From positions 992,001-1,056,000 of the forward strand of contig NZ_CP101154.1 of the NCBI RefSeq assembly GCF_024298905.1: a stretch of 64,000 nucleotides of DNA, read 5' to 3'. The DNA is from Natronomonas marina (lineage in GTDB: Archaea; Halobacteriota; Halobacteria; Halobacteriales; Haloarculaceae). The position numbers were made by a program, and so were the translations under genes. Positions 1-64,000 of this stretch are shown piece by piece. A model generated the notes under the pieces. The model was not told the origin of the DNA and did no database searches. It saw nothing but the letters and a program-made list of their open reading frames with translations. The number at the start of each line of letters is the position of its first letter. The stretch's first letter is position 1.

Positions 1-1271
1 GCGCCGGTGACGTCTGCCGGGGCGACGGCAACACGCCGACCACGCGCTCGCTCGAATACACCCCCAACTACAACGAGTACCGGCCGCCGCAGGCCCTCGG
101 CTACGAGACCCGCGTCCTCTCGCGGGAGTTCGAGAGCGGTTCCCTCTACGACCAGCGGATGGTCTTCTCGTCGAGCAAACGGATCAACCTCTTCCTGCTG
201 ACCGGCGAGGTTTCCGAGAACGGCATCGGCACCTACAACCTCGAAGTGAACGGCTCGAACCGCAACACGGTGACCCTGGAGGACCCAACGATAACGATAC
301 CGAGCCGGTTCGACGCACAGACCTGGAACACCGAGATACTCGAAGCGCAGTCCGACGTCACTGCGACCGATGTCGATGGCGGTGATCGGGTCGAACTGAC
401 GTTCACCGGCGGCGACTACGAGGTCACCTGCGCCGTCGTCGGCCTCGACGGCGCGCCGGCGTTCAGCCCGCCCGAGGATGACGGCGACGGTAACGGCGAC
501 GGCGGTGGCGGCGACCCCGACATCAATCCGAACGCCCCCGGTGATGTCAAACTCAATGGAGTTACCTCGGTGAATAACGGACAGGGGACGGTGGACCTCG
601 AGTTCGAGAACCTCGCCAATACCGTTACGTCGGCTACCGAGGCGCGGATCAACTTCTATCATGCAAAGCCGGGTAGTAGTCCGCCATCGAGCGCCGACAT
701 CTTCGAGGTCGGAGAGCCGAATTCGGCTACCCTCACTGTCAAGGGCCAGTATCAGGAACTCAATCCGGACATAACCTTCGCGGGAGACGACACGACCGAC
801 GTCCGTCTGGATTTCGACGGACAGATCAACAAGAACCACGAATGGTTCGTTCTCACGCTGCAGTACGACAACGACGAAGTGGGCCAGTACTTCATCTCGC
901 TGCAGGACGACGCGGGCAACTCGCCCCCAGCGCCGACATCCACGCCGGGACCGACGCCGACACCGGGGCCGACGCCCGGCACACCTCTGTCGGCGAGCCT
1001 GTCTATCTCGGAGCCGGGGGGGAGCGACAAGTACGAGTTCGACGCGAGCGGGTCATCCCCGGCGAGCGACATCGAGACGTACAAGTGGGACTTCGACGAC
1101 GACGGTGACTTCGAACGGACGACGACGACCGATACCATCTCCCTCGACTGCAAGTCTTCGGGGAACAACAAGCCCGACACAGGGTGCTCCTCTACCGGTG
1201 ACACGGGCCGCGTCGTCGTCGAGGACAGCGAGGGTAGTCGAACCGACGAAGCGACGGCGACCTGGCCCTAG
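1..1271 (+). CDS. Surface/pilin-like protein with PKD-like C-terminus (5' end outside window)
   Basis: The frame is open from base 3, so the N-terminus lies before the window. The first 150 or so residues closely match the protein at 1699-4431 (shared motifs PTTRSL, YNEYR, FESG.LYDQR, PSRFDA.TWN, YEVTCAVVGL). Then come an acidic Gly/Asp linker, a beta-rich segment, a Pro/Thr linker (PTPTPGPTPG, about 950-990) and a PKD-like domain with the motif YKWDFDDDGDFE. This looks like a secreted or membrane-anchored cell-surface protein. It ends in TAG and overlaps the convergent hydrolase remnant by a few bases. The role is unknown; adhesion or envelope function is inference. Confidence 0.7.
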   Translation, partial: AGDVCRGDGNTPTTRSLEYTPNYNEYRPPQALGYETRVLSREFESGSLYDQRMVFSSSKRINLFLLTGEVSENGIGTYNLEVNGSNRNTVTLEDPTITIPSRFDAQTWNTEILEAQSDVTATDVDGGDRVELTFTGGDYEVTCAVVGLDGAPAFSPPEDDGDGNGDGGGGDPDINPNAPGDVKLNGVTSVNNGQGTVDLEFENLANTVTSATEARINFYHAKPGSSPPSSADIFEVGEPNSATLTVKGQYQELNPDITFAGDDTTDVRLDFDGQINKNHEWFVLTLQYDNDEVGQYFISLQDDAGNSPPAPTSTPGPTPTPGPTPGTPLSASLSISEPGGSDKYEFDASGSSPASDIETYKWDFDDDGDFERTTTTDTISLDCKSSGNNKPDTGCSSTGDTGRVVVEDSEGSRTDEATATWP

Positions 1272-1500
1272 TACACGTCCCCGAGGAACGCCCGGATGGC
1301 CTCGTTGACCGGCTCGGGGTTCTCGAGGTTCGATGAGTGGCCCGCGTCGGAAACCATCTCCCGGCGGGCGTCCAGTTCCGCGACGAGCGAGTCCGAGCGC
1401 TCGGGCTCCAGGGCGACGTCCTCCTCGCCGTGGACGACGAGGGCGGGAACGTGCCCTTCGCGTCCATCAGCGCCGCACAGTCGTCGGCCTTCACCGGCCC
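1268..1500 (-). pseudogene. Alpha/beta-hydrolase C-terminal remnant
   Basis: Reading leftwards, the last 60 or so codons give VPALVVHGEEDVALEP, then DAGHSSNLENPEPVN and a final FLGDVY. This is the typical C-terminal third of an alpha/beta hydrolase, with the strand before the acidic residue and the catalytic His in GHSSNLE. The stretch upstream (VKADDCAALMDAKG) looks like the same family but sits in another frame, so at least one frameshift separates them. There is no nucleophile-elbow domain. The fragment lies between two paralogous surface-protein genes and was probably truncated when they duplicated. The frame assignment upstream of about 1450 is uncertain. Confidence 0.5.
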
Positions 1501-1668
1501 ACCGTGGCCCGGCGGTAAACCGCCGTACGGCTAAGGGCAAGTCGGCCACCTCGTCCAGCCCTGGTCGGACCGATCCGCCAGAATCGCCGCCCCAACCGCC
1601 GCCGGAGGAATTATTCCACGGAGTTGTCAGCAATATATCCAGCCTCATTTATGAAAACGGGCAGTACG

Positions 1669-1676
1669 TTTTTACT
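1669..1676 (+). promoter_or_regulatory. TATA-like box for the surface-protein gene
   Basis: TTTTTACT lies 23-30 bp before the ATG at 1699 in an otherwise AT-poor region. The spacing suits a leaderless haloarchaeal transcript and supports 1699 over the upstream in-frame ATG at 1624. Confidence 0.5.
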
Positions 1677-1698
1677 TTCTAACCGCATCCGGTCGAAT

Positions 1699-4431
1699 AT
1701 GGACCGAGGGGGAGAGCGCGGCCAGTCGGTCGTCGTCGGTTCGTTGCTCGTCTTCACGATACTCGTCCTCTCGTTTTCCGCGTATCAGGCGTTCGCCGTC
1801 CCGAGCCAGAACGCCGAGGTGGAGGCCGACCACTTCCAGAACACCGAATCGCAGTTCTCACAGCTCCGGAGCAACGTCATCAACTCGGTCGGCACCGACG
1901 CGGTCCGCTCGACGGCCGTTCGACTCGGCGCCCGGTACCCGAACCGAATGCTCGCGCTGAACCCGCCGCCAGCGAGGGGGCAACTGGAGACGACGGCGCC
2001 GGGCGACGTCGAGTTCACCACCACGACCGAGGACGTCTGTCGCACCGGCGGCACGCCGACCACGCGCTCGCTCGTGTACGACCCCTCCTACAACGAGTAC
2101 CGGGCACCGGAGACCATCGGCTACGGGAGCCGAATTATCTCCCGACAGTTCGAGAGTGGAGCTCTCTACGACCAGCGGCTCGTCACCTCCGGCAGCGGCA
2201 ACGATGAGATAAGCCTCTACCTCCTGACCGGCGACGTCTCGGCGAGCGGCGTCGACGCCTACAGCCTCGCGGTCAACGGGTCGGAGCGCCACACCACGAC
2301 GCTGACGAGCCCCACCATCGTCCTGCCGTCGCGGTTCGACGCCGACACCTGGAACGCCGAAATCGTCGACAACCGGGGCGACGTGAGCGCCGCCTCCGCC
2401 AGCGGCGAGCGGGTCACGCTCGACTTCACCGGCGGTACCTACGACGTCTCCTGTGCCGTCGTCGGCCTCGGGTCCGACCCCGCGTTCACGCCGCCGGCAG
2501 ACGGCGGCGGCGAGGACCCTCCCGACGAGGAGGATAGCGGCGGCGGGTACGGGACGGGCAGCGAGACCGACTACTCCAGCGACGAGGACACACAGACCGT
2601 CTCGGTTCGCAACGGCAAGTGGAACGGGCTCACCGCCGTCGACGAGATAATCCTGAGCGGCGGCGAATCGATATTCGAGACCGGCGACAACACGCGGGAG
2701 CGCTTCGAGTACTCGGTGACGTTCCGCAACACCGAAACCGGGGGGAACTACACCGTCAGGTACGTCTACACGAAACAGCCGGGCAACAGCCCCACCGAGA
2801 AGGTCGTCTTCAACCCACAGGACAACAACGAGAACACGCTGGTCGGCGTCCCCTACGACGGCACATTCGAGAACATAACGGACAGCACGCGTCCCTACGG
2901 GGGCGTCGACCTGCTGGACGCCACCACCTACGACTACAACGACGGCGCCGACGTCAGCGACGCGATCGCGGCCGTCAAGGCCCTCGAGAGCGAGAACACC
3001 GAGGTCATCACCTCCGAAATCCGGGGTCGAACCGACGTGACGATCCGGGAGGAGGCGCTCGTGACCGCGGTCCAGCCGGACCCGAGCGGCGACGACGACC
3101 TGACGTTCGTCCGGTTGCACTTCGAGACGGCGACCGACACGACCGGCTGGCAACTACGGGACGACGAGGGCGAGTCGACCATCCTCCCGTCCGCGACCCT
3201 GTCGGGTGACGTCTACTTCGCCGTCGACGAGACGGCCTTCGAAGACGAGCGGGGTCTCGACGACGACACCGTCTACGCGCTCGACACCACCGTCGAGGAC
3301 GACGGCGACGCGCTCGAACTCGTCGACTCCCAGGGCAGACTCCGCGACGAGATGGCCTACAACGGCGAGACGACGACGAAGGGCGCGTGGGGCATCGACG
3401 CCATCGACGAGGGCACCGTCGCCGTCAGGAACCAGTCGAACACGGACTACTACGACAACGACACCCAGGGCGACTGGAAGCGGGTCGACCAGTCGAACTT
3501 CTTCGGGAGCGCGACCCGTCCGCGGGTCGCCTTCGTCCCCGGCGACCAGCAGAACAACATCCTGACGGTCGACAACACGAGTTCGGTCACGAACGTCACC
3601 GTCGGCCCGCAGATCGGCATCCTCGGGCCGATGGCCGACCTGACCGGCGACGGTACCGACGAGATCCCGTTCGTCGACGGCAACAACCGTCTGGCGTACG
3701 CCGACTCGGACGGCTCGATAACGGTGCTGGCCTACGACAACAACGACCAGCGGGTCAACCCCAAGAAGCAGCCCATCGGCGTCGGCACCCGGGCCGGCGA
3801 CGACGAGGCGAGCGTCTACTACGTCAACGGCAGCAACTACCTCTACCGGGTAGCGGACGGCGAGAATCCGACGCTCGTCGAACCGGACCTCCTCAACGGC
3901 AGCGGCAACGCGGGCACGTTCAAGCCGACGGGCGTGGCCGGCCTCGCGGACTTCGACGGCGAGGGCGACGAGGAGGTCATCGTCTTCAACCAGAGCGCCA
4001 TCGCCTATCTCGACGAGACGGGCGGCAGCACGGCCGTCGAGGTCGTCGATCTCGGCACTCGGCCGCCGCCGGACTTCAACGAACGCCAGCTCTCGCAGGG
4101 CATCGGCAAACCCGTCACCTACGACGGGGCAGTCCAGGTCCCCATCGTCGACGGCGGCGTCATCGCCCTGGTCGACGAGTCCGGCGACGTGACGCCGGTA
4201 CACAACCCGACTCCGACCCGGGCGTCCGGGAACAACAAGGCGCTCGGCAAGCCCATCGCGCCCCGCGACTGGGACGGTGACGGCACCCTGGAGATCGTCT
4301 ACATCAACGGCCAGCCGACGACCGGCGCTCCACAGAAGAGTCTCACGCTCATCGAAATCGACGCCGGTTCCGACCAGTCGAAGGTCAGGACCGTCTACGG
4401 GCAGGTCGTCAAGGAGAAAGGGGTCGGCTGA
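1699..4431 (+). CDS. Large pilin-like/surface protein with lamin-tail-like and FG-GAP-like regions
   Basis: The protein is 910 aa. It begins MDRGGERGQSVVVG followed by a hydrophobic helix, so RG-QS fits the archaeal prepilin peptidase consensus and the protein may be a pilin-like membrane-anchored protein. Residues to about 270 match the truncated gene at the window start. Around residues 470-600 a segment with WQLRDDEGES and LVDSQGRLRDEMAYNG resembles a lamin-tail domain. The C-terminal 300 residues carry repeated DLTGDGTDE, DFDGEGDEE and DWDGDGTLE loops, as in calcium-binding FG-GAP/VCBS propellers. The start at 1699 was chosen from the TATA-like box and the signal motif. The domain naming is by eye. 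Confidence 0.7.
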   Translation: MDRGGERGQSVVVGSLLVFTILVLSFSAYQAFAVPSQNAEVEADHFQNTESQFSQLRSNVINSVGTDAVRSTAVRLGARYPNRMLALNPPPARGQLETTAPGDVEFTTTTEDVCRTGGTPTTRSLVYDPSYNEYRAPETIGYGSRIISRQFESGALYDQRLVTSGSGNDEISLYLLTGDVSASGVDAYSLAVNGSERHTTTLTSPTIVLPSRFDADTWNAEIVDNRGDVSAASASGERVTLDFTGGTYDVSCAVVGLGSDPAFTPPADGGGEDPPDEEDSGGGYGTGSETDYSSDEDTQTVSVRNGKWNGLTAVDEIILSGGESIFETGDNTRERFEYSVTFRNTETGGNYTVRYVYTKQPGNSPTEKVVFNPQDNNENTLVGVPYDGTFENITDSTRPYGGVDLLDATTYDYNDGADVSDAIAAVKALESENTEVITSEIRGRTDVTIREEALVTAVQPDPSGDDDLTFVRLHFETATDTTGWQLRDDEGESTILPSATLSGDVYFAVDETAFEDERGLDDDTVYALDTTVEDDGDALELVDSQGRLRDEMAYNGETTTKGAWGIDAIDEGTVAVRNQSNTDYYDNDTQGDWKRVDQSNFFGSATRPRVAFVPGDQQNNILTVDNTSSVTNVTVGPQIGILGPMADLTGDGTDEIPFVDGNNRLAYADSDGSITVLAYDNNDQRVNPKKQPIGVGTRAGDDEASVYYVNGSNYLYRVADGENPTLVEPDLLNGSGNAGTFKPTGVAGLADFDGEGDEEVIVFNQSAIAYLDETGGSTAVEVVDLGTRPPPDFNERQLSQGIGKPVTYDGAVQVPIVDGGVIALVDESGDVTPVHNPTPTRASGNNKALGKPIAPRDWDGDGTLEIVYINGQPTTGAPQKSLTLIEIDAGSDQSKVRTVYGQVVKEKGVG

Positions 4432-4506
4432 CGGACCGGGCGGGGTCGAGCGGCGGGCCGCCCGCCGACCGGGTTCGACAGTTGACGAAATCTCCGTCGA
4501 CAAATC

Positions 4507-4513
4507 CTTATAT
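4507..4513 (+). promoter_or_regulatory. TATA box of HMG-CoA synthase gene
   Basis: CTTATAT is centred about 25 bp before the ATG at 4535, as expected for a leaderless haloarchaeal transcript. Confidence 0.6.
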
Positions 4514-4534
4514 CGGTCTCCCCTCCACCCGGAC

Positions 4535-5878
4535 ATGACCGACACCAGCGTGGGCATCGACGCCGTAGAGATTCACGCCGGCAAGCTAAAACTCGACCTC
4601 GCGGAGACGTTCGCACCCGCGATGGGCGACGACCCCGGCAAGTACACGAAGGGACTGGGGCTGTACGCCAGTTCGCTGCCGGATACCTACGAGGACATCG
4701 TGACGATGGGCGCGAACGCGGCCCACCGGCTGATGGAGCGGAAGGGACTGGAACCCGAAGACATCGGCCGCATCGACGTGGCAACCGAGTCGGCCTTCGA
4801 CCACTCCAAGCCCGTCTCGACGTACATCGCGGGCTGTCTGGAGCAGGTCTTCGAGGGCGATTTCCACCACGCCAACAAGGGCGAGCGGAAGTTCGCCTGC
4901 GTCTCGGGCACCCAGAGCGTCGACGACGCCTACAACTGGATCCGGGCCGGGCGGAACCGCGGCCGCGCGGCGCTGGTGGTGGCGACCGACACCGCACTCT
5001 ACGCCCGCGACGACCCCGGCGAGGCGACGCAGGGCGCCGGTGCCGTCGCCATGCTGATCGACGAAGACCCCGACTTCGTCGAGTTGTCGACCGAACAGGG
5101 GTACGGCAGCGCCGACGAGACGGACTTCCTCAAGCCACAGCAGCAGTTCCCCAGCGTCGACGGCAAGCGCTCGGTGAACGTCTACCTGGCGCGGATGCGG
5201 GAGGCGCTCGTCGACTACGAGTCCGTCGGCGGCGACATCCACCCCGACGACTTCCGGCTCGGCCCGTTCCACACGCCGTTCCCGGGCATGGTCCGGAAGG
5301 CTGCCGTGCTCGCCTACCGCCACATCACCCGCGACACCGAAATCGAGGAGGAACTCGCCGAGGAGATCGGCCGCCAGCCCCGTCCCGAGGCCTTCGACGA
5401 CGAGGAGGCCTACACCGAGGCCCTCGGCGAGTACACGGACGCCCTGAAGGACACCGACCACTATCAGGGGTGGTACGACCGGACCATCGACCCGACGCTC
5501 GACCTCTCCCGTGAGGTCGGCAACTGGTACACCGGCTCCGTCCACGTCGCCCGCGTCTCCGGCATCAGGTCCCTCGTCGAGGACGGCGAGGACGCCGAAG
5601 GCGAGAAGCTGCTGGTCGGCTCGTACGGCTCCGGTGCCCAGGCCGAGATCCACGTCGAGACCATCCAGGAGAACTACGAATCGGAGATCGAGGCGCTGAA
5701 CGTCGACGAGCAACTGGCGGCCCGCTACGACCTCTCGTTCGACGAGTACGAGGACGTCCACGACGCCCACAACTTCGACGAGGAGACCTCGGTCGAGGAG
5801 TTCACCGCACCGGACGGCGAGTTCGTCTTCGACGGCTGGGGCCGCATGGGCGAACGGAAGTACCGCTACGTCGAGTAG
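4535..5878 (+). CDS. hmgB: Hydroxymethylglutaryl-CoA synthase
   Basis: This 447-aa enzyme condenses acetyl-CoA with acetoacetyl-CoA to HMG-CoA in the mevalonate pathway, which feeds archaeal lipid synthesis. It has the thiolase-like initiation-enzyme fold. A Glu lies in ATESAFDHSKP, the catalytic Cys is in FACVSGTQS, and the His is in GPFHTPFPGMVRKA. The length is normal for haloarchaea. The ATG at 4535 lies about 25 bp after a TATA box; the frame is open upstream but has no promoter-supported start. The gene is monocistronic by position. It joins idi at 13658 in the isoprenoid route. Confidence 0.95.
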   Translation: MTDTSVGIDAVEIHAGKLKLDLAETFAPAMGDDPGKYTKGLGLYASSLPDTYEDIVTMGANAAHRLMERKGLEPEDIGRIDVATESAFDHSKPVSTYIAGCLEQVFEGDFHHANKGERKFACVSGTQSVDDAYNWIRAGRNRGRAALVVATDTALYARDDPGEATQGAGAVAMLIDEDPDFVELSTEQGYGSADETDFLKPQQQFPSVDGKRSVNVYLARMREALVDYESVGGDIHPDDFRLGPFHTPFPGMVRKAAVLAYRHITRDTEIEEELAEEIGRQPRPEAFDDEEAYTEALGEYTDALKDTDHYQGWYDRTIDPTLDLSREVGNWYTGSVHVARVSGIRSLVEDGEDAEGEKLLVGSYGSGAQAEIHVETIQENYESEIEALNVDEQLAARYDLSFDEYEDVHDAHNFDEETSVEEFTAPDGEFVFDGWGRMGERKYRYVE

Positions 5879-5931
5879 TCGGCAACTGAGCCCGACCGGA
5901 CGCTTTTGTGGTCGCACCTCGTCCTCGGGGC

Positions 5932-6990
5932 ATGTTCGCCGGGGGTGGACTGATCGAGTTTCTCAACAGCCCGGTCGGTATCGCGGTGCTGGCCGTCGCC
6001 GCCCTCCCCGTCACCGTCGGGGTCGGCTACCTCCTCGTCAGAATCGGCTTCCGTCTCGTGTCGGTCCTCGTCCGCCCGACGAGGCGGGTCGTCGGTCTCT
6101 TCCCCGAGGGACCCGCCGGCGTGGTCGCGGTCACGACGCTGCTCGTGACCGCGCTCGTCTTCGGCGTCGCCGCGCCCCTGCCGAACCGGGTCGGGACGCT
6201 CGGCGATGGCGGCGCCGGCGACACCGCCGGCGGCTTCCTCGAGACGGCGTTCGACGAACGGGACGGCGTCGTCCGGGCCGGCGACGGGACCGTCAGCCTG
6301 AGCCCGACGGGCTACGACCGGCCGGAGCCGGACACCGCCGGCGACCGCCTGAAAGACGCCTGGCTCCGGGCCGGCGAGACGCCCGGGGGCACCCCGCTAC
6401 CGAACGGTTCGGTCGACCGACTGGACCTCTACGTGACCGTCGTCCACGGGTCGAACGTCGAACCGCTGACCGACCGGGACCGGCGCCATCTCCGGGAAAT
6501 CTGGGCGACGATGCCGGTCCGGAACCCCGACGGCTCGACGGGCATCGACATCCACATCCGGTCCGGCGGCGAACTGGACCGGTCGGTGACCTTCGGCGTC
6601 GGCGACGGCTCCGACCACACCCGCTACTACACCGAAGAGCGGATGGGCCCGCGGCACTGCCGGTACCACCTCGTCGTGCTCGGCGAACCGACGGACGATG
6701 TCCACGGGTGGGGCACGACCCCCGGCTACAGCAGTTTCGTCACCGGCGTCCCCCTCGAGGAGCAGCGCGGCACCTACACCCACCGCGCCAGCGTGATGAC
6801 CCACGAGTTGCTCCACAACGTCGTCGGCCACATCGACGACCCCAGTCTCCCGGACGGGGGCGCCCACACCCGCGAGGGGTGGCTCGCCGACGACGAGTAC
6901 CTCTCGGCGGCGACCGCGGCGCAGTTGAACGAGACGCGGTTCCGGGGGTCGGGCTTCTACCAGCGCGAGATTTGTGGGGAAGATAGGTGA
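5932..6990 (+). CDS. Membrane protein with HExxH metalloprotease-like motif
   Basis: The protein is 352 aa. Two hydrophobic helices (about residues 14-36 and 60-80) are followed by a long soluble region that is probably outside the membrane. Residues 291-300 read HELLHNVVGH, giving HExxH plus a further His four residues on, a plausible zinc site. I cannot place it in a named peptidase family, because the spacing is not the HExxHxxGxxH of metzincins. ATG 5932 is preferred over the upstream GTG because a T-rich box sits about 28 bp before it. The gene converges on another HExxH membrane protein at 7023-7922. Confidence 0.6.
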   Translation: MFAGGGLIEFLNSPVGIAVLAVAALPVTVGVGYLLVRIGFRLVSVLVRPTRRVVGLFPEGPAGVVAVTTLLVTALVFGVAAPLPNRVGTLGDGGAGDTAGGFLETAFDERDGVVRAGDGTVSLSPTGYDRPEPDTAGDRLKDAWLRAGETPGGTPLPNGSVDRLDLYVTVVHGSNVEPLTDRDRRHLREIWATMPVRNPDGSTGIDIHIRSGGELDRSVTFGVGDGSDHTRYYTEERMGPRHCRYHLVVLGEPTDDVHGWGTTPGYSSFVTGVPLEEQRGTYTHRASVMTHELLHNVVGHIDDPSLPDGGAHTREGWLADDEYLSAATAAQLNETRFRGSGFYQREICGEDR

Positions 6991-7022
6991 GGGGACCTCG
7001 CCGCCCCCGACCGGCCGGGGCG

Positions 7023-7922
7023 CTACGTCGCGGTGGCATCGGCGGGCCTGCCGCGACGGCGGACGGTCCGTACGAGTGCGTACACGAGTCCGAGGAACCC
7101 GCCGACGGCGAAGACGCCCGGCCCGACGCCGAGCGATATCTCCTCGGGCGTGTTGACGAACGAAAAGAGGTACGTGAACGTGCCCGGTGTCCCGACGGTC
7201 ACTGACTCCGTGCCGAGCGCCGAGAGGACGAGGGGCCCGCCGACGGCGAGGAGGAGAAACGAGGCGACGACGCCGACGGCGGCGCCCGCCAGAGCGTCCC
7301 AGACCACCGCAGTCACGGACGGTGCACGGTTCGCGTCCGACTCCCGGCCCAGGATCCTGACGCCGGTCTCGTGGTCAACGACCCGGACGTGGGCCGGATA
7401 GCCCAGTACGACCGCCGTCATCCAGACGTCGGCGACGGCGCCGGCCGCGTTCATCGTCAGGGGGATTGCGAGCCAACCCCACCCCAGTCCGAGCATCAGC
7501 GGGACGCCGATGGCGGTTATCACCACCAGCGGCGTCAACAGCACGACGACGAACTGGTTGCGGGTGAAGACGTGGTCGGTCGTCGCGTAGGCGTACGGCA
7601 GGATGAAGTGCGCGAGGCCGACCCCGTACCGGGGTTCGCCGCCGTAGTACCGGATGGCGAGCCCGTGTAACCACTCGTGTGGCACGAGGAAGAACGTCCC
7701 CAGGAACACGACGACGAGGACGTCGAGCGGCCCCGCGATCCAACCGAGGGTCTCGGGGACGAACCGGAACCCGACCGTATCGCCCGTCCAGAGCTGGTAG
7801 AGTCCGGTGAAGAGCGTCCACCCGACCACCACCCCGAGGGTCCCGATGGCCGTCATCTGTATCGTCAGCCCCCTCGTGAGCTCGAGCTCGCCGACGACGT
7901 GCTCGGGTGTGGCGTCCGACAT
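7023..7922 (-). CDS. DUF3267-type integral-membrane zinc metalloprotease-like protein
   Basis: The protein is 299 aa with about six hydrophobic segments. HEWLHG at residues 82-87 follows a membrane segment, and the next segment contains YGVGLAHFILPYAY. This is the signature of DUF3267 proteins, relatives of intramembrane site-2-type proteases. The substrate is unknown. The ATG at 7922 has an AT-rich box (TTAAT) roughly 25 bp upstream on the minus strand. The neighbour at 5932-6990 also carries HExxH, but the two are convergent, so they are not an operon. Confidence 0.75.
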   Translation of the reverse strand: MSDATPEHVVGELELTRGLTIQMTAIGTLGVVVGWTLFTGLYQLWTGDTVGFRFVPETLGWIAGPLDVLVVVFLGTFFLVPHEWLHGLAIRYYGGEPRYGVGLAHFILPYAYATTDHVFTRNQFVVVLLTPLVVITAIGVPLMLGLGWGWLAIPLTMNAAGAVADVWMTAVVLGYPAHVRVVDHETGVRILGRESDANRAPSVTAVVWDALAGAAVGVVASFLLLAVGGPLVLSALGTESVTVGTPGTFTYLFSFVNTPEEISLGVGPGVFAVGGFLGLVYALVRTVRRRGRPADATAT

Positions 7923-8010
7923 ACCACGTCGTTGCGAGCCGGCTCATTAAGTTAGGCAGGTGGTTCCGGTCGACCCCTCGTGGCCGAACGCCGGTGAAGG
8001 GCGGGGCTCC

Positions 8011-8646
8011 TCAGCGGTCCGGCCACTCGAAGGTCGCCTCGGGTTCGCCATCGGTCGCCTCTCGATACTCCTCTGCGGTCACCGAGTAGCGAACCGAGTC
8101 CCGCGGTTCGCCGTTCATGACGATGTCGTTGCGGATGACGCCCTCCTTGCGGCCGCCGAGCGCACCGATGTACTTTTTGATGGCGCGGCCCGATTTTTCG
8201 TTCTCGGGGTCGTGGGTGACGCCGACGACATCGAGGTCGAGCACGTCGAAGGCCAGCGCGGCGAGGGCCTTCGCGCGCTCGCCGGAGTATCCCCGTCCCC
8301 AGAACGGCTTGCGGAGCCACGCGCCGAGTGTGCCGCGGCGGAGGTCCCAGTCGACCGAGAGACCAGTGGTGCCGGCGAACTGTCCGGCGCGGTCCTCGCC
8401 GTCGCGGGGATAGATAGCGTAATCGGCACCCTCGTCGTTGTCGTAGTTCTTTCCAACGTAGTCGACGAACTCGGCGGTCTCCTTCGGGTGTTCGTGAGGG
8501 TCCCAGTTTAGCCACTGGGTCACCTCCTCGATGTTCGGGGCGTCCGCGTGGACGTGTTCGTACATCTCGTATGGGTCGAAGCTGTCCGGGCGAATCACCT
8601 CGAACCGGAGGCGTGGCGTCTCGATGGTCGTCGGAAAGAGGGCCAT
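8011..8646 (-). CDS. GNAT-family N-acetyltransferase (RimJ/RimL-like)
   Basis: The protein is 211 aa. ETPRLRFEVIRPDSFD at the start and LGAWLRKPFWGRGYSGERAK in the middle match RimJ/RimL-type GNATs. The latter is the acetyl-CoA-binding strand and the Q/RxxGxG/A-like loop. A C-terminal NEKSGRAIKKYIGALGGRKE follows the usual layout. It should transfer acetyl from acetyl-CoA to a protein N-terminus, amino acid or small amine; the substrate cannot be told. The gene lies downstream of carA on the same strand with a gap of about 60 bp. Confidence 0.8.
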   Translation of the reverse strand: MALFPTTIETPRLRFEVIRPDSFDPYEMYEHVHADAPNIEEVTQWLNWDPHEHPKETAEFVDYVGKNYDNDEGADYAIYPRDGEDRAGQFAGTTGLSVDWDLRRGTLGAWLRKPFWGRGYSGERAKALAALAFDVLDLDVVGVTHDPENEKSGRAIKKYIGALGGRKEGVIRNDIVMNGEPRDSVRYSVTAEEYREATDGEPEATFEWPDR

Positions 8647-8709
8647 ACCAACCTCTGTGAGTGACTACCGAAAAGGGTTGCTCGCGGGTGTCAGGAAGTG
8701 ACGTGGTGG

Positions 8710-9783
8710 TCAGTCGCCGGCGCTGGGGGTCGGCTTCGCCCCGCCCTCGACCATCGCCACGACGTCGTCGAAGAAGCTCAGCGTGTCGTGGGGTCCGGGG
8801 TTGGCCTCGGGGTGGTACTGGCGGGTGATGATTTCGAGTTCGTCGCTCTCCAGGCCCTCGGGGGTGTCGTCGTTGACGTTGATCTGGGTGACCTCCAGTT
8901 CGCCGGGTTCGGCGACCGTGTAGCCGTGGTTCTGGGTCGTCATGACGACCTTGCCGGAGCGGAGGTCCTGGACGGGCTGGTTGACGCCGCGATGGCCGAA
9001 CTCCATCTTCTCGGTCTCGCCGCCGAGGGCGTTGGCGATGACCTGCTGGCCGAGACAGATGCCAGCCAGCGGCAACTCGCCGGCGTACTCGTCGACGAGA
9101 GCGGCCGCTCGCTCGAAGTTCTCGGGGTCGCCGGGACCGTTGGAGACGAAGAGCACGTCGGGGTCGACCGCCTCGATGTCGGCGACCGTCGCGTCGTAGG
9201 GGACCACCTCGACGACGGCGTCCCGCTCGACCAGCGAGTCGACGATGGAGCCCTTCGCGCCGCAGTCGACCAGTGCGACCGTCGGACCGTCGCCCTCGGG
9301 GTTGTGGGTGAGGCCCTCCGCGACGCTGACCTGTGCGCCGATGTCGGTGTGGTCGCTCATCGGGACGCACCGTTCGAGTTCCTCGCGGGCGGCCTCGGGG
9401 GTAGCGTCGGGGCCAGCGGCGATGCCGCACTCCATGGCGCCCTGCTCGCGGATGCCGGTCACCAGGTCGCGGGTGTCGAGGTGGTCGACGGCGGGGACGC
9501 CCTCGCTCTCGAGCCACTCGGCGACGTCCTCGGTGAACTCCCGGGCGACGGCGGCCCGCGGGTGGACGCGGTCGGACTCGAAGCGCTCGGCTCGGACCCC
9601 GTAGTTGCCGATGAGCGGGTACGAGAACGTGAGCACCTGCTCCTCGTAACTGGGGTCCGTGAGCGACTCCTCGTAGCCGGTGTAAGCGGTGGTGAAGACG
9701 AGTTCCCCGCGACTGCGGCCGGGGGCGCGGGCGCGGGCCTCGACGACCCGCCCGTCCTCCAGCGCGACGTAGGCCTCCGTCAT
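8710..9783 (-). CDS. carA: Carbamoyl-phosphate synthase small subunit
   Basis: This 357-aa glutaminase subunit supplies ammonia for carbamoyl phosphate (arginine and pyrimidine synthesis). The N-terminal CPSase domain is followed by a class I glutamine amidotransferase with Cys in LAGICLGQQ and His/Glu in RQYHPEANPGP. The start at 9783 (MTEAYVALEDGR) was chosen because a TATA-like TTATTT lies about 28 bp upstream on the minus strand; the longer frame adds nine atypical residues. carB is not in the window. The gene is divergent from an Lrp-type regulator across a palindrome that could be an operator. Confidence 0.95.
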   Translation of the reverse strand: MTEAYVALEDGRVVEARARAPGRSRGELVFTTAYTGYEESLTDPSYEEQVLTFSYPLIGNYGVRAERFESDRVHPRAAVAREFTEDVAEWLESEGVPAVDHLDTRDLVTGIREQGAMECGIAAGPDATPEAAREELERCVPMSDHTDIGAQVSVAEGLTHNPEGDGPTVALVDCGAKGSIVDSLVERDAVVEVVPYDATVADIEAVDPDVLFVSNGPGDPENFERAAALVDEYAGELPLAGICLGQQVIANALGGETEKMEFGHRGVNQPVQDLRSGKVVMTTQNHGYTVAEPGELEVTQINVNDDTPEGLESDELEIITRQYHPEANPGPHDTLSFFDDVVAMVEGGAKPTPSAGD

Positions 9784-9834
9784 TACGAGATACGTACGAT
9801 GGACCCCCAAATAACGCTTGTGTTCGAAGGAAGG

Positions 9835-9849
9835 TTACGAAATTCGTAA
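9835..9849. promoter_or_regulatory. 15-bp palindrome, candidate Lrp operator
   Basis: TTACGAAATTCGTAA is a perfect 7+1+7 inverted repeat between divergent carA and the Lrp-type gene. It lies 36 bp before the regulator ATG and 52 bp before carA. Its symmetry and length resemble Lrp/AsnC operators. Regulation is inferred from position. Confidence 0.55.
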
Positions 9850-9884
9850 TCGGTAAGTGGGGGCGACGCGAAGGTGCGAACCTC

Positions 9885-10298
9885 ATGGACGAGCTGGACC
9901 GCCAGATACTCACCATCCTCCGTCGGGACTCCCGGACGCCCTACACGGAGATAGCCGACTCCGTCGGCACCTCCGAGGGGACGGTCCGCAACCGGGTCGA
10001 GCGACTCGTCGAGGAGGGCATCATCGAGCGGTTCACCGTTGCGACGCGGACGGGCAACGTCAAGGCGATGATCGAGATCGGCGTCGCCGTCGACGTCGAC
10101 ACCTCCGAGATCTCCGAGCGGATGGCCGACTGGACCGAGGTGGACTTCGTCTGGCAGGTCTCCGGCGAGGAGGACGTCGTCGTCGTCGCGGACACGGCCG
10201 ACACCGGCGCGCTCAACGAGATGATAACTCGCGCCCGGGAACTCGACGAGGTCGTCAGCACGAAGACGCGGCTCATCCTCGACGAGAAGCTCGGCTGA
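9885..10298 (+). CDS. Lrp/AsnC-family transcriptional regulator
   Basis: The protein is 137 aa. An N-terminal winged HTH (LDRQILTILRRDSRTPYTEI to TVRNRVERLVEEGII) is followed by a RAM-like ligand domain from about residue 65. These proteins bind DNA as dimers or octamers and usually respond to amino acids. The gene is divergent from carA and has a perfect palindrome in its own upstream region, so autoregulation and control of carA are likely. The effector is not readable. An IS1341-type element begins immediately after its stop. Confidence 0.9.
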   Translation: MDELDRQILTILRRDSRTPYTEIADSVGTSEGTVRNRVERLVEEGIIERFTVATRTGNVKAMIEIGVAVDVDTSEISERMADWTEVDFVWQVSGEEDVVVVADTADTGALNEMITRARELDEVVSTKTRLILDEKLG

Positions 10299-10300
10299 AC

Positions 10301-10335
10301 TTGACATCCTCCCACCCCTTCAGGGGTGGGATTCC
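10301..10335 (+). repeat. Hairpin element R1 at one end of the IS1341-type element
   Basis: The conserved leader TTGACATCCT is followed by a perfect 8-bp stem CCCACCCC/GGGGTGGG with a TTCA loop, then ATTCC. It starts two bases after the Lrp gene's stop. Related copies with different but still paired stems lie at 23756-23790 (minus strand) and 32011-32060, and a half copy at 11882-11920. Confidence 0.75.
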
Positions 10336-10352
10336 TCCGGTGGGGATGTTGG

Positions 10353-11666
10353 CTATGCCGTCTCCACGGAGGCAAGTTTCCCGTCGCCGGTACTCTGGTT
10401 TGTGCGCTCCTCGTTGGGACTTGCCCTCTCGGGAGAGCGTGATAACTCCGACCAGTTGTGGTCGTCCCACTTGAGGCGCACGGGCCGTGCCATCGACCCG
10501 ACTTCGGATTCGCCAGCCTGTCGTTCGAGGAACGTCCGCGAAGCGTCGAGGTCGGCGTGACCTTCGTAGCCACACGAACACCGGAACACGTCGCCGTCCC
10601 GCTCTGTCTCGTCGCGCTCGCCACATACCGGACACTCCGCCGTCGTGTACGCTTCTGACTCGACTTCGACCGTGATGCCGTACTCCTCGGCGGTCGTCGC
10701 AAGCCGGTCGATGAAGGAGCGATACGCCCAGAACTGGTGGGTTTTCTCGTTCACCTCGGCGCTCCAATGGGCCGACAACACGTCGGTGAGGTCGCCCACG
10801 TACACGGTGACAACGCCTTCGTCGAATAATCGTTCCATCAAGTCGCGGACGAGCGTGTCCTGTGCGTGGTCGCGTCGTCGCGTCCGCTTGCGGTAGAGGC
10901 GTCGAATCCGTCGGCTACTGTACCGCCCCTCACACAGTTTCGACTGCAAGCGGGCGATCTCCTCGGTCGTCTCGCGGAAGCGAGCGAATAGGTCCCAGCC
11001 GTCGTAGAGGTACTGCTGGCCGGTCGTGGTAGTACAGGCGACGAGGTTGTTGGCACCGACGTCCAGGGCAGCCGATTCCTCGGCTAGTGGTGAATCCTGT
11101 CGAGAATCGGGTACGGTGACAGGCTGGAAAGCTCTGACGGTGTCCTCGAGCTCGTCGTAGTACAGCTCCAACCGACCCTGTTCGCCCTCCCACTTCGGGT
11201 CGCCAGCCACTTCGAGACGCAGGCGGTCGTGGTAGCCAAGCCCGTACTCGTCTTTCAGGTCTTGACCGACTGGGATTTCGAGTCGGCTCTGCCCGCCGGT
11301 TTCGAGGGTGTATTGGTCGTTGCGGATGTACGTCCGCAGTTCTCGACCATCCTCCTCGTTGCCCCAGTAGCCGGGCGGGGCGGTGTCCTCGCCGTTCTCC
11401 CGGGCGGCAAAGAACGACCGCCACGCTTCGCTGTTCTTGCGGATGATCTGCTGGGCAGTGGCGGAGCCGAGCACACCGACGTACTGTTTGCGGTAGTCGG
11501 CGGTGTCCCACACGCTGTCGCCGTCGAAGAACTGCTGGCGGCGCTCGAAGTTCAATTCGTTCCACAGGCTCGCGGAGGCGTCCAACAAATCCCGCAGCAG
11601 CCGCTCATCCCGGTCGGAGAGCGGCCGCACCGCGAAGGTGTTGGTTCGCCTCACGACAACAGACAT
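10353..11666 (-). CDS. tnpB: TnpB-family protein with apparently lost RuvC-II glutamate
   Basis: The protein is 437 aa and full length. TnpB proteins are RNA-guided DNA nucleases of IS200/IS605 elements. RuvC-I is present ([15 protein letters not shown]), as are the zinc ribbon (CPVCGERD and CSCGYEG) and RuvC-III ([10 protein letters not shown]). Where active TnpBs have an E two residues before Leu (EEL in the second copy here), this one reads VYVGDLTDV, so Gly replaces the catalytic Glu. It is probably nuclease-dead while keeping RNA- and DNA-binding parts; that is inference. The start at 11666 ([11 protein letters not shown]) lies 38 bp from the divergent small gene and shares its promoter region. 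Confidence 0.85.
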
Positions 11667-11704
11667 TTGTAGCTTTACGTCTAAATGTCTTTTGGACACA
11701 GACG

Positions 11705-11848
11705 ATGCGACCGAACATCGACATCTCGCACACGTTGAACGGGCGTGTGAAAGACTACGCCGAACAGCAGGACGTGAGCCTCGAAGAAGCGTATCGGGAG
11801 ATTATCGAAGCGGGGTTGGAAGCGGTGGAACATCCAGACGAGCCGTAG
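11705..11848 (+). CDS. 47-aa ribbon-helix-helix-like protein beside tnpB
   Basis: An ATG at 11705 opens a 47-codon frame ending in TAG. It begins [20 protein letters not shown] and continues with [18 protein letters not shown] short beta strand followed by two amphipathic helices is the MetJ/Arc ribbon-helix-helix pattern. Base usage and acidic character are coding-like and haloarchaeal. It is divergent from tnpB with 38 bp between starts, so it is placed to regulate that promoter. I recall such small proteins beside haloarchaeal IS1341 tnpB genes, but I cannot check this here. Confidence 0.65.
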
Positions 11849-11881
11849 CGCGTGGACTGGTGGACGATGCTGTCGCTTACA

Positions 11882-11920
11882 CCCACCCTAAAGGGGTGGG
11901 CTTCCGCTCGCTACGTGTCA
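11882..11920 (+). repeat. Hairpin element R2 overlapping a stop codon
   Basis: CCCACCC pairs with GGGTGGG across TAAAG, followed by CTTCCGCTCGCTACGTGTCA. That 20-base tail is identical at 32041-32060. The last three bases, TCA, are the stop codon (TGA) of the minus-strand PHP gene. The TTGACATCCT leader seen in the other copies is missing. Confidence 0.75.
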
Positions 11921-12640
11921 GTCGGCGTCGTCGTCGTCCTCGCCGGGCGGCGTGCCGACCCCCGGCGTTCCCGAGTCCGGTCGGTCGAGGTGGCGTTTCC
12001 GCTCGTGGACCTTCCGGTAGACGCCGCGCAACAGGCGGTGGGGCAGCCAGTCGTCGACGCGGGCCTCGACGCGGCCCTCCCGGACGGCCTCGACGACGGC
12101 GGTCGGCGAAAGCTCCTCGGCCTCGATCTCGGTGTAGGCGCGACCGACCTCGAAGGGGTAGTGGGCGTCGCTGCCGCCGACGAGCGGCAACTCCCGGTGG
12201 TCGGCGAGCCGTCGGACCCACTTGCGGGTCCGGGGGTGCTTGCCGTTGACCTCGATGGCGTCCAGCGGGAGGTCCTCGAGTTCGCGGATGGTGCTGTTCC
12301 GGTAGGGGTGTGCGAGGACGGCCGCACAGCCCCGGTCGTGGGCCAACTCGACCGCCTCGGCGGGCGTCAACTCGCCCGGTTCGGTCTCGGCTGGCGGGTC
12401 CGGCCCGACCACCAGCAGGTGACCTCGCGTCGTCGTTATCTCGTTGCCGGGCAGGGACGCCACGCCGAAACGGTCGGGCAAGGCCGTGTAGTAGTCGTGG
12501 TTCGTCGTGGCGACCCCGTCGAGGTCCCGGAGCCACGCGGCGCCGGCGAGCAGCCGGTGGCCCAGCGGGTCGAAGCGGTCCCCGAGCGCCCGACGACCGT
12601 GGAAGAATCTGGTGTGTGCGTGCAGGTCGACGGCGTACAC
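11918..12640 (-). CDS. PHP-domain metal-dependent phosphoesterase
   Basis: The protein is 240 aa. The polymerase-and-histidinol-phosphatase ligand motifs appear in order: DLHAHT at residues 5-10, TNHDYY, LAHPYRNS and GGSDAHYP near residue 155. These bind a metal cluster for phosphoester hydrolysis; the substrate is unknown. The start is GTG at 12640, roughly 28 bp after an A-rich box shared with the divergent lipid-kinase gene. The acidic C-terminus (EDDDDAD) ends on a TGA that lies inside hairpin element R2, so the insertion may have trimmed or replaced the native C-terminus. Confidence 0.85.
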   Translation of the reverse strand: MYAVDLHAHTRFFHGRRALGDRFDPLGHRLLAGAAWLRDLDGVATTNHDYYTALPDRFGVASLPGNEITTTRGHLLVVGPDPPAETEPGELTPAEAVELAHDRGCAAVLAHPYRNSTIRELEDLPLDAIEVNGKHPRTRKWVRRLADHRELPLVGGSDAHYPFEVGRAYTEIEAEELSPTAVVEAVREGRVEARVDDWLPHRLLRGVYRKVHERKRHLDRPDSGTPGVGTPPGEDDDDAD

Positions 12641-12692
12641 GTCTGGCGGGAGGACCGGAACACCTTTCTATTTTTCTACACGATTCAGTGAT

Positions 12693-13634
12693 ATGAACGA
12701 GTCCTCCACCGACGACGCACGGCGCGTGGTAGTCCTCAACCCCAAGAGCGGGAGCGAGGACCACGCCGAGGACGTGTACGACCTCGCCGACGAGCACGGC
12801 TTTCTCGTCCGCGAGACCGAGGAGGCGGGCGACGCTATCCGACTGGCCGGCGATGCCGCCGCTGCCGGTGCGGACTTCGTGGCGGCGGCCGGCGGCGACG
12901 GCACGCTCAACGAGGTGGTCAACGGGCTCCACGGCGCCGAGGCGCTCGACGACGTCACCGTCGGCGTGGTGCCCGCGGGCACGGGCAACAACTTCGCCTC
13001 GAACGTCGGCGTCGAGGGGCTAGAGCACGCCTTCGAGGTGTTCGAGTCCGGCGAGAGGCGGGACATCGACGTCGGCGTCGCCGCCGGGCGGGCGTTCGTC
13101 AACTCCTGTGTCGGCGGCATCACCGCCGAGGCCAGCGCCGCGACGACGCCCGACAGCAAGCGGAACCTCGGCGTGATGGCCTACGTCCTGAACACGGTCA
13201 AGCGGGCCGTCTCCTACGAGAGCCTCTCGTTGACCGTCGAGACGGACGACGCCCACAGCAGGACCTGGAGCGGCGAGGCGGCGTTCGTCCTCGTGGGCAA
13301 CGGCCGGCGGTTCCCCGTCGAGGGCGACACGCAGGCGAACATGGAGGACGGTCTCTTCGAGGTGACCATCGTCGAGGACGGCCCGACCGTCGACGTCGTC
13401 GGTGAGGCCGCCCTCGAACGGCTGTTCGGCGATTCCGGCGACCACATATACCGGCTGGCGACGCCGGGGCTGACCGTCCGGTCGGCCGACGACGACGACC
13501 CCGTCTCGTTCAGCCTCGACGGCGAGATGATAACGAGCCACGAGACGGCCATCGAGACCCTCCCAGGCCGGCTGACGATGCCCGTCGGCGAGGCGTACGA
13601 CCCCGACCCGGACGCGGAGTCGAAGAGGCCTTAA
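12693..13634 (+). CDS. Diacylglycerol/lipid kinase family protein
   Basis: The protein is 313 aa. The DAGK catalytic motifs are NPKSGS near residue 15, AAGGDGTLNEVVNG near 70 and VVPAGTGNNFA near 95. A YegS/LCB5-like C-terminal beta domain ends with SFSLDGEMI. It should phosphorylate a lipid hydroxyl with ATP; in archaea the natural acceptor is uncertain. The ATG at 12693 follows TTCTATTTTT by about 28 bp. The gene is divergent from the PHP gene, and idi follows 23 bp after its stop, so the two may be cotranscribed. Confidence 0.88.
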   Translation: MNESSTDDARRVVVLNPKSGSEDHAEDVYDLADEHGFLVRETEEAGDAIRLAGDAAAAGADFVAAAGGDGTLNEVVNGLHGAEALDDVTVGVVPAGTGNNFASNVGVEGLEHAFEVFESGERRDIDVGVAAGRAFVNSCVGGITAEASAATTPDSKRNLGVMAYVLNTVKRAVSYESLSLTVETDDAHSRTWSGEAAFVLVGNGRRFPVEGDTQANMEDGLFEVTIVEDGPTVDVVGEAALERLFGDSGDHIYRLATPGLTVRSADDDDPVSFSLDGEMITSHETAIETLPGRLTMPVGEAYDPDPDAESKRP

Positions 13635-13657
13635 CAGCGGTCGCCGATTTAGGCGCC

Positions 13658-14242
13658 ATGAGCGCCGACGACATCGACCCGGTCGGGTCGGGGACGGGGA
13701 CCGAACACGAGAACGCCCTCCAGGACGTCATCGCGGTCGACGAGAACGACGACCCAGAGGGGACGGTCAACCGGCTGGAGGCCCACACCGGCGACGGCAT
13801 CCGCCACCGCGCCTTCACCGCGCTGGTCTTCGACGGCGACGGCCACATCCTCCTCGCCCAGCGGGCGCCGGACAAGCGGCTCTGGGACACCTACTGGGAC
13901 GGCACCGTCGCCTCCCACCCCGTCGAGGGGCAGAGCCAGACCGAGGCGACCCGCCAGCGCCTCGAGGAGGAACTCGGCGTCACGCCCGACCAGTACAGCG
14001 ACCTCCGGGTGACGGACAAGTTCGAGTACAAGCGCTACTACATGGACGAGGGCCTGGAGTGGGAGGTCTGTGCGGTCCTGCAGTGTACGCTCGACGAGGT
14101 CGAACTCGACCCCGACGAGGAGGAGGTCACCGGCCTGCTGTGGGTCCCCTACGAGCGCCTCCACGAGCACCCGAAGTGGTACCGCCAGCTCCGGCTGTGT
14201 CCCTGGTTCGAGATCGCGATGCGGCGGGACTTCGAGGAGTAG
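13658..14242 (+). CDS. idi: Type I isopentenyl-diphosphate delta-isomerase (Nudix) with unusual active-site loop
   Basis: This 194-aa enzyme interconverts IPP and DMAPP for isoprenoid lipids and carotenoids. It has a Nudix-like layout: LLAQRAPDKRLWDTYWDG, then EATRQRLEEELGV, and the acidic EWEVCAV. In the bacterial enzyme the catalytic Cys sits in NSVCGHP. The equivalent here reads GTVASHP, so by eye alignment Ala replaces that Cys, while the Glu-containing loop remains. I believe other haloarchaeal Idi proteins share this loop, but that is from memory. It is 23 bp downstream of the lipid kinase. Confidence 0.88.
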   Translation: MSADDIDPVGSGTGTEHENALQDVIAVDENDDPEGTVNRLEAHTGDGIRHRAFTALVFDGDGHILLAQRAPDKRLWDTYWDGTVASHPVEGQSQTEATRQRLEEELGVTPDQYSDLRVTDKFEYKRYYMDEGLEWEVCAVLQCTLDEVELDPDEEEVTGLLWVPYERLHEHPKWYRQLRLCPWFEIAMRRDFEE

Positions 14243-14299
14243 CCGGCACCGCCGGGGCCGATGGACACCCTTTTGTCATACGACGAGTGGACTCGAATT

Positions 14300-14548
14300 A
14301 TGAGTCCGCTCACCGCGAAGGAGGCGCTGACCTACGCCGTCAGCCGCGAGATGGTTCGGATATACGTCGTCGTGTTGGTGGGGCTGTTGCTACAGCTCGT
14401 CGGGACGACGCTGTTGGTCGCGGGGCTCCCGCACCCGCTCGGCGACCTGCTCCACCTCGTATTCACCGTCGTCGGCTTCGTCGCCACCTTCGTCGGGAGC
14501 GTGGCGCTGCTGTACAAGCTCGTCGCGGACGGGACCGCACGGGCCTGA
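14300..14548 (+). CDS. Small two-helix membrane protein
   Basis: The protein is 82 aa with two hydrophobic segments: RIYVVVLVGLLLQLVGTTLL and LLHLVFTVVGFVATFVGSVA. The N-terminus MSPLTAKEALTYAVSRE is soluble. The ATG at 14300 was chosen over one 13 codons upstream, because an AT-richer stretch (TTTTGTCATA) lies 23-32 bp before it. I do not recognise the family; it looks like a conserved haloarchaeal small membrane protein. It stands alone between idi and the convergent MmgE/PrpD gene. Confidence 0.6.
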   Translation: MSPLTAKEALTYAVSREMVRIYVVVLVGLLLQLVGTTLLVAGLPHPLGDLLHLVFTVVGFVATFVGSVALLYKLVADGTARA

Positions 14549-14606
14549 ACGGTCGGACCGACCCGCGCCAAGCACCGGTACCGAAACGGGCGGTCTCCAG
14601 CGACCG

Positions 14607-16769
14607 TTACAACAGCGCCGTCAGGCGGTCGACCGGTCCGCCCTCGATGTCGTCGATTCGCTCGACGATTCGCTCTCTGCGACCGGCCGGAACTCGCCGT
14701 GCCGTCCGGTGGAACTTCCGGTCGGCAGTGTAGGTCTCGACATCGTCGCGCCCGCGGCCGTTGACGTCGCGCCGGATACAGCTCACGAAGGAGTCGTACG
14801 TCGCGTCGTCGCCGAGCGGCGTGTCGTCGATGCCGACCGCCGAGGTGACGGGGTCGCCGCCGGCCGTGGTGACGCTCACCTGGGCGCCCAGCACGCCGAC
14901 CGCGAGGTCGGGCGCCTCCTCGAACTTCGGCCACAGCTCCCGGATCCGGGGGTCGGCTATGGCGTCCTCGCGGAACTGTTCGTCGGTCAGTTCCCCGGAA
15001 AGCAGCGCCGCCGCCAGCGGATAGCGCCCGCCGAACAGCAGCGAGATGTAGGTCCAGTCCGGCTGGTCGGCGTCGAGAACCCGGTCGAGGACGTCCGGTT
15101 CGGCCTCGTTGAACATGGTGGCGGTGCTGGCCATCGGGAGGTTCATGTGGACCCTGATGGACTCGACCGCGTCGGGGTCGGCCGGGTCGACGCCGGCCTC
15201 GAGGAGCTTCTCGCGGACGTTCAGCGTCGCCTGCACCGCCGTCGTCGTGAACCCGTCGCAGGGGTACCGCTTGTTGAAGTAGTGGTCCGGGCGGAACCCC
15301 CAGTTCTCGACGGGGTCGCCGGTCGTCGACAGGTCCGAGACGGCGGGCCACAGGTCCCCGGGGCTGCGGATGTCGGAGACGCGGTAGCAGTAGCCCAGCG
15401 GGTTCTCCAGCAGGTCGCGCCGCCCGGAGAGCCCGTCGCGGGCCAACATCGCGGCCCGGACGCCCGACGCGACCGGTTCGGCGGTCACCATGCCCTTGGC
15501 CTCGGCGGTCCAGGCCGGGATGGACGTCAGCTGTGGCTGCGTCGCGGCAATGCCGGCGGCGTCCTGCAGTTCCTCGGCGTCGAGACCGAACAGTTTCCCG
15601 GCCACCAGCGGGGTCTGGATCTGGTGCATCGGGAGCGCCTGTCCCGTGTTGAGCAGGTCGGTCATCACGGGGCTGATCCGTGCGATTATCTCGTTGCCGG
15701 CGACGATGGCGGTGACGAGCTCCTCGCCAGTGGCGCCGGCGGCCTCACCCGCTGCCAGTGCCGCGGGGATCACCGCCGCGCCGGAGTGGGCGTGGCTCGT
15801 GAAGTCCTCCCACTCCAGCACCTGCGAGAGATGGCTGTTGACCATCGCGGCCTCGTGCGGCGCGGCGGTCCCGTCGAACCCGACGACGGTCGCCTCGCCG
15901 CGGCTGAATCCCGTCACCGAGTCCGCGAACGTCTCGCCCGGTGGCATCGTCCCGCCGGCGAAGGTGACCCCGAGGATGTTCTTCAGCTGGGCCTTGGCGA
16001 GACGGACCTGCTCGTCGCCGAGGCGGTCGTAGGAGAGCGCCTCGACCCACTCGGCGAGCCGGCGGGTGACCGGCGGCGCGTCGTTGGCGCCGAAGGCCCG
16101 CTCCCGGAGTTCGCCCGCGGGGTCCTCGGTGGTCCGGGCGAGGGTCTCGAAGGACTCGGGTTCGCCCTCGCAGGACGGCACGCCGCCGCGGGCGAGCAGT
16201 CCGTCGAGCGTCTCGGCCGTGAACCGCGGGTCAGCGTCGGGGTGGGGTACGTGTGCCAGGACGTACATCACGAGCGCGAGACCGACGAGCGAGTTCGCCT
16301 GGTCCTTGTTCGGGTACGCGCGGCCGTTCATGATCGGTGCCAGCCCCGTGTACTCGCCGTAGAGGACGTCCTCCCAGTCGCCCTCGTCCATCGTCAGTTC
16401 GGCGTGGGCCGTCGGCGTCGCGCCCGGCGTCACCGTCGCCCCGGCGGTCCCGAGCGCCAGCGTGTAGGCCCTGGAGGGGTCGGCCTCGCCGTCGCCGTCC
16501 TCGTCGGTCGCCGGTAGCACGACCCGGCAGTTGAACGTCCTGTTCGTCAGGAACCGGCCGAACCTGGTGGCGGTGATGATCGGGCCGCCGGCCGTCCACT
16601 TCGCCGCGAACAGTTCGAGTCCCGCCTCCACCGACCGCGCCGCCTCGGGAACCGTCGTGGCGGCGTCCTGTGCGTCCGCCTCTCGCACCGCGTTCCTGCC
16701 GAGAGCCGTCAGCGCGCCCAGTCCGCCGAGTCCCTGCAGAAGGGACCGCCTGTCGAAACGCATACCCAT
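14607..16769 (-). CDS. Tat-signal MmgE/PrpD family protein with N-terminal SCP2-like segment
   Basis: The protein is 720 aa. It opens with a twin-arginine signal (FDRRSLLQGLGGLGALTALG). Residues about 50-190 include AHAELTMDEGDWEDVLYGEY and PIMNGR, which resemble an SCP2 sterol-carrier fold; this is a weak call. From about residue 235 the MmgE/PrpD dehydratase/isomerase fold is clear (LKNILGVTFAGGT, HSHLS-like NSHLSQVLEWEDF, HSGAAVIPAALA, KRYPCDGFT). MmgE/PrpD proteins are usually cytosolic 2-methylcitrate dehydratases or relatives, so export would be unusual. A second ATG (MRFDRRS) two codons on is an equally good start. Confidence 0.78.
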   Translation of the reverse strand: MGMRFDRRSLLQGLGGLGALTALGRNAVREADAQDAATTVPEAARSVEAGLELFAAKWTAGGPIITATRFGRFLTNRTFNCRVVLPATDEDGDGEADPSRAYTLALGTAGATVTPGATPTAHAELTMDEGDWEDVLYGEYTGLAPIMNGRAYPNKDQANSLVGLALVMYVLAHVPHPDADPRFTAETLDGLLARGGVPSCEGEPESFETLARTTEDPAGELRERAFGANDAPPVTRRLAEWVEALSYDRLGDEQVRLAKAQLKNILGVTFAGGTMPPGETFADSVTGFSRGEATVVGFDGTAAPHEAAMVNSHLSQVLEWEDFTSHAHSGAAVIPAALAAGEAAGATGEELVTAIVAGNEIIARISPVMTDLLNTGQALPMHQIQTPLVAGKLFGLDAEELQDAAGIAATQPQLTSIPAWTAEAKGMVTAEPVASGVRAAMLARDGLSGRRDLLENPLGYCYRVSDIRSPGDLWPAVSDLSTTGDPVENWGFRPDHYFNKRYPCDGFTTTAVQATLNVREKLLEAGVDPADPDAVESIRVHMNLPMASTATMFNEAEPDVLDRVLDADQPDWTYISLLFGGRYPLAAALLSGELTDEQFREDAIADPRIRELWPKFEEAPDLAVGVLGAQVSVTTAGGDPVTSAVGIDDTPLGDDATYDSFVSCIRRDVNGRGRDDVETYTADRKFHRTARRVPAGRRERIVERIDDIEGGPVDRLTALL

Positions 16770-17058
16770 GCCACCGCGTGACGGGGGAAGTCGTTACTGC
16801 CGTAGCACTCCGGGAAATTATCAGTGACCACCACCCGGCACGGCGGCGGTCACGACCTGCCTGCCACACCGGGTCCCGGGACGGCAGGGTCCCGCGGCGG
16901 CCCCCGCACCCGGCAAAATACGTCGTTCGTCGTCGAATTTCGTGTGAGAAGCTACCAAAGGGCACGTTCGGTCACCGAATTGGGTCGGTGGCGGAAGAAC
17001 GTATCCGAAACTCGAAAAAAGGTTTACGTGCCGGTCGGTAGTAACAAATATTACGACG

Positions 17059-17244
17059 ATGTCGGGCACACAGGTTCGCACTGCCGTCGCACTGTACCTG
17101 AACGGCGACCTGAGCGAGGCGGAGGCCGCACGGTGCAGCGGTCTCTCCCGTGCCCAGCTTCGACAGTACGTCCGGACCTGCGGGTCGGTCGTTCCCGCCC
17201 CCTCTTCGGCGGCCGACTTCGAGTGTGCCGGCTCCGAGACCTAA
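17059..17244 (+). CDS. Small HTH-like protein of unknown role
   Basis: The protein is 61 aa. LNGDLSEAEAARCSGLSRAQ followed by LRQYVRTCG is a compact helix-turn-helix-like pattern, as in small haloarchaeal regulators. The ATG at 17059 lies downstream of an AT-rich run (GAAAAAAGGTTTACG). Its last four bases overlap the end of the convergent MmgE/PrpD gene at 17241. Function is unknown; a DNA-binding role is inference from the helical pattern only. Confidence 0.6.
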   Translation: MSGTQVRTAVALYLNGDLSEAEAARCSGLSRAQLRQYVRTCGSVVPAPSSAADFECAGSET

Positions 17245-18488
17245 TCGAGCAGCCGCGACAGCTCCGCGACGGTCTCGGCCTCCAGCCCCCGGACCGTCTC
17301 GACGATTTCCGTCCGTCGTTCGGCGTCGTACCTCGGTGCCGCCAGCGCGTGGAACTTCTCCTCGACGGTCCCCCACGGCGCCGGTCGCGCCGGGTGGCCG
17401 GTGAAGCGGTCCGTCTCCACCTCGTGGACGGCGCCGTCGCGGCACTCGACGGTGACCCGGGCGGGGGTCTCGCCGCGGTCGGCGCGGCCGGTCAGGTCGG
17501 CGTCGGCGCGGACCTCGACGGCGTCGGCGACCGGCCGGAGGTCGGCCCGCTCGGTCGGCCGGACCGTCACGTCGCGGTCGACCAGGGCGGCCGCGACGGC
17601 GCTCGGCGTCACCTCGGGGACGGCGTCGGCGAACGTCTCGACGGTCACGGCGTCGACCTCCGCGGGATCGATGGCGGCGTCCTCGACGAGTTCGACCGCA
17701 GCCTCGAGTGACGCCTGCGCGTACGGGTGGGCGTCGAAGAGCCGAACGGCGGCGTCCCCGACCCGCTCGCAGCCGGGATCGAAATCGAGGTCGAAGGGCC
17801 CGACCAGGTCGTGCCAGCCACCGGTCCCACCGATGGCGTCGGGGGCCTCGACGCCGCTCTCGGCGAGCAGACAGCCGTCGACGCCGGCACGGGCGGCGAG
17901 TCCGACGGCGAGGGTGTCGAAGTCGTCGTCCCCGACGGCGAGCGTCGCCCGGGCGGCCGCGATGCCGACGGCGTTTTCGATCTCGCCGGCGTCGAGACCA
18001 GCGGCGCGGGCGGCGCCAGCGGCGGCGGCGACGGCGCCGTGGGTCGCCGGGTGAAATCCCTCTATCGGCGCGTTCCAGGCGAGTTCGCCGTGGACCTCGT
18101 GGCCCGCGGCGAGGCCCGCGAGGACGGCTTCGCCGGTCGCGCTGCGGGCCTCGGCGGCGGCGAGGACGGCCGCGACCGTGCCGCCCGCCGCCGAAAGCGT
18201 CGGCGAGAGGAAGACGGCGCCGTTGCCGCGAGCCACCAGTGCGGCGTCGTAGAGGGCGGCGTCGGGCGGCGACCCGCCGAGGTCCGACCCCCACAGGCGA
18301 CTCCGACCCGTCGCGTTCTGGACGGAGACCGCACGCCGGATGCCGCCCGTCGGCTCGCGGCCGACGCTCCCGAGGCCGACTCCGACGGCGTCGAGCACGC
18401 GCCGTTTCGTCGCCTCCCTGACCGACTCGGGGAGTCCCTCGTAGCTCACCTCGGCGGCGAATCGGGCCAGTTCGGCTGTCGAGGTCAT
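17241..18488 (-). CDS. MmgE/PrpD family protein (cytosolic)
   Basis: The protein is 415 aa, close to the family norm, with no signal peptide. VREATKRRVLDAVGVGLGS near the N-terminus, FHPATHGAVAAAAGAARAAG, and a C-terminal EEKFHALA are typical of MmgE/PrpD enzymes such as 2-methylcitrate dehydratase. The substrate is not determined. A Tat-signal member of the same family lies at 14607-16769 on the same strand, separated by a small HTH-like gene on the other strand. The end overlaps that small gene by 4 bp. Confidence 0.85.
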   Translation of the reverse strand: MTSTAELARFAAEVSYEGLPESVREATKRRVLDAVGVGLGSVGREPTGGIRRAVSVQNATGRSRLWGSDLGGSPPDAALYDAALVARGNGAVFLSPTLSAAGGTVAAVLAAAEARSATGEAVLAGLAAGHEVHGELAWNAPIEGFHPATHGAVAAAAGAARAAGLDAGEIENAVGIAAARATLAVGDDDFDTLAVGLAARAGVDGCLLAESGVEAPDAIGGTGGWHDLVGPFDLDFDPGCERVGDAAVRLFDAHPYAQASLEAAVELVEDAAIDPAEVDAVTVETFADAVPEVTPSAVAAALVDRDVTVRPTERADLRPVADAVEVRADADLTGRADRGETPARVTVECRDGAVHEVETDRFTGHPARPAPWGTVEEKFHALAAPRYDAERRTEIVETVRGLEAETVAELSRLLD

Positions 18489-18533
18489 ACCCGCGATGCG
18501 TGGCAGGCGGGCAAAAGGGTTCCGCGGCGGCCC

Positions 18534-18857
18534 TCAGGGGCGGGTCGTCGCCCACACCGCAAGCGCGGCCAGCACGATGGCCGGCACCATCGGCAACGCG
18601 AGGTAGGTGTCGTAGAAGGTCAGTCCGAGCGCCGGCCCCACGTAGGGGTACAGGAAGATGACGGCCGGGACGACGAGGAAGGCGACGAAGACGGCGCCGA
18701 CGAGTACCCAGCCCCGCCAGTCGAACTCGCGGTCGGCCGCCTCGGGGTGGACGCCCGCCTCGTCGTCGTCCTCCCGGGGCGCGCCCTCGGCGGCGTCGTC
18801 GACGTACTCGTCGTCCTCGTCGAAGCTCTCCGGGTCGTGGGTGTAGCCGTCTCCCAT
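18534..18857 (-). CDS. Small acidic two-helix membrane protein
   Basis: The protein is 107 aa. The first 45 residues are highly acidic (FDEDDEYVDDAAEG). Then come WVLVGAVFVAFLVVPAVIFL and LPMVPAIVLAALAVWATTRP, two membrane helices. No catalytic motif is visible. It starts 7 bp after the quinone-reductase stop on the same strand, so it is probably cotranscribed. Family unknown. Confidence 0.65.
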   Translation of the reverse strand: MGDGYTHDPESFDEDDEYVDDAAEGAPREDDDEAGVHPEAADREFDWRGWVLVGAVFVAFLVVPAVIFLYPYVGPALGLTFYDTYLALPMVPAIVLAALAVWATTRP

Positions 18858-18864
18858 CGGGCGG

Positions 18865-19920
18865 TCACTCGTGGGCGTCGGGGTCGTACTCGGCGTCGGG
18901 GACGACGACGACCGAACCGAACCCCTCCCGCTCTTCGAGCATCTCGTGGGCGCGGGCCATCTCGCTCATCGGCAGGACAGCCCGCACGCGCGGCTCGAAG
19001 GTGCCGTCGAACACCTTCGCCATCACGTCGTCCATCTCGCCGGGCGTGCCCATCGTCGACCCGAGGACGTCGAGTTGCTTCCAGAACAGCTTCGGGATGT
19101 TGGTCTCCGGGGAGATGCCGGAGGTGGCCCCGCAGGTGACGACGGTGCCGCCGCGGGCGGCGACGGAGAGGGAGTCGTCCCAGGTCGCCTCGCCGACGTG
19201 GTCGACGACGACGTCGACGCCGCGGCCGTCCGTCTCGGACTTTATCGCGTCGGCGAAGTTCTCCTCGGCGTAGTTGACGAGGTGGTCGGCGCCGCAGGCC
19301 TCGGCGTGCTCGAGTTTCTCCTCGCTGGAGGCGGTCGCCCAGACCTCGCAGCCCTCGTTGGCGGCTATCTGGACGCAGGCGTGGCCGACGCCGCCCGACG
19401 CGCCCAGGACGAGGACGCTGTCGGACTGCTGGATTTCCGCCCGGGTCGTCAGCATCCGCCAGGCGGTCTGGAAGACGAGCGGCGCCGAGGCGGCCGTCAC
19501 GAAGTCGACCGTCTCCGGCAGGTGCAGGAGGTTCGTCTCCGGGACCGCCGCGTACTCGCTGTGGACGCCGCGGACGTGCTCGCCCATCATCTTGTAGTCG
19601 ACACAGAGCGACTCCTCGCCCTTCCGGCAGAACTCACACTCCCCGCAGTAGAGTCCGGGGTCGACGACGACGCGGTCGCCGGCCTCGAAGCGGGTCACGT
19701 CGTCGCCGACCGCCTCGACAACGCCCGCGGCGTCGCTGCCCGGAACGTGCGGCAGTTCCTCGGGGCTGGGCATCCCCTTGCGCGTCCAGACGTCGAGGTG
19801 GTTCAGCCCGCCGGCCTTCACCGCGACGAGTACCTCGTCGTCGTCGATTTCGGGGTCCGGGAACTCGTCGTACTGCAGTACGTCCGTCGAGCCGTGTTCG
19901 TCGTAGAAGACCGCCTTCAT
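18865..19920 (-). CDS. Zinc-type medium-chain dehydrogenase / quinone reductase family
   Basis: The protein is 351 aa. GroES-like N-terminus: GGLNHLDVWTRKG, then GSDAAGVVEAVGDDVTRFEAGDRVV. A structural-zinc cysteine cluster follows (YCGECEFCRKGEESLC). The Rossmann part has VLVLGASGGVGHACVQIAA for NAD(P). It is an alcohol-dehydrogenase-like oxidoreductase; the substrate is unknown. The start at 19920 (MKAVFYDEHG) is standard for the family; the longer frame adds 17 unlikely residues. The small membrane-protein gene follows by 7 bp. Confidence 0.9.
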   Translation of the reverse strand: MKAVFYDEHGSTDVLQYDEFPDPEIDDDEVLVAVKAGGLNHLDVWTRKGMPSPEELPHVPGSDAAGVVEAVGDDVTRFEAGDRVVVDPGLYCGECEFCRKGEESLCVDYKMMGEHVRGVHSEYAAVPETNLLHLPETVDFVTAASAPLVFQTAWRMLTTRAEIQQSDSVLVLGASGGVGHACVQIAANEGCEVWATASSEEKLEHAEACGADHLVNYAEENFADAIKSETDGRGVDVVVDHVGEATWDDSLSVAARGGTVVTCGATSGISPETNIPKLFWKQLDVLGSTMGTPGEMDDVMAKVFDGTFEPRVRAVLPMSEMARAHEMLEEREGFGSVVVVPDAEYDPDAHE

Positions 19921-20020
19921 ACTCCGCCGTCGGACCGCGGGGTGCAAAACAGTAGCGAAGACGGCAGGCACCCCCGAGGACGGCGATGGCCTTTAGCGGC
20001 ACGCCACCGGTGAGTGGGAC

Positions 20021-20599
20021 ATGAGCGGACACGAGAACGAGGACCCCGAGGACGACAGACACGGACACGAGGACGACAGACACGGACACGAGGACGGCGA
20101 CGGGCACGACCACCACCACCACGACATCTCGGAACTCGGCGTCGCCGTCCTCACGATCTCCTCGAGTCGGAGCCTCGAGGACGACCCGGCGGGCGACGCC
20201 ATCGCCGAAATCGTCGAGGGCGCGGGCCACGAGGTGGCGGTCCGGGAACTGGTCCGGGACAGCTACGACGGCGTTCAGGACGCCGTCGACAGGTTCGCCG
20301 ACCGCGAGGACACCGACTGCGTGGTCACCACCGGCGGCACCGGCGTCACGCCCGACGACGTGACCGTCGAGGCCGTCGAACCGCTCTTCGACAAGCGGCT
20401 TCCCGGGTTCGGGGAACTGTTCCGGACCCTCTCCTACGAGGAGATCGGGACGAAGGTGGTCGGCACCCGCGCGGCCGCGGGGATCGCCGACGGCGTGCCC
20501 GTCTTCTGTCTGCCGGGCAGCGAGAACGCCGCCCGGCTCGGCGCCGGCGAGATCATCGTCGAGGAGGCGCCACACCTGGCAGGACTGGCCGGTCGCTAG
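20021..20599 (+). CDS. moaB: Molybdopterin adenylyltransferase MoaB with His-rich N-terminus
   Basis: The protein is 192 aa. From about residue 38 it is a normal MoaB/MogA (LGVAVLTISSSRS, VVTTGGTGVTPDDVT, PGFGELFRTLSYEEIG, LPGSENA), which adenylylates molybdopterin before metal insertion. The first 35 residues are an Asp/His-rich tail made partly of a duplicated RHGHEDD unit and a run of four His, likely metal-binding. The duplication is visible in DNA as two exact 21-bp units. The gene converges on a cupin gene with a 4-bp overlap of stops. Confidence 0.9.
   Translation: MSGHENEDPEDDRHGHEDDRHGHEDGDGHDHHHHDISELGVAVLTISSSRSLEDDPAGDAIAEIVEGAGHEVAVRELVRDSYDGVQDAVDRFADREDTDCVVTTGGTGVTPDDVTVEAVEPLFDKRLPGFGELFRTLSYEEIGTKVVGTRAAAGIADGVPVFCLPGSENAARLGAGEIIVEEAPHLAGLAGR
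20051..20092 (+). repeat. Two exact 21-bp tandem units inside moaB
   Basis: The unit GACGACAGACACGGACACGA plus a final G occurs twice head to tail, in frame, and encodes DDRHGHE twice. A third partial unit follows. This is the kind of slippage-prone repeat that could vary in copy number. Confidence 0.85.
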
Positions 20600-20910
20600 G
20601 GAAGCGGACAGAGGCTCGCCGTCAGAAGCGCCCGCTCGTCGCCGTCGTTGCGCGCGCCGTGTTCGACGCCGCGGGCGTTGTGGACCACGGCGGGCGCCGA
20701 GAGCGTCTCCTCGCTGCCGTCCTGGCTCACGACCACCTCGCCCTCCAGCAGGTGGAACACGTTCGTCGAGTCCTCGTGGACGTGCGGCTCGAAGGCGCCG
20801 CCGGGACCGAGCGCGAACAGTTTCACCAGCACGTCGTCGTGGACGACCAGTTCGGCGGTCTCGACTTCGCCGGGCGCCGGGTCGACCTCGGGGAGTTCGT
20901 CGAAGGTCAC
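20596..20910 (-). CDS. Cupin-domain protein
   Basis: The protein is 104 aa. One beta-barrel cupin has motif 1 GAFEPHVHEDSTNVFHLLEG and motif 2 SAPAVVHNARGVEHGARN, including the usual His ligands, so it probably binds a metal or a small molecule. The start is GTG at 20910. It is convergent with moaB (the last four bases overlap). No specific reaction can be assigned. Confidence 0.8.
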   Translation of the reverse strand: MTFDELPEVDPAPGEVETAELVVHDDVLVKLFALGPGGAFEPHVHEDSTNVFHLLEGEVVVSQDGSEETLSAPAVVHNARGVEHGARNDGDERALLTASLCPLP

Positions 20911-20993
20911 GCCCGCCGGTTGACGCCGGGTGCCAAAGAACCTCTCGGGGCGGAACCGCGGAGTTGAAGTGCGCGGCAGGGAACCGATAGGGT

Positions 20994-21365
20994 ATGAACC
21001 ACGCTCGATCCGCGAAGAAGCGAACCGGCGGTCGCCGCCGGCCCGTCCGAAAGAAGCAGAAACACGAGATGGGGTCGGCCCCCACCGAGACCACCCTCGG
21101 CGAGGAGAAACTGAAGATAGCCGAGACCCGCGGCGGCAACACGAAGGTCCGGGCCATCGCCCGCAGCGTCGCCAGCGTCGCCACCGACGACGGCGTCGAG
21201 AGCGCCGACATCGAGGACGTCGTCGAGAACCCGTCGAACCCCAACTACGTCCGGCGGAACATCATCACGAAGGGCGCCGTCATCGAGACGTCGGCCGGTC
21301 GCGCACGCGTCACCTCCCGGCCCGGCCAGGACGGCCAGGTCAACGCCGTCCTCGTCGACGAGTAA
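20994..21365 (+). CDS. rps8e: 30S ribosomal protein S8e
   Basis: The protein is 123 aa. The basic N-terminus (SAKKRTGGRRRPVRKKQK) and the C-terminal NYVRRNIITKGAVIET, followed by TSRPGQDGQVNAVL, are diagnostic of archaeal/eukaryotic S8e, which binds 16S rRNA in the small subunit. Length is normal. It stands alone in its orientation, with a convergent HTH regulator after it. Confidence 0.95.
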   Translation: MNHARSAKKRTGGRRRPVRKKQKHEMGSAPTETTLGEEKLKIAETRGGNTKVRAIARSVASVATDDGVESADIEDVVENPSNPNYVRRNIITKGAVIETSAGRARVTSRPGQDGQVNAVLVDE

Positions 21366-21374
21366 TCCGACCGT

Positions 21375-22079
21375 TCAGGGGAACTCCCGGATCGTCTCCA
21401 GCAGTTCATCCAGCGGCAGCGTCGTCGTCGAGAGCGCGACGCCGTCGGCACGCGCCAGCGCGGGCGCGTGCTCCCAGAGGTCGTCGGGTTCGATGCCGTG
21501 CAAAACGACCGCCGAGGGGGTCGGCGTGACGACCCGCAGCGCGACCAGCGGCGACTCCCCGCGGGTGACGCCGGTGAAGACGAGCGCCCGGTTGGTCGAC
21601 TGGCCGTAGAGGCGGTAGAACTCCTCGCTCGAGAGCCGTTTGATGGCCTCGACGCTGTTGATGACGGTGTGGCCGGCGAGGGTGTCGGCCTGGCCGGCGG
21701 CGACCGTCTCCGCCTCGATGGCGTGGTGGAACCGCCGCAGCGGGACCGTCGCCTCGTACTCCCGGAGGTCGTAGACGACGTCCTGGTCGAAGCCAGCCGA
21801 CAGCACCCGGGCGTGCTGGCGGACCCGGTCGCCGCCGCGGCGCTCGTCGACGTCGAGCAACCCCTCGACGACCCGGCTGACCACCCGGATGCCCGGATTC
21901 TCGCGCCGGCCGCTCTCGTAGTCGGAGACGACCGACGCCGACACCCCCATCTCCTCGGCCAGCTGGGTCTGGGTGACGTCGAACTCCTCGCGCCACTTCC
22001 GGAGCGTGGCGCCGGGGTCCTCCGAGAGCGCCACCTCGCCGGCGATGCGCTCGGCGAGCTCCGCCCGTGGGTCGTGCAT
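21375..22079 (-). CDS. XRE-type HTH transcriptional regulator
   Basis: The protein is 234 aa. A clear helix-turn-helix (VTQTQLAEEMGVSASVVSDY, then ESGRR) lies at about residues 33-60. The 160-residue C-terminal domain (NSVEAIKRLSSEEFYRLYGQ, VFTGVTRGESPLVALRVV) is typical of archaeal predicted transcription factors of this type. The target genes are unknown. The ATG at 22079 lies 22-30 bp after GATATAAGC read on the other strand, so it is leaderless. Confidence 0.85.
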   Translation of the reverse strand: MHDPRAELAERIAGEVALSEDPGATLRKWREEFDVTQTQLAEEMGVSASVVSDYESGRRENPGIRVVSRVVEGLLDVDERRGGDRVRQHARVLSAGFDQDVVYDLREYEATVPLRRFHHAIEAETVAAGQADTLAGHTVINSVEAIKRLSSEEFYRLYGQSTNRALVFTGVTRGESPLVALRVVTPTPSAVVLHGIEPDDLWEHAPALARADGVALSTTTLPLDELLETIREFP

Positions 22080-22268
22080 ACCGTCCGATGGACGGCCGCC
22101 GATATAAGCTCCCGCTCGCGTGACGAGCGAACCCAACGAGGCCCCCGACGCCAGCGAGTCGGGGCGTTCGACGCGGTCCAGGGACCACGCTCGGCGTCTC
22201 TCGACAGCATCCGCCGAGCGGGCGCAACCACCATACATATGCGGGTGCGGGCCGACCCACCGCTCACG

Positions 22269-22658
22269 ATGACGGACGCCGAAGAACTCTTCGAGGACCT
22301 CCAGGCGGAACTGCAAGACACCGGCCAGACGCTCGGCGACCTGCTCCAGCAGGCCATCGAGGACCCCTCCTCGGCGCCGGACGTCGCCGTCGACCTGCTC
22401 GAGGAGGCCGCCGACACCGGCCAGTCCGTCGGCGAACTCCTGCAGGACGCCATCCAGAACAGCGACGAGGTGATGGGAGGCGTCACCGACGGCGACTTCC
22501 TCGTCGACTTCGGCGACGAGGACTTCCAGTTCGATTTCGAGGACGACCTGCTGTTCGTCGACCCCACCTCCGAGGAGTTCGAGGACATGCTCCGCAGCCT
22601 CGACCTCTTCGGCATCGGCGAACAACTCGGCTTCATCCCCAGCGCCGACGACGAGTAG
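22269..22658 (+). CDS. Small acidic protein with duplicated motif
   Basis: The protein is 129 aa and about one third Asp/Glu. Two copies of DTGQ(T/S)(L/V)G(D/E)LLQ(Q/D)AI occur about 33 residues apart, each in a predicted helix. They are followed by alternating Asp/Phe (FGDEDFQFDFEDDLLF). There is no signal or membrane segment. The ATG at 22269 is preferred over the one 10 codons upstream, because ATACATATG forms a box about 30 bp before it. I do not recognise the family. Confidence 0.6.
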   Translation: MTDAEELFEDLQAELQDTGQTLGDLLQQAIEDPSSAPDVAVDLLEEAADTGQSVGELLQDAIQNSDEVMGGVTDGDFLVDFGDEDFQFDFEDDLLFVDPTSEEFEDMLRSLDLFGIGEQLGFIPSADDE

Positions 22659-22964
22659 CGTCGGAACGCACTTGCTCGCGGGACCTGTACCCCCGACCGG
22701 CCGATGACGAGCGACCGGGCCGAGCCGGCGTAGGCAACCGGCCGTGACGAGCCCTATGAGTACCGAGGCCAGCTTTCCGTCCATGCACCTTCGGAAGGGT
22801 GGGAGAACGTGCGGGAGAACCGAGCCGGTACCGCTCCGCGAACGGCCGAGCGAAACCGAGCGGCGCCCGGTGTCCCCCGGGCGTCACACGAGCCGTCACC
22901 CCGGGACAGCCCCACCGCGCGGACCCCTCCAGCGGAATATGCGTCCGCCCACGCGACCGGGCGG
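22659..22964. other. 306-bp stretch with no supported gene
   Basis: Frames here give Arg/Pro/Ser-rich translations typical of GC-rich non-coding shadow frames. No promoter, hairpin repeat or RNA gene was recognised. Two genes flank it tail to tail. Confidence 0.5.
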
Positions 22965-23693
22965 CTACGGGGGCGTCGTCTCGCCGACGGCGTTCTCGAG
23001 CAGGTCCAGGACCCCACCGTCGTACCGCTCGTCGACGTGATTCACGTTCCAGAGCCCGGACTTTCGAATCTCCCGGCTCCGACTGTACCGACCGAGCCAT
23101 TCGCCTCGCCGGGGGTCGATCGGTCGCTCCTCGAAGTTGCTGAGGAGGGCGATAACATTCCGTTCGAGGTACGCCCGGTCGCTGTCGGCACTCGGTTCGT
23201 CGTCGAGGTTCACCCAGAGGAACGGCTGTTCGCGGACGTAGGTGCTCACCCGTCGTTCGAGGATATATTCCTCGTCACGCACCTCCGACCGCTCGCGGTC
23301 GATGCCGGACCAGCGCTCGTCCCAGTCGGGATAGTCGTCGTGGAGGGCGTGTTTCTCGATGATGGCCTCGCCGACCCGCTTGCGATACACGGAGCCGCGG
23401 TGAGCGCCCCCGTGAGCATGGTCGGAACTGCCGCTGCCCGTTCCGTAGTGCTGTTTCAGCCTGTCCCAGAGCGACGTGCTGCTCCCCGCGGACACGGCGT
23501 GCGTCCCGACCCGGGTGACGCGCGACTGGTCGGTGGAGTCGCGCGTCTCGCCCGGTTCGAGGAAGAAGTAGACGCCGCGGTCGGGCCAGTCCATGTACCC
23601 GGTGCAGTTCTTGAGCTTCCGCGTGCCGCCGACCCGTCGCTCGAGGTCGTCGAGCAGGCCATAGAAACGGTCGATGTCGTCCCGACGAGCCAT
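22965..23693 (-). CDS. GIY-YIG-like nuclease domain protein
   Basis: The protein is 242 aa. DRGVYFFLEPGE, then RVTRVGTHAVS, SLWDRLKQHYG, HRGSVYRKRVGEAI and a late acidic YLERNVIALLSNF follow the order of a GIY-YIG domain: GxY strand, Y/VxG strand, an Arg/His helix and a catalytic Glu. This is an eye-based fold call. Such stand-alone proteins are of unknown role. The start at 23693 (MARRDDIDRF) was chosen over a longer frame. A hairpin repeat (R4) lies about 60 bp upstream in its promoter region. Confidence 0.6.
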   Translation of the reverse strand: MARRDDIDRFYGLLDDLERRVGGTRKLKNCTGYMDWPDRGVYFFLEPGETRDSTDQSRVTRVGTHAVSAGSSTSLWDRLKQHYGTGSGSSDHAHGGAHRGSVYRKRVGEAIIEKHALHDDYPDWDERWSGIDRERSEVRDEEYILERRVSTYVREQPFLWVNLDDEPSADSDRAYLERNVIALLSNFEERPIDPRRGEWLGRYSRSREIRKSGLWNVNHVDERYDGGVLDLLENAVGETTPP

Positions 23694-23755
23694 TCGTGCG
23701 GTGGTCCTCTCGTCGACGCACAAAGAGTTTCACCACTCGGCGCGTGTCCCGCGCT

Positions 23756-23790
23756 GGAATCCTCGCGCTTCAGCGCGGGGAGGATGTCAA
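23756..23790 (-). repeat. Hairpin element R4 (solo copy)
   Basis: On the minus strand this reads TTGACATCCT, a stem pairing CCCCGCGC with GCGCGAGG across a TGAA loop (one G-U pair), then ATTCC. Leader and trailer match R1, but the stem has different bases and is still paired. There is no transposase gene nearby. It sits upstream of the GIY-YIG-like gene. Confidence 0.75.
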
Positions 23791-23899
23791 GGGGAGTCTG
23801 TCCCGGACACAACCACCGCCTACCGCAGGATGGCGTTGCGACGGAGGGGGCGCCCCCGGAGAGAACGGGCCTGGCCGCCAGTCGGAGGGACGGGGGCCG

Positions 23900-24580
23900 T
23901 CAGTAGATGAGTTCGTCGCTGTTCTCGGCCATGTACAGCGTGCGGGCGGCGATGTTGACGGCGTGGTCCCCGACGCGTTCGAGGTCCCGGATGGTGAGGA
24001 GCAGTCGGGACACCTCGCTCATCAGGTTCTCGATGTCCTCGCCGGAGGCGCCGGTCTCGATTTCGGTCTCGATGAGGTCCCGGACGACGGCGCTGGAGGC
24101 GTCCTCGCAGAGGGCGTCGACCTCGTCGTCGCGCTCGTCGATGGCGAAGCAGGCCTCGACGTCCTCGTCGGCGTAGGCGGCCATCGCGTCGTCTATCATC
24201 TCGAGGACGGCGTCGCCGATGCCCTGGACGTCGAGGTCGGGGTAGAGGTCCCGCTCGGCCTCGAGGGTGTAGTCGCCGAGGTTGGTCGCCAGGTCGGCGA
24301 CCCGCTCGAGGTCGGTGATTATCTTGAACGAGGCGGCGATGAAGCGGAGGTCGCCGGCCACCGGCTGCTGGAGGGCAAAGAGGTCGATACAGTCCTGCTC
24401 GAGTTCGAGGTACATCTCGTTGATCTCGTGGTCGCCCTCGATGACCTCGCGGGCGAGTTCCTCGTCCTTCGACTCCAGCGCCCGCAGACCCATCCGGACC
24501 CGGTCGATGACCACCTCGCTCATGTAGAGGACGTTCTCCCGGAGATCCGTCAGCTGTTCCTGAAACCCTTCGCGTGCCAT
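23900..24580 (-). CDS. phoU: Phosphate signalling protein PhoU
   Basis: The protein is 226 aa, a pair of PhoU three-helix bundles with the family motifs ITDLERVADLATNL and [20 protein letters not shown], the acidic metal-binding helices. It is expected to modulate the Pst transporter and phosphate response. It lies 51 bp downstream of pstB on the same strand, the usual order, and is probably cotranscribed. Confidence 0.95.
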   Translation of the reverse strand: MAREGFQEQLTDLRENVLYMSEVVIDRVRMGLRALESKDEELAREVIEGDHEINEMYLELEQDCIDLFALQQPVAGDLRFIAASFKIITDLERVADLATNLGDYTLEAERDLYPDLDVQGIGDAVLEMIDDAMAAYADEDVEACFAIDERDDEVDALCEDASSAVVRDLIETEIETGASGEDIENLMSEVSRLLLTIRDLERVGDHAVNIAARTLYMAENSDELIY

Positions 24581-24631
24581 ACGTCGCCCTGCGTCGTGCG
24601 GGTGTATGTAAGTTCGGGGAGCGCGGCCGTC

Positions 24632-25525
24632 TCAGCCGAACTTGCCGGTGATGTAGTCCTCGACGCGCTGGCTGTCGGGGTTCTCGAATATCTCGTCGGT
24701 GTCGTCGACCTCGACGAGTTCGCCGCCGGTGAGGAAGACGGCCGTCCGGTCGGAGATGCGGGCGGCCTGCTGCATGTTGTGGGTGACGATGACGACGGTG
24801 TACTCCTCGGCCAAATCGTCGATGAGGTCCTCGATCTTCGAGGTGGCGATGGGGTCCAGCGCCGAGGCGGGTTCGTCCATCAGGACCACCTCGGGGTCGG
24901 CGGCGATGGCGCGGGCGATACAGAGCCGCTGTTGCTGGCCGCCGGAGAGGTCCAGTCCCGACGAGTCGAGCTGGTCTTTCACCTCGTCCCACAGCGCCGC
25001 GTCCTTCAGCGACTGCTCGACCCGGGCGTCGACGTCGCCCTCGAAGCCCTGGACCTTCAGGCCGTAGGCGACGTTGTCGTAGATGCTCTTGGGGAAGGGG
25101 TTCGGCTCCTGGAACACCATGCCGACCTTCCGCCGCAGCGCGACCGGGTCGACGTCGTCGTCGTAGACGTTCTTGCCGCGCAAGAGGAGTTCGCCCTCGA
25201 CGCGGGCGGTGTCGATGAGGTCGTTCATCCGGTTGATACACCGGAGGAAGGTGGACTTGCCGCAGCCCGACGGCCCGATGAGCGCCGTCACCTGCTGTTC
25301 GGGGATGGAAAGCGAGATGTCGTCGAGCGCCTGCGTGTCGCCGTAGTAGACGTCGATGTTGCGGGCCTCGACGACGGTCCGGCCCGTCCCGTTGCGACCG
25401 GTGCCGCCGAGTCCCTGGGTCGGCGACTCGGTGACGCCTGCTCCCCCGGCGGTCGGGTCGGCTGTTCCCTCCTCGCGGGACGAGTCGGCTTCGGCCGTCG
25501 ACTGGGCGGTGTCCTCGGAACTCAT
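24632..25525 (-). CDS. pstB: Phosphate ABC transporter ATP-binding protein
   Basis: The protein is 297 aa. Walker A is GPSGCGKST, the Q-loop is VFQEPNPFP, the signature is [14 protein letters not shown], Walker B is VVLMDEPAS, and the H-loop is [15 protein letters not shown] and [14 protein letters not shown] are PstB hallmarks. A 50-residue Ser/Thr/Gly/acidic extension precedes the ABC domain. It energises phosphate import with PstC/PstA, which are absent from the adjoining sequence. It is the first gene of a pstB-phoU unit and is divergent from a PhoU-type regulator. Confidence 0.95.
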
Positions 25526-25750
25526 TGGTTGTCTCGAGGGGGCCTCCCCGCGGCCCCGTTGACAGACGCGAGTGCCCCCACTCGTAAATACTGTTCTATT
25601 ATCGCTATTTATTACTATATATCCCAGCCTATCGCGGCCATCATCGCCCCTTTCGCGTCTTTTCCGTCGATTTCGGCGTTTCGGGTCGCTCACTACCCCA
25701 ACCCCTATATATTCCATCAGAGATTTATATCGTCGGCAAGTAGCGCTCGT
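25526..25750. promoter_or_regulatory. AT-rich divergent promoter region of pstB and the PhoU-type regulator
   Basis: This is one of the most AT-rich non-coding stretches in the core region (CTATTTATTACTATATAT at 25605-25622). GATTTATAT at 25722-25730 sits 20-30 bp before the rightward ATG at 25751 and is its likely TATA box. pstB has no box at leaderless distance, so its transcript probably has a leader starting near the A+T tract. Phosphate control is inferred from the genes. Confidence 0.55.
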
Positions 25751-26746
25751 ATGGAAACCCGCAAGGTGCAGGTGACGGGGGGGTCGACCTACACGGTCTC
25801 GTTGCCGAAGGACTGGGCGACCGGCAACGACATCAGCGGCGGCAGCGTCGTCGAGTTCTACCCCGAGGAGGACTCGCTCCTGCTGACGCCCCGCCAGGAC
25901 GAGGAGAAGGTCGAGGGCACGCTGGACGTCTCGGGGCTGGAGGGCGACGAACTGACGCGGACGGTCGTGACGATGTACGTCAGCGGGTTCGACATCATCA
26001 CGCTGGAGGCCTCCCGCGTCAGCGCCGCCCAGCGCCGCACGATACGAGAGACGACGCAGGGACTCGTCGGCCTGGAGGTCATCGGCGAGACCGCAGAGCA
26101 CGTCCAGTTGCAGGACCTGCTGGACTCCTCGGAGCTGTCGATGCACAACGCCATCACCCGGATGCGGCTGGTCTCGACGACGATGCTGTCGGACGCCGTC
26201 ACCGCCCTGCTGGAGAACGACGACGACCTCGCGGCCGACGTCGTCCAGCGCGACGATGACGTCGACCGGCTGTGGTCGATGGTCTCGCGGGTGTTCCGGT
26301 CGGTGCTCCGGGACCCCAGCGCCGCCGCGACGGTCGGCCTGGACCGGGAGACCTGCTTCGACTACCACTCCAGCGCCCGCCAGCTCGAGCGCGTCGGCGA
26401 CCACGCGACGAAGATAGCCACCCACGCCGAGACGATGGCCGCACCGCCCGAGGCCGCCGCCGACGCCATCGCGGACCTCCACGAGGAGGCCAGCGATGTC
26501 GTCGAGATGGCGATGGACGCGCTGCTCGAGGACGACCCCGACCGCGCGACGCAACTGGCCAACGACGCCCGCCAGCGCGTCACGGAGATCGACGAACTGG
26601 CGCGGGCCGTCGACGAGGAGATACGCGAACTGGAACCACAGGAAGCCCAGTTGCTCGGCCTGGTCGTCGACTCGCTGTCCCGGAGCGCCGACTACGGCGG
26701 CAACATCGCCGAGACCGCACTCCAGAAGGCCGCGCCGCGCCCCTGA
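25751..26746 (+). CDS. Phosphate uptake regulator: AbrB/SpoVT domain fused to PhoU domain
   Basis: The protein is 331 aa. Residues 1-45 ([27 protein letters not shown]) form an AbrB/SpoVT swapped-hairpin DNA-binding domain. Residues about 120-325 form PhoU-like helices ([39 protein letters not shown]). Such archaeal PhoU-type regulators are thought to control phosphate genes. It is divergent from pstB-phoU across a shared AT-rich promoter, so it is a likely direct regulator. The ATG lies 20-30 bp after a TATA box. Confidence 0.9.
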
Positions 26747-26788
26747 GCGGGCGCGGTTCTTTTTGTACGTGCCGTCCGTGGTCCCGGT

Positions 26789-27469
26789 ATGCTCACCGAG
26801 TTGCGCGACGGGGTCTGGTGCTACGAGTGCAAGGGCGTCAACGCCTACCTCGTCGCCGACGGTGACGGCATCACCGTCGTCGACGCGGGGACGCCGTTCG
26901 ACGCCGCCCGCGTCGAGGGCGCCGTCGACGCGGCCGGATACGACCTCTCGGCGGTGAACCGGGTGCTCGTGACCCACTACGACTTCGACCACGTCGGCTC
27001 GGTCGCGAAACTCTCCGTCGACGCGCCGGTGTACGTCGGCCACGAGGACGCCGACCTCCTGACCGGGCAGGGCCGCCCGCCGCTGACCGGCGCGAAACCG
27101 CTCCTCCAGTTGGCCCTCGGGCCGCTGGTCCCGGACGTGCCCACGGACCGGGTCCGCCGGGTCGAGGACGGCGACGAGATGGGCGGCTTCACCGCCTACC
27201 ACACCCCCGGCCACACGCCCGGCCACGTCGCCTACGTCCACGAGGAGCGGGAGGCGGCCTTCCTCGGCGACCTCGTCGTCGAGCGTGACGGCCGGCTCCG
27301 ACCCTCGCCGTGGTTCATCTCCTACGACACCGACGCGGTCGAACGCAGCGTCGGCGACCTCGCCGAGCGGGCGCCGCCCTTCGAGGCGCTCGGGATGGGC
27401 CACGGGACGCCCTTCGAGCGCGGCGGCGGCCAGCGGCTCTCGGAGTTGGCCGACTCCCTCGACGGTTAG
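26789..27469 (+). CDS. Metallo-beta-lactamase-fold hydrolase
   Basis: The protein is 226 aa. The MBL core is [11 protein letters not shown], then [12 protein letters not shown] and FLGDLVV, with a late GHGTP. The usual HxHxDH is HYDFDH here, so the second His is Asp, a variant known in some subfamilies. The substrate is unknown. The ATG at 26789 follows the PhoU-type regulator by 42 bp. Its stop overlaps the convergent gene at 27466 by 4 bp. Confidence 0.88.
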
Positions 27470-27786
27470 ACGATCTCCTCGGCAACCGCCTCGGGCCCGA
27501 GCAACTCGGGGTCGACGATGTGGCCCGCCTGCCCCTTGACGAACTCGGGGACAGAATCGCGGCTGTAGACGACCACCCGGAGGTCGGGATTGAGGTCGAC
27601 CGCTATCGGGACGCTCGTCGCCAGGCCGGCGTCGGTCACGACGAGGACGTCCGCCTCGACGATGCCGGCCTCCTCGAGGGCGGGGCGGTTCGCGGTCCCG
27701 GCGGCGAAGCGCACGTCGGCGCCGCGGTCCGCCAGCGCCTCGCCCAGGCCGTCGGGGTCGTCCCCGGCGACGACGACCCTACTCAT
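27466..27786 (-). CDS. TrkA-N-like small Rossmann protein downstream of guaA
   Basis: The protein is 106 aa. [20 protein letters not shown] and a second strand-loop [18 protein letters not shown] give a short Rossmann-like TrkA-N fold without a full nucleotide-binding domain. The ATG overlaps the end of guaA by 8 bp, so it is translationally coupled to it. It is found in the pyrG-guaA unit. No enzymatic residue is visible; a regulatory or structural role is a guess. Confidence 0.75.
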
Positions 27787-28696
27787 ATTCGATGGTGGCC
27801 GGCGGCTTGTGCGTCACGTCGTAGACGACGCGCGAGACGTTGTCGTGGGTCCCGGTGATGCGCGACTGGATGCGCTGGAGCGTTTCCCAGTCTATCTCCT
27901 GGGCGCGGGCGGTCATGCCGTCGCGGGACTCCACCGAGCGGACGGAGACGACCCACCCGTGGACTCGGTTGTCGCCCTTGACGCCGGTGGCCTTCCCAAG
28001 CACCGCCGCCAGCGCCTGCCAGGGTTCGTACGCCCCGAGTTCCTCCTCGACGACGTGGTTGGCCTCGCGGGCCACCTCGAGTTTCTCCTCGGTCACCTCG
28101 CCCAGCACGCGGACGGCGAGACCGGGACCGGGGAACGGCATCCGCTCGGAGACGACCTCTTCGAGGTCCAGTTCGCGGGCGACCTCCCGGACCTCGTCCT
28201 TGTAGAGGTCCCGCATGGGTTCGACGATGCCCTCGAAGTCGATCCGTTCGGGCAGGCCACCGACGTTGTGGTGGGACTTGATGGTGCCCTCCGACTCGAT
28301 GCGGTCGGGGTAGATGGTGCCCTGCACGAGGTAGTCGGCGTCGACCTCGCGGGCGACGGTCTCGAACTCGCGGATGAACTGCTCGCCGATGACGTGGCGC
28401 TTCTCCTCGGGGTCGGTCACGCCCGAGAGGGCGTCGAGGAAGCGCTCGCGGGCGTCGACGATGCGGAGGCCCTCCATGTAGGCGAACGTCTCGCGGACGC
28501 CCTCGGTTTCGCCCTTCCGCATCAGGCCGGTGTCGACGTAGACGGGCGTCAACTGGGCGCCGACGGCCTCGTAGGCCAGGGCGGCGGCCGTCGAGGAGTC
28601 GACGCCGCCCGACAGCGCGATGACGGCGTTGTCGTCGCCGATCTCGTCGGCGATGGCCGCGATCTGCTCGTCGATGAACGTCCCGGGGTCGACCAT
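27779..28696 (-). CDS. guaA: GMP synthase ATP-pyrophosphatase subunit
   Basis: The protein is 305 aa, the archaeal stand-alone subunit B. The PP-loop is [12 protein letters not shown] at residues 28-39. [20 protein letters not shown] and the C-terminal [11 protein letters not shown] are diagnostic. It converts XMP to GMP with ammonia from a separate glutaminase subunit, which is not in the window. Its ATG overlaps the pyrG stop by one base (TGATG), so the two are coupled, and it overlaps the following small gene by 8 bp. Confidence 0.95.
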
Positions 28697-30342
28697 CAGG
28701 CCGTCACCTCGCCGGTGTCGGTCTCGACGCCCTCGAGTATCGTCTCGACCAGCGCCAGGAAGGGCGGCGAGGCCCGCCCGGGACGGGAGCGGAACTCGGG
28801 GTGGAACTGCGTCCCGAGGAAGAACGGGTGGTCGGGCAACTCGAGTATCTCCATCCGGTTGCCCGCCCGCCCGGAGAAGACCAGCCCCGCGTCCTCGAGG
28901 CGGTCGATGTACTCGGGGTTGACCTCGTAGCGGTGCCGGTGGCGCTCGGTGCAGGCGTCGGCACCGTATATCTCGTGGGCCAGGGTCCCCGGTTCGATGT
29001 CGGTCTCGTGGGCGCCGAGTCGCATCGTCCCGCCCATGTCCTCGATCTCGTACTGTTCGGGCAGGATGTCGATGACCGGGTGGGGCGTGTCCTCGTCCAT
29101 CTCGGCGGAGTGGGCGCCCTCGAACCCGCAGACGTTCCGTGCGACGTCGACGACGGCCATCTGGAAGCCGAGACAGAGCCCCAGGAAGGGAACGCCGTTC
29201 TCGCGGGCGTACCGGACGGCGTCGATTTTCCCCTCGGTGCCGCGGGCTCCGAAGCCGCCGGGGACGATGACCCCGTCGGCGCGGTGGAGCCGCTCGGCGT
29301 GAGCCTCGTCCATCTCGTCGGCGTCGACCCACAGCACCTCGACCTCGGTGTTGGTCTCGAAGCCGGCGTGCTTCAGTGCCTCGTGGATCGAGAGATAGGC
29401 GTCCTCGAGGGCGTACTTGCCGACCAGCGCGATTTCGACCGTGTCGGTCGTCTCCTGTGTGACGATGTCGCGCCACTCGTTTTCCCGCTCGTCGGCCGGC
29501 ACTGCCTCCGACGCCAGGCCGAGTTCGCGCATCACGTACTCGTCGAGGCCCTCGTCTTCGACCATCAGCGGGACGTGGTAGATGTCCTCGACGTCGGGGT
29601 TCGAGAAGACGGCGTCGGTCGGGACGTCGCAGAACAGCGCGATCTTCTCCTTGGTCTCGGGGTCGAGGCGGTCGTCGCACCGGCCGACGAGGATGTCCGG
29701 CTGGAGACCGATAGAACGGAGTTCCTTGACGGAGTGTTGGGTCGGCTTGGTCTTCTGCTCGCCGTTCTTCGAGTAGGGGACCAGCGTGACGTGGGTAAAG
29801 AGGATGTCCTCGTCGTCTTCCTCGTGGGCGAACTGCCGGAGCGCCTCGAGGTACGGCATGCTCTCGATGTCGCCGACCGTGCCGCCGACCTCGATGAGAC
29901 AGATGTCGTGGCCCTCGGCGGCCTCCCGGATGCGCCGCTTGATGTCGTCGGTGATGTGGGGAATGATCTGGACGGTCTTGCCCAGGTAGTCGCCGGCGCG
30001 TTCCTTCTCGATGACGTGGCGGTAGGTCTTGCCCGTCGTGACGTTGTGATCGAACGTCATGTCGATGTCGAGGAACCGCTCGTAGTTCCCCAGATCGAGG
30101 TCGACCTCGCCGCCGTCCTTCAGGACGTACACCTCGCCGTGCTGGTAGGGGTTCATCGTCCCCGCGTCGACGTTGAGGTAGGGGTCTATCTTCACCGCCG
30201 TCACGTCGAAGCCGGCGTTGGCGAGCAGTCGGCCGGTGCTCGCCGCGGTGATGCCCTTGCCCAACCCGGACATCACGCCGCCGGTGACGAAGATGAACTT
30301 GTTCCCCAGCGAGGGGTCGTACTCAGTAAGCTCCGTCGGCAT
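28696..30342 (-). CDS. pyrG: CTP synthase
   Basis: The protein is 548 aa, converting UTP to CTP with glutamine. The synthetase domain starts [20 protein letters not shown]. The class I glutaminase has Cys in [14 protein letters not shown] and His-Glu in [11 protein letters not shown]. Full length, with intact catalytic residues. It is the first gene of the pyrG-guaA-small-gene unit on the minus strand. A 190-bp non-coding gap separates it from the AT-rich patch that follows. Confidence 0.97.
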
Positions 30343-30534
30343 ACTGACGGTGCGCGAGCGTCCGACTAAACCGTTACGGACCCGTCGCCCTCCCTGGACG
30401 ACCGGTCGGTCGGCTGACCGAGAGCCCCGGCAGGATGCTCCGTCCGGTGCGCAGGCAGACGAATCATTCGTACAGTTCGGATGTTAAACGGCTGGAAGTA
30501 TATAGAACAATAGTTCCCACATTCCGATACAAAC

Positions 30535-31224
30535 CTAACAGGTTGAGCCTGTGACAACACAACTTAGGCCGGCTGCCACAGCCACGAAAATGGCAATTAT
30601 TATGAACAGGACTGCTTCGCCGATTTCTTCGTCCATGATATTTTTATTAGCCCATTCCATCATATCCTCCATTGCATCTTGCATTTCTCCAGACGTTGGG
30701 GTTCCGCTTGGAGTACATGTGCTAAAACAGATCCCTGCTGTTTCTTGACCGATCTCGAAACAAAGGTTCCCGTTGAAAGGATTCTCTCGAACTCCTATCC
30801 AAAACTGATGGTCAAAAGTAATCCCTTCATCAAGTTTCGTTCTCTCAAAGGTGATATCCACAGCCGCATCAAGGTCGCGAGTATTATCCGGGCCACAGGA
30901 ACGGTTTGCGTTTGAATCTACATACGACGTAGATAGGCAATATTCTTCTCCAAATAAGCTGACCTTTTGACAGGCACTAATGGGGAACGGACCTGAAGAG
31001 GAGGTTGATTGGACTCCACTAGGCGAACACTCTGCGTCGTGAACGTCTTCAAAATAATCATGCGCCTCAGAGTCAGTCATCCCCGCATCTTTTAACTCTT
31101 GAATATAATCAGTACAATATTCGTAGTATGGATATCTGGCACTGACAACTTTTGTCAAAATACCGCTTGCAGCCATCCCACTAGTACTCAGTGCAGCTGT
31201 TCGGAACACATCTCTCCGTTTCAT
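30535..31224 (-). CDS. Cys-rich Tat-signal protein with C-terminal membrane helix
   Basis: The protein is 229 aa, encoded in DNA far more AT-rich than its neighbours. It begins MKRRDVFRTAALSTSGMAAS, a twin-arginine-like signal. Ten cysteines are scattered through the chain. The last 30 residues are a long hydrophobic helix (AVLFIIIAIFVAVAAGLSC) ending in Cys. It resembles no family I know. Secreted Cys-rich halocin precursors have a Tat leader and Cys-rich C-terminus, but there is no sequence match I can claim. It is divergent from the degenerate M48-like gene across an AT-rich promoter. Confidence 0.6.
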   Translation of the reverse strand: MKRRDVFRTAALSTSGMAASGILTKVVSARYPYYEYCTDYIQELKDAGMTDSEAHDYFEDVHDAECSPSGVQSTSSSGPFPISACQKVSLFGEEYCLSTSYVDSNANRSCGPDNTRDLDAAVDITFERTKLDEGITFDHQFWIGVRENPFNGNLCFEIGQETAGICFSTCTPSGTPTSGEMQDAMEDMMEWANKNIMDEEIGEAVLFIIIAIFVAVAAGLSCVVTGSTC

Positions 31225-31303
31225 ATTACAAGATACTTTTTCTGTATATTAAATATTGTCTTTAGATAAAATATATTAATGAATGGGTGATTTGTAGGGC
31301 ATA

Positions 31304-31981
31304 ATGACCGGACAAGTCGCGTCATCCATCGCCGTAAGTATAATCGCTCTACCGGTGGCGATCGCTGCGACGTGGACGATATACGTGGCTACCGGCTACG
31401 TCGTCTGGGCGGTGAAAGGATCGGCCACCGATCTCGAAGCCGACATCGACGTTCCGCCGGCGGATCAAAAGAGAGATGCGAAGGTGAAGGTCATCGACAG
31501 CCGGTGGGTCTCGGCGACGCGGTTCAGCACCATCACCCCGCGATGGATGGTGAGTTCGGCCGCTGTAACGTCGCTCTCGAGAGCCCAGCGGGACTGTCTG
31601 GTTTCACACGAGGTGTCCTACGTCCACAGCAGAGGTCCGTGGATCTATTACGGGACGGCAGCGGTAGGAGCCCTGCCCGTGTTCTTTGCGCCCGAGTTGA
31701 TTGCCACCGTCGTGTCCGGGGTTCCGCCACTCGTCTCGGTGGTACTGGTGGCCGTCGGGGACTTCGCCGTCTGCCTGCCGGCGGTCAAACGGTGGCTGGT
31801 CTACCGGGCGGACCGCCGGGCAGCGGCGAACTGTGACACCGAGACGTATCTCGACTTCCTCGAAACCACGGCACGAGTCGAACCGTCCCGGCCGGTCTGG
31901 CTCCGGTGGCTGACACCGACCCCAAAGCGGCGGCTCGAAAAGTTCCGGGATCACGTTTCTGCGGGCGAAACTGCGGATTGA
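31304..31981 (+). CDS. Degenerate M48/M56-like membrane protein
   Basis: The protein is 225 aa with one N-terminal and two internal hydrophobic segments. ATRFSTITPRWMVSSAAVTS followed by LSRAQRDCLVSHEVSYVHSR matches the region before and at the zinc site of HtpX/M48-type proteases. There the motif would be HExxH, but here it is HEVSY, so the second His is Tyr. It is probably catalytically inactive. The ATG at 31304 follows an AT-rich region shared with the divergent Cys-rich protein. It may be a partner or immunity factor for that protein, which is inference. Confidence 0.55.
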   Translation: MTGQVASSIAVSIIALPVAIAATWTIYVATGYVVWAVKGSATDLEADIDVPPADQKRDAKVKVIDSRWVSATRFSTITPRWMVSSAAVTSLSRAQRDCLVSHEVSYVHSRGPWIYYGTAAVGALPVFFAPELIATVVSGVPPLVSVVLVAVGDFAVCLPAVKRWLVYRADRRAAANCDTETYLDFLETTARVEPSRPVWLRWLTPTPKRRLEKFRDHVSAGETAD

Positions 31982-32010
31982 TCCGCCGAGAAACACGGTA
32001 GGACCGGCGC

Positions 32011-32060
32011 TTGACATCCTCCCACCCCTGAAGGGGTGGGCTTCCGCTCGCTACGTGTCA
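32011..32060 (+). repeat. Hairpin element R3 (solo copy) overlapping a stop codon
   Basis: TTGACATCCT is followed by CCCACCCC/GGGGTGGG with a TGAA loop and CTTCCGCTCGCTACGTGTCA. The last 20 bases are identical to those of R2. The terminal TCA is the stop of the minus-strand gene at 32058. No transposase lies beside it. Confidence 0.8.
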
Positions 32061-32708
32061 GTTGACGCCCGCGGCGGCCTGCTCGCGTGCGGCCTCCAGC
32101 CCGCCGTCGTCGGTCGAAATCAGCACCCACGCCCACCGGTAGCGGCGGTCGACCGCCACGAGCGTGAGGTTCCAGTGGGGCTCGCCGAAGTAGTCGCACC
32201 ACGCCTCCCGCGTTCGGTGGATCGTGATCTCCTCGTAGCGGTCCTCGATGACCTCCCCACAGCACTCGCGGGCGAGTCGCTTTGCCTTCGCGTAGGTGCC
32301 GTACTCCTGGTCGACCGTCGCGTCGAACGACCGGGAGCCGCCGTGGACGAGCGCCTCGGCCAGCACGCCGTCCAGCGCCAGCCCGGACTCGACGGTGAAC
32401 GTCGGCTCCGGTCGCTCGGGGACCTCGATACCGAGTCGGTCGGTGACGGCCTCGGAGGCCAGCAGGTGTCCGAAGAACTCCGCGTCGGCGAGGCAGTTGC
32501 GGGCCGCGAACCAGTCCAGGGCGGGCGAATCGGGGATGTGGACACAGCACCAGCGGGCGTCGCCGCTCGCTCGAGTGTCGTTCATCGCGTCGACGAACCG
32601 CTCGACACCGCTCGCGTCCGGGTCCACGACATCGAAGTCCTTCGATGACCAGAGTTGATCAATGGCGTCCAGAGGTGGTCTCGTGGCGGTCCAGTTCACG
32701 TCGAGCAT
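32058..32708 (-). CDS. Hypothetical protein, 216 aa
   Basis: I do not recognise it. It is a soluble, mixed alpha/beta protein with Trp-rich segments (MLDVNWTATRPPLD, EAWCDYFGEPHWNLTLVAVD, RYRWAWVLIST) and several Cys. The pattern is not that of a shadow frame. A TATA-like GTATTTAAG sits about 28 bp before the ATG at 32708, so it is leaderless. Its stop codon TGA lies within hairpin element R3, exactly as for the PHP gene and R2, so its natural C-terminus may have been altered by the insertion. Confidence 0.65.
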   Translation of the reverse strand: MLDVNWTATRPPLDAIDQLWSSKDFDVVDPDASGVERFVDAMNDTRASGDARWCCVHIPDSPALDWFAARNCLADAEFFGHLLASEAVTDRLGIEVPERPEPTFTVESGLALDGVLAEALVHGGSRSFDATVDQEYGTYAKAKRLARECCGEVIEDRYEEITIHRTREAWCDYFGEPHWNLTLVAVDRRYRWAWVLISTDDGGLEAAREQAAAGVN

Positions 32709-32785
32709 ACCGTAGCAAGCCGGGGTTAACTTAAATACTCGGTGGCTAATCTATGAAAATAGATTGATATGCCGGGTAAAATATG

Positions 32786-33370
32786 TCAACAGAGCAACGC
32801 TGCGAGGTGTTCGGCGGCTTTGGCGCTCTGTCCGACGAAGAAGTGGTCGGCGCCGACCGCCTCGACGAGACCGCCCCGCTCGCGGACCCGCTCGGCGACC
32901 GCCGCCGCGTCGACGGTGGTGTCGCGCCGGCCGTAGACCACCCCGACCGGACAGGCGATGTCGTCGACGGCGGCGACGGCGTCGATGTCCGGCGAGATTC
33001 GGGCGGCTGGCGCGAGTGCCCCGACGGCGGCCGGCGGCCGGCCCGCGCGGCTCTCCCGGGCGGCCGCGACCAGTGCCAGACAGCCGCCGAAGCTGTAACC
33101 GAAAAGCGAGACCGACTCGTAGCGGTCCCGCGCCCACGCGAGGGCGTCGCGGGTGTCCGCCAACTCGCCGCGACCCTCGTCCCACGCCCCGTAGTCGAAC
33201 CGGAGACACGCACAGTCGACGGCGTCGCTCACCGCCCGGAGATTCCGGTCGGTCCGACTGCCGCCGTGCTCGGGGTGCGGCGGACAGGCGACCACGCACG
33301 CCTCGCGGTCCGGGTCGTCCAGCGTCCCGCGGACGTCCCGGTCCGAGGGCACGAGTATCTCCTCGCTCAT
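32786..33370 (-). CDS. Alpha/beta-hydrolase (dienelactone hydrolase-like)
   Basis: The protein is 194 aa, a minimal alpha/beta hydrolase. The nucleophile elbow is GYSFGGCLALVAAA. The acidic residue follows VGVVYGRRDTTVD, and the His lies in VGADHFFVGQ near the C-terminus, so the Ser-Asp-His triad is complete. CPPHPEHGGSRTDRN probably forms the oxyanion loop. The substrate is unknown. The start at 33370 (MSEEILVPS) was chosen over a longer frame. Confidence 0.85.
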   Translation of the reverse strand: MSEEILVPSDRDVRGTLDDPDREACVVACPPHPEHGGSRTDRNLRAVSDAVDCACLRFDYGAWDEGRGELADTRDALAWARDRYESVSLFGYSFGGCLALVAAARESRAGRPPAAVGALAPAARISPDIDAVAAVDDIACPVGVVYGRRDTTVDAAAVAERVRERGGLVEAVGADHFFVGQSAKAAEHLAALLC

Positions 33371-33529
33371 GTCGGCGGGCGTAGGCGGCCCACGCTCTTG
33401 AGGCTGTGGCGTTCGGTAGTGCTCCGACAAGTGGAACGCTGTATCGGGCTGCCCCCGGTAGCTACCCGATCCCTGTCAGGACCCGGCTGCTGAATAGGGA
33501 GGCTGGATTCAGCGTTTTCGAGGTGGAGC

Positions 33530-33582
33530 CTCCGGCCTCAAGGAGCGACCGAAGCGTAGCAAAGGGAGTGAGCAGGCCGGAG
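33530..33582 (+). repeat. Structured motif at the left side of the second IS1341-type element
   Basis: CTCCGGCCT (33530-33538) pairs perfectly with AGGCCGGAG (33574-33582). The interior reads CTCAAGGAGCGA, then GCGTAGC and GGGAGT. The same interior (CTCAAGGACCGA, GCGTATGC, GGGAGT) lies in the scaffold at 36070-36119, but there it is enclosed by a different stem. This may be a second guide-RNA-like scaffold or the left-end palindrome. Confidence 0.6.
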
Positions 33583-33634
33583 AGGAAACCGACATGGTAC
33601 GACACAACCGGCATACTGCGACCGACTGACTCCC

Positions 33635-33647
33635 AAATATATAAATA
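33635..33647 (+). promoter_or_regulatory. TATA box of the split tnpB
   Basis: AAATATATAAATA lies 23-35 bp before the ATG at 33670, a strong haloarchaeal TATA box that supports this start for a leaderless transcript. Confidence 0.65.
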
Positions 33648-33669
33648 CCATCGGGTGTTCTCTGAAGTT

Positions 33670-34073
33670 ATGGACGTGCGTCGAACTGCCGTCGTGAAAC
33701 TCGACCTTTCCGACGAGCAACGTGATGCACTCCACCGAACTGCCGAGCAATACCTGTATTGCGCGAACCGAACCGCCGACTACTGTTGGTCCGACACCAC
33801 CTACACCGAGTGCAGAACCAACAAGAGACAGGTTCGTGACGCTCTGTACTCCGAATTGCGAGAGGAGACGGACTTACAGGCACAACTCGTTCAAGCCGCG
33901 ATACGCCGCGCCGTCGAAGCCGTCAAAGCGTGTGTCGAACGGTGGAAGAAGGGGCAGCGTGTCTCTTGCCCGACGTTTACCGCTGAAACGATGGACTACG
34001 ACGCACGGAGCGCGACCTTCTACCGCAACAAGGTATCGCTGGCAACCGTTGAGGGGCGGGTAGAACCATCGTT
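33670..34073 (+). pseudogene. tnpB: tnpB 5' part, split by an IS
   Basis: These 134 codons begin MDVRRTAVVKLDLSDEQRDA, a TnpB N-terminal domain, and run to VEGRVEP before the insertion. Removing the IS at 34074-35193 and one 10-bp target copy restores an uninterrupted 415-aa TnpB (404 + 844 bp). The frame now runs a few codons into the IS. The promoter is intact. Confidence 0.85.
34064..34073 (+). repeat. Left target-site duplication
   Basis: AACCATCGTT, repeated exactly at 35194-35203 on the other side of the IS. It lies inside tnpB codons for EPS. Confidence 0.8.
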
Positions 34074-35193
34074 GCCTTGTTTTGCCGCCGACTAAGGGTA
34101 TCCTCAGGCGTTCTCACGGTGATATTCCGCCAGATTAACCCGGAAATGGACGCCGTCTGGCGATATGGCATCGCTCAGACGGCTTGCCTGGATGTGTCGA
34201 AACCTTGCCAAACAGCACGTTGACGACCCGGACGTACCCGCCGCGCCGGACGGCGCGGACGGGTACGCCGAGTGGGTGCAAATCGCGGTGATTCTGTTCC
34301 GCGTCGAACTGGAGAAGAGTCTCCGTGAGACCGAGGACTACCTCAACGAGATGCCACATGTCCTCGGCGTGTTCGAACTCAAGGAAGCACCGCACTACAG
34401 TTCGTTCTGCCGGTGGGAAGATCAGTACCGGATGCGGGAACTCCGCCGCCTGCTCCGCGCGTCGGCGGAGCAGGCGGGCTGGAGTGGTGAAGCCGCGATT
34501 GACGCGAGTGGCTTCCAGCGCGATCAAACCAGCTACCACTACCGCGACCGCGCGAACTACTCGTTGCAGTCGCTGAAGACGACCATCTTGATCGACGTGA
34601 ACTCCCTGGCGATCAAGGACGTTCACTACACGACGAAGAAGGCGTGGGACGGTCACATCGGGATGCAGGTCTTCCGCCGGAACGCGGAAGACCTGCGGGT
34701 GTTGTCTGCCGACGCGAACTATTCGTGGAGCGACCTCCGGGAGGAGTGTCGCTCCAACTCGACGCGACCGTTGATCAAACACAGGGAGCAGACACCGTTA
34801 CAGAAGGCTCACAACGCCCGGATGAACGATGACTACAACCAGCGCTGGATGAGTGAAACCGGCTTCTCGCAGTTGAAGGAGGACGACGGCGAGAAGCTCC
34901 GCTCCCGGAGCTGGCACGGCCAGTTCCGGGAGCTGACTCGGAAGTGCATCGTGCATAACCTGACGCAGGCGGCGAGTTAGGGGCTCGCCGCCTGCTCCCC
35001 TTCTCCGGACGTATCCGGGAGAGGCATCGCCGTCGTCGCTGGATCAACGGAACAAGATACCATAGTTGTGACCCTTCAGCGAGCGCCGCTCCTGACAACG
35101 ACTGCATCTTCTGAGTCCACGAATCCGTCTCTGGCGCCGTGAAACCGCGAATAATCGATCCTACCCCGACGCTGTCTTGTGATTCAACGAGGC
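34074..35193 (+). mobile_element. ISH1-like insertion sequence (IS5 family), 1120 bp
   Basis: The IS is flanked by direct repeats AACCATCGTT (34064-34073 and 35194-35203). Its ends are GCCTTGTT on the left and, inverted, GCCTCGTT on the right (7 of 8 match). It carries one DDE transposase. Length and transposase size are close to those I recall for ISH1 (about 1.1 kb), though the name is a similarity-based guess. It interrupts tnpB. The exact 10-bp repeat suggests a fairly recent insertion. Confidence 0.85.
34165..34980 (+). CDS. IS5-family (ISH1-like) DDE transposase
   Basis: The protein is 271 aa. The DDE residues are visible: AAIDASGFQRD (first Asp), LSADANYSWSDL (second Asp), and MSETGFSQLKEDDGEKLRSR (Glu with the downstream Arg/Lys). 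The ORF is intact, so the element may still be active. It catalyses cut-and-paste movement of the surrounding IS. It starts about 90 bp inside the left end and stops about 210 bp before the right end; that 3' tail holds no further gene. Confidence 0.92.
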   Translation: MASLRRLAWMCRNLAKQHVDDPDVPAAPDGADGYAEWVQIAVILFRVELEKSLRETEDYLNEMPHVLGVFELKEAPHYSSFCRWEDQYRMRELRRLLRASAEQAGWSGEAAIDASGFQRDQTSYHYRDRANYSLQSLKTTILIDVNSLAIKDVHYTTKKAWDGHIGMQVFRRNAEDLRVLSADANYSWSDLREECRSNSTRPLIKHREQTPLQKAHNARMNDDYNQRWMSETGFSQLKEDDGEKLRSRSWHGQFRELTRKCIVHNLTQAAS

Positions 35194-35203
35194 AACCATC
35201 GTT
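35194..35203 (+). repeat. Right target-site duplication
   Basis: AACCATCGTT, the second copy of the repeat at 34064-34073. Confidence 0.8.
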
Positions 35204-36047
35204 CGTTCTCCCCGCAGACAGCCCGACGCCCTACGAGCGGTACGTTCTCTCCGAGGACTACGAGTTCCGCGAAAGTACGGTTCGATACGACGCGGTGGAC
35301 GGCGAGTTCTACATCCAACTCTCGATGCGGCGGATAGACGGTGACGCAGAGGTTTCGGAAGATACCGGGCACCCCGACCAAACGGTCCTCGGTATCGACC
35401 TCGGCGTCAACTCGTTGGCAGTCTCCTCGACCGGTACGTTTTGGCAGGGAGACGACTACGACCACTGGTGCCGTGAGTTCGAGAAGCGGCGTGGTGAGAT
35501 GCAACAGCGCGGCACACAAGCCGCGCACAACGCCTTGCTTCGCCTCGGGAAGCGCGAAGAAGCGTGGCGGAAACAGTACATCCACACGGTCGCTAACGAA
35601 CTTGTCGCGGAAGCTGTCGAACACGACTGCGACGTTATTGTGTTCGAGGAGTTGACCGACATTCGAGAGCGGCTTCCGCAAGCGAAGTGGCACCACGTTT
35701 GGGCGTTCCGACGCCTGTTCGAGTACGTCTCCTACAAAGCGCCCGAACAGGGCGTCTCCGTGGAGCAAGTCGAACCGAACCACACGTCTCAACGCTGTTC
35801 TCGGACGGATTGTGGGTTCACGCACGAGGACAACCGCCACGGAGAACACTTCTGTTGTCAGAAGTGTGGCTACGAGGTGAACGCGGATTACAACGGTGCG
35901 AAGAATATCGGGCTACGGTACGCCCGAAAGCGGACACACAGACTCCGTTCCTCGCCCAAGTCGGGGAGCGGAGACGCAGAAGTAGACCTGCGTGTGAATG
36001 GTGGGACGTTGAACGGCGAGAGTCACCGGCCTATTGCTGGTGACTGA
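35204..36047 (+). pseudogene. tnpB: tnpB 3' part with complete RuvC and zinc-ribbon residues
   Basis: This continues the TnpB frame from FVLPADSPTPYERY. RuvC-I is VLGIDLGVNSLAVSS, RuvC-II is VIVFEELTDIRERL with the catalytic Glu, the zinc ribbon contains CSRTDC and CCQKCG, and RuvC-III is EVNADYNGAKNIG. The D-E-D set is complete, so the uninterrupted protein should have been an active RNA-guided nuclease. It is now separated from its N-terminus by the IS. An internal ATG in the IS tail could start a truncated product. Confidence 0.88.
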
Positions 36048-36063
36048 TTGCCGGGAGTCCACA

Positions 36064-36124
36064 TCAAAGCCCCACCCTCAAGGACCGAGGCGCGTATGCG
36101 CCGAGGGAGTAGGGTGGGGTAGTT
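36064..36124 (+). ncRNA. Putative TnpB guide-RNA (omega RNA) scaffold
   Basis: Just after the tnpB stop, CCCCACCCT (36070-36078) pairs perfectly with AGGGTGGGG (36111-36119). Inside, GGCGC-GTAT-GCGCC (36089-36102) makes a second hairpin. A 3' structured right end of this kind is the expected scaffold of the TnpB guide RNA, with the guide read from flanking DNA after about 36124. The exact 5' and 3' ends cannot be set from sequence. Confidence 0.6.
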
Positions 36125-36284
36125 TACATCGGATGAGATAATTAGTCCTGCATTCGCGCGTTGTCTTCAGCAACCCTCAGTGAACAGCAACGCGATCCGG
36201 TAGAATCCACGGCGGTACGTTCGCAAGCCCAGCTAACGCCACCGCGGCGCTGTCATTTAAGGTCTCGGGACACACAACACGAGT

Positions 36285-37133
36285 ATGGGCATCCTCTCGC
36301 GGGCATCCTACGTCATCCGGTCGAAGCTCAACGCGGTGTTGAACCGCGCGGAAGACCCCTCCGAGACGCTCGATTACTCCTACGAGCGCCTCCGGGACGA
36401 GTTACAGGACGTAAAGAAGGGTATCGCGGACCTGACGACCCAGAAGAAGCGCCTGGAGATACAGAAGCGCCGCCTCGATGAGAACGTCGACAAGCACAAC
36501 GAGCAGGCCAGACAGGCCGTCGAACAGGGCCGCGACGACCTCGCACGGAAGGCCCTCGAAAAGAAAAAGCAGAAGATGACCCAGATCGAGGAGCTGGAGA
36601 CCCAGATCGCCGACCTCCAGAACACCCAGGACGACCTCGTCGAGAAGAAGAACGAACTCCAGAGCCGCATCGAGCAGTTCCGCACCGAGAAGGAGACGAT
36701 GAAGGCCCGCTACGAGGCCGCCGAGGCCAGCGCCCGGGTCAGCGAGGCGATGACCGGCGCCGGCGACGAGATGGAGAACATCTCCCGCTCGATCGACCGG
36801 GCCCGCGAACGGACCGAGGACATGGAGGCCCGGGCGGCCGCCATGGACGAACTCGAACAGTCCGGCGCCTTCGAGGGCGCGCTCTCGGAGGGCGACGAGA
36901 TCGACCGCGAACTCGAGGCGATGCGCCGGGAGGGCGAGGTCGAGGCCGAACTCGAGACGCTGAAGGCCGAGGCCGGCGACGAGGAGACCGCCGACGCCGA
37001 AAGCGGGGCCGCCGACGCCGAACCGTCCTCCGACCCCGACATCGAGGCCGAACTCGAGGAACTGAAGCAGGAGGAGACGGAAGCCGAGGAGTCGACGTCG
37101 ACCTCGACGTCGGATTCGGAAACCGAGGAGTGA
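36285..37133 (+). CDS. pspA: PspA/IM30 family protein
   Basis: The protein is 282 aa. It starts MGILSRASYVIRSKLNAVLN, an amphipathic membrane-binding helix, followed by a long coiled coil to about residue 210 and a very acidic Ser/Thr-rich tail. PspA-family proteins are ESCRT-III-like and form membrane-associated assemblies that protect envelope integrity. Length is normal for haloarchaea. CATTTAAGG lies about 28 bp upstream of the ATG. It follows the second IS1341-type element. Confidence 0.92.
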   Translation: MGILSRASYVIRSKLNAVLNRAEDPSETLDYSYERLRDELQDVKKGIADLTTQKKRLEIQKRRLDENVDKHNEQARQAVEQGRDDLARKALEKKKQKMTQIEELETQIADLQNTQDDLVEKKNELQSRIEQFRTEKETMKARYEAAEASARVSEAMTGAGDEMENISRSIDRARERTEDMEARAAAMDELEQSGAFEGALSEGDEIDRELEAMRREGEVEAELETLKAEAGDEETADAESGAADAEPSSDPDIEAELEELKQEETEAEESTSTSTSDSETEE

Positions 37134-37514
37134 CTACTCCAGGGCCGCCCGCCAGGCGTCGGGGACCCGCGTCGGATCGCCGCTCGCCGGGTCGACGACG
37201 ACCAGTACCGTCCGCCCCATCGCTACCCGTGTCCCATCGCACGCGAGCGTCACCTCCGTCGTGAGGCTCGTCTCCCCGATGTCGGCCACCTCGACGGTCC
37301 CGGTGACGCGGTCGCCGGCGAACAGTTCGGCGTGGTAGTCCAGTTCCAGCCGTGCGACGTGGCGGTCGTAGGCCTCGAACCGCGGCACCGTCTCCCGGAG
37401 GAACGCCTGCCGGACCCGGGCGACGTACGCCGGAAAGACGGCGTTGTCGACGTGGCTGTCGCCCATATCCCGCGTTCCGACGACGAGTTCGTGCTCGAAG
37501 GGTCGGTCGGTCAC
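37134..37514 (-). CDS. Acyl-CoA thioesterase, 4HBT hotdog fold
   Basis: The protein is 126 aa. [20 protein letters not shown] is the hotdog active-site helix with the Asp/His region of 4-hydroxybenzoyl-CoA thioesterase relatives, followed by [17 protein letters not shown]. It should hydrolyse an acyl-CoA; chain preference is unknown. The start is GTG at 37514, overlapping the thrS stop by 4 bp (GTGA), so it is coupled to thrS. A longer frame inside thrS is a shadow. Confidence 0.85.
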
Positions 37515-39439
37515 TGGCCGACGAAGTCCGGTTCGATGCGCTTGTCGTCGACCTCCGCCCGGAGGTGCTCGCGGAACCGCTCGACGTCGACGTCCTTCCG
37601 CTCGGCCTCGAAGCGGTCCCGGACCGAGACGGTTCCCGCCTCCGCCTCGTCGTCGCCGACGACGAGCATGTAGGGGACGCGGTCGTCGTGGGCCTGCTGT
37701 ATCTTCTTGCCGATGGTCCACGAGCGGTCCTCGATCTCGACGCGGAACTCCGAGAGGTAGCGGTTCTTGACCTGCTTGGCGTAGCCGACGTTGTCGTCGG
37801 AGATGGGCAGGATGCGAACCTGCTCGGGCGCCAGCCACGTCGGGAAGTTCCCGTCGAAGTGCTCGATGAGTACCATGAAGAACCGCTCGTAACTGCCGTA
37901 CAGCGCGCGGTGGATCATCACCGGCCGGTGTTCCTCGTTATCCTCGCCGGTGTAGGTGAGATCGAACCGCTCGGGGATAGTGAAGTCCAGTTGGACCGTC
38001 GGGCCGTCCCAGCTACGACCCAGCGCGTCCTCGAACGTGAAATCAATCTTCGGGCCGTAAAAGGCGCCGTCGCCCGGTTCGAGGCCGTAGTCGTAGCCGT
38101 CCGACTCGAGCACCTCCCGGAGCTGGGACTCGGCCTGCTCCCATATCTCGTCGCTCCCGACGGACTTCTCGGGTCGGGTCGCAAGCGCCACCTCGACGTC
38201 GAGGTCGAAGTGGCCGATGACCTCGAAGATCATGTCCATGATCTGCCGTATCTCGGCTTCGATCTGGTCCGGACGGCAGAACAGGTGGCCGTCGTCGATG
38301 GTGAACGACCACGTCCGCGACAGGCCCGACAGTTCGCCGCGCTGCTCCTTGCGGTACACCTTGCCGTTCTCGAAGTACCGCACCGGGAGGTCGCGGTACG
38401 ACCAGTTGTGCTGGTCGAAGATGGTGGCGTGGCCCGGGCAGTTCATCGGCTTGAGCCCGTACTCCTCGTCGTTGACGTCGAGCAGGAACATGTCGTCGAC
38501 GTAGTTGTCGTAGTGGCCCGACTTCTTCCACAGTTCCGTCCGGAAAACGTGGGGCGTCTCGACCTGCTCGTAGCCCGCCTCCCGGTTCAGTTCGTTCACG
38601 TACCGCTGGAGTTCGTGGAGGACCGTCTTCCCGTTGGGGTGATACAGCGGCAGCCCCGGTCCCGTGACGTCCGGAATGGAAAACAGGGCCATCTCCTGGC
38701 CGATCTTCCGGTGGTCCCGCTCTTTGGCCTGTTCCCGGCGTTCGAGGAACTGCTCGAGGTCGGCCTCGGTCTCGAATGCCGTCCCGTACACACGGGTGAG
38801 CGTGTCGTTGTCCTCGTCGCCGCGCCAGTAGGCCGCCGCGATGTTCAGCAGTTCGACCGCGCCGATCTCGCCCGTCGACTCGACGTGCGGGCCGCGACAG
38901 AGGTCCTGCCAGTCGTCCTGGACGTAGAAGGAGACGGTCTCGGAGCCGGCCGCTTCCTCTTCGAGGATGTCCTGCTTGTAGGGGTTGTCGGCGTACAGGT
39001 CAAGCGCCTCCTCGCGGGACCGCTCGACCCGTTCGATGTCGTAGTCGGCCTCGATGATGTCGTACATCTCGGCCTCGATGTCCTCGAGGTCGTCGGCGTC
39101 GAGGTCGACGCCCGCCACGTCGTAGTAGAACCCCTCGTCGGTCGGCGGCCCGATGGCCAGTTCGGCCTCGGGATACAGGCGCTGGAGCGCCTGGGCGAAA
39201 ACGTGGGCCGCCGAGTGCCGCAGCGCCCGCAGGTACTCCTCGGAGTCCTCGGTGATGATGACGAGTTCGCAGTCCTCGACGAGCGGTTCCTCCTTGCCGG
39301 CGAGTTCGCCGTCGACGATCCCGCCGACCGTGTCCTCGCCGAGGCCCGGTCCGATCTCGTAGGCGACGTCCTCGACCGTCGACCCCGACTCCACGGAGAG
39401 TTCGGAGCCGTCCGGCAACGTGACGACGATGTCGCTCAT
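37511..39439 (-). CDS. thrS: Threonyl-tRNA synthetase (bacterial-type editing domain)
   Basis: The protein is 642 aa with TGS, N2 editing ([11 protein letters not shown] and DLCRGPH), class II catalytic and anticodon-binding domains in order. The catalytic-site Cys is in [11 protein letters not shown], and motif 2 lies in the [18 protein letters not shown] region. The N2 editing module is the bacterial/eukaryotic form, not the D-aminoacyl-like archaeal one, as in other haloarchaea. It is the first gene of a two-gene unit with the thioesterase. Confidence 0.96.
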
Positions 39440-39648
39440 GCCTACGACAAGCCGAGGCGGGGGGATAAGTGTTAAGAGACGGCTTTCTCTCGCCCCGCGG
39501 TCGGCGCGGAACCGCCTGGCGGTTCTCGCGGCGCACGGCGGGACGATGGTGCCGGACCGAGCGTCGTCGTGTCTCCTTTCATATCATTTGCGCCAATGAA
39601 AAATTATTAACAGACGGTGGTTTTGGACCCGGTGGGGGGTATGTAACA

Positions 39649-40287
39649 GTGACCGAGAAGGTTCGGGACGTTTGGAATCGACGACGATGGCTCAAGACAG
39701 TGGGAACGGCCGGACTCGGCGTCGGCGTCGCTGGCTGCTCGGGCGACGGGAACGGCGGAAACGGCGGGAACGGCGACGGCACGAGCACCGCAACGACGAC
39801 CGCGACCGAGCAGTCGACCGCGACCCCGACCGACGGGGAGGGGTCGGGGTCGGACGGCGTGAGTGCGACCGTCTCCCTCGGCGTTCGGTCCTCGCAGTCG
39901 AACGTCGACAGCTTCCGGACGCTGCAGACGACGTTCGAGGCCCTCGAGTTGGTCGCCTCGGACGGAACGACGGTTCGTCTGGACGAGACGACGATGGACG
40001 TCGACCTCACGGAGGTGGGAGCCGGCGGGAGCGTCGACCTGTTCGAGGCGACGGTACCAGCAGGTGACTACACGGAGGCGAAGCTCTACCTTCCGATCCG
40101 GAGTGCGACCCTCGCCGACGGGGGCGACCCCGAATTCACTCGAACGGTGCCAGCCTCACGGGAGGTTCGGGGGGACCCGATCACGGTTCGCTCCGGGGGG
40201 AGCGTCGAGATAACGACGACGGTCGCCCTCGTGCGTGTCGCCGGCGACGGTCCCTGGACGTACACGCTCGGGTGGGGGGTCCGGTAG
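39649..40287 (+). CDS. Tat lipoprotein, DUF4382-like
   Basis: The protein is 212 aa. RRRWLKTVGTAGLGVGVAGC is a Tat signal with a lipobox Cys near residue 30. A Gly/Asn and Thr-rich linker follows, then a beta domain (FRTLQTTFEALELVASDGTT, VDLFEATVPAGDYTEAKLYL) like DUF4382. It is expected to be membrane-anchored on the outer face. GTG 39649 was chosen as start because it is the last start codon before the signal; a TATA-like AAAAATTATTAA lies about 45 bp upstream, leaving a short leader. Confidence 0.75.
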   Translation: MTEKVRDVWNRRRWLKTVGTAGLGVGVAGCSGDGNGGNGGNGDGTSTATTTATEQSTATPTDGEGSGSDGVSATVSLGVRSSQSNVDSFRTLQTTFEALELVASDGTTVRLDETTMDVDLTEVGAGGSVDLFEATVPAGDYTEAKLYLPIRSATLADGGDPEFTRTVPASREVRGDPITVRSGGSVEITTTVALVRVAGDGPWTYTLGWGVR

Positions 40288-40308
40288 CCCCGGACCGAGG
40301 GCGACAGC

Positions 40309-41964
40309 CTACAGCGTCTCGCTCGACGCCAGCGGCCCGTCGAGTCGCTCGGCGGCGTCGGCTTCGAGTTTGTACCGCTGGACCTTCCGGGTGCCGCTGC
40401 GGGGGAGTTCGTCGACGACGAAGACGCGCCGCGGGTGCGCGTAGGTGGGCACCCGCTCGAGGGCGAACTCCCGGAGTGCTCGCTCGGTCGGCGGCTCCTC
40501 GACGCGCGGTTCGAGAACGACGTAGGCGACCGGCGCCTCACCTTTGGTCTCGTGGTCGGCGCCGACGACCGCGGCGGCCTGGACGTCGGGATGGTCGAAC
40601 AGCGCGTCCTCGACCTCGGCGGGGTAGACGTTCTCGCCGCCGACGATGAGCATGTCGTCGGTTCGGTCGACCATCCACAGGAAGCGGTCCTCGTCGACGC
40701 GGGCGATGTCGGCGGTGTAGAACCAGCCGTCGGCGTCGAACACCTCGTCGTTCTTTTCGGGCATCCCGTGGTAGCCCTCGAAGACCTGCGGGCCGCGGAC
40801 GGCGATTTCGCCGGTCACCTGTTGCTCGTCGTCGGGGTCGATGCCGTACTCGGCGAGCGTCGTCGCGGCCGTGGGGTCAAGCGCCGCCGCGGGAACCTTC
40901 GTCTCTCGCGTCTCTGGGTCGACGAGCTTGATCTCGACGTCGGGCAGTGGCTGGCCGATACAGCCCGCGCCCTTCCGGACACCGTACGTCGAGGAGGTCG
41001 TACCCGCCGGCGACGTCTCGGTCATGCCCCACCCCTCGGTCAGCGGCGTGTCGAAGGCGTCCTCGATGCGGCGGCGCGTGTCGTCCGCCAGCGGGGCCGC
41101 CCCGCTGCCGAGCGTCTGGACGCTGGAGACGTCGTAGGCATCGGGGTTCTCCTCCAGTTCCTCCAGCATCTCGATGTAGACTGCCGGAACCGCCGCGAAC
41201 TGCGTCACCTCGAACTCGGTGATGGCCGAGAGCAACTCGGCGGGCACCGGCATCGTCCGGAGGACGATGGTCGCGCCGTTGTACAGCCCCGTCAGCATCA
41301 CGACGCTGAGTCCGTACATGTGAAACAGCGGGAGGAAACAAAGCGCCACGTCGGATTCGGGGTCGGCCCCGCCCCGCGAAGAGTACGACTGCGCCGTCGA
41401 GAGCAGGTTCCGATGGGTCGTCAGCACGCCCTTCGGGTCGCCGGTCGTCCCCGAGGTGTACGGCTGGACGGCGACGTCCTCGAAGTCGCGGTCGGGCCGG
41501 TCGAACTCGGGGTCGGCGGCGTCGACGTGTTCGTCGTAGTCCTCCAGGCCATCGGCACCGCCCGGGATGAACGCCAGTGGCACCGCCTCGGCGAGGTCGG
41601 TGCCGACGCTCGGGAAGACGGGCGACGTGACGAGGGCCTCGGCGCCCGAGTCCTCGAGGATGTAGCGCAGGCGCTCGCGGTCCATCCGGTGGTTCAGCGG
41701 GACCGCCACCGCGCCGGCCTTGACGACGCCGAAGAACGATTCGGGAAACTGAATCGAGTTCTCGAGGTACAGCGCCACCCGGTCGCCCGGTTCGATGCCC
41801 GCTTCGACGAGAGCGTTGGCGACCCGGTTCGAGCGGGCCTCCAGGTCCGCGTAACTCTGCTCGTCGCCGCGGTACTCGAAGGCGAGCGCGTCGCCGTACC
41901 GCTCGGCGCCCATTGCCGGCACGTCGCCGAGGTGTCGGAGCGGCTCCCGGTCGTGGTACTTCAT
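40309..41964 (-). CDS. AMP-dependent fatty acyl-CoA ligase
   Basis: The protein is 551 aa, an ANL-family enzyme. The P-loop motif is YTSGTTGDPKGVL near residue 170, the middle motif is TEGWGMTETSPAG, and the C-terminal ones are YTADIARVDEDRFLWMVDR and SGTRKVQRYKL with the catalytic Lys. It activates a carboxylic acid, probably a fatty acid, to acyl-AMP and then acyl-CoA. The substrate is uncertain. Divergent from cofH. Confidence 0.9.
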   Translation of the reverse strand: MKYHDREPLRHLGDVPAMGAERYGDALAFEYRGDEQSYADLEARSNRVANALVEAGIEPGDRVALYLENSIQFPESFFGVVKAGAVAVPLNHRMDRERLRYILEDSGAEALVTSPVFPSVGTDLAEAVPLAFIPGGADGLEDYDEHVDAADPEFDRPDRDFEDVAVQPYTSGTTGDPKGVLTTHRNLLSTAQSYSSRGGADPESDVALCFLPLFHMYGLSVVMLTGLYNGATIVLRTMPVPAELLSAITEFEVTQFAAVPAVYIEMLEELEENPDAYDVSSVQTLGSGAAPLADDTRRRIEDAFDTPLTEGWGMTETSPAGTTSSTYGVRKGAGCIGQPLPDVEIKLVDPETRETKVPAAALDPTAATTLAEYGIDPDDEQQVTGEIAVRGPQVFEGYHGMPEKNDEVFDADGWFYTADIARVDEDRFLWMVDRTDDMLIVGGENVYPAEVEDALFDHPDVQAAAVVGADHETKGEAPVAYVVLEPRVEEPPTERALREFALERVPTYAHPRRVFVVDELPRSGTRKVQRYKLEADAAERLDGPLASSETL

Positions 41965-42063
41965 CGCTGGCGTCGTGCTTGTTTCGTGTTATCAAAAGCC
42001 TTGGGCCAGGATGTCGGTGTCTTTTTTGACAGAAACTCGCCGGGATGGCCGGTACCCCGGGAG

Positions 42064-42071
42064 GTTTTTAC
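42064..42071 (+). promoter_or_regulatory. TATA-like box of cofH
   Basis: GTTTTTAC lies 22-29 bp before the ATG at 42093 and supports that start for cofH. Confidence 0.55.
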
Positions 42072-42092
42072 CTTCCGGCGGCAGGGTGCGGT

Positions 42093-43442
42093 ATGGACGC
42101 GTTCGAGGCGTCGGCGAACGTGCCGCGCGGCGACTTCGAGTTCGACCGTCGCCCGTCGACCGACCAGGCCTTCGAGAACGCGCTGGCGAAGGCGCGGGCC
42201 GGCCACCGCCTCGACGTCGACGACGCCGTCGAGTTGCTGACGACCGGCACCGACCGCGAGGGCATCGACCTCGACCGCAAGGAGCAGGTACTGGAGGCGG
42301 CCGACCGGCGCCGGGCCGAGGTCGTCGGCGAGGAGGTCACCTTCGTCGCCAACCTCAACAACAACGTCACGACCGCCTGCAACACCGGCTGTCTGTTCTG
42401 TAACTTCAAGGACCGCTCCGAGCAGTTCCGAACCGAGTACCAGGACGACCACGACGGCTTCACGAAGACGCCCGACGAGTCCCGCGACATCGTCCGCGAC
42501 GCCGTCGAACGCGGCATCTACGAGGTCTGTTCCGTCTCGGGACTCCACCCCGCCTTCGCGCTCGACGACGAACACCGCGAGATACTCGAAAACAGCGACC
42601 GCGGCGACCTCAACTACCGGCCGCCCGCCGAATACGACGTCGACCCCCGCACCTACACCGCACAGCTGGAGGCGATGGACGTCGGCGGCGTCCACGTCCA
42701 CTCGATGACGCCCGAGGAGGCCTACCACGCCCGTCGCGGGACCGAGTGGAGCTACGAGGAGGTCTTCCGGCGATTGCAGGCTGCCGGTCTCGACAGCGTA
42801 CCCGGCACCGCCGCCGAAATCCTCGTCGACGAGGTCCGGGAGGTCATCTGCCCCGCGAAAATCGACACCGGCGAGTGGCTCGAGGCGATGGAGGCCGCCG
42901 CTTCGGTCGGTCTCGATACGACGGCGACCATCATGTACGGCCACGTCGAGAACGAGGCCCACCGTGCGCTGCACCTCGACCGGGTACGCGAGTTGCAGGA
43001 CAGAACCGGCGCCATCACCGAGTTCGTCCCGCTGTCGTTCGTCCACCACGACACGCCGCTGGCCGAGCGCGGCATGGTCGACTCGGGCGCCAGCGTCCAC
43101 GAGGACGAACTGATGATCGCTGTCTCGCGGCTCTACCTCGACAACGTCGAGCACATCCAGTCGTCGTGGGTGAAGTACGGCGACGGCCAGGGGCTGAAGA
43201 TGCTGTCGTGCGGCGCCAACGACTTCATGGGCACCATTCTCTCCGAGGAGATTACGAAGCGGGCGGGCGGCGACTACGGCGAATTCCGCTCGTTCAGGGA
43301 GTACGTCGACATGATAACGGCGATGGGCCGGGTGCCGGTCGAGCGTTCGACGGACTACGAAACGCGGCGGCGAATCGACCCCGACGCCGACGAGGTGGGT
43401 CCGACGCTCGGGCCGAAGGCCGACGGGACGCCGCTGCTGTAG
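42093..43442 (+). CDS. cofH: FO synthase subunit CofH
   Basis: The protein is 449 aa, a radical SAM protein with the CX3CX2C cluster in CNTGCLFCNF near residue 95. With CofG it builds the 7,8-didemethyl-8-hydroxy-5-deazariboflavin ring of coenzyme F420. DVGGVHVHSMTPEEAYHARR is characteristic. The ATG at 42093 is fixed by a TATA-like box; the 16-codon extension upstream is not supported. cofG and cofC follow on the opposite strand at 43999 and 45129. Confidence 0.94.
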   Translation: MDAFEASANVPRGDFEFDRRPSTDQAFENALAKARAGHRLDVDDAVELLTTGTDREGIDLDRKEQVLEAADRRRAEVVGEEVTFVANLNNNVTTACNTGCLFCNFKDRSEQFRTEYQDDHDGFTKTPDESRDIVRDAVERGIYEVCSVSGLHPAFALDDEHREILENSDRGDLNYRPPAEYDVDPRTYTAQLEAMDVGGVHVHSMTPEEAYHARRGTEWSYEEVFRRLQAAGLDSVPGTAAEILVDEVREVICPAKIDTGEWLEAMEAAASVGLDTTATIMYGHVENEAHRALHLDRVRELQDRTGAITEFVPLSFVHHDTPLAERGMVDSGASVHEDELMIAVSRLYLDNVEHIQSSWVKYGDGQGLKMLSCGANDFMGTILSEEITKRAGGDYGEFRSFREYVDMITAMGRVPVERSTDYETRRRIDPDADEVGPTLGPKADGTPLL

Positions 43443-43577
43443 CGGTAGCGTCCCGGACGACGAAAGCTCCGTCCCGATGCGTCGCTCCGAGAGTTCGCGG
43501 GCGACCGACAGCGTCTCTCAGTGTGACGCCCACGACAGCGGGAGAAAGCTTATTATCAGACTCTCGAATCAGCAATT

Positions 43578-43982
43578 ATGCCCGAGCGGAGAGCGGTACT
43601 GGCGGGCGGATCGATGCTGCTGGCCGGCCTCGGCGGCTGTGTCGGGTTGGGTAACGGGACCGACGCCGTCCCGCTCGAAACCTACGAGTACTCACTGATC
43701 AACCACAAAAGCGAACCCAAAACGTTCCACTGGGCCTTCGAGACGGAGGAAGGGCTCGGAGAGTGGGTCAGCCAACGAGTCGGAACCAAATACGGGGAAG
43801 CGATGGACTTGGAGCAGGTCAGCGTCTCCGAGGTCATCAGGCTGCACGTCATCGTCGATGACGTGCCGGCCCGTGCCGACCTCCGGAATCCGGACGGGAC
43901 CGACAAGATATTTGTCATCCACGGGACCCCCGGACCGATTCCGGAAACCAAGATTATGGGAGAACCGGATCCCGAGAACTGA
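43578..43982 (+). CDS. Small lipoprotein of unknown function
   Basis: The protein is 134 aa. MPERRAVLAGGSMLLAGLGG followed by Cys is a lipoprotein signal with a lipobox, possibly Tat-dependent through ERR. The mature part has a beta-rich pattern with FHWAFETEEGLGEW. The composition is slightly more AT-rich than its neighbours. GCTTATTATC lies about 25-30 bp upstream of the ATG. It sits between cofH and the convergent cofG without a known link to F420. Confidence 0.65.
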   Translation: MPERRAVLAGGSMLLAGLGGCVGLGNGTDAVPLETYEYSLINHKSEPKTFHWAFETEEGLGEWVSQRVGTKYGEAMDLEQVSVSEVIRLHVIVDDVPARADLRNPDGTDKIFVIHGTPGPIPETKIMGEPDPEN

Positions 43983-43998
43983 GGGAACGCCTGGGCTC

Positions 43999-45081
43999 CT
44001 ACGCCCCGAGCACCGCCCGGTAGCGCCGGCCGGGCACGGAATCGGCCGCGAGTTCGCTCTCGATGCGCGACGAGAGCCAGCCCTCTTCGACGTATCTCTC
44101 GTGGACCGGGAGCCGCTCGACCAGGGGGACCCCGCCCGTCTCGGCGATCTCCTCCAATTCCCGCAGTTCGGGCCAGGCGTAGTCGGGGTTGATGTGGTCG
44201 TCGGTGACCGGCGAGACGCCGCCGAGGTCGTCGACGCCGCAGTCCAGCAGGTCCCGGACGGGCGCGAGGTTCGGCGGCGACTGGACGCTTATCTCGTCGG
44301 GGAGTCCCGTGCGTGCCATCGCGGTCACGCGCCGCATCGTCTCGAGGCTCGGTGACCCGTTCCGCCAGCGCTCGTTCTCGGCGACCGGCTGGACGATGAC
44401 CTCCTGGACGTGGCCGTACCGCTCGTGGAGGTCCCGGATGGCCAGGACCGACTCCGCCCGGTCGCGCCAGGTTTCGCCCACGCCGACGAGGATGCCGGTC
44501 GTGAACGGCACCCCGAGTTCGCCCGCGGTTGCGATGGTCGCAAGGCGCTGTCCCGGCTCCTTGCGTCTGGTGCCGGCGTGGGCGCGGACGTCGGCCGTCG
44601 TCTCCAGCATCACGCCCATCGAGGCGTTGACGTCGGCGACCAGTTCCATCTGCTCGCGGGTCTGGTCGCCCGGGTTCGCGTGGGGGAGCAGACCGCAGTC
44701 CAGCGCGATCTCGCAGGCCGACCGCAGGTAGGAGTGAATCGAGTCGTGACCCCACGCCTCGAGCTGGTCGTGAATCGCCTCGTAGCGGTCGTCGGGGTCG
44801 TCGCCGAACGTGAAAAGCGCCTCCGTACAGCCAGCGTCGGCGCCGCGTTCGCAGATCCGCCGGACCTCCTCGGGGGCCAGCAGTGAGGCCTCCCCGGGCG
44901 GGTCGTAGTAGGTACAGTAGGTGCAGGTGTACCGGCACGCCGTCGTCAGCGGGACGAAGACGTTCCGGGCGAAGGAGAGTTCGGGTGCAGCAGTGACGTC
45001 GTCGGGCGTCACCGAAAGCAGGCGCTCGACGTCCGACTCCTCGACCGACACCTCGACGCCGTAGGCCTCCCCTCCGAACAC
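43999..45081 (-). CDS. cofG: FO synthase subunit CofG
   Basis: The protein is 360 aa, a radical SAM protein with CX3CX2C in CRYTCTYCTYYD near residue 48. VPLTTACRYTCTYCTYY and HANPGDQTREQM, followed by IQSP-like VQSPPNLAP, are typical of CofG. It acts with CofH in F420 chromophore synthesis. The start is GTG at 45081 (FGGEAYGVEV), 24-31 bp after an AT-rich box and at the expected CofG N-terminus. The longer frame runs into cofC and is not supported. Confidence 0.93.
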   Translation of the reverse strand: MFGGEAYGVEVSVEESDVERLLSVTPDDVTAAPELSFARNVFVPLTTACRYTCTYCTYYDPPGEASLLAPEEVRRICERGADAGCTEALFTFGDDPDDRYEAIHDQLEAWGHDSIHSYLRSACEIALDCGLLPHANPGDQTREQMELVADVNASMGVMLETTADVRAHAGTRRKEPGQRLATIATAGELGVPFTTGILVGVGETWRDRAESVLAIRDLHERYGHVQEVIVQPVAENERWRNGSPSLETMRRVTAMARTGLPDEISVQSPPNLAPVRDLLDCGVDDLGGVSPVTDDHINPDYAWPELRELEEIAETGGVPLVERLPVHERYVEEGWLSSRIESELAADSVPGRRYRAVLGA

Positions 45082-45104
45082 AGCGAAACGGTGTGTCCCG
45101 GGGG

Positions 45105-45112
45105 AATTAAAT
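45105..45112 (-). promoter_or_regulatory. TATA-like box of cofG
   Basis: On the minus strand ATTTAATT lies 24-31 bp before the GTG at 45081. It sits in the gap between cofC and cofG, so cofG has its own promoter. Confidence 0.6.
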
Positions 45113-45128
45113 CGCTCGACAGTGGCGG

Positions 45129-45737
45129 TTACGGCCCCGTTCGCCGCGCGGTGACCCGGCCGTCGGTGGTCTCGACCTCGAAGCCGGCCTCTGTTAGCCA
45201 CGCCCGGGACCGGCCCCCGCCGTGCAACAGCAGTTCGACGAGGTCCCGCGTCTCGTCGACGTCGACGGCGAGTCGGAACGAGTCGACGGTCGCGAGGTCG
45301 GCGCCGGCATCGCGGGCCCGCCGCCGGTGGTCCCGAATCGAGACGCCGTGGTAGTCGAAGGCGAAGCCGTCGTGACGGACGACGGCCGCGTTGGTACCGC
45401 CGCCCAGGCCGGGCGCGACGACGACGTCGCCGTCGGTCTCGAAGAGCCGCGTCAGTGCGGCCGGCGTGGCGAGCGCCAGGTCCGCCATCACGACCGCCGT
45501 CGGCGGATCGAGGTGGGCGTTGACCGCGTCGGTGAGCGGCCGGTCGTCGACGACGGTCGGCCAGGACGTCTCGACGGGTGCCGTCGAGAGCACCGTCGGC
45601 TCACCGTCGGCCTCGGCGACTGCCTCACAGACGTCGAGAAGCATCGCGCGGGCGAAGGCCGCACGCTCGTCCGGTTCGAGGGCGTCGCCGAGTCGCGTCT
45701 TCGGTTCGTCGGCCGCGAACGGGACGAGAACCTCCAT
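45129..45737 (-). CDS. cofC: 2-phospho-L-lactate guanylyltransferase CofC
   Basis: The protein is 202 aa. MEVLVPFAADEPKTRLGDAL is the nucleotide-binding start of CofC, followed by VVMADLALA and PGLGGGTNAAVV. It activates phospholactate (or a related acid) with GTP for F420 side-chain assembly. Its ATG directly abuts the stop of the membrane-protein gene at 45738, so it is cotranscribed with cetZ and that gene. The stop lies 47 bp before the cofG start. Confidence 0.9.
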   Translation of the reverse strand: MEVLVPFAADEPKTRLGDALEPDERAAFARAMLLDVCEAVAEADGEPTVLSTAPVETSWPTVVDDRPLTDAVNAHLDPPTAVVMADLALATPAALTRLFETDGDVVVAPGLGGGTNAAVVRHDGFAFDYHGVSIRDHRRRARDAGADLATVDSFRLAVDVDETRDLVELLLHGGGRSRAWLTEAGFEVETTDGRVTARRTGP

Positions 45738-46496
45738 CTACCGCAGTCGGCTGGGACCCTGCTTGCGGGACTGGTAGACGTAGAAGCCAACACCGATGAG
45801 AAGGCCCACGACGACGGCCGCGCCGCCGTACAGCAGGAGCGTTCTGTTGCGCTGGCTCTGCTGGGCCTCGTTTTCGGCCTCCTCGGCGAGCTGGTTGGCG
45901 TTGTCGTAGTTGCCCGCGTTGTAGGCGGAGATGGCCCGCTGGAGCGTCTCCTGGCTCCCGTCGTTACTGGACTGTCCGACGACCTCGCTCGCCTCGTCGA
46001 TGTCCTGACGGGCCGAGCGGCTCTCCTGAGTGAAGTGGTGGGTCTCGTAGCTGGCGATGTCCTGCTGGGTGCCGCCCTGTCTGTTCAGCGTGAACGAGGC
46101 GGCGGAGAACCGCTGTGGCGGGTCGTAGTTCGGCGTCTCGAAGGCGGGCGTGGTGCCGGTGATCCGCACCTCGACGCGGCTCACGCCGCTCTCGATGTCG
46201 ATTTCCTGGGAGAACTCCTGGCCGTCGTAGGACTCCTGGGCGACCTGATTGCCCGCCTGGTCGTACTGCGTGACGGTCCAGGTGACGCTTTCTATCTCGG
46301 TCTCGCCGACCAGCGTCCACCGCTCGAAGTCGGTGAAGAGGTCGGTCAGCTCGTAGGTCGCGTCGAACTCCGAGCCGACTTCGGACTCCTCGGGGGCATC
46401 CATCGGCCCGCTGTCGACGGCCGCGACGGGGCCGGCGAGTACCGACGCCGCGAGGAGGGCGGCGAGGAGGACCGAGAGGGGAACCTTACTCCTCAT
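45738..46496 (-). CDS. Secreted, C-terminally anchored protein between cetZ and cofC
   Basis: The protein is 252 aa. A Sec signal (VPLSVLLAALLAASVLAGPV) is followed by an acidic beta-rich ectodomain, a helical Gln/Asn/Glu-rich stalk (about residues 160-220) and a C-terminal helix YGGAAVVVGLLIGVGFYVYQ with a short basic tail. The ATG at 46496 lies 11 bp inside the cetZ end, so it is translated with cetZ; a GTG two codons earlier is possible. It abuts cofC on the other side. No family recognised; a link to CetZ is inference. Confidence 0.75.
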   Translation of the reverse strand: MRSKVPLSVLLAALLAASVLAGPVAAVDSGPMDAPEESEVGSEFDATYELTDLFTDFERWTLVGETEIESVTWTVTQYDQAGNQVAQESYDGQEFSQEIDIESGVSRVEVRITGTTPAFETPNYDPPQRFSAASFTLNRQGGTQQDIASYETHHFTQESRSARQDIDEASEVVGQSSNDGSQETLQRAISAYNAGNYDNANQLAEEAENEAQQSQRNRTLLLYGGAAVVVGLLIGVGFYVYQSRKQGPSRLR

Positions 46497-47655
46497 CGTC
46501 ACCGTATTCGATGAGACTGTCGAGGTCGTCCTTGCTCGAGGCGCGGAGTTTCTCGACGTTCTCCTCGGCCTCGATGGCCAGCCGCTGCATCTCCCGGACC
46601 CGCGGCACGTCCGTCACGCCGGAGAGGACGACGATGGCCGCGACGCGGTCCTCGTTGGGGAGCGGGTAGTCGCCCGCCCGGACCTCCATGCAGTCGGTGG
46701 ACTCCTCGAGCCACTTGCGCGCCTTGTCGATCCCCTTCCGGTTGAGCGCCTCCGGCGGTCCGGACACCAGGAGCAGCGCCCGTTCGGTGGAGTCGACCTC
46801 ACACTGGAGGGTCAGTTTGCCGAGCGTCGCCTTCCGGACCAGCGATGTGATGCGGTTGGTGTCGTCGCCGGCACTCGAGATGCCGTCGTCCCGATTGCCG
46901 CCGCGGAGCCGGTCGAGGAGGCCGCTGTCGCGGGTCTCGACCTCCTCGCTGGCGTAGCCGATGGAGGTGATCCCGTGGTCGCCGAGGGTGTTGATTATCT
47001 CTGAGGCGTCGACGACGCTTTCGGCGACCTCGTCGCCCAGCGCCTCGACCTCGCCGGCCGAAAAGAGAGCGCCGAACCGGGAGACTATCTCGGCGTTGAT
47101 CTCGGTGTAGCCCTCCTGGAGGCTCTCGCCGCCGGTCTTGAAGGCGTCGTTGTCGAACGCCAGCATGTTGTCGACCTCCTCGACGAAGTTCTGGAAGGAC
47201 TTGGCGGCGTTGCGGTTGTAGATGCCGCCCTCGTCTTTGGCGGGGAGGATGCCGAGCCCGTAGACGGGTTCGACGTAGAGCCGCTGGAGGTGCTGGGCGA
47301 GCAGCGGTGCGCCGCCGCTGCCGGTGCCGCCGCCCAGTCCGGCCATGATGAGGAAGGCGTCGATCTCGCTCGTGGTCATCCGGTCGATGGCGGACTGGAT
47401 CTCCTCCATGTCCTCGCGGGTACACCGCTCGCCGAGTTCGGGTTCGGTGCCGGCGCCGTGGCCCTTCACCACCGACTGCCCGATGAGTACGCGGTTCTCC
47501 TCGGGGACGTAATCGAGGCCCATCAGGTCCGCCTTCGCCGTGTTCACGGCGACGGCGTGGCCGACGATACCCGTCCCACGGGTGGTGTCGTACTCGAGGA
47601 ACCGGTCGAGAATCTTCCCGCCGGCCTGCCCGAAGCCTATCATTGCTAGTTTCAT
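46486..47655 (-). CDS. cetZ: Tubulin-like CetZ GTPase
   Basis: The protein is 389 aa. It starts MKLAMIGFGQAGGKILDRFL and carries NTAKADLMGLDYVPEENRVL and the GTP-binding tubulin signature GLGGGTGSGGAP. CetZ proteins are archaeal tubulin/FtsZ relatives that affect cell shape and motility. The C-terminus is acidic (DDLDSLIEYGDDEE). It is the first gene of a coupled set: the following membrane-protein gene overlaps it by 11 bp. Which CetZ paralogue it is cannot be told. Confidence 0.92.
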   Translation of the reverse strand: MKLAMIGFGQAGGKILDRFLEYDTTRGTGIVGHAVAVNTAKADLMGLDYVPEENRVLIGQSVVKGHGAGTEPELGERCTREDMEEIQSAIDRMTTSEIDAFLIMAGLGGGTGSGGAPLLAQHLQRLYVEPVYGLGILPAKDEGGIYNRNAAKSFQNFVEEVDNMLAFDNDAFKTGGESLQEGYTEINAEIVSRFGALFSAGEVEALGDEVAESVVDASEIINTLGDHGITSIGYASEEVETRDSGLLDRLRGGNRDDGISSAGDDTNRITSLVRKATLGKLTLQCEVDSTERALLLVSGPPEALNRKGIDKARKWLEESTDCMEVRAGDYPLPNEDRVAAIVVLSGVTDVPRVREMQRLAIEAEENVEKLRASSKDDLDSLIEYGDDEE

Positions 47656-47810
47656 GGGCTTGCTTACGCAGGGTAGCCGTCCACTGGAAGGATAAGCTTT
47701 CGGCCGGCGTCCGACGCCCGAACGACGCCCGGCGGCGGCGGGACGACGGGGACCTGCAGGCGGAACGGAACAACGAGCACGACGGCGGCGACAGCCGGGC
47801 GGCCCGCTCG

Positions 47811-48830
47811 TCAGTCCTCGAGTTCGTCGGGGTCGACGCCGAGGTACTCGGCGACGGTCCGCAACGCGGAGACCTCGACGCCGAATGCGGCCACGTCGTT
47901 GTCGTCGGTGGTGTTGTCGAACTGCAACGAGCGGTACTGGTCCGAGCCCATCCGCGGAACGCCGGGCAGCGCATCGAGGACACCCCCGGGAACGTGGTCC
48001 AGGGTGGAGAGACCGATTTTTGCCAGCGGCATCGGGATCGACACCACGTCCACGGGCTTGCCGTCGGCGCCGTGAGCCAGGCGGGCCACCTCCGCGAGCG
48101 TCAGCACCTCCGGGCCGCCGATCTCGTAGATTCGGCCGGCGTGCGGGTTCTCGTCGCCGTCGCCGATCCGTCGGATCGCTGGCGTCAATTCCTCGTCGAG
48201 TTCGGCGTCGTCCGCCGGTTCGTCGTCGGGAGCGGCCCCCTCGACGGCGTCGGCGAGCATCGGCACGAGGTCGCCGACCCATATCGGCTGGAACCGCGTC
48301 TTGCCGCCGCCCGGCAGCGGCGTGAGATAGGGCGTCGCCAGCTGTTTCGTGTACGGGATGAACTCGCCGCCGTCCCCGAAGACGACCGAGGGCCGGAACA
48401 TCGTCCACTCGAGGTCGGACTCCCGGACGATGGCCTCCGCGAGTCCCTTCGAACGGATGTAGGCGGTGTCGCCGTCGGGATCGGCGCCCAGCGCGCTCAT
48501 CTGGACGAGTCGGCCGACGCCGTGGGCCTCGGCGGCCCGGACGACGTTCTCGGTGCCGTCGCGGTGGACGGCGAAGTGGGCCTCGTTACCGCCCGCGGGC
48601 CGGAACAGCGGCGACAGCGCCACCAGGTTGACCACGGCGTCCTGCCCCTCGAAGTGGGCCTCGATGGAGTCGTAGGCAGTCACGTCGCCCATGACCCGCT
48701 CGACGCCGGACGGCAGATCGGCCTCCTCGGGGTGCCGTGCGAGCGCGGTCACCTCGTGACCCCGCCCGTGGAGTTCCTCACACAGCGCCGTACCGATGAA
48801 GCCGGACCCGCCGACGACCAGGATTCGCAT
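47811..48830 (-). CDS. SDR-family NAD(P)-binding protein (NDUFA9-like)
   Basis: The protein is 339 aa. The Rossmann motif is ILVVGGSGFIGTALCEELHG. ALGADPDGDTAYIRSKGLAE holds the atypical SDR Tyr/Lys region, and FRPSVVFGDGGEFIP is like complex I NDUFA9-family proteins. The substrate or partner is unknown. It is on the same strand as cetZ but separated from it by about 155 bp. Confidence 0.85.
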   Translation of the reverse strand: MRILVVGGSGFIGTALCEELHGRGHEVTALARHPEEADLPSGVERVMGDVTAYDSIEAHFEGQDAVVNLVALSPLFRPAGGNEAHFAVHRDGTENVVRAAEAHGVGRLVQMSALGADPDGDTAYIRSKGLAEAIVRESDLEWTMFRPSVVFGDGGEFIPYTKQLATPYLTPLPGGGKTRFQPIWVGDLVPMLADAVEGAAPDDEPADDAELDEELTPAIRRIGDGDENPHAGRIYEIGGPEVLTLAEVARLAHGADGKPVDVVSIPMPLAKIGLSTLDHVPGGVLDALPGVPRMGSDQYRSLQFDNTTDDNDVAAFGVEVSALRTVAEYLGVDPDELED

Positions 48831-48895
48831 ATAAAAACGCTACTCGCGGCGCCGACTTAAAACGTCGTGGCGAGGCAACGGCCGCCGGCTACCCG

Positions 48896-49528
48896 TCAGA
48901 ACTCCTCGAGGGCGGACTGCTCTGCGGCCGCACGGAGGTCCTCGCAGGTCGACCACGACCGCCGCGCACACGCCGGGAGGTCGCCGGTTTCGGCGAGGTG
49001 CTCGCGGAGGAACGCCCGGGTCGTCGGATCGCTCGGGTAGCCGCTGCCGACCGCCCCGTACTCCGCTTCGAGTGCGGCGACGTGAGCCTCGCGGGCGCTC
49101 TTTGCCACGACGCTCGCGGCCGCGACCAGGTCGTCGTCGCCGTCGGCGCCGTGCCGTGCGTCGACCGCGACGTCGGTCCCGGTCCGTGCTTCGACGCGGG
49201 CGGCGAAGCGGTCGGCGTCGACGTCGCCCGCGTCACAGAGACCGGCGTCGCCCGACTCGGCGACCGCCGCCAGCGCCTCGGCGTGAGCCGCGACCGTGAG
49301 GTCGTTCATGTTGCCGGCGTCGATGCGTTCCGGCGGTATCTCGGCGAGGCCGACGGCCACCCGGTCGTCGTCGTGGAGACGGTCGGCCAGCCGTTCGCGG
49401 CGGTCGTCGGACAGTCGCTTGGAGTCGTCGAGGCCCGCCGGCAGCGCCGCCCGGGGCGCCCGCACCGCCGCGGCGAACATCGACCCGAGCACCGGTCCCT
49501 TCCCCGCCTCGTCGACGCCGAACTCCAT
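48896..49528 (-). CDS. rnhB: Ribonuclease HII
   Basis: The protein is 210 aa. FGVDEAGKGPVLGSMFAAAV holds the first catalytic Asp/Glu, LDDSKRLSD the usual second block, VDARHGADGDDDLVAAASVV the next Asp, and SGYPSDPTTRAFLREH the C-terminal block. It removes RNA from RNA-DNA hybrids and incorporated ribonucleotides. Length is normal. The following gene on this strand is the NDUFA9-like protein, about 65 bp away. Confidence 0.94.
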   Translation of the reverse strand: MEFGVDEAGKGPVLGSMFAAAVRAPRAALPAGLDDSKRLSDDRRERLADRLHDDDRVAVGLAEIPPERIDAGNMNDLTVAAHAEALAAVAESGDAGLCDAGDVDADRFAARVEARTGTDVAVDARHGADGDDDLVAAASVVAKSAREAHVAALEAEYGAVGSGYPSDPTTRAFLREHLAETGDLPACARRSWSTCEDLRAAAEQSALEEF

Positions 49529-49573
49529 GCTCCGTGGTGTCGCGTGCGGCTCGAAAAGGTTGCGCTCGCGCCG

Positions 49574-50131
49574 TTACTGCAGCGAGGACAGCGCAGTACG
49601 GAAGTTCTCGTCGTCGAACTGCTCGGCGAGGTCGGCGGTCTCGTCGCGCAGTTTCTCGATCTCGGCCAGCAGGTACTGGTACTGGGGGTCGTCCGCCAGT
49701 TCCTCCCGGGAGTACTCGTTTTCGAGGGCGATCTGTTTCGAGATGGCCGCAAAGAGCTTGCGGACGTTCTCGTCGTAGACCCGCCGGTGGAGCAGGTGGT
49801 CGACGAGTTCGAACAGTTCGTCCTCGCGGACGGGTTTGGTGACGTAGGCGTCGAAGCCCATCTCGACGACGTCCATCTCGGGCTCGACGGCGGTGACCAT
49901 CGCTACCTGGCAGTCGGCGCCCCGGTCGCGGAGCATCGAGAGGACCGCGCTGCCGTTCATGCCGGGCAACTCGCGGTCGAGAAGGACGACCTCGACGTCC
50001 TCGTCGAACTCCTCTAGGGCCTCCGGGCCGTCGTTTGCGACCCGGACGGGGTACTTCTCGGCGAGCCAGCCGCTGTACAGGTTCGCGAGTTCGGGCTCGT
50101 CCTCGACGACGAGGATGACGTCTTTGCTCAT
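49574..50131 (-). CDS. Response regulator with HalX domain
   Basis: The protein is 185 aa. The receiver domain has an acidic pocket (ILVVEDEPELANLYSGWL), a phosphoacceptor Asp in VVLLDRELPGMNG, and Lys in YVTKPVREDEL. The remaining 65 residues form a helical HalX domain (FAAISKQIALENEYSREELA). It is a haloarchaeal two-component output protein; no histidine kinase lies beside it. GATAATAAAC lies in the upstream region. Confidence 0.92.
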   Translation of the reverse strand: MSKDVILVVEDEPELANLYSGWLAEKYPVRVANDGPEALEEFDEDVEVVLLDRELPGMNGSAVLSMLRDRGADCQVAMVTAVEPEMDVVEMGFDAYVTKPVREDELFELVDHLLHRRVYDENVRKLFAAISKQIALENEYSREELADDPQYQYLLAEIEKLRDETADLAEQFDDENFRTALSSLQ

Positions 50132-50275
50132 GTCCTGTGGGACGACTCGTTGCCCCCTAGGACGGACGACGATAATAAACCCCCGGTTGGATAGAGGATC
50201 GAACGGCCGATATTTATTCGGTAACCGCGCCGTTGCTGCGGGTTTCGTCGGCGGGAGCGTCCGGTGGACCGCCGG

Positions 50276-51508
50276 TCACTCCGGGGCGCGGGCCGGCTCG
50301 CCCGCCCGGTCGCGCCGGTACTCGTCGGTCAAAAACGGTCCCGAGACGCCCTCGACATCGAGGACGTCGAGGGCGGTCACCGTCGCGCCGACGCCGAGTT
50401 CGCCCGCCAGGCTGGGCTCGGTCCGCCCCTCGTCGCCGCTCACGAGTTCCTTGATGTAGAGACCCCCCTCGCCGTGGACGTCGACGACGGCGGTGTACTC
50501 GTCTTCGAGTTCGGCGTCGACCGAGAGTACCTCCCGCTCGCGGACCAGGTCGGCGCGGCGGTGGTCGACGCGGTGCGGCGTCCGCTGTTCGACGGTAGCC
50601 CCCTCGAGGGCGTCGAGCGCCGTCTCGAACGCCTCGTCGGAAACCGGTTCGTCGAAGGCGACCGTCGCGCGGTAGGTCTTCGTGGCGTCGTGCTCCTTGA
50701 CCCGCTCTATCATCTCGTAGCTGACGAACGCGAGGTCCTCGACGGCCACCTTCTCGCCGTCGACCTGGGCGGCCAGTTCCGCGAGGTCGGCGTCCCGCCG
50801 TCGGGGCTCTTTCACTTCGAGGACGAACGGCCGGCCGCCCCCGAGCATCAGGGCGTCGACGTCCTCGCGGCCCGCGCCGTGGAAGACGGCCTCGGTCCCC
50901 CGGAAGGCGTTCAGGAAGGGCGGCGCGACGAGTTCCTCGACGCTCTCGTCGTAGGTGTCCCACTCGGTCTGGGGGATGCCGCGCTCCAGTTTCCGGTAGC
51001 GGCCGTAGACGGTCACGGAGTTGCGCTGGAGTTCGACGGCGTCGGCCTCCAGGTCCAGCAGGAACTGGACGTCGGGTCGCCGGAAGTCGACCTCGGCGCC
51101 GAGCCGTGCGCCGACGCGCCGGCCGACCTCGCGGTTCAGTTCGGTCTTCAGCTCCTCGCCGGCGTCGGGGTCGAGACCCGCGCCCTCTCGAAGCAGGCGG
51201 TCGTTCTCCTCGAGCAGCGGCGGCACCCGGGTGCCGACCTGGTAGGTGTACAGTTCGGTGTCGCCCAGCGCCTCGACCAGCCGGTCGGCCAACTCGTCGA
51301 ACCGCGAGCAGACGCCCTCGCAGACCCAGCACTCCGCGTCGGGCTCCTCGAAGGGCTCGTCGTCGGCCAGCGCGACGACGGTCCGGAGCGCCCGCCCCCG
51401 TTCGGCGTTCGTCAGCCCGAAACTCCGGTCGGCGACGGGGCGGCCGAGACAGGAGTCACACAGCGGGCCCGACTCGAGCAACGCGCGGGCGTCGTCGATG
51501 AGGCTCAT
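50276..51508 (-). CDS. pus10: tRNA pseudouridine synthase Pus10
   Basis: The protein is 410 aa. The N-terminal THUMP-like region has four Cys for zinc (GPLCDSCLG and AECWVCEGVCS). The catalytic region is HGAGREDVDALMLGGGRPFVLEVKEP shortened to its key part GREDVDALMLG, with the catalytic Asp after Glu. It makes pseudouridine 54 and 55 in archaeal tRNA. I recall Arg where Leu stands in DALMLG in other family members; this may be a real change or a clade variant. Confidence 0.9.
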   Translation of the reverse strand: MSLIDDARALLESGPLCDSCLGRPVADRSFGLTNAERGRALRTVVALADDEPFEEPDAECWVCEGVCSRFDELADRLVEALGDTELYTYQVGTRVPPLLEENDRLLREGAGLDPDAGEELKTELNREVGRRVGARLGAEVDFRRPDVQFLLDLEADAVELQRNSVTVYGRYRKLERGIPQTEWDTYDESVEELVAPPFLNAFRGTEAVFHGAGREDVDALMLGGGRPFVLEVKEPRRRDADLAELAAQVDGEKVAVEDLAFVSYEMIERVKEHDATKTYRATVAFDEPVSDEAFETALDALEGATVEQRTPHRVDHRRADLVREREVLSVDAELEDEYTAVVDVHGEGGLYIKELVSGDEGRTEPSLAGELGVGATVTALDVLDVEGVSGPFLTDEYRRDRAGEPARAPE

Positions 51509-51717
51509 TGTCGGAGGTCGGTGTTCCGACGGTAACACGCTTGCCATCCGCCGCGGCGAGGACTGGCGCGCGGGCAGCGCGCGACGGCCCCCGTGATTCA
51601 ACTGGGCCGGGCACCTATCGTGTGTATGGGTCACACGCGTTCGGGAGCCGAACCGGATCGGCGGGAACCGGGAGGCGGACACGACCGGCGGCGTGCGACG
51701 CGCGCCGACGGCCGGCG

Positions 51718-53370
51718 ATGAAGCGGGCGGTGCGGTCGGTCAGCAGGGCGGAACTGGCGGTGTTCGTCTCCGGGGTTGCGAGCATGGGCCTGGAGATACT
51801 GGCCGGGCGGCTGATCGCCCCGCAGTTCGGCAGCAGCATCTACACCTGGGGGACCATCATCGGCGTGTTCCTGGCGGCGCTGAGCCTCGGGTACTACCGC
51901 GGCGGGAAGCTGGCGAGTCGGCGGGCCGACACCGGACACCTGATCCGGCTTTTCGTCTGGACGGCCGTCTACGTCGCCGGACTGGTGTTCGCCGGCGAAC
52001 TCCTGTTGCGGTCGACCGTCGCGTTGCCGTTCCCCGGCCGGGCCGCCTCGCTGCCGGCCGTCGTGCTCCTGTTCGGGCCGCCGACCTACCTGCTCGGCTT
52101 CGTCAGCCCCTACGCCGCCGAACTGTCCGACAAGACGGGCACTGGCGAGGCCTCGGGGCACGTCTACGCGGTCGGGACGGTCGGCAGCATCGTCGGCGCC
52201 TTCGGGACGACCTACGCGCTGGTACCCGCCCTGGGGACGGACGCCATCGGCTTCCTGTTCGGCGTCCTGCTGGTCGGAACGGCCGCCCTGCTGGCCTGGC
52301 CCGACCCGTCCCGGGAGACCCTGGGGTCGGTGCTGGGGACCGTCCTCCTCCTGACGGCCGCCATCGGAACCGGCGTGGCCGGCGTCTCCGTCGAGGGGAA
52401 CGTGGTCTACGAGACGCAGACGGAGTACCAGGAGCTCCGCGTGGTCGATCTGGGGGACACGCGGACGCTGTACCTCGACGGCCAGCGACACAGCGCGATG
52501 GACCGTGCGTCGCCGACCCGGCACGTCTTCGACTACACCAGGTACTTCCATCTGCCGTACCTGTTCGCCGACGACCCCGACGACATCGACCGGGTGCTGT
52601 TCGTCGGCGGCGGCGGCTTCTCGGGACCGAAGCGGTTCCTCGAGGAGTACGACGCCACGGTCGACGTCGTCGAAATCGACCCCGAGGTCATCCGGGTCGC
52701 CAGGCAGTACTTCCGGGTCCCGGAGTCCGACCGGCTGAACGTCTACAACCGGGACGGCCGCCGGTATCTCCGGGACACCGACCGCACCTACGACGTCATC
52801 GTCCTCGACGCGTACAAGAAGGACAAGGTGCCGTTCCACCTGACGACCGTTGAGTTCATGCGGCTCGTAAACGAGCGGCTCTCGGCGGACGGCATCCTCG
52901 TGGCGAACCTCATCTCGGCGCCGACCGGTCCCGCCTCGAAGTTCTACCGCGCGGAGCACCGCACGGTCTCGCGGGTCTTCCCGCAGGTGTACTCGTTCCC
53001 GACAAGCGAGGGGGCCGTCGTCCAGAACATCGAAATCGTGGCCACGAAGAACGACCGGCGAGTGACGGAGACGACCCTCCGGGAGCGCAACGAACGCCGG
53101 GACGTCGGACTGGACCTCGAGAGCGAGGTCGCCGCCTACCGCCACGAGGCGCCCGACGACGACGCCCCGGTCCTGCGCGACGACTACGCGCCGGTCGACG
53201 CTCTTCTGGACCCGATGGTCGGCCGGCGGTACGTCGTCGAGCGGACCAACGACACCGAAACCGCCGACGGACGGGCGGTATCGGCGCCCGTCCAGATCGG
53301 GGCGGCGGGTCGGTCGTCGGCTACCCGTCCCCGTCCCGCAACGCCGCCAGTTCCGCCCGCCGCTCGTTGA
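51718..53370 (+). CDS. Membrane-fused spermidine synthase-like protein
   Basis: The protein is 550 aa. Seven or so membrane helices (residues 10-225, e.g. LEILAGRLIAPQFGSSIYTW and VAGLVFAGELLLRS) precede a Rossmann methyltransferase-like spermidine synthase domain (VLFVGGGGFSGPKRF, VDVVEIDPEVIRVARQYF, DVIVLDAY). The family is related to aminopropyltransferases, but the actual substrate is unknown. The start at 51718 is the last ATG before the first helix. The C-terminal 17 codons overlap the convergent small gene. Confidence 0.85.
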   Translation: MKRAVRSVSRAELAVFVSGVASMGLEILAGRLIAPQFGSSIYTWGTIIGVFLAALSLGYYRGGKLASRRADTGHLIRLFVWTAVYVAGLVFAGELLLRSTVALPFPGRAASLPAVVLLFGPPTYLLGFVSPYAAELSDKTGTGEASGHVYAVGTVGSIVGAFGTTYALVPALGTDAIGFLFGVLLVGTAALLAWPDPSRETLGSVLGTVLLLTAAIGTGVAGVSVEGNVVYETQTEYQELRVVDLGDTRTLYLDGQRHSAMDRASPTRHVFDYTRYFHLPYLFADDPDDIDRVLFVGGGGFSGPKRFLEEYDATVDVVEIDPEVIRVARQYFRVPESDRLNVYNRDGRRYLRDTDRTYDVIVLDAYKKDKVPFHLTTVEFMRLVNERLSADGILVANLISAPTGPASKFYRAEHRTVSRVFPQVYSFPTSEGAVVQNIEIVATKNDRRVTETTLRERNERRDVGLDLESEVAAYRHEAPDDDAPVLRDDYAPVDALLDPMVGRRYVVERTNDTETADGRAVSAPVQIGAAGRSSATRPRPATPPVPPAAR

Positions 53371-53521
53371 TGGCCCGCCGGTAGGCCTCCTCGTCCTCGA
53401 AGTTCGCCGACTCCAGACGGGCCTCCAGGACGAGCAACTGCAACTGGAGTTCGCGGGCCCGCTCGCGGTGCTCCGCCGGCACGTCCGCCGGCGGCTCTTT
53501 CGGGTACTCCTCGCCGGACAT
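53321..53521 (-). CDS. Small acidic coiled-coil protein
   Basis: The protein is 66 aa. MSGEEYPKEPPADVPAEHRE is followed by a heptad-like helix RELQLQLLVLEARLE and a second helix AYRRAINERRAELAAL. It overlaps the 3' end of the convergent spermidine synthase-like gene by 50 bp. The acidic, Leu-rich and non-shadow character supports a real gene. No family is recognised. Confidence 0.55.
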   Translation of the reverse strand: MSGEEYPKEPPADVPAEHRERARELQLQLLVLEARLESANFEDEEAYRRAINERRAELAALRDGDG

Positions 53522-53763
53522 ACGCCCGTTACGGGCCGGGGATTCCTGGGTGTGTCGGCGGCGGAGCCAATCACCGGGACGGTGTCGCCCGAACGCCGAC
53601 TGCGAGCCCTCGGTACCTGACAAGGATTTAATTATGCACCGTCTGACGGTAATCGAGCCGAGATTAGTCGGTTTTTATCAATATATCCCGACGTTCGTTC
53701 CTACTCGCGTCGAATGCTACGAGTATCACCTGCCAACAGTTTCATTTTCCCAGAGGGAGAGCG

Positions 53764-54954
53764 ATGAGTATGGACGTCACCACAGGGGTCGTTCTCGCCG
53801 CCGGGGAGGGGACCCGGATGCGACCACTGACACATAACCGGCCGAAGACGATGCTTCCCGCCGCGGACCGCCCGATTCTGGAGCACGTCCTGAACGTACT
53901 CGTCGAGTGTGGACTCGAACGCATCTGTCTGGTCGTCGGCTACGAGCGCGACCGGGTGCAGGACCACTTCGGGCACGCCCACCGGGACGTCCCGCTCACG
54001 TACGTCCACCAGCGCAAACAGCTCGGCAGCGGCCACGCGCTCCAGCAGGCCGCCGGGGAGGTCGAGGGGCCGACGCTCGTGCTCAACGGCGACCGCGTCA
54101 TCGACGAGCGCATCGTCTCGGACGTCCTCGGCGGATTCGAGGGCGAACCGACCGTCAGCGTGCTCGAGCACCCGACGCCCTCGGGGTACGGCGCGGTCCG
54201 CGTCGAGAACGGCCGCCTGACCGAACTCGTCGAGCGGCCCGACAGCGACGACTACCGGCTCATCAACGCCGGCGTCTACGCCTTCGACGAGCGGGTCTTC
54301 GACGCCATCGACCGGACGGCCCGCCGGGACGGAGAGCTCCAGTTGCCCGACGTCATCGGGACGCTGATGGGCGACGGCGACGTCCGCGCCGTCCGGACGG
54401 ACGGCCTGTGGGCCGACGCCACCTACCCGTGGGACCTGCTGTACCTGAACCGGGAACTGCTCTCGCGGGGGCGCATCGAGCGGCCGCTCCGGAACGGGTC
54501 GGTCTGGGTCGCCGACAGCGCCCGCGTCCACGAGGCCGCCACGCTCCAGCCGCCGGTCGCGGTCGGTCCCGACGCCGAGATCGCCGCCGGCGCGGTCATC
54601 GGTCCCGACGTCACCGTCGGCCGGAACGGGACCGTGGGCGCCAACGCCACGCTCCGGAACGTCGTTCTGGACACGGACTGTCGGGTCGGCGACGGCGCGA
54701 CGCTCGTCGACTGCGTCGCCGGCCAGGACGTCACCGTCGGCGCCGGGTCGGTCGTCTCCGGCGGTCCCGGCGACGTCCGCGTCGGGTCCCGTGTCTTCGA
54801 GGACCAGGCGCTCGGAGCCGTCCTGGCCGACCGCGCGACCGTCGGCGGCGGCGTCACGTTCGCGCCCGGGACGCTCGTCGGCGCTGGCACCGACGTCGAC
54901 GACGGCGTCCACCTCTCCGGCACCGTCCCCAACGACGCGGAGGTGGTCCGCTGA
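53764..54954 (+). CDS. glmU: Sugar-1-phosphate nucleotidyltransferase with left-handed beta-helix (GlmU-like)
   Basis: The protein is 396 aa. The N-terminal nucleotidyltransferase has VVLAAGEGTRMRPLT and a Lys in NRPKTMLP. The C-terminal hexapeptide repeats (VGPDAEIAAGAVIGPDVTVG and similar) form a left-handed beta-helix. It is probably the bifunctional archaeal enzyme making UDP-GlcNAc, since glmS follows with a one-base TGATG overlap. An ATG two codons on is an alternative start. A TTTCATTTT box lies about 25 bp upstream. Confidence 0.88.
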   Translation: MSMDVTTGVVLAAGEGTRMRPLTHNRPKTMLPAADRPILEHVLNVLVECGLERICLVVGYERDRVQDHFGHAHRDVPLTYVHQRKQLGSGHALQQAAGEVEGPTLVLNGDRVIDERIVSDVLGGFEGEPTVSVLEHPTPSGYGAVRVENGRLTELVERPDSDDYRLINAGVYAFDERVFDAIDRTARRDGELQLPDVIGTLMGDGDVRAVRTDGLWADATYPWDLLYLNRELLSRGRIERPLRNGSVWVADSARVHEAATLQPPVAVGPDAEIAAGAVIGPDVTVGRNGTVGANATLRNVVLDTDCRVGDGATLVDCVAGQDVTVGAGSVVSGGPGDVRVGSRVFEDQALGAVLADRATVGGGVTFAPGTLVGAGTDVDDGVHLSGTVPNDAEVVR

Positions 54955-56750
54955 TGTGTGGCATCATCGGCTGTGTCGGATGCGGCGACGGGACGCTGTC
55001 GACGCTGTTGCACGGCCTCTCGAAACTGGAGTACCGGGGCTACGACTCGGCCGGCGTCGCCCTGGTCGGCGACGGCAGCCTGCGCGTCGCAAAGAAGGCC
55101 GGGAAACTGGACGCCCTCGAGGCGGCCGTCGAGGAGCGGGCGGACCTGGCGGGGACGGTCGGCATCGGCCACACCCGCTGGAGCACGCACGGCCCGCCGA
55201 CCGACGACAACGCCCACCCCCACCAGGACTGCACGAAGCGGGTGGCGGTCGTCCATAACGGCATCATCGAGAACTACCAGTCGCTGCGGGACGAACTGGC
55301 CGAGTCGGGCCACGAGTTCGACAGCGACACCGACACCGAGGTCGTGCCCCACCTCGTCGAGGCGAGTCTGGAGGCCGGCCGCGACCCCGAGGCCGCCTTC
55401 CGGGACGCCGTCGCGCGGCTGGAGGGCAGTTTCGCGCTGGCCTGCGTCGTCGAGGGCACCGAGGCCGTCTTCGTCGCGCGCAACGACTCGCCGCTCGTCT
55501 TGGGCATCGGCGACGACGCGACCTACCTCGCCAGCGACGTGCCCGCATTCCGAGAGTTCACCGACCGGGTCGTCTACCTCGAGGACGGCGAGTTCGCCCG
55601 ACTGACCGCCGACGGCTGGTCGGTCTCCGACGTCGACGGCACCCTCCGGGAGAAGACCGTCGACACCGTCGACTGGGACCCCGAGGACACCGGCAAGAGC
55701 GGCTACGATCACTTCATGCTCAAGGAGATCCACGAACAGCCGCGCGCGCTCCGGCAGTGTCTCCAGGGTCGCGTCGACGAACTCGGCGGCAGCGTCACGC
55801 TGGAGGAACTCGACGACCTCGACCTCGAGCGGGCCCACCTGGTCGCGGCGGGCACCAGCTACCACGCCGCCGTCTACGGCGCCCAACTGCTCCGCGACGA
55901 CGGCGTGCCCGCCCAGGCGTTCCTCTCCCACGAGTACGCCACCTCGCCGCCGCCGACGGAGGACGCGACGGTCATCGGCGTCTCCCAGAGCGGCGAGACC
56001 GCAGACACGCTGGCGGCAACCCGGGAAGCCCAGCGCCGCGGCGCCGAGACGCTCGCCGTGACGAACACCGTCGGCTCGACGATGGCCCGCGAGTGCGACC
56101 ACGTCTGCTACATCCGGTCCGGTCCCGAAATCGGCGTCGCCGCGACCAAGACCTTCGCCGGCCAGCAGACCGCGCTGAACCTGCTGACCCAGCACCTCTC
56201 GCCCGGTCCCGTCGACCGCGACCTCATCGCGGCGCTGCGGGACCTCCCGAGCGACGTCCAGGCGATTCTCGACGAGACCGACGCCGAGGCCGTCGGCGAG
56301 ACCTACCTCGACAGCGACGCCTACTTCTTCATCGGCCGGGCGCTGAACTACCCCGTCGCCATGGAGGGCGCGCTGAAGATGAAGGAGATCACCTACAAGC
56401 ACGCCGAGGGCTTCGCGGCCGGCGAACTCAAGCACGGGACGCTCGCCCTGGTGACGCCCGACACGCCGGTCATCGCGAACGTCATCGGCGACGGCGAACT
56501 CGCCCGCAAGACCGTCGGCAACGTGAAAGAGGTCGAGGCCCGCGACGCGCCCGTCGTCGCCGTGACCGACGGCCAGTCCGACGTCGAGCGGTACGCGAAC
56601 CACGTCCTGGAGGTGCCCGAGACCCACCCGAGGGCCGCGGCCATCCTGGCGAACATCCAGCTCCAGCTGGTCGCCTACCACACCGCGGCGAAACTGGGCC
56701 GCTCCATCGACAAGCCGCGCAACCTCGCAAAGAGCGTCACCGTCGAGTAG
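54954..56750 (+). CDS. glmS: Glutamine-fructose-6-phosphate aminotransferase (isomerizing)
   Basis: The protein is 598 aa. The N-terminal Cys after Met (MCGIIGCVGCG) is the glutaminase nucleophile; YRGYDSAGVALV and HTRWSTHG follow. Two SIS isomerase domains carry VSQSGETADTLAATREAQRR and YFFIGRALNYPVAMEGALKM. It makes glucosamine-6-phosphate, the entry step to UDP-GlcNAc. The ATG overlaps the glmU stop (TGATG). Confidence 0.97.
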   Translation: MCGIIGCVGCGDGTLSTLLHGLSKLEYRGYDSAGVALVGDGSLRVAKKAGKLDALEAAVEERADLAGTVGIGHTRWSTHGPPTDDNAHPHQDCTKRVAVVHNGIIENYQSLRDELAESGHEFDSDTDTEVVPHLVEASLEAGRDPEAAFRDAVARLEGSFALACVVEGTEAVFVARNDSPLVLGIGDDATYLASDVPAFREFTDRVVYLEDGEFARLTADGWSVSDVDGTLREKTVDTVDWDPEDTGKSGYDHFMLKEIHEQPRALRQCLQGRVDELGGSVTLEELDDLDLERAHLVAAGTSYHAAVYGAQLLRDDGVPAQAFLSHEYATSPPPTEDATVIGVSQSGETADTLAATREAQRRGAETLAVTNTVGSTMARECDHVCYIRSGPEIGVAATKTFAGQQTALNLLTQHLSPGPVDRDLIAALRDLPSDVQAILDETDAEAVGETYLDSDAYFFIGRALNYPVAMEGALKMKEITYKHAEGFAAGELKHGTLALVTPDTPVIANVIGDGELARKTVGNVKEVEARDAPVVAVTDGQSDVERYANHVLEVPETHPRAAAILANIQLQLVAYHTAAKLGRSIDKPRNLAKSVTVE

Positions 56751-57257
56751 TCAGCGGCGGTCGGGCGGCTCCGGCGGCTCGAAAACGGCCCGCAGCGCGG
56801 CCCCGACGCGCGTCTCCCCGAGTTCCTCCGCCGAGCGCCGCTCCCGCGAGACCAGCAGACCGACGCCGAGCGCGAGGAGCCAGCCGCCGAGGGTCCCGTT
56901 TCCCCCGAGGGCGACGGTCGAGACGACGCCGACGAGTGCGAGCGCGGCCAGCACCACCCCGGAGGCCCGCAGCGGTTCGGCTGCGAAGCGTGCCGACAGC
57001 CACGCGGCGGCGTCGGTCAAACCGACCGCCTCGGCCGCCCGGGTCCCCCGCTCCAGCGCCCGGAGGAGCGGCCCGACGGTGTAGGTCTCCCGGAGGTCGA
57101 CGACCACTACCCCGGGGTCCGGCTCGGCCAGCAGCCAGCCGACGATTCGGGAGCCGTCGGCCCACCTCGAGAGCGTGGTCTCGACGTGTCGCGCGGCACT
57201 GACGAGGGCCGAGTCATCGAGCGCGGTCGTGAGCCGGTCCGCGAGTCCGTCGCTCAT
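56751..57257 (-). CDS. Membrane protein of unknown function
   Basis: The protein is 168 aa. About 90 soluble residues precede two close hydrophobic segments (ASGVVLAALALVGVVSTVAL and LGGWLLALGVGLLVSRERRS). PDPGVVVVDLRETYTVGPLL is the most distinctive soluble segment. Its ATG overlaps the stop of the DUF4330 gene by 4 bp, so the two are coupled. It converges on glmS with no gap. No family recognised. Confidence 0.7.
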   Translation of the reverse strand: MSDGLADRLTTALDDSALVSAARHVETTLSRWADGSRIVGWLLAEPDPGVVVVDLRETYTVGPLLRALERGTRAAEAVGLTDAAAWLSARFAAEPLRASGVVLAALALVGVVSTVALGGNGTLGGWLLALGVGLLVSRERRSAEELGETRVGAALRAVFEPPEPPDRR

Positions 57258-57985
57258 TCGCGGTCGACGACCGCCCCCTCGAACTCGTAGTCGTCCGTCC
57301 CGACGCCGAGTTCCCGCCCGAGACGCACCGGCCGGCCGCCGTAGTGGGGCGTACCGTCGACCGTCCGCGTCCGGAGGTCGAGCGTGACCCGGAGGTCGGT
57401 GTGGCTGTCGTTGCGCGCCGTCGCCTCGACGTCGGTGACGGTGGCGACGGCGGTGGAGCCGACGGTCACCTCGTCGCCGGCCGCGACGGCGTCGGCGACC
57501 GGCCGGCGGACCGTCGTTGCGACGGTGACCGGCGTCGTCGTCGGCGAGAACGTCCGGTCGACGTCCCGCTCGACGAGGCGCGTGGTCGCCCTCGCGGTGT
57601 CGTCGGCGACGACGACCCGGTCGCCGAGACGAACCGGTTCGTCCTCGTACCTGAACTCGTCGTCGGTCCTGCTGCCCTCCAGAGCGACCCGCAGGTAGAC
57701 GCGGGGACCGGCGGTCCGGTAGACGTCGGTGACGGTCGCGGTCGCGTCCCGGCCGGTGCCAGCCAGGGTTCCCGATTCGAGTCCGACCTCGCCGGCCTCC
57801 AGCGCGGTCGCGGAGGCGTTCTCCGAGACGAGCGTTACGTGCATCGTCTCGCCCGAGGCGTCGTCGCCACCGCCGAAGACCAGCGCCGCGCCGGCGACGA
57901 CGACCGCGAGCGCGAAGACGACCACCAGGGCGTCGACGACGTTGACCGCGCCGAACAGCCGCCCCTCCTCGTCGAGGAGTTCCAT
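57254..57985 (-). CDS. DUF4330-family membrane-anchored protein
   Basis: The protein is 243 aa. MELLDEEGRLFGAVNVVDAL and the following helix (VVVFALAVVVAGAALVFGG) are the DUF4330 signature. The rest is a beta-rich extracytoplasmic region with two similar halves, each having RLGDRVVVADDT- or GDEVTVGSTA-like blocks. Function unknown; genes of this type often sit near polysaccharide loci. It overlaps the downstream membrane-protein gene by 4 bp. uppP lies upstream on the same strand. Confidence 0.8.
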   Translation of the reverse strand: MELLDEEGRLFGAVNVVDALVVVFALAVVVAGAALVFGGGDDASGETMHVTLVSENASATALEAGEVGLESGTLAGTGRDATATVTDVYRTAGPRVYLRVALEGSRTDDEFRYEDEPVRLGDRVVVADDTARATTRLVERDVDRTFSPTTTPVTVATTVRRPVADAVAAGDEVTVGSTAVATVTDVEATARNDSHTDLRVTLDLRTRTVDGTPHYGGRPVRLGRELGVGTDDYEFEGAVVDRE

Positions 57986-58027
57986 TCGGGCGGAACTCCG
58001 GGGGGAGTCACTAACCAGTTTCGCTCG

Positions 58028-58849
58028 TCACCCGAGAGCGACGCCCCCGACGACCGCCAGCCCGCCGAGAACGACACAGACCGCCCAGAAGGGCACCCGC
58101 TCGACGAACCGCACCAGGGCGTCGATGGTGAGGTAGCCGACGACGGCGCTGGTCGCCAGCGCGACGGCGGCCGTCGCCGGTGCGATTCCGGGGACGCCCC
58201 CCGAGGTGAAGATGACGAGGAGGGCGGCCCCCAGACTGGCCGGGATCGAGAGCAGAAAGGAGAGCCGAAGCGAGGCCGGCCCCTCGTAGCCGCGGAGCAA
58301 CAGCACCGAGACGGTCGTCCCCGAGCGGGAGACGCCGGGCAGGACCGCGAGTCCCTGCAGGGCGCCGACGAGGAGCGTGTCGCCGAAGGTGGGCGTCTCC
58401 CTGCCGGCGAAGGCGAGCGAGTCACCTGCCCGCTGGAGCAGCCCCGTCAACACCAGGAGGCCGCCGACGACGGCGAGGAAGACGCCGCCGGCGAGGCCGG
58501 CGACCGTCTCCCGGAACGCGAAGTAGGCCGGAATCCCGACGACCCCGGTCGCGGCGCTTGCGACCACGAGGAAGGTGAGGTCAGCGTGTTCCGCTTCGTA
58601 AGCGGTCTCGGGCCGCCACGTTGGGGTGGTCTCAAGCGCCGCCGCGATGTCGGCCCGGTAGTACGCCGTCGCCGAGAACAGCGTCCCCACCTGGACGAAG
58701 AGTGCGAGATCGACGGCGACCGCCGGGTCGACGTCGGTGACGAGCGTGAGGAGAAGCGCCACGTTGCCCTGGCTGGAGACGGGCAGCCACTCGAGGACGC
58801 CCTGTACGAGGCCCACCAGCAGCGCGACCGCCAGGTCCGACCAGAGCAC
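58028..58849 (-). CDS. uppP: Undecaprenyl-diphosphatase-like phosphatase (UppP/BacA)
   Basis: The protein is 273 aa with about eight membrane helices. GVLEWLPVSSQGNVALLL and LPGVSRSGTTVSVLLLRG are the two UppP motifs. In bacteria it dephosphorylates undecaprenyl-PP; in archaea the natural substrate is probably a dolichyl or polyprenyl diphosphate carrier used for glycan assembly. The start is GTG at 58849. It lies beside the polysaccharide island at 59.7 kb, which suits a carrier-recycling role. Confidence 0.9.
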   Translation of the reverse strand: MLWSDLAVALLVGLVQGVLEWLPVSSQGNVALLLTLVTDVDPAVAVDLALFVQVGTLFSATAYYRADIAAALETTPTWRPETAYEAEHADLTFLVVASAATGVVGIPAYFAFRETVAGLAGGVFLAVVGGLLVLTGLLQRAGDSLAFAGRETPTFGDTLLVGALQGLAVLPGVSRSGTTVSVLLLRGYEGPASLRLSFLLSIPASLGAALLVIFTSGGVPGIAPATAAVALATSAVVGYLTIDALVRFVERVPFWAVCVVLGGLAVVGGVALG

Positions 58850-58932
58850 GTCCGGAAGTCTGGCGGGTGGGGAGAAAACGGCGGTGGTTCGCGGCGGTGG
58901 TCGTCTCCAGTCTCTCTATCGTCCGTCCGGCG

Positions 58933-59088
58933 CTACCCGTGGGTCGCCTCGTCGCCCCAGACGAACTCCTCCTCGAGGGCGCTGTAACACGAGTCACAGA
59001 GGTACACCTCGTCGGAGTCGTCGTTGCGGGTCAGAAGCTCCCGCGGTTCGGCGTCGGAGGCTCTACAGTTCTCACATCGGTCGGCCAT
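58933..59088 (-). CDS. 51-aa zinc-ribbon protein
   Basis: A 52-codon frame (with stop) too short for most gene finders. It reads MADRCENCRASDAEPRELLT and then YLCDSCYSALEEEFVWGDEA. CxxC at residues 5-8 and 31-34 makes a four-Cys zinc knuckle. The AT run ATATATATT lies about 25-30 bp upstream of the ATG, a clear TATA box. Such zinc-finger miniproteins are common and mostly uncharacterised in haloarchaea. Confidence 0.75.
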   Translation of the reverse strand: MADRCENCRASDAEPRELLTRNDDSDEVYLCDSCYSALEEEFVWGDEATHG

Positions 59089-59683
59089 GCAAGGAGGGAT
59101 GCGTCTCGGGAATATATATGCGGCCGGGCGTTTTCAGTTCGTGAAATAGCTCGGGAAAGCGACGTAGTGGGTGGCGGCGCACGATGAAAGCGGATTCCAC
59201 TGAGACCTAAACCGCTTCGTTGTGCCGTCTCGCACACCTATCTCGAATTGTACAATCGTTTTGCCTTCCGCAAAAGTACCAGCTCTCGTGCGCGTACGCC
59301 TTGTACTGTCCGTTCGAAGGGTCATTGTTCGTCCAGAAGCTCTGATGCTCCGACTCTCGTCCAGGGTGGAGCGCATCCGAGTCCCTCGAAACGTCGATAC
59401 ACCCCCGCTCTGTCGGGTGTATCCCGGATATTGGAAGAACGAGTCTGAACCAGTTCAGGGGAGGAGGCGCTCGAAACGCCCGGATTCCAGACATCGGTTC
59501 TCTGAGGGGCGTACGCTGGCGGTGAGAGGAAATCGTTCGGACGTGAGCGTGAGTGTACGGAGCCGTTCGCCACCCTAACAGCCCGCTCGGCGAGGATGAG
59601 ACGGCGAGGCAAAGATTCGGGGATGTACACAGATTCCGAGTGGACCAACGCGTATAAACGGCGAGAGGGGAAAGACACCTTCG
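59089..59683. other. 595-bp low-confidence non-coding stretch at the island edge
   Basis: G+C is visibly lower than in the core genes. The long minus-strand frame at 59207-59719 would overlap the exporter start and has no family-like pattern, so I do not call it. TGTATCCCGGATATTGG and other short AT patches exist, but no hairpin repeat or RNA gene is evident. It may hold decayed sequence at the edge of the polysaccharide island. Confidence 0.4.
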
Positions 59684-61501
59684 ATGAGTGACGGCGAGGA
59701 CGTCAGCCGGCGCGAGCAATTTCGGGCGCTGGTGCGGGTCGCCCGGTACAGGCCGACGCTCACAGCTGGCATCGTCGCCGGGGGCGTCTTCGCGGCGCTA
59801 CTCGAGGGAGTCGGACTGGGGTTCATTTTGCCTATCGTCGAGATCGTGCAGTCGCCCGGGAATCCGGCGCAGCAGGCCGACGGGATACTGCTTGGGTTCG
59901 TTCGGGTCTACCAGTTCCTCGGCATTCCGTTCACGCTCGGGTTCGTCGTCGCCGGTGTGAGCCTCGTGTTGACAGTTCGGTGGACGACGACGTTTCTCGT
60001 CAGGTGGCTCCGGAGTGCGCTTGCCATCGATTACACCCGAGAGCTTCAGGAACGGGCGTTCGACAACGCCCTGGATGCTCGAATCGAGTACTTCGACCAG
60101 GAGGGCTCCGACGATATACTCAACGCCATCGTGACGCAGGCGGAGTACGCCGGACGGACGATACGGTACGTCATCAACTTTGTTGAGCAGGGGCTCCTTG
60201 CATTTATGTACCTCGTGGTTGCGCTCGTTATCGCACCGTGGCTGGCATTTTTTTCCATCGTCTTCCTCGGGGGGTTTGCGGTACTATTCCGAGTCGCTAT
60301 CGAATCGGGCTACTCCCTCGGCGATAGGGTCGCCGACGCCAACGAGCGGGTCCAGGAAGCGGCTCAAGCAGGGACCCAAGGAATCCGAGATACGAAGCTA
60401 TTTGGGCTGAAGGGCGAGCTATTCAACGATTTCCAAACGTCAGTCAACCAATATGCGACTTCACTAATCAGACAGCGTCGCAACGAGGAGATTATACAGA
60501 ATTTCTATAACCTCCTGACCGCGGTTTCAGTCTTTCTATTGATTTTCGTCGCGATCACGTTCGCGAACCTTTCGCTCGGCGCACTCGGGGTCTTTCTATT
60601 CGCGATGTTCCGGCTCGGACCGAAAGCCAGCAGCCTGAACTCGAAGTTTTACCGTATCGAGAACCACCTTCCGCATCTCGTCCGGACTCAAACGTTCATC
60701 AACGACCTCAAGCGGAATTCCGAGCCGACGGCTGCCTCAGAACCAGTACCGGAAGAAGTACGGACCGTGGAGTTCGACGATATCCGGTTCTCCTACAGGG
60801 GGCAGGATGAAGAAGCCCTGAAGGGAGTATCCTTCGAGTTCGATAAGGGCGATTTCATCGGATTTGTGGGAGAGTCCGGCGCGGGAAAATCTACCATCGT
60901 CTCGATGCTGGTGCGGATGTACGAACCCGACTCCGGAGCGATACGGATCAACGGCAGACCGATACACAAGATGGACATACAGGAGTGGCGCTCGAAGGTC
61001 TCAGTAGTTCGCCAAGACCCATTCATCTTCAACGACACCTTGAGGTATAACCTCACTATCGGAAACCGGGACGTTTCCGACGCGGAATTAAACAGGGTCG
61101 CCTGTATTGCCAAAATCAACGAGTTTCTTGATCAATTACCCAACGGGTACGATTCGCAAATAGGGGACAACGGTGTTCGGTTGTCTGGAGGACAACGGCA
61201 ACGCGTTGCTTTAGCTCGTGCCTTGATTAAGGATGCAGATATATTAATTCTGGATGAAGCAACAAGCGATCTAGACTCGAATTTAGAAAAGCAAGTTCAC
61301 AAAGCCATTATAGAGATGCAAGAGGATTATGCTATTGTCGCAGTTTCTCATGTATTCTCAAGCATACAAAATTCAGACAACATATTCACAATTATAGATG
61401 GGAAAGTGAAAGAATCAGGCAAACATGGAGAGCTGATCGAGGAAGGTGGGAAATATTCAACATTACATGGTTTACAAACAGGGGAAGAACTATCTGATTA
61501 G
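59684..61501 (+). CDS. ABC exporter (fused membrane and ATPase domains)
   Basis: The protein is 605 aa. Six membrane helices (residues about 30-320) are followed by an ABC ATPase: Walker A GESGAGKST, signature VRLSGGQRQRVALARALI, Walker B ILILDEATS, and H-loop VSHVF. It is a type IV exporter of the kind that moves lipid-linked glycans, lipids or peptides; with the neighbours a surface-glycan role is likely. Base composition changes from GC-rich to AT-rich near 61.2 kb, inside the ATPase domain. The next genes lie on the other strand. Confidence 0.9.
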   Translation: MSDGEDVSRREQFRALVRVARYRPTLTAGIVAGGVFAALLEGVGLGFILPIVEIVQSPGNPAQQADGILLGFVRVYQFLGIPFTLGFVVAGVSLVLTVRWTTTFLVRWLRSALAIDYTRELQERAFDNALDARIEYFDQEGSDDILNAIVTQAEYAGRTIRYVINFVEQGLLAFMYLVVALVIAPWLAFFSIVFLGGFAVLFRVAIESGYSLGDRVADANERVQEAAQAGTQGIRDTKLFGLKGELFNDFQTSVNQYATSLIRQRRNEEIIQNFYNLLTAVSVFLLIFVAITFANLSLGALGVFLFAMFRLGPKASSLNSKFYRIENHLPHLVRTQTFINDLKRNSEPTAASEPVPEEVRTVEFDDIRFSYRGQDEEALKGVSFEFDKGDFIGFVGESGAGKSTIVSMLVRMYEPDSGAIRINGRPIHKMDIQEWRSKVSVVRQDPFIFNDTLRYNLTIGNRDVSDAELNRVACIAKINEFLDQLPNGYDSQIGDNGVRLSGGQRQRVALARALIKDADILILDEATSDLDSNLEKQVHKAIIEMQEDYAIVAVSHVFSSIQNSDNIFTIIDGKVKESGKHGELIEEGGKYSTLHGLQTGEELSD

Positions 61502-61574
61502 TTACTATACCCAAGATAGGATTTTACTCCAAAATAGAAATATAACATCATTTTCTGAAATAATCTCGGGCAAG

Positions 61575-62339
61575 TCACGTCGCTTCGACAAGAGCTGTGG
61601 GAGAATCAGTTGAATTATCCATGACAAGGTCATTATTCAGAGACTTCCACTGAGAATTCTCTCGGTGATTCTGAATTTGAAGATCATATCCATGTGTCTG
61701 CAAGAAATCTTGGAGCTCCGTCCAATGTTTTCCCCCTTGAAGCTTTTCTGGATGGAGCTCAATTAAAAAAGTAGTTTCCGACTCCAGCAATGATGTGGCA
61801 CCCTTGACTGCTTCAAATTCTTGTCCTTCTATATCTATTGTTACAACATTCGGTAGTATTCTATTTTCGAAAATTTCGTTCAGACACGCCCCATCTTCTG
61901 ACCCAGAATCTATGAACGCTTCTATCACTTCCACCTCTTTCGGCACATTTCTTTTTAGTATCTCGGAACGGAATGGTGAGGCTTCCACCAAGACAATTTG
62001 ATTTGGAGGGACGCCAGCAAGGAGGGCTAACTTGCAATTGTACCCGTAACCTGCCCCGACATCTAAAAAATGACTCTCCGAATCCAGTAATTCGATTAAT
62101 CGGTCGACTAAGCCGGGTTCGTAGAGACAGGGACTCCGCTCCGATATTAGCCCTGCAGACTTTGGAACTTCAAGCGTAAAATCGCCATAATCGCTGCAGA
62201 ACGAGAGTGTTTCCAAGCGGGTGTATTTGCCCCGGTATCGCTGTACGGGTTCGCTGTAGTATATTTGACCAATATGTGTGCGCTTTAGTCTATATCTAAG
62301 CGAATGGGGCAAAGTTCTTCTGACTTTATCAATCATCAT
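61575..62339 (-). CDS. FkbM-family methyltransferase
   Basis: The protein is 254 aa. ESHFLDVGAGYGYNCKLALL is the SAM-binding loop. IVLVEASPFRSEILKRNV and VVTIDIEGQEFEAVKGATSL are FkbM hallmarks. It would O-methylate a sugar or similar acceptor. The composition is AT-rich like the rest of the island. Two adjacent ATG codons (62339, 62336) are possible starts; the longer frame begins at a TTG. The glycosyltransferase-like gene lies upstream on the same strand with a 60-bp gap. Confidence 0.85.
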   Translation of the reverse strand: MMIDKVRRTLPHSLRYRLKRTHIGQIYYSEPVQRYRGKYTRLETLSFCSDYGDFTLEVPKSAGLISERSPCLYEPGLVDRLIELLDSESHFLDVGAGYGYNCKLALLAGVPPNQIVLVEASPFRSEILKRNVPKEVEVIEAFIDSGSEDGACLNEIFENRILPNVVTIDIEGQEFEAVKGATSLLESETTFLIELHPEKLQGGKHWTELQDFLQTHGYDLQIQNHRENSQWKSLNNDLVMDNSTDSPTALVEAT

Positions 62340-62399
62340 AGTCAATCAAAAAGAGCACTTGCACATTTACTTATCGGGATCGTGTTTACGAGGACATAT

Positions 62400-63230
62400 T
62401 TATTTCAACTTGGATAGTTGCTCCAGAACTCCTTTGACTACTCCGGTGATTCCTTCGTTTTTATACCGAGTTCTAATTTTATTTGCGTACGTTCTGCTGT
62501 GGATAACATTGTAACCCCCGGTTCCATTGGGCGCAAATGAACGAGCAATAGTTTGATTGTTTAGGGTGTTTCGTGCTTCTTCAATAGAGTATTGTTCGAC
62601 AGCACCTTCAGAACTGACGTCTAATATTCTACCATGGAAACAAATGATTTGCCCTACCGCCAATCCAGGATACCTAAATTTGCAATTATATTCGGGAGGT
62701 AATGTAGCGACTCGCAAGTCACTATGATATAGGGTATGTCTGAAACTTGGCTGATCACCTGGCCGAAGATTTGTCCGTTCCTGATACGTTCTTTTCCACC
62801 GGTCAATAAATGATTTAACATTAAGTGACTTTTTGAATGCTATAATCCCTGTATTGTATTCCGGGAAGGTTTTGGGTACATCTGGATTTTCATAAGCCAT
62901 CCGGCTGTAATTATCATGGTTATGAACAGCAGCTATATCAAATTGATCTAGGATTTCGAACACCGGGTCTAAATCGCCATCAACCCAAATATCTGTATCC
63001 ATGTACAAAGATCGATCAAATGGCAACTCCAACGCGCCCGGTTTATCAGCGAAGGAACCCGATAAGGAAGTTTCGATACTCAAATCAAACACATCTGATA
63101 CTTCAGAAGTGTCATCGGTTATAATTCCAATAGTAAGATCTGGGTTTGATTCTCGAACAGAATAAGCTGAGAGCTCAGCTTCGGCAAGTAATTGGTCTGC
63201 TGCACAGATATATACAACTCCTCGGGTCAT
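62400..63230 (-). CDS. Glycosyltransferase, nucleotide-diphospho-sugar fold
   Basis: The protein is 276 aa. RSLYMDTDIWVDGDLDPVFE contains the DxD metal-binding motif of GT8-like and related transferases, and EYNTGIIAFKKS follows, as in that fold. The N-terminus MTRGVVYICAADQLLAEAEL is the usual start of the family. It should transfer a sugar from a nucleotide donor onto a glycan. It is AT-rich, and its ATG lies about 200 bp from the divergent deacetylase-like gene. Confidence 0.75.
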   Translation of the reverse strand: MTRGVVYICAADQLLAEAELSAYSVRESNPDLTIGIITDDTSEVSDVFDLSIETSLSGSFADKPGALELPFDRSLYMDTDIWVDGDLDPVFEILDQFDIAAVHNHDNYSRMAYENPDVPKTFPEYNTGIIAFKKSLNVKSFIDRWKRTYQERTNLRPGDQPSFRHTLYHSDLRVATLPPEYNCKFRYPGLAVGQIICFHGRILDVSSEGAVEQYSIEEARNTLNNQTIARSFAPNGTGGYNVIHSRTYANKIRTRYKNEGITGVVKGVLEQLSKLK

Positions 63231-63426
63231 GTCTATATTAGAGGGTGCATTGATAATGAGTGTTCACTAATCATAGAAGCGCAGTTTGCAGATATATTCA
63301 ACAGACAACAACAGTCGAATCGTTATTTTACCAGTAGCGTTGTAGCGCAAAACACAGGCAAACACGAAATCATAATAATGATAAATGATAACAGTCTACG
63401 ATGACAACAATAGATACTAATCTGCC

Positions 63427-64000
63427 ATGAAATTAGCTGTCCGGGACGATGATACCTGTTTCTACACCTCACCATCAACTCTACGGGAAGTATATGAAGA
63501 ATTTTGGGATGACATTCCAATCACGTTAGCCTGTGTCCCGAATGTGGCGGCAGATGCGGATGTAGTGATCGATATTGAAGATACAGAAACAAATCGAAAA
63601 ATTACAGAAAACCGAAGTCTAGTTGAATTTATACAACACCAAATTAAATGCGGCAGGTTCGAAGTTGCACTTCATGGGTACCATCATAATACACCAAATG
63701 ATAAACCTGAATACGTTAGTGGTGGAAAACTAAAAGAAAAAACCGCACATGGTGTAGAAATTCTTAGTGACGGATTTGATATAGAGATAGACGTATTTGT
63801 CCCTCCACACGTTAGGCTCTCAAATAGAGGCCTGAAAGCTATTGCACATGAGGGACTTAATGTGGCAAGAGGACGGGGACCACGCCCAAGAGAATTACAG
63901 ATGAGTCCTCAGTGGATTACTACGTACGGACAACTTCTTAGTTTCTATCTACAGAAGGGCCGTCAATACCGATACCCATTCCCTCTCGACTATGGGACTC
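63427..64000 (+). CDS. Polysaccharide deacetylase-like protein (DUF2334-like), 3' end outside window
   Basis: The frame is open from ATG 63427 to the last base (191 full codons). MKLAVRDDDTCFYTSPSTLR has the acidic metal-binding start (DDD) of NodB/DUF2334 deacetylases. CGRFEVALHGYHHN gives the HxxxH-like HGYHH. DVFVPPHVRLSNRGLKAIAH is the next family block. It probably deacetylates or modifies an envelope sugar. It is in the same AT-rich island as its neighbours. The C-terminal half is beyond the window. Confidence 0.7.
   Translation, partial: MKLAVRDDDTCFYTSPSTLREVYEEFWDDIPITLACVPNVAADADVVIDIEDTETNRKITENRSLVEFIQHQIKCGRFEVALHGYHHNTPNDKPEYVSGGKLKEKTAHGVEILSDGFDIEIDVFVPPHVRLSNRGLKAIAHEGLNVARGRGPRPRELQMSPQWITTYGQLLSFYLQKGRQYRYPFPLDYGT

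Follow-up and report, generated by a model that had tools for sequence, protein, structure and literature searches.

A putative recombination junction inside a haloarchaeal ABC exporter gene at the edge of an AT-rich surface-glycan island

Does an ABC exporter gene whose G+C content falls steeply within a single open frame join two ancestries, and could such a junction mark the point at which the adjoining block of surface-sugar genes entered the chromosome? The gene lies in a 64,000-nucleotide stretch of Natronomonas marina DNA that was analysed as a whole (the window), on the 3.85 Mb contig of a genome of two contigs and 3.99 Mb. We find that a change of ancestry falls four-fifths along the exporter, where the AT-rich surface-sugar block starts, and we assign a probability of roughly 0.8 to the reading that the exporter is a recombinant, in which homologous recombination in the nucleotide-binding domain would have brought in the island together with the tail of a diverged homologue. 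The gene and its parts are as follows.

59684..61501, + strand: whole exporter gene, putatively hybrid; 605 aa with a transmembrane domain and an ATPase domain (PF00664, PF00005)
59684..61085, + strand: resident-type 5′ part, comprising the transmembrane domain and the front of the ATPase domain, with Walker A at residue 396; GC3 ~0.72
61085..61187, + strand: putative junction interval, codons 467–501, best point 61124, just 5′ of LSGGQ (61181–61195)
61187..61501, + strand: apparently foreign-type 3′ part, comprising the signature, Walker B, D-loop, H-loop and C-terminus; AT-rich codons

A composition step within the exporter gene

By its sequence, the gene is an ABC exporter of the MsbA/PglK/ABCB kind. 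ABC_membrane (PF00664) and ABC_tran (PF00005) both score above cut-off, and Walker A (residue 396), the Q-loop, LSGGQ (500), Walker B (521), the D-loop and the H-loop histidine (556) are all retained. NCBIfam models gave near full-length similarity (MsbA, 1.4e-94; HepA, 8.4e-96; PglK, 6.4e-55), but under the curated cut-offs (317.6 compared to 602 bits for MsbA, 186.6 compared to 1000 for PglK); because the scores fall far under the MsbA, HepA and PglK cut-offs, none of these names fits, although the architecture and the neighbouring glycosyltransferase genes are those of MsbA/PglK-type flippases of lipid-linked glycans. Full-length identity is 71–74% to exporter homologues of Halapricum, Natronomonas, Halobiforma and others. 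The 5′ neighbours, which are chromosomal in composition (~0.70 GC), we take from their sequences to be glmU-like, glmS-like and uppP-like.

In 300-b windows, GC drops from 0.56 (60700–60999) through 0.46 (61000–61299) to 0.37–0.40 (61100–61599). The change point in GC at third codon positions (GC3) lies at codon 480, or 61124, with a GC3 of 0.72 before and 0.32 after it and a support interval of codons 467–501 (61085–61187). The LR for this step was 33.0, compared to a permutation 99% level of 6.4 and a maximum of 9.1 in 300 codon permutations, and the step is the most negative among 106 haloarchaeal homologues (z −4.3; codons 31–470 compared to 506–600). Synonymous codons from 502 on fit the island, scoring +0.8 to +1.1 per codon relative to the backbone, as do the island genes themselves, whereas the synonymous choice in codons 1–467 does not. 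A sequence-only reading of this DNA had claimed a composition switch inside one ABC transporter gene, with an unbroken frame and AT-rich codons matching the downstream island; sliding G+C and codon usage both confirm the step, the codon match holds, and the frame at 59684–61501 is open end to end (605 codons, no internal stops). Its description of the gene as GC-rich up to ~61.1 kb was right about the drop but overstated the richness: the 5′ part has an intermediate GC of 0.50–0.65, below the 0.67–0.73 of the backbone, and the same is true of its homologues. There are therefore two levels, one from backbone to exporter and one from exporter to island. Its placement of the AT-rich codons after the signature motif was too late, as the best point lies ~60 b before LSGGQ and the motif sits at the edge of the interval. 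As a separate observation, a weaker second fall occurs inside the 5′ part at 60220–60800, from a GC3 of ~0.80 (codons 1–180) to 0.63–0.68 (codons 181–360).

Different relatives on the two sides of the putative junction

Compared to its ten best homologues, from the clade of L009, L170, L039 and L041, the exporter is 72–79% identical over residues 21–470 and only 40–53% identical over residues 531–600; in 261 pairs of like 5′ identity, the exporter excluded, identity at residues 531–600 is 61–91%. The nearest relatives are L170 and L009 for residues 21–470 (79%) and L121, L122 and L129 for residues 531–600 (56–57%). When scaled by the usual divergence per site, amino-acid divergence changes at codon 478, with a wide interval (codons 376–556), and this best point coincides with codon 480 from third positions. 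At sites separating the exporter's own clade from L121/L122/L129, the own clade is matched over the other at a ratio of 57:6 before codon 470, compared to 3:6 beyond it (Fisher p 0.0004), and MaxChi with L170 and L129 as parents reaches 31.4, exceeding all 1000 permutations; AT-driven convergence could account for some of the tail residues shared with the other clade. The divergence step is absent in all 11 5′-clade members (LR ≤ 0.71 compared to 6.7), and the composition step is absent in its nearest members, L009, L170/L038, L039 and L041. Shared relatives and a shared composition change in both halves, the pattern that had been set against a junction, is thus not what we observe; the closest relatives differ, and the coincident GC3 and divergence steps support the proposal of a recombination junction in the conserved ATPase domain.

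An AU test restricted to the 3′ part (~105 columns) did not reject the exporter's own 5′ clade (p 0.378), an outcome explained by the very long tail branch (1.46). We sought a donor of the tail in genomes of the order (392), the family (146) and the phylum (393), and in plasmids and viral contigs. No close donor was found: the best tail match among the genomes searched was 57–62%, the plasmids held nothing closer, and the viral contigs held no tail match. Both results would suit a history without exchange inside the gene, in which the island was inserted alongside the exporter and the 3′ end of the exporter then drifted to AT under relaxed constraint, as would the deviation of the tail at positions that are nearly fixed among homologues, such as AHRLST changed to SHVFSS. 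We consider this history improbable. A mutation bias does not end within ~100 b inside a gene, and codons 502–530, which are invariant in the protein, already have AT-rich third positions (GC3 ~0.23). Moreover, the frame, the stop position and all catalytic motifs are intact, and other homologues that adjoin AT-rich islands lack a comparably fast tail. The GC3 step, the coincident protein step, the island-like codon usage and the position at the island edge are together predicted by a crossover and not by slow change in place.

The island and its possible route of entry

The island spans 7.5 kb (61.1–68.7 kb), and its genes have a GC of 0.37–0.48, compared to 0.67–0.73 around it. Its first genes are listed below.

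61575..62345, − strand: FkbM-type methyltransferase (PF05050), first island gene
62400..63230, − strand: GT8-type glycosyltransferase, with relatives near exporters of the same family in other genomes
63427..64260, + strand: DUF2334 gene, polysaccharide deacetylase-like, extending past the window end at 64000
64275–65183 on the window scale (L058:275–1183): 302-aa protein, no Pfam or NCBIfam match

The 302-aa protein we take, by eye, to be sulfatase-like (TADHGE); the island also encodes two GT4 enzymes and a membrane protein. Best relatives of the island genes are 32–46% identical, fall in several families and are uninformative about the donor, and related species (one genome per species) carry other genes 3′ of the exporter. 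Past the window, the island takes up bases 1–4728 of L058. Its right end is intergenic, at 68.73–68.76 kb, beyond which GC is back to 0.67 and more glycan genes follow. A second in-gene junction, considered in the downstream membrane-protein gene, was rejected for want of a step (LR 2.5).

This right end bears on whether an assembly artefact fused two genomes. The join lies in conserved DNA, which is error-prone for assemblers, and the contamination estimate of the genome is 4.3%, but the join falls within the 3.85 Mb contig of a genome that consists of two contigs and is 99.98% complete, and the island ends 7.5 kb further along the same contig, where chromosomal composition returns. We find such an artefact scarcely credible. 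Site-specific or mobile-element insertion that displaced the old 3′ end without homologous pairing, in the manner of Rhs genes, is very unlikely. The sharp junction and the AT-rich 3′ end beside variable genes do resemble an Rhs core and tip (PMC2935791). However, we detected no direct or inverted repeats of at least 9 b common to both island edges, no tRNA gene in a search at the island and no recognisable integrase or transposase among the island genes. Furthermore, the new tail is homologous to the old one and aligns with it in register, and pairing therefore suffices.

Under homologous recombination, an AT-rich surface-glycan cassette of ~7.5 kb, with the terminal part of a related exporter gene at its incoming edge, would have entered this chromosome. 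The left crossover would fall within codons ~467–501 of the resident exporter, in conserved DNA beside the signature motif, and the right end of the cassette would lie between genes at ~68.73–68.76 kb. The junction interval adjoins the most conserved DNA of the exporter gene (nucleotide identity 0.70–0.72), and pairing there by a RecA-type protein, which in archaea is RadA, could yield the left crossover with frame and ATPase motifs preserved, swapping the last ~105–135 codons for those of the cassette's exporter homologue. In exporters of the MsbA kind, substrate binding belongs to the transmembrane half, while the ATPase half powers the cycle. The resident transmembrane domain, which is expected to determine the substrate, would stay, with foreign sequence confined to the rear of the ATPase domain, so that export of the resident or a similar glycan by the hybrid is plausible. 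The hybrid probably continues to function as an exporter or flippase of a lipid-linked glycan, a substrate that we infer from the gene neighbourhood alone. An AlphaFold model of the hybrid built with 16 sequences had a mean pLDDT of 60, with values below 50 across much of the ATPase domain, and because of this low pLDDT we draw no structural conclusion from it.

Replacement flexible genomic islands, known from bacteria and one archaeon, are blocks of surface-glycan genes exchanged by homologous crossovers in their conserved flanks (Lopez-Perez et al., 2014; PMC4033161). The exporter locus is alike in having a glycan set of foreign composition apparently swapped as a block, a putative left crossover in conserved sequence and no integrase site. 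The published islands were compared among strains of one species and showed boundary peaks of synonymous change, whereas the putative left crossover here maps within a coding sequence, and the incoming tail shows divergence of the between-genera level or more instead of being exchanged within one species. As judged from its sequence, the locus is therefore one added case of a known kind of island exchange, with an in-gene crossover and a larger evolutionary distance. GI1 of Haloquadratum walsbyi (PMC4535781), likewise a mosaic haloarchaeal surface-structure island with detected recombination events, involves other genes at another locus, and the portion of that paper used here describes no exporter seam. 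Rhs genes (PMC2935791) also keep a conserved core and exchange their C-terminal end, but their tips differ in function, whereas the exporter's old and new ends are homologous and export would remain the function of the product. The surface sugars of haloarchaea differ among close relatives and may decide virus attachment and mating; an in-gene crossover shows how a whole glycan gene set could change in one step with export kept.

Recurrence among haloarchaeal homologues

The exporter's ATPase core (codons ~480–530) may be a standing haloarchaeal seam for the exchange of glycan cassettes, which would bring their own exporter tail and leave the resident transmembrane half in place; we hold this tentatively, at somewhat less than even odds. 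We surveyed the 106 homologues for mosaicism of the last 70 compared to the first 70 residues, with the 5′-end run as a control. MaxChi exceeded 20 at the 3′ end of 18 of 106 genes and at the 5′ end of 7 of 106, counts that are indicative only in absolute terms because the parents were picked by similarity to each part. Eight of the 18 3′-end breakpoints lie at codons 483–526, where the gene's DNA is most conserved; four of the seven genes with 5′-end mosaicism also break at codons 470–524.

The flanks differ as well. GC is lower by more than 0.1 in the 3′ flank at 27 of 100 loci and in the 5′ flank at 4 of 100, and relatives of the gene for the 302-aa protein lie within 3 kb 3′ of the exporter at 18 of 101 loci, compared to 0 of 101 for the 5′ side. 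At L207, the exporter is followed consecutively by homologues of GT4a, the 302-aa protein, a GT4 and the membrane protein. Among the other genes that turn AT-richer on their 3′ side are L068, L127, L065, L157, L011 and L159, and the 3′ ends of L127, L159 and L040 are nearest another clade. Both L127 (G241:C8:1400616-1408446) and L159 (G221:C3:107427-115254) are 84–93% identical to one clade over the first 470 residues, and their last 70 residues are nearest a distant clade (77–89%, compared to 54–70% for the front); from their sequences, these two are likely further recombinant exporters. We found no open-access paper that describes an exporter of the MsbA/PglK kind as a recurrent seam. If the seam proves general, breakpoints in the exporter gene would allow island exchange to be counted across genomes.

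Two further observations concern other DNA. In L068 (G021:C2:226000-236000), the exporter at ~4476–6273 has a strong drop in GC3 within the transmembrane domain, at codon 246, from 0.92 down to 0.58, and AT-rich DNA follows. Elsewhere in the window, a local GC dip at 30400–32000 (0.54–0.56 per kb), adjoining a CTP-synthase-like gene, resembles a small insertion and contains two open reading frames.

30535–31224, − strand: 229-aa secreted-looking ORF
31304–31981, + strand: 225-aa membrane ORF
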